Origin: Betaproteobacteria bacterium RIFCSPLOWO2_02_FULL_66_14
Lineage (GTDB): Bacteria > Pseudomonadota > Gammaproteobacteria > Burkholderiales > SG8-39
NCBI GenBank assembly: GCA_001770475.1
Contig: MERB01000007.1
Location: 202-41,357 of the forward strand
Reading direction: 5' to 3'
DNA length: 41,156 bases
Part shown: positions 1 to 41,156 of the stretch, in pieces
Layout: each line of letters begins with the position of its first letter
Numbering within the stretch: the first letter of the stretch is position 1
Notes under the pieces: generated by a model
Database searches by the model: none
What the model was told of the DNA's origin: nothing
What the model saw: the letters and a program-made list of their open reading frames with translations, nothing else
Position numbers and translations under genes: made by a program

Positions 1-1099
1 TCAGCAAGTCCGCGCACAGCCGCAGGGACTCACCGCGCGCATCGGTCTTCACGCCGCGCGCCTTCAGTTGCGTCGCGAGGGCGCCCGCGCGAGGGTGAAC
101 GAAAGTGACGAAGGCGCCGTAATCCGGGCCTGCGCCCGTCACTGCGAGTCCACGCTCCTCCAGCATCGCGGCGAAACGTCCTTTTTGCGCGAGGTGAAAC
201 GCGCGCAGCCGCTCGACGCCGACCTCGAGCGTGAACTCCAGCCCGGCGAGCGCCTGCACCGGAGCGAGCACCGGCGGCGTGGACTCGAGCCAACCATCGC
301 CGCCAGGCGCAAAGCGCGGCGGGTCCGGGCGCTCGTAGGAAAACGGCGCTTCCTTGGCGAACCACCCCGTGTCGAGCGTGCGAAGTCCATGGTGCCGCGG
401 GTGCACATAGAGCCAGCAGGCGCCGGGTCCGCCGCGCGTGTACTTGTAGGAGCCGCCGACGGCGAAATCGGCACCAAGCGCTGCGAGATCGAGCGGCAAC
501 ACGCCCGCGTGGTGGTAGACGTCGAGCAGCACCTTGGCGTCGGCGGCGTGCGCGCGCCGGATGATCTCGTCGACGCCTTGCAGGATCTCGCCGCTGCGAA
601 AGAACACGGTCGAACAGACCACGACGTCCGTGGTCTGCGCGAGCGCGCCGAGAATCGCCTCGGCGCGCGGCGGCACCAGCGCGAGTTCGATTCGCCCGCG
701 CTCGCGGTAGCTGCGCAGCACGAAATCGAGCGAATCGAATTCGGCGTCGGTCGCGACCACCCGGATGCGATCGTCGTGCGCGTTCAGCACCGCTCGAAGG
801 CCCTGTGCGGCGCTCGTTTTCGGCACGATCGAGTCCGGCGTCGGCGACCCGGTGAGTTGCGCCGTGAGGACGCGGAACCGCTCGCGCGCCGCGAGCCAAT
901 CGCTCCAGGCCTCGCCCATGTCGCGGTACCAGGCCTCCAGGGCGCGCGCCACGTCGTCGGCCATGCGGTCGGGCGGCCTTCCGAGCGAGTGGTTCGCGAG
1001 GTAGATCGGCCGCCCAGGTGCGAGCGCCCGCGTGAACAACGGCCGTACGCGCCCTGCGATGAGCGCTTCGTCGAGCGGCGCCTCGGCGAGGTCGATCAC
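1..1099 (-). CDS. kynU: kynureninase, 3'-truncated by the window edge
   Basis: Kynureninase is a PLP-dependent enzyme that cleaves kynurenine to anthranilate and alanine (or 3-hydroxykynurenine to 3-hydroxyanthranilate) in the cytosolic tryptophan degradation pathway. The frame is open for 366 codons from a GTG at 1099 to the window edge, against about 410-420 residues for the family, so only the C-terminal end is missing. Visible features are an N-terminal YLANHSLG block (about residues 33-40), and [12 protein letters not shown], in which K219 is the expected PLP lysine. The GTG start overlaps the TGA stop of kynA (GTGA), which suggests translational coupling. No other start has this coupling. 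Assignment is firm; the end and the final length cannot be seen. Confidence 0.93.
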
Positions 1100-1923
1100 T
1101 TCTTCTCGATCGTGGTGCGCACTTCGATCAGCTCCGGAAACAGGGCGTGCTCGAGCGTCTTTCGCAGAAACGCCACGCCCGCGGTGCCTCCGGTGCCGCG
1201 CTTGAAACCGATCACCCGCTCGACCGTCTTGACGTGGCGGAAACGCCAGAGCTGGAAGTTCTCTTCGACGTCGACGAGCTTCTCGCACATGTCGTAGGCG
1301 TCCCAATGCTCGTTCGGGCTCTCGTAGATCGTGCGGAACACCGCAACGACCGCGGAATGATGCTGGTAGGGCGCAGTCCAGTCGCGCTCGATGCGTTCCG
1401 GGGGCACCGGCAGGCCGCGGCGCGCGAGCAGGCGCAGGAATTCGTCGTACAGGCTGGGCGCCTGCAGCAATTCAACCAGGCGCGCGTGGGCGCGCGGGTC
1501 GTGGCGGTGCAGTTCGAGCAGCCCGGCCGCCTTGTTGCCCAGCATGAATTCGATGGCGCGGAACTGAAACGACTGCAGACCGGAGGCCGGCCCGAGCACG
1601 TCACGGAACTGGACGTATTCCGTCGGAGTGAGCGTCTCGAGCACCGACCATTGCTCGAAGAGCTGCCGCTGCACCTGCTTGGCGCGTGCGAGGATCTTGA
1701 AGCACGGCGCAAGCTGGTCGGCCTGCACGTGCGCGATCGCGGCGGCCAGTTCGTGCACCAGGAGCTTCATCCAGAGTTCCGCGGTCTGATGCTGGATGAT
1801 GAACAGCATCTCGTCATGGTGCTTCGAGCGCGGCTGCTGCGCCGAGAGCAGCAGGTCGAGCCGCAGGTAGCCCCCGTAGGAAGTCTCGGGTGCGAGGTTG
1901 GTGTGGTATCCGGATTCGTTCAT
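1096..1923 (-). CDS. kynA: tryptophan 2,3-dioxygenase
   Basis: Heme enzyme that opens the indole ring of L-tryptophan to N-formylkynurenine, the first step of the kynurenine pathway. The 275-aa length matches bacterial TDOs. Near the N-terminus it has [15 protein letters not shown] and the [11 protein letters not shown] block that lines the active site. Near the C-terminus [22 protein letters not shown] contains the histidine expected to ligate the heme and the GTGGT loop. The start at 1923 is preceded by GAGGGAG at a usable distance. Its stop overlaps the kynU start. The middle enzyme of the pathway, kynurenine formamidase, is not in this window and may lie beyond the left edge. Confidence 0.96.
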
Positions 1924-1949
1924 GGCGGCTCCCTCAGTGAAGCGGCGAC

Positions 1950-1955
1950 TATAAT
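1950..1955 (+). promoter_or_regulatory. -10 box upstream of the glutathione S-transferase gene
   Basis: A perfect TATAAT lies 27 nt before the ATG at 1983, in the 59-nt divergent gap between kynA and the GST gene. No good -35 hexamer is visible at 16-18 nt upstream. A Shine-Dalgarno GGAG precedes the ATG. Confidence 0.45.
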
Positions 1956-1982
1956 GCCACGCCCCCTGCGATCGGAGACGTC

Positions 1983-2639
1983 ATGCTCAAGTTGTGCGGT
2001 TTTCGCGTCAGCAACTACCACAACAAGGTGCTCATCGCGCTCTACGAGAAGGGCGTCGCGTTCGAGGAGGATTCGAACTGCTTTCCGTCGCAGGAGGACG
2101 AGTACCTCGCGAAAAGCCCGATGGGCAAGGTGCCGTATTTGTCGGTCGACGGAACGCTGCTCCGCGAGTCCGGGGTGATTCTCGAATATCTCGAGGACGC
2201 TTATCCGGAGCGGCCGCTCCTGCCGAAGGATCCGCTCGAGCGCGCGCGGGTGCGCGAGCTGCTCGCGTTCATGGAGCTGCACCTGGAACTCGTGGTCCGG
2301 CGTCTCTATGGCGGACTGTTCTTCGGCCGCCCGTATACCGACGAAACCAAATCTGAGGTCGAACGCGGCATCGCCAAGGGCGTACGCGCCTTCAAGGCCG
2401 TTGCGCGGTTCGAACCCTTTCTCGCGGGTCCGGCGCTGACGCTCGCCGATTGCGCCGCGTTCGTTCACCTGCCGATCGTCTCGATGGCGACCAGGCAGGC
2501 CTATGGGCGCGATGCGCTCGAGGACATTCCGCAGCTGAAGCCGTACCTCAAGATGCTCGGCGAGCGCCCGGCGTTCGCGCGGGTCAACGAGGGCCGCAAG
2601 GCTGCGCAGGCGGAGATGGCGGCTCGCGCAAAGAAATGA
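1983..2639 (+). CDS. glutathione S-transferase family protein
   Basis: 218-aa cytosolic GST-like protein. Residues 1-80 form the thioredoxin-fold glutathione-binding half: LCGFRVSNYHNKVLIALYEKG carries the N-terminal SxxxxK-type active-site loop, SPMGKVPYLSVDG holds the cis-proline region, and LRESGVILEYLED holds the Glu-Ser pair that contacts glutathione. Residues about 90-215 are the all-helical C-terminal domain. Substrate cannot be told from sequence. The start at 1983 has a CGGAG Shine-Dalgarno and a TATAAT about 30 nt upstream. The next gene starts 4 nt after its stop, so the two are probably co-transcribed. It does not match the zeta-class maleylacetoacetate isomerase motif closely enough to name it. 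Confidence 0.88.
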   Translation: MLKLCGFRVSNYHNKVLIALYEKGVAFEEDSNCFPSQEDEYLAKSPMGKVPYLSVDGTLLRESGVILEYLEDAYPERPLLPKDPLERARVRELLAFMELHLELVVRRLYGGLFFGRPYTDETKSEVERGIAKGVRAFKAVARFEPFLAGPALTLADCAAFVHLPIVSMATRQAYGRDALEDIPQLKPYLKMLGERPAFARVNEGRKAAQAEMAARAKK

Positions 2640-2643
2640 CGGC

Positions 2644-3276
2644 GTGGCCGCGCTGACGGAGTATCTGCGGTTCATCGTCACGCTCACTGCGGTCGTCGAT
2701 CCGTTTCTCGCGATTCCGTTCTTCCTGTCGTTCACTGCGCGGTATGACGCCGCCGAGCGCGCGGCGCTCGCTCGCACCGTGGTGCTGACGGTATTCGCGG
2801 TGCTGGCGCTTTCGGCGATCCTGGGCGACGCGCTGCTCAACTACATTGGTGCGAGCCTGCCTGCATTTCGCGTCGGCGGCGGGCTGGTGCTGCTGCTGAT
2901 GGCGCTCGCGATGCTGAACGCGCAGGCGGGCGGCGTGCGCCAGTCGAAGGCCGAGGCGCGCGAACTCGAGGCGGGCGAAGTGCCGGGGGTCGTGCCGCTC
3001 GCGATTCCGCTCCTCGCGGGGCCGGGCGCGATCAGCACTTCGATCATCGCCGCGGGTGACGGCGGGATCGGTCACCAGACGGTGGTCGTCGCCTGCATCG
3101 GGCTGGTGTGCCTGCTCTCATGGGTCATTCTGCTACGCGCGCACCAGGTGGGGAGCCGCCTTGGCACGACCGGCCTCAACGTCGCGACGCGAATCCTCGG
3201 TCTGCTGCTCGCCGCCATGGCGGTGCAGACGATGGCCGACGGTCTGAAGGGCCTGTTTCCGGTTCTCGCGCGCTGA
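2644..3276 (+). CDS. MarC family integral membrane protein
   Basis: 210-aa polytopic inner-membrane protein with about six hydrophobic segments. The start is GTG at 2644, 4 nt after the GST stop. Family hallmarks are the N-terminal VDPFLAIPFFLSFT block, a middle VPLAIPLLAGPGAISTSI block and the C-terminal GLLLAAMAVQTMADGL. The family is widespread (MarC, YchE, YhgN of E. coli) but its function is not established; the original link to multiple antibiotic resistance was not upheld. Its likely co-transcription with a GST gene gives little functional information. It converges on the thioesterase gene with a 51-bp gap. Confidence 0.9.
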   Translation: MAALTEYLRFIVTLTAVVDPFLAIPFFLSFTARYDAAERAALARTVVLTVFAVLALSAILGDALLNYIGASLPAFRVGGGLVLLLMALAMLNAQAGGVRQSKAEARELEAGEVPGVVPLAIPLLAGPGAISTSIIAAGDGGIGHQTVVVACIGLVCLLSWVILLRAHQVGSRLGTTGLNVATRILGLLLAAMAVQTMADGLKGLFPVLAR

Positions 3277-3327
3277 CCGGACGGGACGCGAAGCGGGCGC
3301 CTGCGGGAACCTTGCCGCCGGCGCAGC

Positions 3328-3741
3328 TTACGCGGCGCGGATGGGCCTCGGCTTGCCTTTGCCGTCGATCGCGACGTAGGTGAGCGTTGCTTCGGTGACT
3401 TTCACCACCCGCGTGTCCTCGCGGCCGCGCTCGGCGTACACCTCGACGTTGATCGTGATCGAGGTGTGTCCGGTCCGAACCACGTCGGCGTACAGCGAAA
3501 GCAGGTCGCCGATCTGCACCGGCTGCTTGAAGACGAAGGCGTTCACGGCGACCGTGGCGACGCGGCCGCGAGCGAGGCGTCCCGCGACGATGCCGCCCGC
3601 GATGTCCACCTGCGCCATGATCCAGCCGCCGAAGATGTCGCCGTTCTGGTTCGCGTCCGCCGGCATCGGCAGCACCCGGAGCGCCGGCTGGCGGTCTTCC
3701 GGCAGCGCGAGTCCGGGCGGTTGATGCGAGGCCCTGCCCAT
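3328..3741 (-). CDS. YciA-type hotdog acyl-CoA thioesterase
   Basis: 137-aa hotdog-fold protein predicted to hydrolyse acyl-CoA to free acid and CoA. The NQNGDIFGGWIMAQVD block (about residues 31-46) is the conserved substrate and active-site motif of the YciA/acyl-CoA hydrolase family. AVNAFVFKQPVQIGDLLSLYADV and TEATLTYVAID follow in the expected order. It lies 2 nt after the stop of the fadB-like gene and is the last gene of the psrA-fadE-fadI-fadB cluster. This suggests that it trims or recycles CoA from beta-oxidation intermediates. The ATG at 3741 gives a slightly long N-terminal tail of about 30 residues; an internal ATG at MPADANQNG (3666) is a possible alternative. Confidence 0.87.
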   Translation of the reverse strand: MGRASHQPPGLALPEDRQPALRVLPMPADANQNGDIFGGWIMAQVDIAGGIVAGRLARGRVATVAVNAFVFKQPVQIGDLLSLYADVVRTGHTSITINVEVYAERGREDTRVVKVTEATLTYVAIDGKGKPRPIRAA

Positions 3742-3743
3742 GC

Positions 3744-5669
3744 CTACTTGCGCGAGGCGAGGTAGTGCAGCGGGCCGCCGCGGAAGGGCGCGAATCCGGT
3801 GCCGAACACGAGGCCGGCGTCGATCAGATCGGCGTCCGCAACGATGCCCTGGGCGTGCACCGCCGACGCTTCCGTGAGATAGGGCTCGATCAGGGCCTCG
3901 GTCAGATTGCCGTCCGTGCGTGCCGCCGCCGCCTTCACCGGCTTACCGCGCTCCCAGCGATAGATGCCCTGGCCGCTCTTGCGGCCGAGGTGACCGAGGG
4001 CGACCTTGTTGAGAAGCGCTCGCGGGGCGTCGGGTTCGCCCGAGGCGCCTTTCCTTGCGAGTTCCTTTCCCGCGGCCAGGCAGATGTCGAGACCGACCGT
4101 GTCCGCAAGTTCCATCGGTCCCATCGGCATCCCGAACGCCTCCATCGTCGCGTCGATCGCTTCGGGCTGAATGCCTTCGTCGAGCATTCGAAAGGCATTC
4201 TGGAGGTAGGGCCCGAGAACGCGATTGACGAGGAACCCGGGCGAATCCTTCACCGGCAGCGGCAACTTGTCGAGGAGACGCGCGAAAGCCGCGGCTTTTG
4301 CGGCGAGTTCAGGCGCGGTGCGCTCGCCCGAGATGATCTCGACCAGCATCATCTGCGGCACCGGATTGAAGAAGTGGATGCCGACGAGCCGCGCGGGATC
4401 CTTGAGCGCGGCGGCGATGTCGGCGAGCTTGAGGCTGGAAGTGTTGGTCGCGAGCACGGCGTCGGGCCGCGCGGTCGCCTCCACCCGCTCGAACAACTCG
4501 CGCTTCGCAGCGAGATTCTCGAAGATCGCCTCGATCACGAGATCGGCATGCGCCACGCCGGCGCCGGAGACATCCGGAATCAGCCGGTCGAGCGCGTCGC
4601 GCACGCGGCGTCGATCCCGAAGCCTGCGCTCGAAGAGCTTCGCCGCTCGCTTCACCGCGGGCGCGAGCCGCTCGGGCGAGGTGTCCTGCAGCGTCACCTT
4701 GATGCCGCGCATCGCGCACACCGCAGCGATGTCGCCACCCATCACGCCGGCGCCGATCACGTGAACGTGCCCGGGATTGAATTCGGCGCCCTTGCCGAGC
4801 GACTTCAGGCGGTCCTGAAGAAAGAACAGCCGGATCAGGTTCGCCGTGGTCGGGTGCTCGAACAGCGCCTTGAGCGAACAGGCCGGATCGTCCTTGCAGG
4901 CGATGGGATCGCCGTCGTATTTCCGCCAGGCGTGCAGGATCGCGTACGGCGCCGGGTAGTGTTCCGGTCGCGCGCGTTTCGCAACCTGCTTGCGCGCCTG
5001 CGACACGACCAGCCCGCGCAGCGGCCCGAGCATCAGGCGCTGGAGCAAAGGCAGTCGCCTCGGCGCAGGTGCCGCGAGCGTCACCATGCGCACGGTGTTC
5101 TCGAAGATCCGCAGCGGCACCGCCTCCGTCACGAGGCCGATGCGCTTTGCCTTGCGCGCGTCCACGCTCTTTCCGGTGAGCAGCATGTCGAACGCGGCCG
5201 CCGGGCCGACCAGCTTCGGCAGCCACATCAGACCGTGCCAGCTTGGCCAGATGCCGAGCATCACTTCGGGGAACGCAAAGCGCGTCTTCGGATCGTCGAG
5301 CGCGACGCGGTAGCGGCAGCCGAGCGCGAGCTCAAGCCCGCCACCCATGCAGAAACCGTTCACCATCGCGGTGGTCGGAAAGGGCAGGTCGCGCAGTTTC
5401 TGCGTCGCGTCCCAGCCCTTCCGGTTGAACTCGAACGCCTCGTCCGCGGTTTTCAACTTGACGAATTCGTTGACGTCCGCACCCGCGATGAAGTTGTCCT
5501 TCGCCGAGCGGATCACGAGGCCCTTGGGGCGCTCGGCGGCGATCGCATCGAGCGCTCCGCTCAGCTCTTCGATCGCATCGCGCGAAAACGTGTTCGTCGA
5601 TTCACCCGCCTTGTCGAACGTCAGCCAGACGAGTCCCTGCGAATCCTTTTCCCAGCGCCAGTGTTTCAT
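3744..5669 (-). CDS. fadB: bifunctional enoyl-CoA hydratase / 3-hydroxyacyl-CoA dehydrogenase (FadB-like)
   Basis: 641-aa multifunctional beta-oxidation enzyme. Residues 1-190 are a crotonase domain with GADVNEF (oxyanion hole region) and the two catalytic glutamates in GGGLELAL (E113) and FPEVMLGIWP (E135). Residues about 300-480 are the NAD-binding 3-hydroxyacyl-CoA dehydrogenase domain with the dinucleotide motif GAGVMG (306-311) and GIHFFNPVP containing the catalytic histidine. The C-terminal helical dehydrogenase domain follows (DSPGFLVNRVLGPYLQNAFRML). It is shorter than E. coli FadB (729 aa) and closer to the compact proteobacterial type. The thiolase gene lies upstream in the same direction, separated by 197 nt that hold dyad repeats. 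The thioesterase follows directly. The symbol is used in a functional sense. Confidence 0.93.
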   Translation of the reverse strand: MKHWRWEKDSQGLVWLTFDKAGESTNTFSRDAIEELSGALDAIAAERPKGLVIRSAKDNFIAGADVNEFVKLKTADEAFEFNRKGWDATQKLRDLPFPTTAMVNGFCMGGGLELALGCRYRVALDDPKTRFAFPEVMLGIWPSWHGLMWLPKLVGPAAAFDMLLTGKSVDARKAKRIGLVTEAVPLRIFENTVRMVTLAAPAPRRLPLLQRLMLGPLRGLVVSQARKQVAKRARPEHYPAPYAILHAWRKYDGDPIACKDDPACSLKALFEHPTTANLIRLFFLQDRLKSLGKGAEFNPGHVHVIGAGVMGGDIAAVCAMRGIKVTLQDTSPERLAPAVKRAAKLFERRLRDRRRVRDALDRLIPDVSGAGVAHADLVIEAIFENLAAKRELFERVEATARPDAVLATNTSSLKLADIAAALKDPARLVGIHFFNPVPQMMLVEIISGERTAPELAAKAAAFARLLDKLPLPVKDSPGFLVNRVLGPYLQNAFRMLDEGIQPEAIDATMEAFGMPMGPMELADTVGLDICLAAGKELARKGASGEPDAPRALLNKVALGHLGRKSGQGIYRWERGKPVKAAAARTDGNLTEALIEPYLTEASAVHAQGIVADADLIDAGLVFGTGFAPFRGGPLHYLASRK

Positions 5670-5709
5670 TTTTGGTTTTTCCAGAGGTTGGTGATTGCCC
5701 CGTCACTTC

Positions 5710-5840
5710 GATTCGGGCGCCAACTCGGCAGATCGGGGGAAGGGCAGATTTTCGGCCGCGGCATCGGTTTCGGTGTTCATCAGGCCTGCCGACTTGGCGC
5801 GGTGATTCTCGCGCCAAGCCGGCAGATCATGGGAAGGTCA
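5710..5840. repeat. three-arm dyad repeat between fadI and fadB
   Basis: Three related 15-nt arms lie here. Arm A (5717-5731) and arm C (5811-5825) are in the same orientation and differ at two positions. Arm B (5786-5800, CTGCCGACTTGGCGC) is inverted and complementary to either with a single mismatch. B and C form a hairpin with a 10-nt loop; B can instead pair with A. A and C sit inside longer direct repeats (about 37 nt, 5710-5746 and 5804-5840, roughly three quarters identical). The arm ends CTGCCGACTT are shared with the large palindrome at 7240-7285 on the other side of fadI. No open reading frame explains the segment. Confidence 0.75.
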
Positions 5841-5866
5841 AAGTCGCGCCGTCGTAAACCCACGCG

Positions 5867-7171
5867 CTACACCGCCTCTACGAGCATCGCGCCGCCCAGC
5901 CCGCCGCCGATGCAGATCGCGGCCATGCCGCGCTTTGCCTTGTTGCGTTTCAGCGTCTTCAGCAGGTGGAGCACGATGCGCGCTCCGGAAGCACCCACCG
6001 GATGTCCGAGCGCTATCGCGCCGCCGTCGACGTTGAGCCGGGATTGGTCGAGTTCACCGAGCGCCGCTTCGAGGCCGAGTTGCTCGCGGCAGTAGGTATC
6101 GTCCTTCCACGCCTCAAGGCACCCGAGCACCTGCGCGGCGAAGGCCTCGTTGATCTCCCAGTACTCGGGATCGTTCAGCGCGAGGCCATGGCGCTTCAGG
6201 ATGGGCGTCGCTGCGTGCACCGGTCCAAGGCCCATCTGGGCAGGATCGAGGCCCGCCCACTCGGAATCGACGATGCGGCCGATCGGCTCGAGGCCATGGC
6301 GTTTCACCGCCTCGTCGGACGCGAGCACGAGCCAGGCGGCGCCATCGGTGATCTGAGATGAATTGCCCGGCGTGACGTTGCCGTACTTGCGGTCGAAGAA
6401 CGGCTTCAGCTTGGCGAGGTTCTCGACCGAGGAATCGCGGCGCACGCCGTCGTCGAGCGCATACGCATTGCCGTCGCGGTCATACACCGCCTCGACTTCG
6501 CCGCCGCCCGAGGCGAGCGCGCCGCCATCCTGCGCAGCGACCACACGCTGGTGGCTGCGCACCGAAAAGGCATCCATCTGCGCGCGCGTGATGCCGAAAC
6601 GGTGCGCGAGGTTCTCCGCGGTCTGCCCCATGAGCAGGCCGACCATCGGGTCGGTGAGCCCCTTCATGATGGCGATCACCGGTGCGAGCAGCGCCTTCAC
6701 CGGCAGCTTCGCGAAGTGCGCCGCCTTCTGTCCAGCGGTTCGCGCCTGCATCATGTTCGCGAACCACAGCACCATCGCGTCGGCATACAGCAAGGGGGCG
6801 CGCGAAAGCGCGTCGACGCCGCCCGCGAGCACCAGGTGGGAGCGGCCGGCGAGGATGTTGTTGATGCCTGAGTCGAGCGCCTGCATGCCGCTCGCGCAGT
6901 TGCGCATCACCGTCCAGCCCGGAACTTTCTGACCGCATCCCAGGCGCAGCGCCACCACCCGGCCGACGTTGACTTCGTCGACCGAAGGCGCGGCGCAGCC
7001 GAGAATCACTTCGTCGAAGTCCGTGGGTGCGAATTTCTGCCGCAACAGGAGCGCGCGCCCCGCCTGGGTCGCGAGATCGCCCCCGGAAAACGGTCCCGGG
7101 CGGTTCTTCGCTTTGATGAACGGCGTGCGTGCGCCGTCGACTACGTACACCGGTCTTGTCATGGCTGCCAT
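5867..7171 (-). CDS. fadI: acetyl-CoA C-acyltransferase (3-ketoacyl-CoA thiolase)
   Basis: Thiolase of beta-oxidation, releasing acetyl-CoA from 3-ketoacyl-CoA. From the chosen ATG at 7171 the protein has 434 aa, close to the length of FadI. The catalytic cysteine is C92 in RNCASGMQALDSG. The C-terminal GHPVGASGARI carries the catalytic histidine and CIGGGLGGAM the second cysteine. I chose 7171 rather than the longer frame (7222) because AGGAG lies 7 nt upstream; the ATG at 7162 would place it 16 nt away. The gene lies between fadE and the fadB-like gene on the same strand, with a dyad-symmetric element on each side. Confidence 0.94.
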   Translation of the reverse strand: MAAMTRPVYVVDGARTPFIKAKNRPGPFSGGDLATQAGRALLLRQKFAPTDFDEVILGCAAPSVDEVNVGRVVALRLGCGQKVPGWTVMRNCASGMQALDSGINNILAGRSHLVLAGGVDALSRAPLLYADAMVLWFANMMQARTAGQKAAHFAKLPVKALLAPVIAIMKGLTDPMVGLLMGQTAENLAHRFGITRAQMDAFSVRSHQRVVAAQDGGALASGGGEVEAVYDRDGNAYALDDGVRRDSSVENLAKLKPFFDRKYGNVTPGNSSQITDGAAWLVLASDEAVKRHGLEPIGRIVDSEWAGLDPAQMGLGPVHAATPILKRHGLALNDPEYWEINEAFAAQVLGCLEAWKDDTYCREQLGLEAALGELDQSRLNVDGGAIALGHPVGASGARIVLHLLKTLKRNKAKRGMAAICIGGGLGGAMLVEAV

Positions 7172-7239
7172 GCTGCATCTCCTCTTGTCCCTGCTGCCGT
7201 TCCGCCAAGGGCGGCGCGGCATCGCGGGTTTACCGATCT

Positions 7240-7285
7240 CTGCCGACTTCGAAGTTTCGCGCGCGCGAAACTTCGAAGTCGGCAG
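7240..7285. repeat. perfect 46-bp palindrome between fadE and fadI
   Basis: The 23 bases 7240-7262 are the exact reverse complement of 7263-7285, with no spacer and no mismatch. The arm begins CTGCCGACTTCGAAG and ends in a CG-alternating centre. As RNA it would fold into a very stable hairpin between the fadE stop (7341) and the fadI start (7171). There is no T-tract after it in the direction of transcription, so it is not a standard terminator. Its outer 10 nt match arm B of the element at 5786-5800. Confidence 0.9.
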
Positions 7286-7340
7286 ACCGATGGAGTCAAA
7301 ACCGCGTTATCGTTTCCAATGGAACGGTCTCATCCAACCT

Positions 7341-9827
7341 TCACGCCGCCTTCGCGGTTACCTCGTCCTGCGCCAGCCGCCGCACGATCTCGGCGCGGCC
7401 GAAATCGGGTTCGAAATCATCCACCTGGATCACGCGCTTGCGTAGCGTCTCCTTGCGCCGCCAGAGCGCGAGTTCCGCTTCGCTGATCACGCCTTGGGCG
7501 CGTGCCGTGGCGGCCGTGTCGACGCCCGACCGGGTGACGAGCTTGCCGCCTTTGACTGCTTCGCGCAGTTTCTTTTCGATCGGCTCGCATTCCAGCGTGG
7601 CATGGAACGCGGCTTCGAGCGCGCCCGTGATGTCGGCTTCGTTCTTGCCGACGTACATCCCCGCGGTCAGCCGGTCGCGCGCGGCCCCGGGCTCCAGCAC
7701 GATCTTCGCCGAGCGGTGGTTGTGCCGGTCCTTCGCGGGCCGGAACGGCGTGCCGAGCGGGAACACCACCCAGCGCAGCAGTCCGCGCAGCGCAGGGACC
7801 GGGAAATTGGCATAAATGGCGTCGATCGCCTGCTGCGCCTGCCACAGCGCATCGCGCACCGACCAGTGGATCAGCGGCAGGTCCTCGCGCGGGCGGCCCT
7901 GGTCCTCGTAGCGCTTCAGCGTGGCCGAGATCAGGTACATCATCGAAAGCACGTCGCCGAGGCGCGCGGAGGTCTTCTCCTTGCGCTTGAGTGCGCCGCC
8001 CATCGCGAGCATCGACATGTCGGCGAGGAACGCGAACGCCGCCGACAGGTGTCCGACGCGCTGGTAGTAGCGCGCCATCTCGGGGGCTGCCGCCTGCGGC
8101 ACCTGCGCGAGGCGCGAGCCCGTGAGGCTGTGAACGAAGGCGCGCACAGCGTTCGCGAGCGTGTGCCCGACGTGAGAAGTGAGCGCGTCGTCGAATTCGC
8201 GTGACGCCTCGCCGCCCGACATCTCCTTCGCGGCGCGCATCTCGCGCAGCACGTACGGGTGGCAGCGGATCGCGCCCTGGCCGAAGATGATGAGGCTTCT
8301 CGTCAGGATGTTGGCGCCCTCGACCGTAATGCCGACCGGCATCACCTGGTAGCCGCGGCCGATGTAATTGCTCGGCCCGAGGCAGATTCCCTTGCCGCCG
8401 TGGATGTCCATCGAGTGGTTGATGAGTTCGCGCGCGCGCTCGGTCATGTGGTACTTCACGATCGCCGAGATCACCGAAGGTTTCTCGCCCGCGTCCAGCG
8501 CACCCGCGGTCATGACGCGAGTGGCGTCCATCATGTAGGTATTCGCGGCGATGCGGCCGAGCGATTCCTCGACGCCTTCGAGCTTGCCGATCGGCGTCCT
8601 GAACTGGCTTCGCACGCGGGCGTAGGCGCCGGTGTACCGCGCGAGCGCCTTGGCGCCGCCGACCGAGGAGGCGGGCAGCGAGATCGAGCGGCCTGCGGCG
8701 AGGCAGTTCATCAGCATCATCCAGCCCTTGCCCGCGTATTCGCGGCCGCCGATGATCCACTCGATCGGCATGAAGACGTCCTTGCCGCGGGTCGGCCCGT
8801 TCTGGAACGCAGCGTTGAGCGGCAGGTGCCGGCGTCCGATCTCGACGCCCGGCGTGTGCGCCGGAACGAGCGCGCAGGTGATGCCGAGATCCTCGCGATC
8901 GCCGAGCAGGTGCTCGGGGTCATAGAGCCTGAAAGCAAGCCCGATCAGCGTCGACACCGGGCCTAGCGTGATGTAGCGCTTGTCCCAGGTCACGCGCATG
9001 CCGAGCACTTCCTTGCCCTGCCAGTGGCCCTTGCACACGATGCCGAAATCCGGGATCGAGGCCGCATCCGAGCCCGCTTCGGGGCTGGTGAGCGCGAAGC
9101 AAGGCACGTCCTGTCCGCGCGCCAGCCGCGGCAGATAGTGGTTCTTCTGCTCGTCGGTGCCGTAGTGCAGCAGCAGCTCGGCCGGCCCGAGGGAATTCGG
9201 CACCATTGCCGACACGGCGAGCGTGTTCGAGCGCGTGGAGAGTTTGGTGATTACGGCGGAGTGCGCGAGCGCCGAGAAGCCGAGGCCGCCGTAGCGTTTC
9301 GGGATGATCATGCCGAGGAAGCCCTTGTCCTTCAGGTATTGCCAGACGCGGGGCGGAAGGTCAAAGCGTTCGTGGGTCACCTCCCAGTCGTTCACCATGC
9401 CGCAGAGTTCCTCGCACGGCCCATCGACGAATGCCTGCTCCTCGGAGTTCAGTTTCGGTTCCGGCATCGCGAGCAGTTTTTCCCAGTCGGGGCGTCCCGA
9501 GAACAGGTCGGCGTCCCACCAAACGGTGCCGGCGTCGATCGCCTCCTTTTCGGTCTGCGACATGTCCGGGAGAATTCGCCGGTAGATGGCGAGAATCGGA
9601 TCGCTGATGAGGCGGCGCCGAAGCGCAGGGACATTGAGCACTGCCGCGACGATGACGAACAGCACCGCAAGCACCGTGTTGGTCGTGGCGCCGAAACCCG
9701 CGACCGCGCCGAGGTAGGCAGCAAGCGCGCCGCCGGCGACGGTCCAGGCGATGATCGGCGCCCGGAGGTACGCGAGCACGAAGAATGCCGCGATCGCGGC
9801 CAGAAATACGAGCAGGTATCCGAACAT
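7341..9827 (-). CDS. fadE: long-chain acyl-CoA dehydrogenase (FadE type)
   Basis: 828-aa FAD-dependent acyl-CoA dehydrogenase that makes the first double bond in beta-oxidation. The length matches the FadE family (814 aa in E. coli), much longer than ordinary acyl-CoA dehydrogenases. The N-terminus has two or three hydrophobic segments within about the first 65 residues (YLLVFLAAIAAFFVLAYL and following), consistent with membrane association. The acyl-CoA dehydrogenase core follows, with FALTSPEAGSDAASIPDFG (substrate and flavin region) and HGGKGICLGPSNYIGRGYQ. A long FadE-specific C-terminal domain closes the protein. It starts 27 nt after the psrA-like stop and is probably on the same transcript. 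The family's usual electron acceptor, ETF, is not in the window. Confidence 0.95.
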   Translation of the reverse strand: MFGYLLVFLAAIAAFFVLAYLRAPIIAWTVAGGALAAYLGAVAGFGATTNTVLAVLFVIVAAVLNVPALRRRLISDPILAIYRRILPDMSQTEKEAIDAGTVWWDADLFSGRPDWEKLLAMPEPKLNSEEQAFVDGPCEELCGMVNDWEVTHERFDLPPRVWQYLKDKGFLGMIIPKRYGGLGFSALAHSAVITKLSTRSNTLAVSAMVPNSLGPAELLLHYGTDEQKNHYLPRLARGQDVPCFALTSPEAGSDAASIPDFGIVCKGHWQGKEVLGMRVTWDKRYITLGPVSTLIGLAFRLYDPEHLLGDREDLGITCALVPAHTPGVEIGRRHLPLNAAFQNGPTRGKDVFMPIEWIIGGREYAGKGWMMLMNCLAAGRSISLPASSVGGAKALARYTGAYARVRSQFRTPIGKLEGVEESLGRIAANTYMMDATRVMTAGALDAGEKPSVISAIVKYHMTERARELINHSMDIHGGKGICLGPSNYIGRGYQVMPVGITVEGANILTRSLIIFGQGAIRCHPYVLREMRAAKEMSGGEASREFDDALTSHVGHTLANAVRAFVHSLTGSRLAQVPQAAAPEMARYYQRVGHLSAAFAFLADMSMLAMGGALKRKEKTSARLGDVLSMMYLISATLKRYEDQGRPREDLPLIHWSVRDALWQAQQAIDAIYANFPVPALRGLLRWVVFPLGTPFRPAKDRHNHRSAKIVLEPGAARDRLTAGMYVGKNEADITGALEAAFHATLECEPIEKKLREAVKGGKLVTRSGVDTAATARAQGVISEAELALWRRKETLRKRVIQVDDFEPDFGRAEIVRRLAQDEVTAKAA

Positions 9828-9854
9828 GGGGGTCTCCCGTTGCGTGGACGGCGC

Positions 9855-10544
9855 TCAGGCCGCCTTCCTGACGGTGGATTGAACGCCGAGCGGAGCGAGC
9901 AACCCGGCTTCGAGAAACGCGGTGAGGCGCTCTTCCAGCAGCTTCGCGTCGTAGCGATCCTCTGGCTTGCAGCCGGCGATCAGCTGCACCGTGTCGGTCG
10001 CCGCAAGCGTGTACGACAGCGTGCCGAACATGAAATGCAGGCGCCAGACGAGTTCCTCGCCCGGCAGATTCGGCAATGCGCGCGCGAACGCCGCCTTGTA
10101 GCGCTCCATCACCGGTGCGTAGAGTTGTCCGATCAGCCCGCGGATCGGTTTCGACGGCTCGGTGTAGGCGCGGCCGAGCAGCCGGATGAAGTTTCGCCCG
10201 CCGCACCTGGAATCCTCGATCATCGCGAGCGAGGTCCGCAGGAAGGCGCGGATGATTTCCGCCGGCGCGAGCGGCGTGCCGCCCGCCGACTTTTCCAGGC
10301 GATCGAGCGCGACGATGCGCTCGGCGTTCATCGGGTCGAGGCGCCGCCTGAACACGGCTTCGATGAGCGCGTCCTTGGAGCCGAAGTGGTAATTGACCGC
10401 GGCGAGGTTGACTCCCGCTTTCGCAGTGAGCAGCCGCATCGAGGCACCCTCGAATCCGTGCTGCATGAACAGTTCTTCGGACGCATCGAGGATCCGGGTC
10501 CGGGTTTCGTGCGGGGGTTTCAGGGCTCGCAAAGTCTGTGTCAT
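9855..10544 (-). CDS. psrA: TetR-family regulator, PsrA-like
   Basis: 229-aa TetR repressor. The N-terminal HTH domain reads ILDASEELFMQHGFEGASM and LLTAKAGVNLAAVNYHFGSK, very like Pseudomonas PsrA (LITSKAGVNLAAVNYHFGSK). The ligand domain has FIRLLGRAYTEP and LVWRLHFMFGTLSYTLAATD, which also track PsrA. PsrA binds long-chain fatty acids or acyl-CoA and represses itself and fad genes. Here the gene is first in an apparent psrA-fadE-fadI-fadB-thioesterase unit. Its promoter carries an AAAC-GAAC-GTTT box of the form described for PsrA (see 10564-10606). From this I infer autoregulation and control of the whole unit. The symbol rests on similarity and context, not on proof of orthology. Confidence 0.82.
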   Translation of the reverse strand: MTQTLRALKPPHETRTRILDASEELFMQHGFEGASMRLLTAKAGVNLAAVNYHFGSKDALIEAVFRRRLDPMNAERIVALDRLEKSAGGTPLAPAEIIRAFLRTSLAMIEDSRCGGRNFIRLLGRAYTEPSKPIRGLIGQLYAPVMERYKAAFARALPNLPGEELVWRLHFMFGTLSYTLAATDTVQLIAGCKPEDRYDAKLLEERLTAFLEAGLLAPLGVQSTVRKAA

Positions 10545-10563
10545 GGCGATCTACCACCGAGTA

Positions 10564-10606
10564 AAACGAACGTTTGAATTGTACGCAGCTTGCCTTTTCG
10601 CGTCAA
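10564..10606 (-). promoter_or_regulatory. psrA-fadE promoter with PsrA-like operator
   Basis: On the minus strand TTGACG (10606-10601) is followed after exactly 17 nt by TACAAT (10583-10578), a near-consensus sigma70 promoter. Immediately downstream, at the expected transcription start, lies the dyad AAACG-AA-CGTTT (10564-10575). It matches the published PsrA box form, G/C-AAAC-N2-4-GTTT-G/C. A repressor bound there would cover the start site. Confidence 0.78.
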
Positions 10607-10643
10607 GGGGTTTGAACGCCTGATTGGCCGCGGGCATGGCAGT

Positions 10644-10649
10644 TAGAAT
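10644..10649 (+). promoter_or_regulatory. -10 box close to the ATG of the ABC exporter gene
   Basis: TAGAAT followed by GCGCCCTCTC and then ATG at 10660. The expected transcription start is only a few bases before the ATG and there is no Shine-Dalgarno, so the mRNA is predicted to be leaderless or nearly so. Confidence 0.5.
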
Positions 10650-10659
10650 GCGCCCTCTC

Positions 10660-12501
10660 ATGGCAACACACGGGCGTTCGGGACCTCCCCCGGAACCGGA
10701 TTCGGATCGCAGGCTTCGCGGCAACGAGTGGCGCGTGGTCGGCCTGCTCGTGCCTTATTTGCAGGAGTACCGCTGGCGGGTGCTGATGGCGCTCGCGTTC
10801 CTGGTCGCCGCCAAGTTCGCCAACGTCGGCGTGCCGCTGGTGATGAAGGAAGTCGTCGACGGCCTCGATCCGAAGATCGCGGTGGTCGCGGTGCCGGCGG
10901 CGCTGCTGGCGATCTACGGGCTGCTGCGGTTTTCCACGACGCTGTTCGCCGAGCTCCGCGATGTCCTCTTCGTTCGCGTGATCCAGCGCGCGATCCGGCG
11001 CGTCGCGCTGGGCGTCTTCCGCCACCTGCACAGCCTGTCGCTGCGGTTTCACCTGGAGCGGCAGACCGGCGGCATGACGCGCGACATCGAGCGCGGTACC
11101 CGCGGCATCTCGCAACTGCTGAATTACATGATCTTTTCGATCATCCCGGTGATCCTGGAGTTCACGCTCGTCGCCGCGGTTCTGATCGGGAAGTTCGACT
11201 GGCGCTTTGCCGCGATCACCTTCGGCGCGGTCGCCGTCTACATCACCTTCACGGTGCTGATCACCGAGTGGCGCACCGCGATCCGGCGCCGCGCCAACGA
11301 GCTCGACTCCACTGCCAACACGCGCGCCATCGACAGCCTGCTCAATTACGAGACGGTCAAGTATTTCGGCAACGAGGAATTCGAGGCGCTGCGCTACGAC
11401 GACAACCTGCGCCGCTACGAGAGCGCGGCAGTCAAGGCCGAGGCGTCGCTCGGGCTGCTCAACGTCGGGCAGGCGTTGATCATCGCCGCGGCGCTCACTG
11501 CGCTCATGTTTCTCGCCGCCGAGGGCGTGGTGGCGCAGGCGTTCACGCTCGGCGACCTCGTGCTGGTGAACGGCCTGCTGATCCAGCTGTACATCCCGCT
11601 CAACTTCCTCGGCATGGTGTACCGCGAGATCAAGCAGTCGCTGATCGACATGGACCGCATGTTCCGGCTCCTCGCCGAGAACCGGGAAGTGCAGGACGGT
11701 CCGGAGGCGCAGCCGCTGCCCGAGGGTCCTGCGACGGTGGAATTCCGCGGCGTCGATTTCCATTACGAGGCGGCGCGACAGATCCTCCACGGCGTGAGCT
11801 TCACGATTCCCGCGGGGAAGCGGGTGGCGGTGGTCGGACCCTCGGGTTCGGGCAAGTCGACGCTTGCGCGCCTGCTGTACCGGTTCTACGACGTCTCGGG
11901 CGGCGCCATCGTGGTGGATGGGGTCGACGTCCGGAATCTTCGGCAGCAGTCGCTGCGCGGCGCTATCGGCATCGTGCCGCAGGACACCGTGCTGTTCAAC
12001 GACACCGTCCGCTACAACATCCACTACGGCCGGCCCGAGGCCACCGATGCCGAAGTGGTCGCCGCCGCGCGCGCGGCGCACATCCACGATCTCATCGAGT
12101 CGCTGCCGGCGAAGTACGAATCCCGGGTCGGCGAGCGTGGCCTCAAGCTTTCCGGAGGCGAGAAGCAGCGTGTCGCGATCGCCCGCGCGCTGCTCAAGAA
12201 CCCTCGCATCCTGATCTTCGACGAGGCGACCTCGGCGCTCGACTCCAAGTCCGAACAAGCGATCCAGATGGAACTGGAGCGCATCGCAGTCGGGCGAACG
12301 ACGCTCGTGATCGCGCATCGCCTGTCCACGGTCATGGACGCCGACGAGGTGCTGGTCCTGTCGGCCGGGCGCATCGTCGAGCGCGGAACGCATCGCGAGC
12401 TGCTGGCGGCGGGCGGCGAGTACGCCCGCATGTGGGCCTTGCAGCAGCAGCAGGAGCGGGCCCAGGCGCTCGCCGCGCAGGCCGAAGCCGCCGCTGCATG
12501 A
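10660..12501 (+). CDS. Atm1-type ABC exporter (fused permease and ATPase)
   Basis: 613-aa half-transporter from the ATG at 10660. Residues about 25-330 are the six-helix type-1 exporter domain. NYETVKYFGNEEFEA is the signature stretch of the Atm1/HMT1/heavy-metal exporter subgroup. The ATPase domain has Walker A GPSGSGKST (about residue 393), the signature LSGGEKQRVAIARAL, Walker B ILIFDEATSALD and the H-loop AHRLSTV. Bacterial Atm1 proteins export glutathione derivatives and metallated thiols from the cytosol, linked to heavy-metal tolerance and Fe-S homeostasis. The ATG at 10660 is preferred to a TTG at 10624 because it follows a -10 box and the sequence from there looks like the usual short N-terminal tail. 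The C-terminus is Ala/Gln-rich. Confidence 0.9.
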   Translation: MATHGRSGPPPEPDSDRRLRGNEWRVVGLLVPYLQEYRWRVLMALAFLVAAKFANVGVPLVMKEVVDGLDPKIAVVAVPAALLAIYGLLRFSTTLFAELRDVLFVRVIQRAIRRVALGVFRHLHSLSLRFHLERQTGGMTRDIERGTRGISQLLNYMIFSIIPVILEFTLVAAVLIGKFDWRFAAITFGAVAVYITFTVLITEWRTAIRRRANELDSTANTRAIDSLLNYETVKYFGNEEFEALRYDDNLRRYESAAVKAEASLGLLNVGQALIIAAALTALMFLAAEGVVAQAFTLGDLVLVNGLLIQLYIPLNFLGMVYREIKQSLIDMDRMFRLLAENREVQDGPEAQPLPEGPATVEFRGVDFHYEAARQILHGVSFTIPAGKRVAVVGPSGSGKSTLARLLYRFYDVSGGAIVVDGVDVRNLRQQSLRGAIGIVPQDTVLFNDTVRYNIHYGRPEATDAEVVAAARAAHIHDLIESLPAKYESRVGERGLKLSGGEKQRVAIARALLKNPRILIFDEATSALDSKSEQAIQMELERIAVGRTTLVIAHRLSTVMDADEVLVLSAGRIVERGTHRELLAAGGEYARMWALQQQQERAQALAAQAEAAAA

Positions 12502-12557
12502 GGGTTTTCGGTCTCTTGAGAACATTTCTAGGATAACGAGATAGGGCTTTATTTTGG

Positions 12558-12587
12558 TTGCATTTTCCAAAACTGCTGTTTTACACT
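12558..12587 (+). promoter_or_regulatory. putative promoter of the D,D-endopeptidase gene
   Basis: This stretch is unusually AT-rich for the window. TTGCAT (12558-12563) and TACACT (12582-12587) are spaced by 18 nt. The spacer holds an inverted repeat AAAAC-TGCT-GTTTT (12569-12582) that resembles the PsrA-type box. Both are visual matches only. Confidence 0.4.
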
Positions 12588-12613
12588 CGGACAAACTCGA
12601 AACCGCCGAGGCC

Positions 12614-13519
12614 ATGCAAGCCCCATCGCGCGAACTGCACCGCCTGGAAATCATCGTTGCCACGCTCGCACTGCTCGCGGTGCTCGCGTTGAGCATCGGA
12701 TTCGCGCAGGCCGGGCCGAAATCGCGAAAAGCGGAGGCGAATCCGTCCGACGCGCAGGCCAATCCCTCGGCGCTGCGCTCCTCCGTGGTGCTGGTGCAGG
12801 ACGTGGGCAACGGCGAAACCCTCATCGCGCGCAACGCCGCAGCCGTCATGCCGATCGCCTCGATCACCAAGCTGATGACCGCGATGGTGCTGCTCGACGG
12901 CAAGCTGGACCTCGGTCAGCGCGTGGCGATCAGCGGCGACGACCTCGATTACCTGAAGGGTACCCGCTCGCGCCTGCGTCCGGGCAGCGTGCTGACGCGC
13001 GACGAACTGCTGCTGCTCGCGCTGATGGCCTCCGAGAATCGCGCGGCTTCGGCGCTGGCGCGCACCTTTCCCGGCGGGACCGACGCCTTCGTCGCCGCGA
13101 TGAACGCAAAGGCGCGCGCGCTGGGGATGCAGGACACCCGGTTCAGAGATCCCACCGGTCTGAATTCCGCGAACGTCTCCAGCGCGCGCGACCTTGCGCG
13201 CCTGGTCACGGCGGCGCACGAGTATCCGCTCATCCGGGACTATTCGACGCGCTCGAACGCGACGGTGCAGGCGCTCGGAAAGCCGCTCGCCTACCGCAAC
13301 ACCAACGGCTTGGTGCGCAGCGCGCATTGGGACATCGAGTTGTCCAAGACGGGGTTCATCAGTGAAGCCGGACGCTGCCTCGTGATGCAGGTGCGCATGG
13401 CACAGCGGGACCTCGTCGTGGTGCTGCTCGATTCCTGGGGCAAGTACACCCGGATCGGCGACGCCAACCGCATCCGGAAGTGGCTCGAGAACCAACTCGC
13501 CGGCGCGCGCCCCGGCTGA
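12614..13519 (+). CDS. pbpG: D-alanyl-D-alanine endopeptidase (PBP7 / S11 family)
   Basis: 301-aa periplasmic penicillin-binding protein of peptidase family S11. A hydrophobic segment at about residues 14-32 (IIVATLALLAVLALSIGFAQA) is a signal peptide or anchor. The three active-site motifs are present: SxxK as SITK with the nucleophile serine (PIASITKLMTA), SxN as SEN (MASENRAAS) and KTG in ELSKTGF. PbpG-type enzymes cut D,D cross-bridges in peptidoglycan. The protein is about 300 aa without the C-terminal membrane-anchoring domain of PBP5, which favours PbpG over DacA. I placed the start at ATG 12614; an in-frame TTG at 12554 would add 20 residues overlapping the promoter. The egtD gene begins inside its 3' end. 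Confidence 0.88.
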   Translation: MQAPSRELHRLEIIVATLALLAVLALSIGFAQAGPKSRKAEANPSDAQANPSALRSSVVLVQDVGNGETLIARNAAAVMPIASITKLMTAMVLLDGKLDLGQRVAISGDDLDYLKGTRSRLRPGSVLTRDELLLLALMASENRAASALARTFPGGTDAFVAAMNAKARALGMQDTRFRDPTGLNSANVSSARDLARLVTAAHEYPLIRDYSTRSNATVQALGKPLAYRNTNGLVRSAHWDIELSKTGFISEAGRCLVMQVRMAQRDLVVVLLDSWGKYTRIGDANRIRKWLENQLAGARPG

Positions 13520-14472
13520 AGCGAGTCGCTCGCACCGCCACGGTTCCGGCGGAGGGCTTTCGCGACGACGTGATCGCGGGACTGTCGCAGCCGCAAAAGA
13601 CGCTGTCCCCGAAATTCTTCTACGACGCCGAGGGCAGCCGGCTGTTCGAGGCGATCTGCCGCTTACCCGAGTACTATCCGACGCGCTGCGAACTCGCGCT
13701 TACGCGCCGCCATCTGGAGGACGTCGCCCGGTTCGCGGGCCGCGGGGTCGCACTGGTCGAATACGGCAGCGGCGCGAGCACGAAGACGCGGCTGCTGATC
13801 GGCGCCCTGCGGCCGCGGGCCTACGTACCCGTGGACATCTCGGAGGCGGCGCTCGAGGGTGCACAGCGCCGACTCGCGCGCGAGTTTCCGTGGCTGCCGG
13901 TTCAGGGCGTCGCGGGCGATTTCATGCAGCCGCTCGAACTCCCGGTGTTCCGCGCGCGAAACGCGCGCCGCCGCGTCGTCTACTTTCCCGGTTCCACGAT
14001 CGGCAACCTGACCCCGGAAGAGGCGCACGCCTTCCTTCGCATGACGCGAGCGCAGGTCGGGGCGCGCGGCGCGATGCTGGTCGGCGTGGACCTGAAGAAG
14101 GACGCCAACGTGCTGCACGCCGCGTACAACGACGCGAAGGGGGTGACCGCGGCATTCAATCGAAACCTTCTCGCGCGAATCAACCGCGAGTTGGGCGCGG
14201 ACTTCGACCTGCGCCGTTTCGCGCACTACGCGTTCTACAACCTGAGGCGCGGGCGAATCGAAATGCACCTGGTCTCGCTTGCCAGGCAGACGGTGGCGAT
14301 CGGCCGGCATCGCTTCGGTTTCGACGTCGGCGAATCGATCCACACCGAGAATTCCTGCAAGTACTCGGTGGAGGAATTCCGCGCGCTGTCGCTGCGGGCT
14401 GGATTCCGCGCCGAGCGCGTGTGGCTGGACCCGAGGCGCTATTTCGCCCTGTTCGGACTGACCGCAGCGTAG
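13480..14472 (+). CDS. egtD: L-histidine N-alpha-methyltransferase (EgtD)
   Basis: SAM-dependent enzyme that trimethylates histidine to hercynine, the first step of ergothioneine synthesis. Recognisable blocks are LSPKFFYDAEGSRLFEAI, RLPEYYPTRCE, the SAM-binding VEYGSGASTKTRLL, YFPGSTIGNLTPEEA, and the C-terminal GESIHTENSCKYS region that contacts histidine. The length of up to 330 aa fits the family (about 320). The start is uncertain: GTG at 13480 lies 40 nt inside pbpG, and the next clear GTG (13570) would remove part of the conserved N-terminus. No egtB (sulfoxide synthase) or egtE lies in the window, although egtB is the usual neighbour. The last step may be encoded elsewhere, or the product may be hercynine itself. 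Confidence 0.9.
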   Translation: MAREPTRRRAPRLKRVARTATVPAEGFRDDVIAGLSQPQKTLSPKFFYDAEGSRLFEAICRLPEYYPTRCELALTRRHLEDVARFAGRGVALVEYGSGASTKTRLLIGALRPRAYVPVDISEAALEGAQRRLAREFPWLPVQGVAGDFMQPLELPVFRARNARRRVVYFPGSTIGNLTPEEAHAFLRMTRAQVGARGAMLVGVDLKKDANVLHAAYNDAKGVTAAFNRNLLARINRELGADFDLRRFAHYAFYNLRRGRIEMHLVSLARQTVAIGRHRFGFDVGESIHTENSCKYSVEEFRALSLRAGFRAERVWLDPRRYFALFGLTAA

Positions 14473-14488
14473 CCGAGAGCGGCTCGCC

Positions 14489-15277
14489 TCAGTGCGCGCC
14501 GATGCGTGCAGCCGGCCGGTGGCCGACGGCACGCGAGATGCGCTCGGCGGCTTCCTTGACCAGTGCCCCCCACTGCGGCTTCATGCGATCGGCGGGCGTC
14601 GAGATCGAGAGCGCGGCGATCAGTCGGCCCGAATCGTCGCGCACCGCGGCAGCGACGCAGCGCACGCCGATTTCGGCCTCCTCGTTGTCGGTGGCCCAAC
14701 CCTGGCGCTGCGTGCGCTCGAGGTCGCGCTCGAGCACCGGCAGGCTGGAGAGCGAATTGCGCGTGTGCGGCGAAAGGCCCGTGCGCTTGGCGTAGTCGCG
14801 CAGCTTCGGAAAACCTTCCTCGAGCAGGAAGAGCTTTCCGGAGGAGGTGACGTGCAGCGGGGCACGCGCGCCGATCATGTGCACGATGCGCATCGCCGAG
14901 CGGCCGGACGAGGTGCGTTCGACGTAGACGATTTCGTCGTCCTGTCGAACCGAGAGGTTCACCGTCTCGCCGGTCTGCGCATGCAGCTCGCGCATGAGCG
15001 GCAGCGCGTGCTCGCGCACGCTGATGCGCGAGCGCACCAGCGTTCCCAGTTCGAGCAGGCGCATGCCGAGGCGGTAGCTGCCGGGCTCGATCCGGTCGAC
15101 CAGCCGGTCGGTCGCCATCGCGGCGAGGATGCGGTGCGCGGTGGACGGATGCAGCCCCGTGTACTGCGCGACCTGCTTCAGCCCGAGCGGTTCCGGGTGC
15201 TCGGCGAGCACGTCGAGCAATTTCATCATCCGCTCGATCACCTGGATCGGGTTCCGGGGTTCGCTCCTGTCGGCCAT
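14489..15277 (-). CDS. IclR-family transcriptional regulator
   Basis: 262-aa regulator from the ATG at 15277. Residues about 10-75 are the winged HTH (VIERMMKLLDVLAEHPEPLG, TGLHPSTAHRILAAMATDRLV). The C-terminal effector domain follows with the typical GETVNLSVRQDDEIVYVERT, HVTSSGKLFL and IAALSISTP blocks. IclR proteins sense small carboxylates or aromatics. It is divergent from lutA with a 68-bp gap containing an inverted repeat, so it may control the lutAB genes. Lactate-utilisation operons are more often under GntR-type LutR, so this is only an inference. A longer frame to 15325 exists, but the TAGAAT box at 15288-15293 lies within it. Confidence 0.88.
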   Translation of the reverse strand: MADRSEPRNPIQVIERMMKLLDVLAEHPEPLGLKQVAQYTGLHPSTAHRILAAMATDRLVDRIEPGSYRLGMRLLELGTLVRSRISVREHALPLMRELHAQTGETVNLSVRQDDEIVYVERTSSGRSAMRIVHMIGARAPLHVTSSGKLFLLEEGFPKLRDYAKRTGLSPHTRNSLSSLPVLERDLERTQRQGWATDNEEAEIGVRCVAAAVRDDSGRLIAALSISTPADRMKPQWGALVKEAAERISRAVGHRPAARIGAH

Positions 15278-15287
15278 GGTGCATGAG

Positions 15288-15326
15288 ATTCTATCTCGCG
15301 ATGTGAAATGCGCGCTATGATTCACA
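15288..15326. promoter_or_regulatory. divergent iclR/lutA control region
   Basis: The 68-bp gap holds TGTGAA (15302-15307) and TTCACA (15321-15326), a perfect 6-bp inverted repeat with a 13-nt spacer. Nearby is GAGAT-TCT-ATCTC. On the minus strand TAGAAT (15293-15288) lies 10 nt before the regulator ATG. On the plus strand TATGAT (15316-15321) is a possible -10 for lutA. The inverted repeat overlaps both and is the best candidate operator. Confidence 0.45.
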
Positions 15327-15345
15327 ATAGAAGCCGGGATCTTGC

Positions 15346-16080
15346 ATGCCTGCCCTGCGCGTCGGACTGTTCGTCACCTGCCTCGTCGACCTGATCCGGC
15401 CGCGGATCGGGTTCGCCGCGCTCGAGTTGCTCGAAGCCGCCGGCTGCGAAGTCGTGGTTCCGCCGACGCAGACCTGCTGCGGGCAGCCGGGCTGGAATTC
15501 GGGCGACCGTGCGTCGGCGCGCTCGCTCGCCGAGCGCGTAATCGCGGAATTCGAGGGGTTCGACTACGTGGTTGCGCCCTCGGGATCGTGCACCGGCATG
15601 ATCAAACGGCATTACCTCAAGGTGTTCGCGGGCGAGGGTGCGTGGCTCGCGCGCGCCGAAGCGCTCGCGGCGAAGACCTTCGAGCTGACGGATTTTCTCG
15701 CCAGCGTCATCGGCCTGGAGCGCGTGCCGGGACGTTATTCGGGCTCCATCACCTACCACGACTCGTGCGCGGGCCTGCGCGAGCTCGGAATCCGGGAGCA
15801 ACCGCGCGCGCTGCTCGCGAAAATGCCCGGGGTCCATCTCATTGAAATGAAGGACGCGGAGACCTGCTGCGGGTTCGGCGGCACGTTCTCCATCAAGTTC
15901 GGCGACATCTCGGCGGCGATGGCGCAGACCAAGTGCGAACGCATCCGCGCAAGCGGCGCGCAGGCGGTGGTGCTCGGCGATCTGGGCTGCATGCTGAACA
16001 TCGAGGGACGCCTGCGCCGCTCGGGCGACGAGACGACCCGCGTGCTGCACGTCGCCGAAGTGCTGACGGCGGGGACGTAG
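15346..16080 (+). CDS. lutA: LutA/YkgE-type (Fe-S)-binding lactate oxidation subunit
   Basis: 244-aa cytosolic protein with two CCG (cysteine-rich) domains. The first has PTQTCCGQPGWNSGD; the second has ITYHDSCAGLRELGI, AETCCGFGGTFSIK and LGDLGCMLNIEGRL. This is the LutA/YkgE/GlcF-like architecture that holds Fe-S clusters in L-lactate oxidation. The stop TAG at 16080 is directly followed by the lutB ATG, so translation is probably coupled. In LutABC, LutA and LutB carry the electron-transfer clusters and LutC is a small accessory subunit. LutC is not present here. Confidence 0.88.
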   Translation: MPALRVGLFVTCLVDLIRPRIGFAALELLEAAGCEVVVPPTQTCCGQPGWNSGDRASARSLAERVIAEFEGFDYVVAPSGSCTGMIKRHYLKVFAGEGAWLARAEALAAKTFELTDFLASVIGLERVPGRYSGSITYHDSCAGLRELGIREQPRALLAKMPGVHLIEMKDAETCCGFGGTFSIKFGDISAAMAQTKCERIRASGAQAVVLGDLGCMLNIEGRLRRSGDETTRVLHVAEVLTAGT

Positions 16081-17502
16081 ATGCAGTTCGCGTCGATCCA
16101 CTTCAAGCAGCGTGCGGCTGGCGCGCTCGCGAACGAGCGCCTGCAGGGCAATCTGCGGCGCTTCGGCAGCGGGTTTGCCGACAAGCGTACCGCGGCGCGC
16201 GAAGCCTATGGAGCCGATGCGTTCGAGCAGCTGCGCGAGGCGAGCGCGGCGATCCGCGACCGCGCGCTCTCCGATCTCGATGCCTGGCTGCTCCGATTCG
16301 AGCTCGAGGCGACGCGCCGCGGCACGACCGTGATCTGGGCCGAGGACGCGGACGAGGCCTGCGCCCGCGCGCTGGAGATCTGCGCGCGGCACGGGCTGAA
16401 GAAGGCGATCAAGTCGAAGTCCATGCTTTCCGAGGAGGCCGCATTGAACGCGGCGCTCGCGGCCGCCGGCGTGCAGCCGATCGAGACCGATCTCGGCGAG
16501 TACATATTGCAACTCGCCGATGAGCCGCCCTCGCACATCATCGCTCCGGCGATCCACAAGGACCTGGGCGAGGTGTCGGAACTCTTCGCCAGGCATCACG
16601 GCAGCGCGCCCACCGACGACATCGCGCGCATGACGCGCGAAGCGCGCGACGTCTTGCGTACGCATTTCCTGTCGGCCGACCTGGGGGTTTCAGGGGGCAA
16701 TTTTCTCGTCGCGGAAACCGGCTCGGTCGCGATCGTCACCAACGAAGGCAATGGCCGGATGGTGACCACGCTGCCGCGGGTGCACGTCGCGATCACCGGC
16801 ATCGAAAAGGTGATCGCGACGCTCGAAGACCTCTCGACGCTCAACCGCATCCTCGCCCGCTCGGCGACCGGGCAGGAGATCTCGAATTACTTCTCCATCC
16901 TCACGGGACCGAAGCGCGCTGACGACACCGAGGGCCCCGAGCACAACTACGTGATCCTCGTCGACAACGGCCGCACGCGTTTCATCGGTGGCGAACTGCG
17001 CGAGATGCTGCGCTGCATCCGCTGCGGCGCGTGCATGAACCACTGTCCCGTCTACCAGACCGTGGGCGGACACAGTTACGGTTGGGTGTATCCGGGACCG
17101 ATGGGGTCGGTGCTGACGCCGGTGTTCCAGGGACTGGAGAACGCGCTCGATCTGCCGCAGGCGGCAACGCTGTGCGGCGCCTGCCACGTGGCCTGCCCGG
17201 TGAAGATTCCGCTGCCCGAACTGCTGCGCACGCTGCGCGAAATGCAGCTCGAGCGGCGGCTGCGGCCCTGGGGCGAGCGCGCTGCGTTCGCGGCATGGGC
17301 GTTCACTGCAACGCGTCCGCGGCTGTACGCCTGGATGACCCGGGTCGCGGCGCGGGTCCTGAAAGGGATGGGCGGACGCAAGGGTCGGATCGCCCGCCTG
17401 CCGCTCGCGGGCCACGGCTGGACCCTGGGCCGCGATTTCCCCGCGCCCGAGGGCCGAACCTTCCGCGAGCTGTATCGTGCCGGCGTTCGACGGAAAGCTT
17501 GA
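16081..17502 (+). CDS. lutB: LutB/YkgF-type iron-sulfur lactate oxidation subunit
   Basis: 473-aa protein in the expected LutB layout. An N-terminal LUD (DUF162) domain contains VIWAEDADEACARAL, KSKSMLSEEAALN and GVSGGNFLVAETGSV. Two 4Fe-4S motifs follow: CIRCGACMNHCP at about residue 313 and LCGACHVACPVKIP at about residue 365. A C-terminal DUF3390-like tail is typical of LutB. It starts 1 nt after lutA. The next gene downstream is a cation transporter rather than lutC, and its start lies inside the lutB 3' end. Confidence 0.9.
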   Translation: MQFASIHFKQRAAGALANERLQGNLRRFGSGFADKRTAAREAYGADAFEQLREASAAIRDRALSDLDAWLLRFELEATRRGTTVIWAEDADEACARALEICARHGLKKAIKSKSMLSEEAALNAALAAAGVQPIETDLGEYILQLADEPPSHIIAPAIHKDLGEVSELFARHHGSAPTDDIARMTREARDVLRTHFLSADLGVSGGNFLVAETGSVAIVTNEGNGRMVTTLPRVHVAITGIEKVIATLEDLSTLNRILARSATGQEISNYFSILTGPKRADDTEGPEHNYVILVDNGRTRFIGGELREMLRCIRCGACMNHCPVYQTVGGHSYGWVYPGPMGSVLTPVFQGLENALDLPQAATLCGACHVACPVKIPLPELLRTLREMQLERRLRPWGERAAFAAWAFTATRPRLYAWMTRVAARVLKGMGGRKGRIARLPLAGHGWTLGRDFPAPEGRTFRELYRAGVRRKA

Positions 17503-18388
17503 GCGCTACGCCTGGCTCTCGATCGCGGCGGCGTTCGCGACCATCGGGATCAAGACTGCGGCCTGGTATGTCACCGGGTCGGTCGGGCTGCTCTCGGATG
17601 CGCTCGAATCGGTGGTCAATCTCGCAGCAGCGGTACTCGCGCTCTCCATGCTACGGCTTGCTGCAGCGCCTCCGGACGACGCGCATCCGTATGGGCGCTT
17701 CAAGGCGGAGTATTTCGCCAGCGGCATCGAAGGCGCGCTGATCGTCTTTGCGGCCGGCACCATCGCCTTCGCGGCGGTCCCACGGCTGATTGCGCCGCAG
17801 CCCATTGAGGCGGCCGGGTTCGGGATCGCGCTTTCGGTCGTCGCGTCGATCATCAACCTCGCGGTGTCGATCACGCTGGTCGGCGCGGGTCGCCGCGAGC
17901 ACAGCATCGCACTCGAAGCCGACGGCCGGCACCTGATGACCGACGTCTGGACGACTGCCGGCGTGGTCATCGGCATTGCATTGGTCTGGTTCACGGGCTG
18001 GCTGATTCTCGATCCGCTGATCGCGCTGGCGGTGGCGGTGCACATCGTCTGGACGGGCGTAGGACTGATGCGCCGTTCGTTCTCCGGCCTGCTCGATGCC
18101 GCGATCGCGCCCGAAGAGCGCGCCGAAATGGAAAAAATTTTCGCAGAGTACCGGCGGCGCTACGGGATCGAAATCCACGCCGTGCTCACGCGCCAGGCGG
18201 GCGCGCGGCGCTTCATATCGTTTCACCTGCTGGTGCCGGATCAGTGGCCGGTTGCGCAGGCGCACCAGCTTTCCGAGGAGATCGAGGAGCGAATCCGCAT
18301 GCTCGTGCCGAACGCGATTACGTTCACCCACCTCGAGCCGATTTCGCACCCCTCGTCCTACGACGACATCAAGCTCGAGCGCTGGTAG
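17477..18388 (+). CDS. cation diffusion facilitator family transporter
   Basis: 303-aa CDF metal efflux protein with six hydrophobic segments followed by a cytosolic ferredoxin-like domain of about 85 residues. Family marks are GSVGLLSDALESVVNLAAA (transport-site Asp in helix 2), HPYGRFKAEYF before helix 3, and HLMTDVWTTAGVVIG (HxxxD metal site in helix 5). Substrate is probably Zn(II), Fe(II) or Mn(II). The first site reads SDALES, which does not settle the metal. The start is GTG at 17477, overlapping lutB by 26 nt; no better in-frame start is evident. Its 3' end overlaps the convergent mnmC 3' end by 20 bp. Confidence 0.88.
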   Translation: MPAFDGKLERYAWLSIAAAFATIGIKTAAWYVTGSVGLLSDALESVVNLAAAVLALSMLRLAAAPPDDAHPYGRFKAEYFASGIEGALIVFAAGTIAFAAVPRLIAPQPIEAAGFGIALSVVASIINLAVSITLVGAGRREHSIALEADGRHLMTDVWTTAGVVIGIALVWFTGWLILDPLIALAVAVHIVWTGVGLMRRSFSGLLDAAIAPEERAEMEKIFAEYRRRYGIEIHAVLTRQAGARRFISFHLLVPDQWPVAQAHQLSEEIEERIRMLVPNAITFTHLEPISHPSSYDDIKLERW

Positions 18389-20291
18389 CGCGCCGCAGCT
18401 CCCGCAGGCGGAATCGACCCGGGTCGAGCGCGTCGGCGAGCCGCGCTTCGAGCGGCAGCGGCTCGCCCCCGAGCTGGCTTGCTAGCAGCTCTGCACCAAG
18501 CGCAGCCCACAGCAGGCCGCGCGAGCCGAAGGCGAAGCAGCCGTACAGTCCGTCGAGGCGCGGCAGCGTCGCAAGGCGCGGATTCTTCGGAGCCGCCGCG
18601 TCCTCGTCGGCAAGCGGCCCGATGAGCGGCAGGCGATCGGGCGCCACCGCGCGAAATCCCACCAGCCCTTCGAGCGTCGCGGGGTCGAGTTCCGCCCCGG
18701 CGCCGGGAAGAATTCGCGCCAGCCGCTCGAGATTGCCGGCATGGCTGTCGGCGCGCGCCGCCGGATCGTCGTCTTCGAAATCGTAGGTCGCGCCCGCAAT
18801 CGTCTCGCCGTGAATTTCAGGCAGCACGAAGCCGCCACGCAGCACCACCACTTGCGGCGTCGCAACGCGGTCTCCCGGCAGAAAGCTGATCTGCCCGCGC
18901 ACGCGCCGGATGCGCAGCGCACGCGCCGGGGCGAGTTCCACCGCGCCGGCTGCGTTCGCGAGCACGGCGACCGGTGCTTGCGCGATCGCGCTGCCATCGC
19001 GGTCCAGCGCGACCCAACCGTCGTCAGTGCGCGCGAGCCGTGCAACTTCCCGGTCAAAAATTGGCTGCATGCGCGCTCCGGAGGCAGCGAGCAAAGCCGC
19101 GACGAGCGAGAAAGGCTTGATCCAGCCGCTCGTGGGAAACCACAACCCGCCGGCGGCGACCGGAACGCCGGCGTGCGAGCTCGCCTCCTCGCGCGTCGCG
19201 TACTGCGCGTACTCGGGCGGCAGGGCGAGGACGGCGAGCGCGCGGCGCTGGGCGTCTTCTTCGCGCGAATCGCGCGCAAGCTGAAGCACGCCGCTGGCAT
19301 CCCACACGGGCGAGGGCGCGGCCTCCTCGAGCCCTCGCAGGCGCGTCAGCACGGCGAGGAATCCGGCGCGCGTCAGCCGCGCGAAGAGGCTGTCGTCCGG
19401 CGTGACGACGGGGTGGAACACGCCGGCGTGGCGCCCCGGATCGCCCGCGACCGGTCGCGGGCGGCGTTCGATCAGCGCGACCTCCCAACCGCGGGCGCAC
19501 AGCCGTTCGCAGACCGAAGCTCCGGCGATGCCGGCACCGATGACGAGCGCCCGCCGCCGCGCCGCCGGCGGCTCGATGGCGCGCGAGACGCGCCGCAGGC
19601 GCGCGCTCAGCATGTCGCGCTTGCGCGCGAATCCCGGCTGCTTCTCGACCTCGTATCCCGCTTCGCCCAGCGCATCGCGGACCGAACCCGCCGCGCTCCA
19701 GGTCGCCGCGGTGGCGCCCGGCGCGCAGGCGCGCGCAACGAGCCGCAGCAGTTCTGGCGACCAGAGTTCCGGATTGTTGCGCGGATCGAATCCGTCCAGG
19801 AAAACCGCGTCGGCCGCCAGGCGCAGGTCGCGCAACGCGCGCAGCGCATCGGCCAGCGCGAGCGTGAGCACGACGCGCCCGCCTTCGAACTCCAGGCGGT
19901 GCACGCCCGGAACGAGCATCGGCCAGGCCGCGTGCAGTCGAGCCGAGAGTGGCGCGAGTTCCGGATAACGCGAATGCGCGGCTTCCAGGTCGCGACGGGA
20001 AAACGGATGTTTTTCGACCGACACGAAGTGCAGCCGCTCGCAGCGCGCCGCATCGTTCCGCCAGGCGTCCCAGGCGGTGAGAAAATTCAGCCCGAGACCG
20101 AATCCCGTTTCGAGCACGGTGAATGAAGGCCTGCCGCGCCAGCGCGCAGGCAGCCCGTTGCCGCCGAGAAACACGTGGCGCGACTGACCGGGACCGCCTT
20201 CGGCGCTGTGATAGACGTCGCCGAAGGCCTCGGAAAACGGCGTGCCGTCGGCGGCGAATGAAAGCCGCGCGGGGCGCAGGGGCTCGACCAT
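18369..20291 (-). CDS. mnmC: bifunctional tRNA mnm5s2U synthesis enzyme MnmC
   Basis: 640-aa fusion of a C-terminal FAD-dependent oxidase and an N-terminal SAM methyltransferase. It converts cmnm5(s2)U34 of tRNA to mnm5(s2)U34. The N-terminal half (1-240) has FLGGNGLPARWRGR, LETGFGLGLNFLTAW and VFLDGFDPRNNPELWSPELL, all MnmC/DUF752 hallmarks. The oxidase half opens with the dinucleotide motif VIGAGIAGASVCERL at about residue 251, followed by RHAGVFHPVVTPDDSLFARL. The length fits E. coli MnmC (668). The ATG at 20291 lies 7 nt after a TATACT box on its own strand and has no Shine-Dalgarno, so its mRNA may be leaderless. It is divergent from mmsA. Confidence 0.94.
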   Translation of the reverse strand: MVEPLRPARLSFAADGTPFSEAFGDVYHSAEGGPGQSRHVFLGGNGLPARWRGRPSFTVLETGFGLGLNFLTAWDAWRNDAARCERLHFVSVEKHPFSRRDLEAAHSRYPELAPLSARLHAAWPMLVPGVHRLEFEGGRVVLTLALADALRALRDLRLAADAVFLDGFDPRNNPELWSPELLRLVARACAPGATAATWSAAGSVRDALGEAGYEVEKQPGFARKRDMLSARLRRVSRAIEPPAARRRALVIGAGIAGASVCERLCARGWEVALIERRPRPVAGDPGRHAGVFHPVVTPDDSLFARLTRAGFLAVLTRLRGLEEAAPSPVWDASGVLQLARDSREEDAQRRALAVLALPPEYAQYATREEASSHAGVPVAAGGLWFPTSGWIKPFSLVAALLAASGARMQPIFDREVARLARTDDGWVALDRDGSAIAQAPVAVLANAAGAVELAPARALRIRRVRGQISFLPGDRVATPQVVVLRGGFVLPEIHGETIAGATYDFEDDDPAARADSHAGNLERLARILPGAGAELDPATLEGLVGFRAVAPDRLPLIGPLADEDAAAPKNPRLATLPRLDGLYGCFAFGSRGLLWAALGAELLASQLGGEPLPLEARLADALDPGRFRLRELRRATSARA

Positions 20292-20298
20292 GCGCGGC

Positions 20299-20304
20299 AG
20301 TATA
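20299..20304 (-). promoter_or_regulatory. -10 box 7 nt before the mnmC ATG
   Basis: The minus strand reads TATACT-GCCGCGC-ATG. Transcription would be expected to begin at or next to the A of the ATG, giving a leaderless mRNA. Confidence 0.5.
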
Positions 20305-20338
20305 TCGAGCGTAGAATTTGCGCCAGCCAGGAGCTCGC

Positions 20339-21856
<1,518 letters not shown>

Positions 21857-22190
21857 GCCGCACCCGAACTTTCCGGCGGTCCCGCGTGCTGGCTCGAGGA
21901 TCTGGCGTCCTGAGTCACAAGTTCGCATACGGATATTCCCCGTTTCTGGTCCGATCTCGTGATTCCCTGCGCTTCTCGGCGTTGCGGGGAATCATGAGAC
22001 ACCGAAGCGACCCTCGGGCACGAACATGGCCCACGGCGCACCGCCGTGGCTGCAGTGTCTCGGGAGTTCGGCAACAACGGCCGAAGTCCCGGGATCGAAG
22101 AAAACCATCACGGATTTCGGACTCGGCACGCTGGCGGGCCGGCGCGTACGCGTGCTAGCATACCAACTGGTTGTCTAGTTGGAGGTGGGG
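21857..22190. other. gene-free, hairpin-rich gap upstream of the toxin-antitoxin pair
   Basis: No convincing gene lies in these 334 bp. Three stable hairpins do. One is 21955-21970 with 21984-21999: 16 pairs including two G-U, with a 13-nt loop. One is 22031-22037 with 22043-22049 (CCACGGC/GCCGTGG). One is 22061-22072 with 22080-22091: 12 pairs with one mismatch. GAGACAC (21996-22002) can also pair with GTGTCTC (22055-22061), enclosing the middle hairpin and competing with the first. The first part, 21857-21950, shows no structure I can support. Confidence 0.6.
22153..22182. promoter_or_regulatory. candidate operator of the toxin-antitoxin pair
   Basis: TGCTAGCA (22153-22160) is a perfect 8-bp palindrome. 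Three bases later CCAACT (22163-22168) and AGTTGG (22177-22182) form an inverted repeat with an 8-nt spacer that ends at the Shine-Dalgarno. Antitoxin autoregulation through such dyads is usual for this family. The site is inferred from position. Confidence 0.45.
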
Positions 22191-22448
22191 ATGGGCATCA
22201 CCGTGGGCGCCTTTGAAGCCAAGACCAAGCTGGCCGAACTGCTCGACAAGGTCGAGGCCGGCGAAACGGTCACGATTACGCGCCGGGGCAGGGCCGTGGC
22301 GCAGCTCGTGATCGTGAAACCGCAGGATGAACAGGAGCGGATGCGTAAGCTCATCGAGGAAATCAAACGGACGCGCGTGGGCCGGGACCGGGGCGCCGGT
22401 CCGGGCACCACGATCCGGGAACTGGTCCGGGCAGGGCGCAAGTACTGA
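22191..22448 (+). CDS. Phd/YefM-type antitoxin of a type II toxin-antitoxin pair
   Basis: 85-aa protein. The N-terminal GITVGAFEAKTKLAELLDKVEAGETVTITRRGRAVAQLV is the Phd/YefM DNA-binding fold. The basic, flexible C-terminus (IKRTRVGRDRGAGPGTTIRELVRAGRKY) would wrap the toxin. The ATG at 22191 has GGAGG 5 nt upstream, which decides it against the in-frame TTG at 22179. Its stop TGA overlaps the toxin ATG (ATGA). It would neutralise the PIN toxin and, with it, repress the operon through the dyads just upstream. Confidence 0.9.
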   Translation: MGITVGAFEAKTKLAELLDKVEAGETVTITRRGRAVAQLVIVKPQDEQERMRKLIEEIKRTRVGRDRGAGPGTTIRELVRAGRKY

Positions 22449-22897
22449 TGTCGCTCGTGGTCGACTGCTCGGTGACCTTGCCGTGGTTTCTCGAGGACGA
22501 GCGCAGCAGATTCACCGATCGGCTGCTGGGCGCCATAGACCGGGCCGAGTATTGGGCGCCATCGGTTTGGCGACTCGAGATGCTCAACGGCTTGTTGATG
22601 GCGGAGCGCCGCAAGCGCATCGACAGGGCGTGGCGCATCGAGTCGGTCGACCAGATTGCGCGCTTGAACCTGCGCATCGACCCGACGCTGCCGAACGTGA
22701 TGGCGATCGGGGCCTTGGCGGAGCGCCATGGCCTGAGTGCATACGACGCCGCCTATCTCGAACTGGCGAAACGGCAGGGATTCGCGCTTGCCACGCTTGA
22801 CCGCGATCTCGTACGGGCCGGCGCTGCGGAGGGGATGGCAGTGCAGTCGCCCGGCCGTTCAGGCGTGGCGCAGAAGCCCCGGCGCTACAATATCTAG
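22448..22897 (+). CDS. vapC: PIN-domain toxin (VapC family)
   Basis: 149-aa PIN-domain ribonuclease toxin. The four acidic residues expected to hold Mg/Mn are present: D6 (LVVDCSV), E44 (WRLEMLN), D100 (LSAYDAAYLELA) and D118 (TLDRDL). VapC toxins cleave tRNA or rRNA; the target cannot be read from sequence. The start overlaps the antitoxin stop by one base. The last 15 or so residues (SPGRSGVAQKPRRYNI) run past the usual end of the fold, into the region holding the parE -10-like TACAAT (22886-22891). All catalytic residues are intact, so the toxin looks active. Confidence 0.9.
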   Translation: MSLVVDCSVTLPWFLEDERSRFTDRLLGAIDRAEYWAPSVWRLEMLNGLLMAERRKRIDRAWRIESVDQIARLNLRIDPTLPNVMAIGALAERHGLSAYDAAYLELAKRQGFALATLDRDLVRAGAAEGMAVQSPGRSGVAQKPRRYNI

Positions 22898-22926
22898 TAG
22901 AGCAATGAAGCACGCACACTAGATTC

Positions 22927-24900
22927 ATGGCCAAGCCGATCTACGACGCCTCAGCGATCCAGGCCCTGAAGGGACTGGAGCCGGTTCGCCGCATGCCGGG
23001 GATGTACACCCACACCATCCACCCGCTGCATGTGGTTCAGGAGGCGATCGACAACGCGGTCGACGAGGCGCTCGCCGGTTTCGGCAAGCGCATCACCGTG
23101 AGCGTGTTCAAGGACGGCTCCTACCAGGTCGAGGACGAGGGCCGCGGCGTACCGGTCGACATGCACCCGGTCGAGAAGAAGCCCGCAGTCGAAGTCGCGT
23201 TCACGATGCTGCACGCGGGCGGAAAATTTTCCAGGTCGGGCGACGCGGTGTACCAGATGTCGGGCGGGCTGCACGGCGTCGGTGTCGCGGTGTCGAACGC
23301 GCTGTCGACGCGCTGCGAGGTCACGGTCTACCGCAACGGCCGGAAGCACACCATCGCATTCGCCGACGGCGAACTGAAGCAGAAGCTGAAAAGCGAGAAG
23401 TCGAAGGATTCGCGCCGCACCGGCACCGTGGTGCGGCTCTGGCCGGACGCGAAGTATTTCGATTCGCCGAACGTGCCGCCCGCCGAACTCGAGCACCTGG
23501 TGCGTTCCAAGGCCTATCTGCTTCCGGGCCTCGCGACGGTGCTCCGGGCGGAGGGGCGCGAGGACCGCGTCTGGAAATACGAGCGCGGCATGGCGCAGTA
23601 CTTCGAATTCATGCTCGCCGGGCGCGAACTGGTGGCGCCGCTGTTCGCCGGGGAAAAGTACTTCGACGAAAGGAGCGCGGCCGATCTCGCCGACATCGAG
23701 GCCGGAGAGGGCGCGGCGTGGGCGATCGGCTGGGTCGCCGACGGCGAAGTATTCGCGGACAGCCACGTCAACCTGATTCCGACGCGCTCGGGCGGCACGC
23801 ACGAGGCGGGGTTTCGCAACGGCGTGTTCGATGCGCTCGTCAAGTTCATGGAAACGCGCAGCCTGACCCCCAAAGGCGTCAAGCTGATCGCCGACGACCT
23901 CTGGGGGCGCGCGTGTTTCACGCTATCGGCGCGCATCGTGCGCACCCAGTTTCACGGCCAGACCAAGGAAAAGCTCACCACCCGCCACGCCTCGAAACTG
24001 CTGCAGCTGTGCGTCAACGACGCCTTCGAGCTGTGGCTCAACCAGCATCCCGACGAGGGCCGCAGGATCGTCGATCTCGCGATCGAGCAGGCGATGGCGC
24101 GGCTTGCGCGCGGCAAGAAGTTCGAGCGCAAGAAAGGATCCGGCGTCGCCACGTTGCCCGGCAAGCTGGTCGACTGCGCTTCCGACGACACTTTGCGCAA
24201 CGAGCTGTTCCTGGTCGAGGGCGATTCCGCCGGCGGCTCCGCGAAGGAAGCGCGCAACAAGGAGACGCAGGCGGTGCTTCCGCTGCGCGGCAAGGTGCTC
24301 AACACGATGTCGAAGGATGCACGCACCGTGCTCGCGAACAAGGAGCTGCAGGCGATCGCGACCGCGATCGGCGTCGATCCGCATGGGCCCGAGGACCAGC
24401 CGGATCTCTCCGGACTGCGCTACGGCAAGGTCGTCGTCATGACCGACGCGGATGTCGACGGCGGGCATATCCAGGCGCTGCTGCTGACGTTTTTCTTCAT
24501 GCACGCGCCGCGGCTGGTCGAATTCGGGCGTCTTTACGTTGCGCAGCCGCCGCTCTACAAGGTCGAAGTGCCGGGGCAGGGCAAGAGCCGGCCGTCGCGG
24601 CGCCTGTACTGCCTCGACGAGGACGAACTCGAGGAAGCGCTCGGCGCGCTGCGCAAGGAAAAGGTGAAGGAAGGAAGCTGGGAAATTTCGCGCTTCAAGG
24701 GCCTGGGCGAGATGAGTCCCGAGCAGCTCTGGGAAACCACCATGAACCCGGACACGCGGCGACTGGTGCGGATGCAGCTCGATCCCTCGCGTCTCGCGAA
24801 AGTGCGCGCCGCGTTCGAGCTGCTCATGGATTCGGGCGAAGCCGAGGGCCGCCGCAACTGGATGCGCGATCACTGGAAAACGGTCGAGGCGGATGTCTAG
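22927..24900 (+). CDS. parE: DNA topoisomerase IV subunit B
   Basis: 657-aa ATPase subunit of topoisomerase IV, which decatenates daughter chromosomes. The GHKL ATPase domain has QEAIDNAVDEALAGF (E39, N43, D46), GRGVPVDMHP and GGLHGVGVAVSNALS. The Toprim domain has VEGDSAGGSAKEARN at about residue 432, PLRGKVLNT and VVMTDADVDGGHIQALLLTFF. The C-terminus ends in GEMSPEQLWETTMNPDTRRL. The length (E. coli ParE 630) and the lack of the roughly 170-residue GyrB insertion favour ParE. A TACAAT lies 36 nt before the ATG, inside the vapC 3' end. Two small genes separate it from parC. Confidence 0.95.
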   Translation: MAKPIYDASAIQALKGLEPVRRMPGMYTHTIHPLHVVQEAIDNAVDEALAGFGKRITVSVFKDGSYQVEDEGRGVPVDMHPVEKKPAVEVAFTMLHAGGKFSRSGDAVYQMSGGLHGVGVAVSNALSTRCEVTVYRNGRKHTIAFADGELKQKLKSEKSKDSRRTGTVVRLWPDAKYFDSPNVPPAELEHLVRSKAYLLPGLATVLRAEGREDRVWKYERGMAQYFEFMLAGRELVAPLFAGEKYFDERSAADLADIEAGEGAAWAIGWVADGEVFADSHVNLIPTRSGGTHEAGFRNGVFDALVKFMETRSLTPKGVKLIADDLWGRACFTLSARIVRTQFHGQTKEKLTTRHASKLLQLCVNDAFELWLNQHPDEGRRIVDLAIEQAMARLARGKKFERKKGSGVATLPGKLVDCASDDTLRNELFLVEGDSAGGSAKEARNKETQAVLPLRGKVLNTMSKDARTVLANKELQAIATAIGVDPHGPEDQPDLSGLRYGKVVVMTDADVDGGHIQALLLTFFFMHAPRLVEFGRLYVAQPPLYKVEVPGQGKSRPSRRLYCLDEDELEEALGALRKEKVKEGSWEISRFKGLGEMSPEQLWETTMNPDTRRLVRMQLDPSRLAKVRAAFELLMDSGEAEGRRNWMRDHWKTVEADV

Positions 24901-24909
24901 GAGGGCGCA

Positions 24910-25146
24910 ATGGCTGCCAGAAAAAAGAGCAAGCCGTTCTGGGAACGCGGCTACAACGGGCACGTCTACTGGGCGGGCAAGGTGAAGCTCGGCAAGATCA
25001 CCTTGCACCTCGCGGGCGACGCGCCGCACAAGTACGCCTGGGAGGCGGGCAGCCGCAGCGGCGCCGCGGACGAACTCCACCGCGCCAAGCAGGCGGTCGA
25101 GACGGCGGTGGCGATCACCGACCGGCAGCTCGACCTGTTCCCGTGA
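24910..25146 (+). CDS. small unassigned protein between parE and parC
   Basis: 78-aa protein, no recognised family. The N-terminus is basic (MAARKKSKPFWERGYNGH). The middle reads VYWAGKVKLGKITLHLAGDAPHKYAWEAG, with a regular alternation suggesting a short beta sheet, and the C-terminal third (GAADELHRAKQAVETAVAIT) looks like an amphipathic helix. No signal peptide, no cysteine. The start at 24910 follows AGGAGGG 5 nt upstream, a strong ribosome-binding site, and lies 9 nt after the parE stop. Its TGA overlaps the GTG of the next gene. A real, translated gene in the topoisomerase IV operon is likely, but no function can be given. Confidence 0.72.
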   Translation: MAARKKSKPFWERGYNGHVYWAGKVKLGKITLHLAGDAPHKYAWEAGSRSGAADELHRAKQAVETAVAITDRQLDLFP

Positions 25147-25535
25147 ACCGCGCGGTGGTGTTGGCGATGCTGCTCGCCTCGGGCGGCGCGGCGGCGCAGA
25201 TGGAGTGCCGGAGCGATCCCAAGGACCCGGATCTCGCGTTCGCCGTAGGCGCTCGCGGCGACACGCTCGAATTCATCGGGCGCAACCCGGCGCGCCAGCT
25301 CGATCGCGTCTGCGTGCTGCGGCTGGACTGCACGCTGCGCGGGCCGCCGGTGCTGCTCGACTATTTCATGCGGCCGGTGCGCGCGGGCGAGCTGTCCTCG
25401 GTGTGGAGCATCCGCAGCGTTCGCGCGACCTATCCCGACAAGACGACGCAGGAATGCAGCGTCACCGCGGCCTCCGAGCCGCGGCCGCGCTTCGAGGAGC
25501 CACCGCCCTTCATCCCGCGGAAACGCGGGAATTAG
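25143..25535 (+). CDS. small secreted four-cysteine protein between parE and parC
   Basis: 130-aa unrecognised protein starting at GTG 25143, which overlaps the preceding TGA (GTGA). The first 19 residues (MNRAVVLAMLLASGGAAAQ) form a typical signal peptide with an AAA-Q cleavage region. The mature part has four cysteines (C22, C57, C63, C105), consistent with two disulfides in the periplasm, and a Pro-rich basic C-terminus (RFEEPPPFIPRKRGN). The same frame is open far upstream through parE antisense-like codons, but only the part from 25143 has start, coupling and signal-peptide features. It ends 6 nt before parC. An exported protein inside a topoisomerase operon is unexpected; the function is unknown. 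Confidence 0.68.
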   Translation: MNRAVVLAMLLASGGAAAQMECRSDPKDPDLAFAVGARGDTLEFIGRNPARQLDRVCVLRLDCTLRGPPVLLDYFMRPVRAGELSSVWSIRSVRATYPDKTTQECSVTAASEPRPRFEEPPPFIPRKRGN

Positions 25536-25541
25536 GCTGAC

Positions 25542-27839
25542 ATGGACGACACCCGCACCTTCGATCTGTTCACCCCGGAAAACGGCGACGACGCGGCGCC
25601 GATCGAAAAGCACGCGGCGCAGGCCTACCTCAGCTACGCAGTCTCGACGGTCAAGGCGCGCGCGTTGCCGGAGATCGCCGACGGCCTGAAGCCGGTGCAG
25701 CGCAGGATTCTCTACGCGATGGGCGACGCCGGCGCGTCCGGCTTCGCCAAGTGCGCGCGCTACGTCGGCGAGGTGCTCGGCAAATACCACCCGCACGGCG
25801 ATTCCTCCACCTACGAGGCGCTGGTGCACCTGGCGCAGCCTTTCGCGATGCGCTATCCGCTCATCGAGGGGCAGGGCAATTTCGGCTCGCGCGACGGCGA
25901 CGCAGCAGCGGCATACCGTTATACCGAGGCGAAACTTTCGCGCTACGCGGAACTGATGCTCGCCGAAATCGGCGAGGGCACGGTCGACTTCGCCAGGAAT
26001 TACGACGGCAAGTTCGAGGAGCCGGTGCTGCTGCCGGCGCGCCTGCCATTCGGTCTGCTGAACGGCTCGTTCGGCATTCCGGTGGGGTTCTCTACACGCA
26101 TCCCGCCGCACAACCTGAAGGAAGTCGCCGAAGCCGCGGCGCTCGTGATCCGGCATCCGCGGACCGGGCTCGAGGAGGTCCTCGAGATCCTGCCGGGGCC
26201 CGATTTCCCGGGCGGCGGCCAGATCATTTCGCCGGCCGAGGAGATCCGGCAGGCCTACGAAACCGGCCGCGGATCGCTCCTGGTGCGTGCGCGCTGGATG
26301 GTCGAGCCGCTCGCGCGCGGCCAGTGGCGCATCGTCGCGACTGAACTTCCGCACGGCGTGTCGTGCCGCCAGGTGCTCGAGGAAATCGAAGCGCTGGTGA
26401 ATCCGAGGCCCGCGACGGGAAAGAAGGAAACGACACAGGAGCAGAAGCGCCTGCGCCAGTTCATCCTCGACCAGGTCGAGACGGTGAGGGACGAAAGCGA
26501 CCGCAAGTCGCGCATGCGCCTGGTGATCGAGCCGCGCTCCTCGCGCCAGAACCCGGAGGAGACGGTGAAGGCGCTGCTCGTGCACACGAGTCTAGAAACG
26601 CGCGTTCCGGTGAACCTCACCTGGCTCGGGCTCGACGGGCTGCCCGAGACGAAGGACCTCGTCGGCATCCTGCGCGAGTGGGGCGAATGGCGTCAAGACA
26701 CGGTGCGCCGGCGCACGCAGCACCGGCTGGAGCGCTGCGAGGAACGCCTGCACATCGTGCTCGGCCGCCTGATGGCCTACGTCAAGATCGACGAGATCAT
26801 CCGGCTGATCCGCGCCTGCGATGACCAGGGCGAGGCGAAGCGCAAGCTGCAGGAGAAGTACAAGTTCACCGAGCGCCAGGCCGAAGACATCGTCAATCTG
26901 CGCCTCGGACAGCTGACGCGGCTCGACGGGGTCAAGCTGAACGACGAACGCAAGCAGCTCGAAGCCGAGCGCAAGGACCTGAAGGCGATCCTCGGCGATG
27001 ACCAGGCGCTGCGCAAGCTCGTCATCCGGGAACTCGAAGCCGACGCGAAGCAATACGGCGATGCGCGGCGCACCCTCGTCAAGAGCGAAGAGCGCGCCGC
27101 GATCGAGCGCACGGTGGTCGAGGAGCCGGTGACCGTGATTCTTTCGAAGAAGGGCTGGGTGCGCGCGAGAAGCGGCCACGGCATCGACATGGCAGCCGTC
27201 GGCTTCAAGGACGGGGACGCGCGTTCGATCGAACTCGAATGCAAGACCACCGACGCGATCACCGTGTTCACCGCCGCGGGCAAGTGCTACACGCTCGATG
27301 CCGCCGCGCTGCCCTCGGGCCGCGGCGACGGCGCGCCGGTCAATACGCTGGTCAATTCCGGATCGGACGAAATCGTCTGGATCGCGGTCGGCAGCGCGCA
27401 GACGCAGCTGCTGTTGGCGAACGACGCGGGATACGGATTCCTCTGCCAGTTCGGCGACCTGGCCACCAAGACGCGCCAGGGCAAGGACTTCATGGCGGTG
27501 CCGGAAGGGGCGCGCGCACTCCCGCCCGTCGCGCTCGGCAGCGGCGTGCGGGTCGCGGCGCTTTCCTCGGATGCGCGGCTGCTGGTGTTCAATCTGGACG
27601 AACTGCCCGCGCGTCCCAACGGCGGCGTAGGCGTGCAACTCATCGCGCTGCCCGAGGGGATGTCGCTCGCAGCGGTCACGGTGTTCGACGGCAGGAACCT
27701 GACGGTATCGGGAATCCGGCGCAAGAACCGCGCGGTGGCGACGCTCGGCGCAGAGCAACTGGCGGTGCACGCGGGACGGCGCGCGCAGCGCGGAAAACTC
27801 TGCGACATCGCTTTCCGGCCCGACCGAATCGGCGCCTGA
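25542..27839 (+). CDS. parC: DNA topoisomerase IV subunit A
   Basis: 765-aa DNA breakage-reunion subunit. [30 protein letters not shown] and [23 protein letters not shown] mark the winged-helix core, and the active-site tyrosine is Y127 in [10 protein letters not shown]. In the quinolone-determining region the residues at the common resistance positions are S88 and E92, the unmutated type. A coiled-coil region follows ([21 protein letters not shown]), then a degenerate beta-propeller C-terminal domain from about residue 500. The length matches ParC (752 in E. coli) rather than GyrA (about 875), and parE is upstream on the same strand. Confidence 0.95.
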
Positions 27840-27852
27840 AGCGCGAGCGTTC

Positions 27853-29085
27853 GTGGCATTCAAGCTGCCCGAAGCGCTCGTTCCCGTCATCGCGCCGGCC
27901 GCGATCCTGCTCGTCGCGGTGCTCGCGCTCGCGGTCGGGCCGACGCTTCCGCCATCGCTTTCCGGACTGAAGGAACTGGGGCCGTACGCGGTGCTGCTCG
28001 CCGCGGCGGGCGTCGCCTTCGGATTCAACCGCGGCCGGGCGTTCGTCGCCGCCGCCTCGCTGCTTCTGGCCTACTTTGCCTACCGGCTCGCGCTCGACTC
28101 GGGCGCCGGCAGCTTCCCGGCGCGGGCCGTGTTCACCGCGATCGTGGTGCTGGTGCCGGTCAACGCGCTGGCGTCGCTATTGCTGCAGGAGCGCGGCGTG
28201 CGCCATCACCGCGATTACCGCTGGCTGCTCGCGGCGCTCGGCGAAGTACTGCTCGTGTTCTGGTTGGCGAGCGCGGGGCAGGGCGCGCTCGCAGGCAGCG
28301 CCTGGTTCGCAGTGCTCGATTACTGGCCGCTGCGCAGTCCGCCGACGCCGTGGATCGGGCGGCTGCTGTTCGCCGCGGCGATCGTCGCCGCGGTCTGGCG
28401 CGCCTGGCCGCGCGACGAACGCTACGCGGCGCCGCTCGAAACCGGAGTCGCCGCCGCGCTGGCGGCGTTCTTCATCGCCTGCGAATGGGCGTCGCGCCCG
28501 GGCGTTTTCGGCGTTTTCGCGGGCGCCGCGGGCGCGATCCTGATCGTTGCGGTCTTGCAGGAGTCGTATCGCATGGCGTTCCGCGACGAGCTGACGAGCC
28601 TTCCGGGGCGGCGAGCGCTGCAGGAGGCGCTTGCGGCGCTCGGGCCGGTGTATACGATCGCGATGGTCGACGTGGACCATTTCAAGCAGTTCAACGACGC
28701 GCACGGCCACGATGTCGGTGACCAGGTGCTGAAGCTCGTGGCGGCGCATCTGGCCGAGGTGCAGGGCGGTGGCCGCGCGTTCCGTTACGGGGGCGAGGAG
28801 TTCACGCTGCTCTTCGAGGACACGCCGCCGGCCGCGACCATGCCGCGTCTGGAAGCGGTGCGGGGCGCAATCGAGGAGCACGCGTTGGTGATCCGCGATA
28901 ACGACCGTCGCCGGCGAGCGGTACAGCCCGACGACCGGTCGCTCGATCAGGTGCTCTCGGTGACGGTCTCGATCGGCGTCGCCGCCCCGGGCCGGCGCGC
29001 GCGCACTCCGGCGGAGGTGATGAAAGCAGCGGACGAGGCGCTCTACCGCGCCAAGCAAGGCGGGCGCAACCGCGTCGCCCGCTGA
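27853..29085 (+). CDS. membrane-anchored diguanylate cyclase
   Basis: 410-aa protein starting at GTG 27853. About the first 240 residues are hydrophobic with seven or eight predicted membrane spans and no recognisable ligand domain. The GGDEF domain occupies residues about 250-408, with DELTSLPGRRALQEALA, MVDVDHFKQFNDAHGHDVGDQVL and the active loop GGEEF at 313-317. It should make cyclic di-GMP from two GTP. The RxxD inhibitory site expected a few residues before GGEEF is missing (the stretch reads EVQGGGRAFRYGG), so product inhibition at that site is unlikely. It follows parC by 13 nt and may be co-transcribed. It converges on the Nudix gene across a repeat and terminator element. Confidence 0.9.
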   Translation: MAFKLPEALVPVIAPAAILLVAVLALAVGPTLPPSLSGLKELGPYAVLLAAAGVAFGFNRGRAFVAAASLLLAYFAYRLALDSGAGSFPARAVFTAIVVLVPVNALASLLLQERGVRHHRDYRWLLAALGEVLLVFWLASAGQGALAGSAWFAVLDYWPLRSPPTPWIGRLLFAAAIVAAVWRAWPRDERYAAPLETGVAAALAAFFIACEWASRPGVFGVFAGAAGAILIVAVLQESYRMAFRDELTSLPGRRALQEALAALGPVYTIAMVDVDHFKQFNDAHGHDVGDQVLKLVAAHLAEVQGGGRAFRYGGEEFTLLFEDTPPAATMPRLEAVRGAIEEHALVIRDNDRRRRAVQPDDRSLDQVLSVTVSIGVAAPGRRARTPAEVMKAADEALYRAKQGGRNRVAR

Positions 29086-29098
29086 AAAACGGAAAAAC

Positions 29099-29183
29099 GG
29101 GGACAGACCACGATTAATCGGATCTGGGTCTGCTCGCTCTTACCCCGCGATTTCCGGAAAACGTGGTCCGTCCCTGATTTTTT
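29099..29183 (+). terminator. repeat-derived inverted element and likely terminator
   Basis: GGGACAGACCACG (29100-29112) and CGTGGTCCGTCCC (29162-29174) are inverted copies with one mismatch, separated by 49 nt. A run of six T follows at 29178-29183. The element fills the convergent gap between the diguanylate cyclase and the Nudix gene. The T-run suits termination of the plus-strand gene. The sequence belongs to the GGGGWCAG repeat family also seen at 34502, 37598 and 40683. Confidence 0.6.
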
Positions 29184-29189
29184 CTTCGG

Positions 29190-29612
29190 TCAGTTTCCGG
29201 TGATGGTGCGCCGCGCCCAGTCGAGTACGGGCGCAAGGCGCGGCGGCAACAGGTCCTCGGCCTCGTCGAAGGACGCCCAGCGCCATTCGTCATGCTCCGG
29301 ACGGCCGAGTTCGGGCGAGGGCGGCAGCACGATGATGGCCGTATCCGTTTCGGCGAGGTAATAGCGCGCGATCTTGTTGCCGGCGTAGGGCAGCGTTTCG
29401 TGGTGCGCGTCGCCAAACGGGTAGTCCAGATCGTCGAGGCCGGTTTCTTCGCGCACCTCGCGCTGCGCGCACTCGAAGTCGCCCTCGCCGGCTTCGCGCA
29501 ACCCTTTGGGGAAATCCCAGTTCGCGTAGGCCCGCAGCACCAGCAGTCGCACGCCGCCTTCGCCGCGGCGGAACACCACTGCGCCGGCGGCGCGAATCAG
29601 GTTGTCGACCAT
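29190..29612 (-). CDS. Nudix hydrolase (probable diadenosine tetraphosphatase type)
   Basis: 140-aa Nudix protein. The complete Nudix box GX5EX7REUXEEXGU is present at residues 37-59 (G37, E43, R51-E52, E55-E56, G58). The N-terminal IRAAGAVVFRRGEGGVRLLVLRAYANWDFPKGL is typical of Ap4A-type hydrolases, which split dinucleoside polyphosphates in the cytosol. The exact substrate is inferred. The ATG at 29612 lies 7 nt after a TAGAAT on its own strand and has no Shine-Dalgarno, so the mRNA is predicted to be leaderless. It is divergent from the HD-domain gene, which has the same arrangement. Confidence 0.9.
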   Translation of the reverse strand: MVDNLIRAAGAVVFRRGEGGVRLLVLRAYANWDFPKGLREAGEGDFECAQREVREETGLDDLDYPFGDAHHETLPYAGNKIARYYLAETDTAIIVLPPSPELGRPEHDEWRWASFDEAEDLLPPRLAPVLDWARRTITGN

Positions 29613-29619
29613 GCGCGGG

Positions 29620-29641
29620 ATTCTAGAGCCGTGGCTAGAAT
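29620..29641. promoter_or_regulatory. back-to-back -10 boxes giving two predicted leaderless mRNAs
   Basis: On the minus strand TAGAAT (29625-29620) is followed by CCCGCGC and the Nudix ATG. On the plus strand TAGAAT (29636-29641) is followed by GCGCCC and the HD-protein ATG at 29648. Both ATGs sit where transcription should begin, and neither has a Shine-Dalgarno. Confidence 0.55.
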
Positions 29642-29647
29642 GCGCCC

Positions 29648-30193
29648 ATGCCGCGTCGCGCCTGCGACCCGTGGGAGCTGTTTCTGGAGGTGCTCGCCTT
29701 CGCCGCGCACAAGCACCGCGCGCAGCGGCGCAAGGACCGCCAGTCCTCGGCCTACATCAACCATCCGATCGCGCTCGCGCGCGTGCTGCACAACGACGGC
29801 GCAGTGGACGATCCGGTGACGCTGTGCGCGGCGATCCTGCACGACACGATCGAAGACACCGAGACCAGCTACGCCGAGTTGCGCCGCGCGTTCGGCCGCG
29901 AGATCGCGGACGTGGTGCTCGAAGTGACCGACAACAAGCGCCTCTGGAAGCGCACCCGGAAACGCCTGCAGGTGGAACGTGCACCGATGCTCTCGGGGCG
30001 CGCCAAGCTCGTCAAGCTCGCGGACAAGATCTGCAATCTGCGCGATCTGCGCGCCACGCCGCCGGTGGGCTGGTCGGCAAAGCGCAAACGCGAGTACTTC
30101 GACTGGGCCAGGCGCGTGGTCGACGGCCTGCGCGGGGCTCATCCGGGGCTCGAGCGCGCGTTCGACCGCGAGTACCGCGGCCGCCCGCGGTAG
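29648..30193 (+). CDS. HD-domain protein, SpoT/MESH1-like small alarmone hydrolase
   Basis: 181-aa protein made up of a single HD hydrolase domain. Metal-binding and catalytic marks of the RelA/SpoT hydrolase fold are INHPIALARVL (H39), AAILHDTIEDTETSYAEL (H65-D66 with the ED pair) and LVKLADKICNLRDL. No synthetase or TGS domain is present, so it is a stand-alone hydrolase that probably removes the 3'-pyrophosphate of (p)ppGpp. MESH1-type proteins can also act on NADPH, so the substrate is open. The ATG at 29648 follows TAGAAT by 6 nt without a Shine-Dalgarno. infA follows after 63 nt. Confidence 0.85.
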   Translation: MPRRACDPWELFLEVLAFAAHKHRAQRRKDRQSSAYINHPIALARVLHNDGAVDDPVTLCAAILHDTIEDTETSYAELRRAFGREIADVVLEVTDNKRLWKRTRKRLQVERAPMLSGRAKLVKLADKICNLRDLRATPPVGWSAKRKREYFDWARRVVDGLRGAHPGLERAFDREYRGRPR

Positions 30194-30256
30194 AATCCGG
30201 TTTTCTTTTCGGCTGCGAAGCGTCATACTGCGCCCCCTGCGAACCAAGGATTTGCC

Positions 30257-30526
30257 GTGGCCAAGGAAGAGCTGCTCGAAGTCGAAGGCGTCGTTCAGGA
30301 AGTGCTGCCGAACACGCAGTTCCGCGTCGAACTCACGAACGGCGCGACGGTGCTCGCGTATGCCGGCGGCAAGGTCCGGCAGAACCGCATCCGCATCCTG
30401 GCCGGAGACCGCGTGACCCTGGAAATGTCGCCCTACGACCTGACCAAGGCGCGCATCAACTTCCGCCACAAGGACGAGTCGCCGATGGCGGCTCCAAGGC
30501 GCCGCCCGCAGTTCCGCAGGCGCTAG
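30257..30526 (+). CDS. infA: translation initiation factor IF-1 (basic-tailed paralogue)
   Basis: 89-aa OB-fold protein. The body ([53 protein letters not shown]) aligns along the whole of IF-1 (72 aa). It then carries an extra basic tail ([19 protein letters not shown]). This is the longer second IF-1 known from betaproteobacteria; the standard copy normally sits in the ribosomal protein cluster, which is not in this window. The start is GTG at 30257 with AAGGA 7 nt upstream. IF-1 binds the 30S A site with IF-2 and IF-3; what the tailed copy does is not settled. Confidence 0.9.
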
Positions 30527-30543
30527 CCAACTCGGGAAGAGCC

Positions 30544-30569
30544 AACAGGGAAACCCGGGTTCCCCTGTT
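30544..30569. repeat. 26-bp palindrome in the convergent gap after infA
   Basis: The sequence begins AACAGGG, is centred on CCCGGG and ends CCCTGTT; only one base pair of the 13 mismatches. It lies between the infA stop (30526) and the convergent oxidoreductase stop (30588). A two-way transcription barrier is plausible, but neither side has a T-run. Confidence 0.6.
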
Positions 30570-30587
30570 CCGAAGTGCATCGATTCT

Positions 30588-31757
30588 TCAAGCGGCGCGC
30601 GCGGTTTTCGGCGCAGGCACCGCGTGCGTCGAGGGCACGACCTCCGGCACGGTCGCAGCACGTCGCGCAAGCCAGTAGCGATACGGCGGCGGTACGATCA
30701 GGAAATCGCGATCCAGGCCCATCTTCTGCGCCGCATCCATTGCCCAACTCGGGTTGTAGAGCATCTCGCGCGCCAGCGCGACGAGATCGGCCTGGCCGTG
30801 ACGCAGAACCGCTTCTGCCTGTTCGTGATGCACGATCAGACCCACCGCCATGCTCATGATGTCCGCCTCGCGCCGGATTTTTTCCGCGTACGGCACCTGG
30901 TAGCCGTAGGCGGGCGGGGCGCCCGGCACCGCGCCGGCAAGGATGCCGCCCCCGGAGCAATCGATTACGTCGACACCCTTCGTCTTCAGGATTTTCGCGA
31001 GTGCGACGCTTTGCTCCGGACCCCAGCCGGCGCCGTCGTCGATCGACAAGCGCATGAAGAGCGGTTTCTCCGCGGGCCATGCGGCACGCACGCATTCCGC
31101 GACTTCGATCGCGAATCGCATGCGGTTGGCATCGCTCCCGCCGTACTCGTCGCTGCGCTGGTTGGCCGACGGATTGAGGAACTCGTGGATCAGAAAACCG
31201 TGCGCGCCGTGAATCTCCACCGTATCGAAACCCGCGACCTGCGCGCGCGCCGCTGCCTTGCCCCAAGCCTCGGCGATGGCGCGAATCTCGTTTCTCGCGA
31301 GCGCGCGCGGCACCGGCGACGCCGGGTCTGCAGGAATCGAGCTCGGCGCCACCAGTTCCCAGGCCTCCCAGTCGGTGATCGCGGCGCTGCGCACGAGCGG
31401 CTTTCCGCCCTCCCAGGGACGCTGGATGCGCGACTTGCGACCGGAGTGGCCGAGCTGGATCCCGGCGGCAGCGCCGCAGGTCTGCACCAGTTTCGCGATG
31501 CGGGCGAGTTGCGGCACGAATTCGTCGTCCCAGAGTCCGAGGTCGCCGACGGTGCCGCAGCCGCGCCGCTCGACCTTGGTCGATTCCAGGATGACGAGCG
31601 CGGCGCCGCCCGCCGCGTAGCGGCCGGCGTTCATCACGTGCCAATCGGTGGCAAAGCCGTCGACGCCCGAGTACTGGTGCATCGGCGCGACGACGATGCG
31701 GTTTCTGAGCGTGAGGCCGCGCAGGGCGAGCGGCGTGAACAGCAACGATTGCGACAT
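30588..31757 (-). CDS. NADH:flavin oxidoreductase, YqjM-like old yellow enzyme
   Basis: 389-aa FMN-dependent TIM-barrel protein from the ATG at 31757. Marks are LFTPLALRGLTLRNRIVVAPM (FMN-binding strand 1), GIQLGHSGRKSR (active-site His region), EIHGAHGFLIHEFLNPSANQR and ALAREMLYNPSWAMDAA. It fits the thermophilic-like YqjM class, which reduces the C=C bond of alpha,beta-unsaturated carbonyl compounds with NAD(P)H. The physiological substrate is unknown. The frame stays open upstream to 31841, but GAGGATCGAGAG before ATG 31757 and the start of family similarity favour the shorter protein. Confidence 0.92.
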   Translation of the reverse strand: MSQSLLFTPLALRGLTLRNRIVVAPMHQYSGVDGFATDWHVMNAGRYAAGGAALVILESTKVERRGCGTVGDLGLWDDEFVPQLARIAKLVQTCGAAAGIQLGHSGRKSRIQRPWEGGKPLVRSAAITDWEAWELVAPSSIPADPASPVPRALARNEIRAIAEAWGKAAARAQVAGFDTVEIHGAHGFLIHEFLNPSANQRSDEYGGSDANRMRFAIEVAECVRAAWPAEKPLFMRLSIDDGAGWGPEQSVALAKILKTKGVDVIDCSGGGILAGAVPGAPPAYGYQVPYAEKIRREADIMSMAVGLIVHHEQAEAVLRHGQADLVALAREMLYNPSWAMDAAQKMGLDRDFLIVPPPYRYWLARRAATVPEVVPSTHAVPAPKTARAA

Positions 31758-31868
31758 TCGCGGTCTCTCGATCCTCGTGGCGTTGCGACGAAGGATAGCA
31801 GGCGGCGCCATGCCGCTTGCCGGCCGAGCCGCGATCGGCAATGATCGAGGTCAACACCGGAGAACATC

Positions 31869-32231
31869 ATGCCACGCCGCATTCTCGACGAAGCGCATCT
31901 TCACCCCGCGATCCGCGATCGGATCGCCGAGAACCACGCGGACATCGTGCGCGAAGTGCAGGCCGCGATCGCGGCCAACGACATCGTGGTCGTCGTCATG
32001 GCGCAGAACCCGGCGCCGAAACGAGCGCGCCGGTTGCTCGAGGACGCCGGGCTCGCCTTCAGGTATCTCGAGTACGGGAACTATCTTTCGCTCTGGCGGC
32101 GGCGCAACGCGCTCAAGATGTGGACCGGCTGGCCGACGTTTCCGATGGTGTTCGTGAAGGGCGTGCTGATCGGCGGCGCCGACGATCTGAAGCGCCTGCT
32201 CGAGCGCGGCGAGCTCGGCGCGCGCAAGTGA
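31869..32231 (+). CDS. glutaredoxin-like protein without catalytic cysteines
   Basis: 120-aa protein that aligns with the monothiol glutaredoxin fold. It has an N-terminal helix, the strand IVVVVMAQNPAPKRARRLLEDAG, the cis-proline loop WPTFPMVFVKG (P92) and GGADDLKRLLERGEL, which corresponds to the glutathione-binding GGxDD element. Where glutaredoxins have CPYC or CGFS, this one reads NPAP (residues 47-50), and the protein contains no cysteine at all. It therefore cannot do thiol-disulfide exchange or use a cysteine Fe-S ligand. A binding or scaffold role is an inference. The ATG at 31869 has GGAGA about 6 nt upstream. It is 4 nt from yajD. Confidence 0.78.
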   Translation: MPRRILDEAHLHPAIRDRIAENHADIVREVQAAIAANDIVVVVMAQNPAPKRARRLLEDAGLAFRYLEYGNYLSLWRRRNALKMWTGWPTFPMVFVKGVLIGGADDLKRLLERGELGARK

Positions 32232-32235
32232 GGCG

Positions 32236-32544
32236 ATGAAGGAATCCGAGTACCGCGAGCAGGCGCTGAAGATCCTCCCATGGGTGTGCGCGCGCTGCGC
32301 TCGCGAGTTTGCGGGCGCGCGGCTGCGCGAGCTGACCGTGCACCACAAGGACGGCGATCACCACCACAACCCGCCCGACGGCTCGAACTGGGAGCTGCTG
32401 TGCATCTACTGCCACGAGAACGAGCATGCGCGAATCGAGGACGCAAAGGCGGGCGGGGGCGGCGAGGAGGCGCAGGCCGCGCCCGCGACGCACAAGCCGC
32501 TCGCCGCGCTCGCGGATCTGCTGAAGCGCAAGGGCAAGACGTGA
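32236..32544 (+). CDS. yajD: YajD-family HNH nuclease
   Basis: 102-aa protein very similar to E. coli YajD over its core (ALKILPWVCARCAREFAG, LRELTVHHKDGDHHHNPPDG, SNWELLCIYCHENEH). The HNH/zinc site is formed by C18 and C21, C56 and C59, H36-H37 and N51. The C-terminus is more variable and ends KPLAALADLLKRKGKT. The family is a putative HNH endonuclease; its biological role is not established. It starts 4 nt after the glutaredoxin-like gene and is followed by the DUF2889 gene after 40 nt, so the three probably form an operon. Confidence 0.9.
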   Translation: MKESEYREQALKILPWVCARCAREFAGARLRELTVHHKDGDHHHNPPDGSNWELLCIYCHENEHARIEDAKAGGGGEEAQAAPATHKPLAALADLLKRKGKT

Positions 32545-32584
32545 ACCGGTTGCCGGAAACCCGGCTGAAAGGAAACGCAACGCC

Positions 32585-33151
32585 ATGAGTCTGTCTGCAC
32601 CGGCATCGCGCCGCCATCTGCACACCCGAACCATCGCCTGCGAAGGCTTCGAGCGCGACGACGGCCTGTTCGATATCGAGGCGCGAATCGTCGACACCAA
32701 GACCTATGAAGTGACCGAGCCGTACCGCGGTCTGCGCAAACCCGGCCAGCACGTGCATGACATGCAATTGCGGCTCACGCTAGACCGCGAGATGGTCGTG
32801 CGCGGCATCGAGGTGGCGACGAACGAGGCGCCCTACGATCCCTGCTTCACCGTGGCGGACGCCTACAAGGGCCTGGTCGGCGCGAAGATCGGCGGCGGCT
32901 GGCGGCGCGCGGTGAACGATGCGGTCGGCGGCACCAAAGGCTGCACGCACCTGAGGGAACTCCTCCTGCCCGCGGCCACGGTCGCGTTCCAGACCATCGG
33001 CAGCTGGCCCAAGGCCGGCAAGGTTGCGACCGAGGCGTCGCCCGACAGCGACAAGAAGAAGCCGTATTTCATCGACGGTTGCAAGGCCTGGTCATCGAGC
33101 GGTCCGGTGGTCGAGCGGCTGTTCCCGCTGCACTACCGCAGGAGCGCCTGA
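32585..33151 (+). CDS. DUF2889 protein
   Basis: 188-aa protein with the conserved DUF2889 layout: RRHLHTRTIACEGFERDDGLFDIEARI near the N-terminus, HDMQLRLTLDREMVVRGIEV in the middle, and DAVGGTKGCTHLRELLLPAATVAFQ containing the family's single well-conserved cysteine. The family is common in proteobacteria, often near acyl-CoA or aromatic degradation genes, and has no proven function. AAAGGAAACG precedes the ATG at 32585. It ends 19 bp inside the convergent exonuclease gene's 3' end. Confidence 0.85.
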   Translation: MSLSAPASRRHLHTRTIACEGFERDDGLFDIEARIVDTKTYEVTEPYRGLRKPGQHVHDMQLRLTLDREMVVRGIEVATNEAPYDPCFTVADAYKGLVGAKIGGGWRRAVNDAVGGTKGCTHLRELLLPAATVAFQTIGSWPKAGKVATEASPDSDKKKPYFIDGCKAWSSSGPVVERLFPLHYRRSA

Positions 33152-33765
33152 TTCCGCACCAGTCCGATTCGCTCGTAGCACAGGTACAGTTCGCGGCACG
33201 CCCAGGCGTCGGTGGCGGCATAGACGACCTGCGCGGCCGAGAGTCGGGGCGCGGCCCAGTTCGAGGTGCGCGTCCCCTTGGGGATGCGGATGCCCAGAAA
33301 GATCGCGGCGAGATTGCGCAACCCGGTCTGGCGCAATCCGTGGTGCCTTGCCACGGCCCCCGCGTCGATCACCGACGCGACGTCGAGCGGATAGAGCTGC
33401 CTGAGCTGGCGCAGATCTTCGGCGACCGAAATGCCCACCTTGACGATCTCGCGCGCGCCGAGCAACTGCGCGATGGCGTGGGAGAAGTCCTGGCGCAGCA
33501 GCTGGAACAGGTACACCGCGCGCGCCGTGGCCACCTGCGCGAGGCACGGAGGATAACTCTCGCCTTTCCTGAACGAGGGCCGCGTCTCGGTGTCGAAACC
33601 GACGACGCGTTCGGTGCCGATGTCCGCGAGCGCGCGCTCGAGTTCCGCCGGTGTCGACACGAGCGCCACTTCGCCCTCGTACCGCCGGATCGGCAGCGCG
33701 ATCAGCTCCGCGCTTGAAATCTCGCGGCGGTATTCGGCAGGCAGGAGCGTGGCGGCGGAGTTCAT
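33133..33765 (-). CDS. DEDD-family 3'-5' exonuclease
   Basis: 210-aa single-domain exonuclease of the RNase D / DnaQ-like DEDDy group. Exo I is VVGFDTETRP (D58, E60). Exo II is within IVKVGISVAEDLRQL. Exo III is YAATDAWACRELYLCYE, with the tyrosine four residues before the last aspartate. There is no HRDC domain, so it is not full-length RNase D; an RNA or DNA substrate cannot be chosen from sequence. Start ATG at 33765; a TAAGAT box lies 11 nt upstream (33782-33777). Its 3' end overlaps the DUF2889 gene by 19 bp. Confidence 0.88.
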   Translation of the reverse strand: MNSAATLLPAEYRREISSAELIALPIRRYEGEVALVSTPAELERALADIGTERVVGFDTETRPSFRKGESYPPCLAQVATARAVYLFQLLRQDFSHAIAQLLGAREIVKVGISVAEDLRQLRQLYPLDVASVIDAGAVARHHGLRQTGLRNLAAIFLGIRIPKGTRTSNWAAPRLSAAQVVYAATDAWACRELYLCYERIGLVRNQALLR

Positions 33766-33812
33766 GGGCGCGCCGCATCTTACCCGGCGAACGGACGCTG
33801 CGCGGCGCGCTC

Positions 33813-33818
33813 TACAAT
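33813..33818 (+). promoter_or_regulatory. -10 box 5 nt before the carboxylesterase ATG
   Basis: The strand reads TACAAT-GCGCC-ATG with no Shine-Dalgarno. Transcription would start at or just after the A of the ATG at 33824, so the mRNA is predicted to be leaderless. Confidence 0.5.
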
Positions 33819-33823
33819 GCGCC

Positions 33824-34486
33824 ATGTCCCGGCTCCCGGAATCGATCGAACGCGAAACCGGCGCGCGGCCCGACGCCGCGGTGGTCTGGCTGCATGGCCT
33901 GGGCGCGGATGGCCACGACTTCGAGCCGCTGGTGCCGGTGCTTGGACTGCCCGCGCGGCTCGCGGTGCGCTTCGTATTCCCGCACGCGCCGCTGCGTCCG
34001 GTGACGATCAACATGGGCATGCGCATGCGCGCCTGGTACGACATCGTCTCACTCGGCGGCGGACAGGAGGACGAGGCTGGCATCCGCGATTCGCAATCGC
34101 TCCTTGAGGCGCTCATCGAACGGGAACGTTCGCGCGGCATCGAGGCGCGCCGGATCGTGCTCGCCGGATTCTCGCAAGGGGGTGCAATCGCGCTCCAGAC
34201 GGGGCTGCGTCACCACGAACGGCTCGCCGGCGTCATGGCGCTATCGACCTGGCTGCCGCTCGCCGGAACGCTCGAGGCCGAGCGCCACGCCATGAACCAC
34301 GACGTGCCGATCTTCTTCGCGCACGGCACGCACGACGAGATGATCGGTCTCGCGCGTGCGCAGCAGTCGCGCGCGCGGCTCGAGGCGCTCGGCTATGCGC
34401 CCGAGTGGCACGAATATCCGATGGGGCACGCCGTGTGCCCCGAGGAAATCGCGGCGATCGCGCACTGGCTCGGCCGCGTGCTTTGA
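33824..34486 (+). CDS. phospholipase/carboxylesterase family alpha/beta hydrolase
   Basis: 220-aa cytosolic serine hydrolase of the EstB / acyl-protein thioesterase group. It has VVWLHGLGADGHDFEPLVP (oxyanion-hole HGLG), RFVFPHAPLRPVTINMGMRMRAWYDI, the nucleophile elbow GFSQGG (S117), the acid in HGTHDEM (D171) and the histidine in PMGHAVCPEE (H202). This family hydrolyses short-chain esters and acyl thioesters; the in vivo substrate is not known. The ATG at 33824 is chosen because it opens the family similarity; the frame is open back to 33590. Confidence 0.92.
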   Translation: MSRLPESIERETGARPDAAVVWLHGLGADGHDFEPLVPVLGLPARLAVRFVFPHAPLRPVTINMGMRMRAWYDIVSLGGGQEDEAGIRDSQSLLEALIERERSRGIEARRIVLAGFSQGGAIALQTGLRHHERLAGVMALSTWLPLAGTLEAERHAMNHDVPIFFAHGTHDEMIGLARAQQSRARLEALGYAPEWHEYPMGHAVCPEEIAAIAHWLGRVL

Positions 34487-34501
34487 TGCGTCAGTGCCGG
34501 A

Positions 34502-34510
34502 CCTGACCCC
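34502..34510 (-). repeat. short GGGGTCAGG copy of the dispersed repeat
   Basis: The minus strand reads GGGGTCAGGTCCGGC across the convergent gap between the carboxylesterase and the zinc-ribbon gene. It matches the family core seen at 37598 and 40683. Confidence 0.4.
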
Positions 34511-34522
34511 GCCGCCGGGAAC

Positions 34523-35458
34523 TCAGGCGAGCTTGGCGCCGCACTTGCCGCAGTAGCGGTCGGCCGAGCGGCGCGGTGCGCCGCAGCGCGTGCAGGCGCC
34601 GTGAGGCAGTGCGGTCGGCGCTTTCGGTTGGCGCTTCAGCGCGAAAAACAGGAGCGCCCCGCCGATCGCGAGCAACGCGACCACGAGCAGCGCGATCACC
34701 GATACGGGGAACGGTAGTCCGGCGCTCGCCGGCGCGCCCGGCGCCGGTGCGGCGGCGGCCGCGCCTGCCGCCGATTTCGGCTTCATGATGTCGACGGACG
34801 TGCGCAGGTCCGCCTTGGTGTAGCGGGCCGTGATCGGCAGCGCCTTGCCCGCCGGCTGGGCAGTGAGTTCGGCCGAGACGTAGCGCAAGCCGTCTTCGCC
34901 CGTGGCGCTGCGCTCGAGTTTCGGCTGCACCTCGAGGCCGGTGGACGCGGCGGGCTCCTGGACGACGAGCACGACGCGATCCGCGGCAAGGTCGCCCGGC
35001 CAGGTGTAGGTAAAGCTGCGCGCCGGAAGCACGGTCGGAAACGGCTGGTACAACTCGATGTGGAAGAAACGCTCCGGTATTTCGAACCGTAGGGTGATTG
35101 CGTCCGCCGCCTGCTGCTGCTCGAACTGCAGATTCATCAGCCCGCCGCTCGGAGTCCTGGAGAACGCGACCGCGCTCGGACCGCCGGCGCTCGCCGGGAT
35201 GCGAAGCGAGACGGTCGCCGGCAGTTTCACCTCTTGCGCGATCTCCGCTTTCAGGATCACGAGGGTGGCTCCGGCGCGGTCGTACTCGGGCCAGAGTTCG
35301 ATCCCGAGACTGGCGAGGCGCGGATTGGCCTTCGCCGCGCCGCCCGCCTGCGCGAGCGCCAGCGCCGGTGCGAGCAGCGCCGCAAGCGCGAACGCCGCGA
35401 TTCTCGCCGCGAAACCCGGACCCGCCGCCCGACCGAAAAACGCCTGGACCTGCTTCAT
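34523..35458 (-). CDS. exported or membrane protein with a C-terminal zinc ribbon
   Basis: 311-aa protein from the ATG at 35458. A signal peptide spans residues about 18-37 (AARIAAFALAALLAPALALAQA). The large middle region (about 40-225) is rich in beta structure, with no recognised family. A Pro/Ala-rich linker leads to a transmembrane helix (SVIALLVVALLAIGGALLFFAL), and the protein ends in a cytosolic zinc ribbon CTRCGAPRR...YCGKCG with four cysteines. The topology is therefore outside-to-inside. It is divergent from lemA and the TPM genes. A frame open to 35647 is discounted because the signal peptide begins at 35458. Confidence 0.72.
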   Translation of the reverse strand: MKQVQAFFGRAAGPGFAARIAAFALAALLAPALALAQAGGAAKANPRLASLGIELWPEYDRAGATLVILKAEIAQEVKLPATVSLRIPASAGGPSAVAFSRTPSGGLMNLQFEQQQAADAITLRFEIPERFFHIELYQPFPTVLPARSFTYTWPGDLAADRVVLVVQEPAASTGLEVQPKLERSATGEDGLRYVSAELTAQPAGKALPITARYTKADLRTSVDIMKPKSAAGAAAAAPAPGAPASAGLPFPVSVIALLVVALLAIGGALLFFALKRQPKAPTALPHGACTRCGAPRRSADRYCGKCGAKLA

Positions 35459-35495
35459 GAGTTGCCCCCCGCGTCGACGATGCCGATTGTCCGAC

Positions 35496-35526
35496 GCGCG
35501 ATTGTCGCGCCGATTGATCCTGATCA
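35496..35526. promoter_or_regulatory. dyads in the divergent zinc-ribbon/lemA control region
   Basis: GCGCGA-TTG-TCGCGC (35496-35510) and TGATC-CT-GATCA (35515-35526) are perfect inverted repeats in the 180-bp divergent gap. CGATTG also recurs at 35484, 35499 and 35511. They are candidate operators serving both directions. No clear -35/-10 pair was found. Confidence 0.4.
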
Positions 35527-35638
35527 GAAGCGACCGGATCCGCGCCTGCGTCCGGGACCTTGAGGCATACTGCGGATCCCTGCGGCCCTTGAATTGGCAG
35601 CGTCCGCCGCCATCTGGCGGGAAGCTACCGGAGGATCG

Positions 35639-36232
35639 ATGATTCACCGCCTACTCGCAGTACTTGCCCTCGCCGCGACGCTCGCGCTTTCGGGCTGCGG
35701 CTACAACACCCTGCAATCCACCGACGAGCAGATCAAGGCGTCGTGGTCCGAGGTGCTCAACCAGTACCAGCGCCGCAGCGACCTGATTCCGAACCTGGTC
35801 GCGACCGTCAAAGGTTTCGCCGCTCAGGAGCAGGCGGTGCTCCTCGGCGTGACCAACGCACGCGCCAAGGTCGGTTCGATCCAGGCGAGCCCGGAGCTGG
35901 TCAACGATCCGCAGGCGTTCCAGCGCTTCGCTGCAGCGCAGGGCGAGCTGTCTGGCGCGCTGTCCAGGCTGCTGGTGGTGGTCGAGAAATATCCGGATCT
36001 CAAATCGGATGCCAACTTCCGCGACCTGCAGGCGCAGCTCGAAGGCACCGAGAACCGAATCACGGTGGCGCGCAACCGCTACATCCAGGCGGTGCGCGAG
36101 TACAACGTCACCGTCCGCTCCTTCCCCTCGAATCTCACCGCGATGGTGTTCGGCTTCAAGGACAAGCCGCAGTTCACGGTCGAGAACGAGAAAGCCATTT
36201 CGCAGCCGCCCAAGGTTGACTTCGGCAAGTAG
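35639..36232 (+). CDS. lemA: LemA family lipoprotein
   Basis: 197-aa LemA protein. The signal sequence ends in a lipobox LALSGCGYN, so it is probably lipidated at C19 or so. The core blocks are SWSEVLNQYQRRSDLIPNLVATVKGFA, NDPQAFQRFAAAQGELSGALSRLLVVVEKYPDLKS, FRDLQAQLEGTENRITVARNRYIQAVREYN, then FGFKDKPQFTVENEKAISQPPKVDFG, all family hallmarks; the fold is a helical bundle. The function is not established. GGAGG lies 5 nt before the ATG. The next gene starts inside its last codons, and LemA next to TPM-domain genes is a common arrangement. Confidence 0.93.
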   Translation: MIHRLLAVLALAATLALSGCGYNTLQSTDEQIKASWSEVLNQYQRRSDLIPNLVATVKGFAAQEQAVLLGVTNARAKVGSIQASPELVNDPQAFQRFAAAQGELSGALSRLLVVVEKYPDLKSDANFRDLQAQLEGTENRITVARNRYIQAVREYNVTVRSFPSNLTAMVFGFKDKPQFTVENEKAISQPPKVDFGK

Positions 36233-37085
36233 ATTCGCGGTTGCCCTGGCGGCGGCGGCGCTGCCCGCGCTCGCTGCGGGCGAGGTCGCGGTTCCGCCGC
36301 TCACCGCGCGCGTCACCGACCAGACGGCGACGCTCGACCCCGCGCAGCGCGCCGAGCTCGAAACGAAGCTCGCCGCGTTCGAAGCCAAAAAGGGCAGCCA
36401 GGTCGCGGTGCTCATCGTCCCGAGCACGCAGCCCGAGACGATCGAGCAGTACGCGATCCGCGTGGTCGATCAGTGGAAGCTCGGACGCAAAGGCGTGGAC
36501 GACGGCGTGCTGCTGCTCGTCGGAAAGAACGACCGCAAGATGCGAATCGAGGTCGGTCGCGGATTGGAGGGCGTGATCCCGGACGCGATCGCGAAGCGGA
36601 TCGTCGCCGAGTACATCGCGCCGCGCTTTCGCGACGGCGACTTCAACGCGGGGATCGCCGCGGGCGTCGACCGCATTCTCGCGCTCGCAGAGGGCGAGCC
36701 GCTGCCCGCGCCGGCGGAAACCTGGCAGGGCGGGAGCGGCGAGCGCGACTGGTTCGACCTGTTCGTCTTCGCGCTCATTGCGCTGGCGGTTCTGCACGGT
36801 TTGTTGCGGGCGATTCTCGGGCGCTTCGGCGCTGCCGCGGTCATCGGCGCCGCCGCGGGCGTCCTCATCTGGTTGCTGGCTAGCGTGCTCGTGCTGGCGT
36901 TTCTGGGTGGAATCATCGCCTTCGTCGTCTCGCTCTTTGCGAACGCGTCCACCGGGGGGCGACGCTCGGTCGGCGGTTGGGGCTCGGGCGGCGGCAGCTG
37001 GTCCTCGGGCGGCGGCGGGGGCGGCGGCGGATTCAGCGGCGGGGGCGGCGGGTTCAGCGGCGGCGGCGCCTCAGGGAGCTGGTGA
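36216..37085 (+). CDS. TPM-domain membrane protein with a glycine-rich tail
   Basis: 289-aa YgcG/TPM family protein. The start is taken as TTG 36216, which overlaps lemA by 17 nt. A signal peptide (RFAVALAAAALPALAAGEV) precedes the TPM domain (about 25-160) with TDQTATLDPAQRAELETKLAAFE, IRVVDQWKLGRKGVDDGVLLLV, RKMRIEVGRGLEGVIPDAIAKRI and DFNAGIAAGVDRI. Two transmembrane helices follow, then a low-complexity tail made of FSGGGGGFSGGG-type repeats and a final W, as is usual in this family. TPM domains have been linked to acid phosphatase activity in plants and to photosystem II repair; the bacterial role is unknown. Confidence 0.88.
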   Translation: MTSASRFAVALAAAALPALAAGEVAVPPLTARVTDQTATLDPAQRAELETKLAAFEAKKGSQVAVLIVPSTQPETIEQYAIRVVDQWKLGRKGVDDGVLLLVGKNDRKMRIEVGRGLEGVIPDAIAKRIVAEYIAPRFRDGDFNAGIAAGVDRILALAEGEPLPAPAETWQGGSGERDWFDLFVFALIALAVLHGLLRAILGRFGAAAVIGAAAGVLIWLLASVLVLAFLGGIIAFVVSLFANASTGGRRSVGGWGSGGGSWSSGGGGGGGGFSGGGGGFSGGGASGSW

Positions 37086-37086
37086 G

Positions 37087-37593
37087 ATGGCGGCGAACCT
37101 CGTCCGAATCCTGAAGCACCTTGCGGTTCCGGATTGGGCCGTGCGGCGCGCGTTTCCGGTGAGGCTCGGCGACCTCGTCACCGCAGCCGTGCGCAGCCTC
37201 GAGCGCGCGCACGACGTCGAGCTGCGCGTCGTCGTCGAAGGCGGAATGCCGCTCGATGCATTGCTTCGCGGGCAGAGTTCGCGCGATCGCGCGATCGAGC
37301 TTTTTTCCCGGCTGCGCGTCTGGGATACCGAGCAAAACACCGGCGTGCTGATCTACGTGCAGTTCATCGACCGCAAGATCGAGATCGTCGCCGATCGCGG
37401 AATCAACACGAAGGTGCAGCAGGTCGAGTGGGACGCGGTGTGCGCGCAGATCGTCGAAGAGTTTCGCGCCGGCCGCTACGAAGACGGTGCGCGCGCCGGA
37501 ATCGCGGGTGTCACGGTGCTGCTGGACAAGTACATTGCCCCGCCGCCCGAGGACGACCGCGACGAACTGCCCGACCGGCCGCTGGTGCTCTGA
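37087..37593 (+). CDS. second TPM-domain protein
   Basis: 168-aa protein without signal peptide, starting 1 nt after the previous stop (TGAGATG). The TPM core is IELFSRLRVWDTEQNTGVLIYVQFIDRKIEIVADRGINTKVQQVEWDAV, followed by EEFRAGRYEDGARAGIAGVTVLLDKYIAPP. The N-terminal 45 residues are helical and basic. It completes a lemA-TPM-TPM operon, in which the two TPM proteins differ in topology: the first is exported and membrane-bound, this one appears soluble. Confidence 0.85.
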   Translation: MAANLVRILKHLAVPDWAVRRAFPVRLGDLVTAAVRSLERAHDVELRVVVEGGMPLDALLRGQSSRDRAIELFSRLRVWDTEQNTGVLIYVQFIDRKIEIVADRGINTKVQQVEWDAVCAQIVEEFRAGRYEDGARAGIAGVTVLLDKYIAPPPEDDRDELPDRPLVL

Positions 37594-37597
37594 AAAG

Positions 37598-37610
37598 GGG
37601 GTCAGACCCC
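37598..37610. repeat. GGGGTC-A-GACCCC palindrome
   Basis: A perfect 13-nt palindrome followed by GTTTTC, 4 nt after the TPM gene stop. It is a copy of the GGGGWCAG family. It directly precedes the only plausible start of the next gene. Confidence 0.65.
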
Positions 37611-37618
37611 GTTTTCGC

Positions 37619-37948
37619 TTGAACCCGCGGAAGCCACACCACAACGTCTACGTCGTCGAGCTGGACAAGGCGGTGGTGTACGAAGCGAAATTTCGCAGGG
37701 CCAACCCGAACCAGGACCCGACCAAGCCCTGCGTGTACGTCGGCATGACCGGGCTCGCGCCGGAAAGACGATTCGCGAAGCACAAGCAGGGCGTGAAGTC
37801 GAACCGGTTCGTAGAGCGCTACGGGCTGCGCCTGCTTCCCGAGCTATACGCCTACGCCAACCCGATGCCCTACCAGGCCGCCCGGGAGATGGAAGTCGAT
37901 CTCGCGATTTCGCTCCGCGAGCAGGGTTACGGCGTGTGGCAGGCGTAG
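37619..37948 (+). CDS. GIY-YIG-like small protein
   Basis: About 109-aa protein. NVYVVELDKAVVY and, after a short insertion, PCVYVGMTGLAPERRFAKHKQGVKSNRFV resemble the GIY-YIG nuclease core: VYVV at GIY, YVGMT at YIG, and the downstream R and H. MPYQAAREMEVDLAISLREQGYGVWQ closes it, with a Glu at the usual metal-binding place. The start is uncertain: TTG at 37619 is the only start after the TPM stop in this frame, and the preceding bases are a repeat copy. The original 5' end may have been replaced. The ATG at 37487 would overlap the TPM gene heavily. Confidence 0.6.
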   Translation: MNPRKPHHNVYVVELDKAVVYEAKFRRANPNQDPTKPCVYVGMTGLAPERRFAKHKQGVKSNRFVERYGLRLLPELYAYANPMPYQAAREMEVDLAISLREQGYGVWQA

Positions 37949-37963
37949 CCGCGGCGCGCGCGA

Positions 37964-39208
37964 TCAGGCCTGCTGTGGACGCCGCGAATGGTCCGTCGGG
38001 CGGTTCCAGGGGCGCTTGCCGGAGGACGGCGGCCTCCCCGCCCCCGGACGTTCGCCCGAGGGGCGCGAGCGTTCGGCAGGCTCGAGCCCGGGAATCACCA
38101 TCACCTGGAGCACGTTGCCGGTAAAACGCTCGATCGAGCGAACCAGGTGGCGCTCGCCGCGGTTGAGGAACGTCACCGCGACGCCCGCGCGGCCCGCGCG
38201 GCCGGTGCGGCCGATGCGGTGAACGTAGTCTTCGGCACCGCGCGGCGCGTCGTAGTTCACGACCAGGTTGATTCCCGGCACGTCGATGCCGCGCGCGGCG
38301 ACGTCGGTCGCGACCAGCACCCGCATGCGGCCTTCGCGGAGCCTTTGCAGCGTCCTCGAGCGGGCGCTCTGGTGCATGTCGCCGTGCAATGCCCCCGCGA
38401 CGAAGCCCTGCCCGGTGAGCGAAATCGAAAGTGCCTCCGCGGCACGCTTGGTGCCGGTGAAGACGAGCGCCTGGTCGATGTCGGTGTCGCGCAGGAGCGT
38501 GTCGAGCAGCCGCCCCTTGTGCAATTCGTTGTCGGCGAAAAGCGCGTGCTGCGTGATGTCGAGTTTCTTTTGCGCCGCGTTGCCGAGCGCGACGCGCTTG
38601 GCGTTGCGCGTCACGCGCTCGGCGAGTCGCCCCACCACGCCGTCGAGCGTCGCCGAGAACAGCAGGGTCTGCCGGTGCGGCGGAATTCGCGCGACGATGG
38701 CGTCGATCGCCTCCTGGAACCCCATGTCGAGCATCCGGTCGGCCTCATCCAGGACCAGCAGTTCGACGCGCGCGAGATCGACCCTGCCGCGATCCATGTG
38801 GTCCTTCAGGCGGCCGGGGGTCGCGACGATGAGATCGACGGCCCTGCCAAGCTGCTTCAGTTGCGGGCCATAGGGCATGCCGCCCACGACACACGCGGTG
38901 CGAAGGCGCTGCCCGCCGCCGTAGGAATGCGAGGCCTTCTGCACCTGCAGCGCGAGTTCGCGCGTCGGCGCGAGCACCAGGATGCGCGGCCCCATGCCCG
39001 GCGTTGCGGCCGGCGCAAGCAGGCGCATGAGCGCGGGCAGCAGGAACGCGGCGGTCTTGCCGCTTCCGGTCTGCGAGGAAACGAGCAGGTCGCCGCCCGC
39101 GAGCACCGCGGGAATCGCGTCGCGCTGCACCGGAGTCGGTTCGGTGTAGCCGAGTGCGGCGAGGGTTGCGAGTAAGGACGAATCGAGGCCGAGCGTCGTA
39201 AAGCTCAT
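37964..39208 (-). CDS. rhlE: DEAD-box RNA helicase RhlE
   Basis: 414-aa ATP-dependent RNA helicase. N-terminal core: TLGLDSSLLATLAALGYTEPTPVQRDAIP (Q motif), SSQTGSGKTAAFLLP (motif I), VLDEADRMLDMGF (motif II), LLFSATLDG (motif III). C-terminal core: VLVATDVAARGIDVPGINLVVNYD and HRIGRTGRAGRAGVAVTFL (motifs V and VI). A short basic, Pro/Gly-rich tail follows. It fits RhlE rather than DeaD in length. The start is ATG 39208; the frame is open upstream to 39706 but that extension has no helicase similarity and covers the hairpin-rich leader. It probably remodels ribosomal or messenger RNA, especially in the cold. Confidence 0.93.
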   Translation of the reverse strand: MSFTTLGLDSSLLATLAALGYTEPTPVQRDAIPAVLAGGDLLVSSQTGSGKTAAFLLPALMRLLAPAATPGMGPRILVLAPTRELALQVQKASHSYGGGQRLRTACVVGGMPYGPQLKQLGRAVDLIVATPGRLKDHMDRGRVDLARVELLVLDEADRMLDMGFQEAIDAIVARIPPHRQTLLFSATLDGVVGRLAERVTRNAKRVALGNAAQKKLDITQHALFADNELHKGRLLDTLLRDTDIDQALVFTGTKRAAEALSISLTGQGFVAGALHGDMHQSARSRTLQRLREGRMRVLVATDVAARGIDVPGINLVVNYDAPRGAEDYVHRIGRTGRAGRAGVAVTFLNRGERHLVRSIERFTGNVLQVMVIPGLEPAERSRPSGERPGAGRPPSSGKRPWNRPTDHSRRPQQA

Positions 39209-39359
39209 GAGTTTTCCCTGGTAGCGCCAACCTGAAAACCGCTTGGCCAAACCGAAAGAAAACTTTCGACCGGGACTGCGAGAGGGCGGGCGGATCAAAA
39301 AATCCGCGCTGATTCGGTGAATCAGGCGGTTGCTGCAATGCAGCGAGGGGCGCACTCTA
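39209..39359 (-). promoter_or_regulatory. hairpin-rich leader of rhlE
   Basis: A possible -10 TAGAGT (39359-39354) would give a leader of about 139 nt. In it lie four perfect stem-loops: 39332-39344 (GCTGCA/TGCAGC), 39309-39325 (CTGATTC/GAATCAG), 39290-39307 (GCGGAT/ATCCGC) and 39253-39268 (CGAAAG/CTTTCG, 4-nt loop). There is also the palindrome TTGGCCAA (39243-39250). A structured leader in front of an RNA helicase suggests cis regulation; see findings. Confidence 0.5.
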
Positions 39360-39401
39360 CGCAAGTTCTGGCCTAAAAGCGAGCGTTTTCTCGAATCCCG
39401 C

Positions 39402-40193
39402 TCAGGATTTCTTCTCGAACCCGCGTACGAGGCTCGCGCGCGCGGTGCCGGCCTGCATGAGGAGCGAAAAATCCGAGCCCGCGAGTACGAGTTGCACGCC
39501 CATCGCGATATGGCGTGCCAGCAGTTCCGGCGTGTACATCCCGCCCATGCCGGCAAATTTGCCGTGCTTGCGGCACGACGCGATGACCTTGCCGTAGGCG
39601 TCCGCGATGCGCGGGTCGTCGAACTCGCCCGGAATGCCGAGTTCGAACGAGAGGTCGTTGGTGCCGATGAGAAGCGCGTCGATGCCCGGCACCGCCGCGA
39701 TCGCATCGCAGTTCTCCACGCCTTGGGGCGATTCGATCATCACCACGACGAGTGTCTCCCCGTTCACAATCCGCGCCGCCTCGCCCACCGGCATCGTGGC
39801 GAAGCCGGTCTGCTGCAGCCCACCGCCCATCGAGCGGTGGCCGAGCGGCGGGAATCGGCAGGCGTCCGCGACGTGCTTTGCTTCCTCCGCGCTGTCCACG
39901 TGCGGCACCACGATCCCTTGAGCGCCGTTGTCGAGCATCCGCGAGGCGAGCCAGTGCTCCTTGCCGGGGACGCGCACGATGGGCGTCACGCCCACCGCGA
40001 GCGACGCCGAGGCGATCTGCGCCGCAGTGTCGGTGCCGAGCGCACCGTGCTCGCAGTCGATGAACAGCCAATCGAAGCCCGCGGTCTTCGCGATCTGCGC
40101 GATGTCCGCGGTGCGCGCCTGCCGCAGTCCCAGGCCGATGGCGAGCTTGCCCGCGCGCAGCGTGCGCAGGGCGTGGTTGGGGACGGTGCTCAA
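39402..40193 (-). CDS. HpcH/HpaI-family class II aldolase
   Basis: 263-aa metal-dependent pyruvate aldolase of the HpcH/HpaI family, which splits 2-keto-3-deoxy or 4-hydroxy-2-oxo acids to pyruvate and an aldehyde. Blocks are FDWLFIDCEHGAL (active-site His), PIVRVPGKEHWLASRMLDNGAQGIVVPHVDSAEEAKH, VVMIESPQGVENCDAIAAVPGIDALLIGTNDLS (metal-binding Glu and Asp). The substrate could be 4-hydroxy-2-oxoheptanedioate or a related acid; neighbours give no hint. GAGGAGATTCCC lies just before the ATG at 40193. Confidence 0.9.
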   Translation of the reverse strand: MSTVPNHALRTLRAGKLAIGLGLRQARTADIAQIAKTAGFDWLFIDCEHGALGTDTAAQIASASLAVGVTPIVRVPGKEHWLASRMLDNGAQGIVVPHVDSAEEAKHVADACRFPPLGHRSMGGGLQQTGFATMPVGEAARIVNGETLVVVMIESPQGVENCDAIAAVPGIDALLIGTNDLSFELGIPGEFDDPRIADAYGKVIASCRKHGKFAGMGGMYTPELLARHIAMGVQLVLAGSDFSLLMQAGTARASLVRGFEKKS

Positions 40194-40231
40194 GGGAATC
40201 TCCTCTGGAATGAGTGGAGCCTACTATAGCT

Positions 40232-40681
40232 CTAGGCCGCGAACACGCGCTCCAGCAGCTCGGTCACGTAGTCGTAGATCTCCGGATCGGTAGAGGCGCG
40301 CGCTCCGGCGACGTTCAGCGTTCGGATGCGGTGGCGTTCGAGGAACGCGTGGATGATTTCCGGGTCGTCCGCACCCGGGTGTACGTGCAGGCACGGCTGC
40401 CCGAGGCGCTCGGCGCAGTGCGCGGTGAACGCCGAGCCGCCCGTGAGCGCAGCGCTACGCGAAATGATGAGCGTTCCGTCCGAGTCGCGCACGTTCCAGC
40501 GCGTGCGTTGCTCGTAGTCTCGCGAGGGCGTCTCGATGAGCGCATAGCGCGGCGCGATCGGGCCGTCCTCCGCGCGGCGGCCGTGTGGGCACCAGCCGCC
40601 GTGCGCGATACCGCGCGCGATCGCCCAGTCGAGTGCGGCACGGTCGGCGCCCGTCTGGCCGCCGGAGAGGATACGGGTGAT
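40232..40681 (-). pseudogene. putative molybdenum carrier protein, start codon missing
   Basis: A frame of 149 codons reads ITRILSGGQTGADRAALDWAIARG at its 5' end, then HGGWCPHGRRAEDG, SDGTLIISRSAALTGGS and LNVAGARASTDPEIYDYV. This is the putative molybdenum carrier (Rossmann/SLOG-like) family, whose members normally begin with M followed at once by xxIISGGQTGVDRAAL. Here the frame runs from the ILSGGQTG block into the repeat copy GGGGTCAGAGTAA (40683-40695) and meets a TGA at 40720-40718, with no ATG, GTG or TTG between. All of the conserved body remains. Either the start has been lost when the repeat arrived, or a non-standard CTG (40687) is used. An internal GTG at 40492 would give only 86 aa. 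Confidence 0.7.
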
Positions 40682-40682
40682 T

Positions 40683-40695
40683 GGGGTCAGAGTAA
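40683..40695 (+). repeat. GGGGTCAGAGTAA repeat copy
   Basis: The sequence marks the border between core genes and the accessory region at the right end and directly abuts the 5' end of the molybdenum-carrier-like frame. It is one of four copies of the GGGGWCAG family in the window. Confidence 0.6.
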
Positions 40696-40811
40696 GAGCA
40701 GGACGATCAGAGAGTCTTCAGCCACTGGGTCGCCTTGGCTGAAACACCGATCTCAGTGGCAATCCTTCGGCGTGGACGCCTACGACACTGGACGGTGATG
40801 GCGAGCAGGCT
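40696..40811. other. unassigned stretch downstream of the CcdA-like gene
   Basis: No complete gene. On the minus strand, in frame after the antitoxin stop, the sequence reads RRRIATEIGVSAKATQWLKTL before a TGA at 40709-40707. It looks like the tail of a broken coding sequence, but I cannot name it. No CcdB toxin is visible. Confidence 0.35.
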
Positions 40812-40973
40812 CTAGAAGGAGCGCAGCCCTTCACTGAATACGCCTTGCTTCTCAATATGCGCGTTGTAGGCGCGTAGCGCGCCTCGGTTCTTCCGCAGCC
40901 ATTCCAGACGCAACCGCTTGGCACGCTCGGCGCCACTTCGGCCGGTGCTCCGCTCGGGCATCTTCTTAGGCAT
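40812..40973 (-). CDS. short CcdA-like antitoxin without a partner
   Basis: 53-aa protein from the ATG at 40973. The C-terminal half, LEWLRKNRGALRAYNAHIEKQGVFSEGLRSF, has the CcdA antitoxin C-terminal signature (ENxxAIxAYNxxVExxGxFSDxLRxF) that binds the CcdB toxin. The N-terminal ribbon-helix-helix DNA-binding region of CcdA, about 40 residues, is absent and replaced by a short basic stretch (MPKKMPERSTGRSGAERAKR). No ccdB follows within the 116 nt before the repeat. It is either a degenerate remnant or a stand-alone neutraliser. Confidence 0.5.
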   Translation of the reverse strand: MPKKMPERSTGRSGAERAKRLRLEWLRKNRGALRAYNAHIEKQGVFSEGLRSF

Positions 40974-40981
40974 GGTTCGCC

Positions 40982-41156
40982 TTACGCCGCCTGTGCTGCC
41001 GGCGGCAGTTCGTCGTAAGTCCGCCCGTTCAGCTGCCGCCCGGTCAGGTCTTTGCGCACTCCACCCCATTGCTTGAAGAAGAACGGTACGCCGCCAGCGC
41101 GGCACTGACGGAAGATCGACTCCACCCATTCGCTGCGCAGTGGCCGCGCCCGCGGT
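40982..41156 (-). CDS. phage Gp37/Gp68 (DUF5131) family protein, C-terminal end
   Basis: The last 57 codons of a gene that runs off the right edge, ending with TAA at 40984-40982. The sequence PLRSEWVESIFRQCRAGGVPFFFKQWGG followed by RKDLTGRQLNGRTYDELP is the conserved C-terminus of the DUF5131 / phage Gp37-Gp68 family, found on prophages and other mobile elements; the family resembles radical-SAM-like proteins, and its function is unknown. Its stop is 8 nt before the CcdA-like ATG. It marks the start of an accessory region to the right. Confidence 0.75.
   Translation of the reverse strand, partial: PRARPLRSEWVESIFRQCRAGGVPFFFKQWGGVRKDLTGRQLNGRTYDELPPAAQAA

Follow-up and report, generated by a model that had tools for sequence, protein, structure and literature searches.

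The two hairpins that flank the thiolase gene fadI in a betaproteobacterial fad operon are very probably copies of a single dispersed intergenic palindromic repeat, which spreads or persists at the DNA level and plays no part specific to fad. The stretch of 41,156 nucleotides analyzed here (the window) lies on contig C7 of a betaproteobacterial MAG (G000; 2.43 Mb, 62 contigs, estimated to be 86.6% complete). In this genome, the repeat of ~90 nt is represented by ~88 units in ~57 intergenic gaps. This census rests on model searches, in which 148 strand-wise matches of a wider covariance model (R2) and a few additional matches of a narrower one (R1) were merged.

Hairpins and repeat units around fadI

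The window carries fadE, fadI, and fadB on the minus strand (Table 1), with gaps of 178 nt between fadE and fadI and 197 nt between fadI and fadB. Relatives found for FadI came nearly all from betaproteobacterial MAGs or genomes. The longest open reading frame of fadI begins at position 7222, within the inserted repeat; we preferred a start at 7171 because a conserved AGGAG upstream of it and the starts in the congeners agree, and both point to this position.

Table 1. Genes, repeat units, and stem-loop cores located in the window
Feature	Position	Strand	Basis
fadB (enoyl-CoA hydratase / 3-hydroxyacyl-CoA dehydrogenase)	3744..5669	-	Pfam 3HCDH_N, ECH_1
Second, decayed member of a two-unit array, contains arm A (5717-5731)	5661..5757	.	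R2 with filters off, direct repeat
Unit between fadI and fadB (stem-loop with both flanks)	5760..5851	+	R2 62.8 bits, E 1e-15; R1 67.4 bits
Stem-loop core of the 5760..5851 unit (arms B and C)	5786..5825	.	Inverted repeat, pairing probabilities, folding z
fadI (thiolase)	5867..7171	-	Pfam Thiolase_N/C; start from the congeners' starts
Unit in the fadE-fadI gap	7212..7310	+	R2 44.6 bits, E 2.5e-10; R1 52.8 bits
Perfect palindrome with 24-nt arms, core of the 7212..7310 unit	7239..7286	.	Inverted repeat, folding z
fadE (acyl-CoA dehydrogenase)	7341..9827	-	Pfam ACDH_C, Acyl-CoA_dh
Weak further family member	22036..22124	-	R2 18 bits on - (22036-22124), 25.1 bits on + (22059-22107)

The inverted repeats that a sequence-only reading had described in both gaps are real, and the outer motif CTGCCGACTT is indeed common to the two elements. 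In the fadI-fadB gap, arms of 16 nt (5786-5801 and 5810-5825; 94% complementary) lie 8 nt apart, while those in the fadE-fadI gap (7239-7262 and 7263-7286) comprise 24 nt and are 100% complementary. Folding compared to shuffled sequences gave z scores of -7.7 and -8.2, respectively. The only mismatch of the fadI-fadB core, A.C on the plus strand, corresponds to a G-U pair in the fad (minus-strand) transcript. By the orientation of its flanks, this unit runs opposite to the fad genes. The weak family member at 22036-22124 is probably degenerate and lies well away from fad, in the space separating two predicted genes.

The reading had further noted that arm B can pair with arm C as well as with arm A, and the reverse complement of B does match each of them at 14 of 15 positions. 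The two alternative structures deduced from this are purely formal. As B-C pairs with a probability of ~1 in the full gap transcript compared to ~4e-9 for A-B, and as transcription reaches C ahead of B and A, the gap does not behave as a bistable switch. Arm A belongs to a decayed neighboring unit, of which it is the better-preserved arm: a direct repeat of 37 nt (5710-5746 and 5804-5840; 81% identical, spacing 94) contains A and C. R2 matched this unit weakly, and not until the search filters were switched off (10.9 bits, E 0.0015 for 231 bases); the partner of arm A is largely deleted, and the edge of the unit overlaps the start of fadB.

Both inserts are absent from three congeners (G002, G003, and G004). 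In these genomes, 24 to 29 nt separate fadE from the same methionine of fadI, compared to 178 nt in the window, and fadI and fadB overlap or abut (TGATG, TAATG), compared to 197 nt. In G001, the fourth congener, fadI and fadB lie 67 nt apart with a different hairpin between them, and the fadE-fadI gap lies beyond the contig. The G001 hairpin (L026/L173) reads GTGCTGCAC..GTGCAGCAC, in a gap whose end resembles that of the window's fadI-fadB gap, and is perhaps the remnant of an older unit. A family member is also found in the fadI-fadB gap of a more distant genome (L045), where it presumably inserted independently because intermediate genomes have no unit at this site.

Among the ~57 occupied gaps, repeat placement showed no link to fad genes. 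By chance, ~1.4 neighboring occupied pairs are expected per genome (estimated from 57 gaps and ~2300 genes), and six pairs of unit clusters lie within 3.5 kb of each other. A bistable RNA element (A-B versus B-C) that controls thiolase expression together with its fadE-fadI counterpart is therefore most improbable: the arms exist and fadI has an element on either side, but A-B pairing is negligible, A is made later than both C and B, the congeners lack the insert or, in one case, have a different hairpin, the same element occupies ~55 unrelated gaps, and neighboring occupied gaps are no rarity. Comparable competing structures that are kept in relatives, as in a bistable riboswitch or attenuator, were not found at the fadI-fadB gap. 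Coordinated RNA-level control of the thiolase, one of two explanations put forward in the sequence-only reading, is thus contradicted by copies scattered regardless of fad genes and by close relatives without the inserts, the two observations that it had itself named as refuting, and further by folding, the mixed orientation of units, and the chance expectation for neighboring pairs. Its other explanation, two entries of a small dispersed palindromic repeat into the operon, is borne out by the census and the insert-free orthologous gaps.

Genome-wide census and anatomy of the repeat

The genome contains 23 exact CTGCCGA..TCGGCAG palindromes with a gap of 8 to 38 nt and none for the reversed control; the copy at C56:17898 equals the fadI-fadB hairpin except for one base. 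R1 was built on 23 copies and R2 on 55, and both recovered the known units on searching. Units are ~85 to 100 nt long and occur singly or in tandem arrays of two to four, with array spacings of 87 to 173 nt. None of 71 units examined lay within a predicted gene, an approximate figure given the crude, simple codon-model caller used. No Rfam family scored above its gathering threshold in the window, and other copies gave only sub-threshold matches of the chance type; a search of a plasmid collection yielded no match. A 10-mer resembling a DNA uptake sequence, CTGCCGACTTNNNNG, was rejected as a candidate: it occurs 10 times, eight of them in hairpins and two apparently single and without a hairpin, and is not enriched alone.

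Two near-identical four-unit arrays with a 104-nt period lie on contig C54 (L220:2547-6297), around ~3 kb with an IS1-like transposase and three open reading frames without a Pfam match; the orthologous gap holds only one unit in G002 and G003. On contig C4, a nearby gap (L202:4591-4745) contains two more family hairpins with stems CTCGTGATT.. and CTCGGGACTTCGGC...

Occupied gaps (n = 37) were codirectional in 20, convergent in 12, and divergent in 5 cases, compared to 111, 14, and 26 for unoccupied gaps nearby (n = 151), i.e., convergent gaps are enriched among the occupied ones (P = 8e-4). Unit orientation relative to transcription was mixed, with 24 opposite and 11 same (units of arrays counted singly).

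The unit consensus consists of GCGAATTTGGGTTTCCCCAGGT, a stem starting with C-T, the loop, the complementary stem strand, and ATCGGGGAACGTCAAAACCGGC; at the stem feet, the consensus of 67 copies is ..CCAGG/TCT stem AGA/TCGGGGAACG. The flanks are conserved and partly complementary to each other, so units match on both strands. The 14-bp stem is hypervariable in sequence except for TT/AA midway along it and CT/AG at its foot, which hardly change, and perfect stems range from 14 to 23 bp. Stem cells were paired in 96.6%, compared to 67% after shuffling and 26 to 46% when slid by 1 to 3 columns; the covariation score was 0.674 versus 0.164 in the control, and 12 of the 14 stem pairs covary with changes on both sides, although the copies are related and the cells thus do not represent independent events. 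Stem mismatches showed no strand preference (9 G.T versus 7 A.C), and on the transcribed strand G.U was in no clear excess over A.C (6 versus 4), both on small numbers. Among copies of the own genome with a confident flank orientation, the core reads GATTC in 16 and GAATC in 9.

Stem changes and core inversions at orthologous sites

Loci of the congeners were fetched and aligned to the window's genome by site (S2, S4, S14, and S16). Many units occupy orthologous sites across the genus, both between the congeners and the window's genome and among the congeners. At S2 (C4:11463 in the own genome), the unit is present in all five species. Its core in G002, TCTGCCGACTTGGCGCGGTACTTCTGCGCCAAGTCGGCAGA, becomes identical to the core in G003 when reverse-complemented, whereas the flanks of the two align forward with 92.3% and 86.0% identity and reach only 54.9% if inverted. 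G001 carries a compensated change from T-A to C-G at this site, and further compensated pair changes in place were observed at S14 and S16. At S4, G003 has the core of the window's genome, TGCGGGGTCCGCA, in inverted form; one of the four units in the genome's own array is inverted as well but adjoins an assembly gap.

Template switching is expected to produce inverted loops together with joint changes in the stem (PMC8794818). An exact core inversion within fixed flanks, seen twice between species, is a signature of this process; recombination between perfect arms could be an alternative cause of the core flips. The repeat shows the combination that this paper regards as the strongest support, namely compensated changes in the stem plus inversion of the whole loop; the hairpins described there belong to rRNA and microRNA, whereas the present case is a dispersed bacterial repeat. 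It is plausible, though we lean slightly against it, that the repeat naturally records DNA template switching throughout, with each new arm mutation copied across and the core flipped in place, so that the stem would drift in sequence yet stay perfect with no RNA selection at all.

The strong stem covariation, the excess of units between convergent genes (P about 8e-4), and the many sites kept across the genus would also suit a functional RNA element, either a bidirectional terminator or an mRNA-end stabilizer, with a stem kept by selection for RNA pairing. We consider this rather unlikely, since the stem is not followed by a T-run and received no terminator call, gene-relative orientation is mixed, G.U is not clearly in excess on the transcribed strand, and exact inversion of the core takes place at the level of DNA. 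At neither fad hairpin was a site resembling an intrinsic terminator (stem, then T-run) found. The enrichment in convergent gaps (12/37 versus 14/151) may leave room for a role at transcript ends.

We favor a dispersed, DNA-borne repeat that has conserved flanks around a stem-loop of at least 14 bp and that inserted, in this lineage, into the gaps on both sides of fadI. It would spread or persist as DNA, its perfect stems being kept mainly by arm-to-arm template switching at the DNA level, with or without selection on structure, and it may have, or have had, a mobilizing enzyme. In the fad mRNA, the hairpins would be at most passive, keeping apart genes which, in three of the four congeners, overlap or abut, and they may protect or expose mRNA ends, as REPs can.

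Distribution, known repeat families, and implications

The repeat is abundant in one family-level clade, and R2 units are abundant in G352, G356, G365, G367, and G375. Searches of Dechloromonas, Azospira, Azoarcus, and Ca. Desulfobacillus genomes found none, and an order-wide R2 search of 39 genomes gave none in 38 other families of the order, a thin sample of one genome each. Given how many units share orthologous positions within the genus, current mobility can only be proposed. The window's genome (86.6% complete) contains no Y1_Tnp (PF01797) gene; multi-copy insertion sequences are often lost from MAGs. The congeners do possess Y1_Tnp genes, and those examined had no adjacent unit. In G001, an inverted repeat, AATAGGGGTCAGAG.., lies beside a RAYT-like Y1_Tnp gene (L193:2243-2292) and is unrelated to the hairpin repeat.

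The repeat shares with REP/BIME elements of the GTAG and CGTC superfamilies (PMC3733652, PMC2817692) its intergenic, palindromic, multi-copy nature, its tandem clusters, the preference for unidirectional and convergent gaps, and an end motif that is conserved while the stems vary from family to family. It differs in its length of ~90 nt, perfect stems of 14 to 23 bp, a stem that is hypervariable within one genome, and the lack of a RAYT link. The consensus of 67 copies has no GTAG tetranucleotide at the stem foot, and no unpaired CGTC ends a palindrome of 20 to 40 bp; an (A)CGTC motif is common only ~9 to 12 nt 3' of the stem, within the longer flank. A RAYT-mobilized REP of either superfamily would fit the intergenic palindrome, the arrays, and the uni- and convergent placement reported for REPs (PMC3733652), but it is very unlikely given the stem foot, stems longer than those of REPs, a genome without Y1_Tnp, and congeneric Y1_Tnp genes without a unit, one of them with AATAGGGGTCAGAG inverted repeats instead. 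A cognate RAYT flanked by the repeat was found neither in the own genome nor at the RAYT loci examined in the congeners.

By size, arrangement, and host class, the nearest description is that of BRE (Beta-proteobacterial repeat element), a likeness by description only. In the available text of PMC3110155, BREs are ~90 bp long, mostly intergenic, tandem, and betaproteobacterial, with site occupancy that varies among relatives, and they are reported from Bordetella, Polaromonas, and Delftia. An intergenic tandem repeat of ~90 bp in betaproteobacteria is also what we found (85 to 100 nt, arrays of two to four), and this fit speaks for membership in the published family; however, the BRE hosts named there belong to other families, where R2 finds nothing (0/38), and a hypervariable stem is not part of the BRE description in that text. 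We regard membership as unlikely. MITE-like ERIC/NEMIS elements are likewise ~100 nt long, largely self-complementary, intergenic, and read into mRNA (general knowledge and PMC3733652), whereas for the repeat, which was compared with insert-free sites, no target duplication or parent transposon was identified. The repeat is REP/ERIC-like, i.e., another intergenic palindromic repeat, whose stem drift is documented unusually well.

For the fad operon, the finding means nothing more than ordinary repeat insertion. If template switching is the true cause, strong covariation, the usual sign of functional RNA, arises here by replication alone. This calls for caution in RNA-motif discovery, where the repeat would score as a structured RNA, and the dozens of covarying, core-flipping hairpins in this genome and its congeners offer a clean test bed for distinguishing RNA function from template switching.
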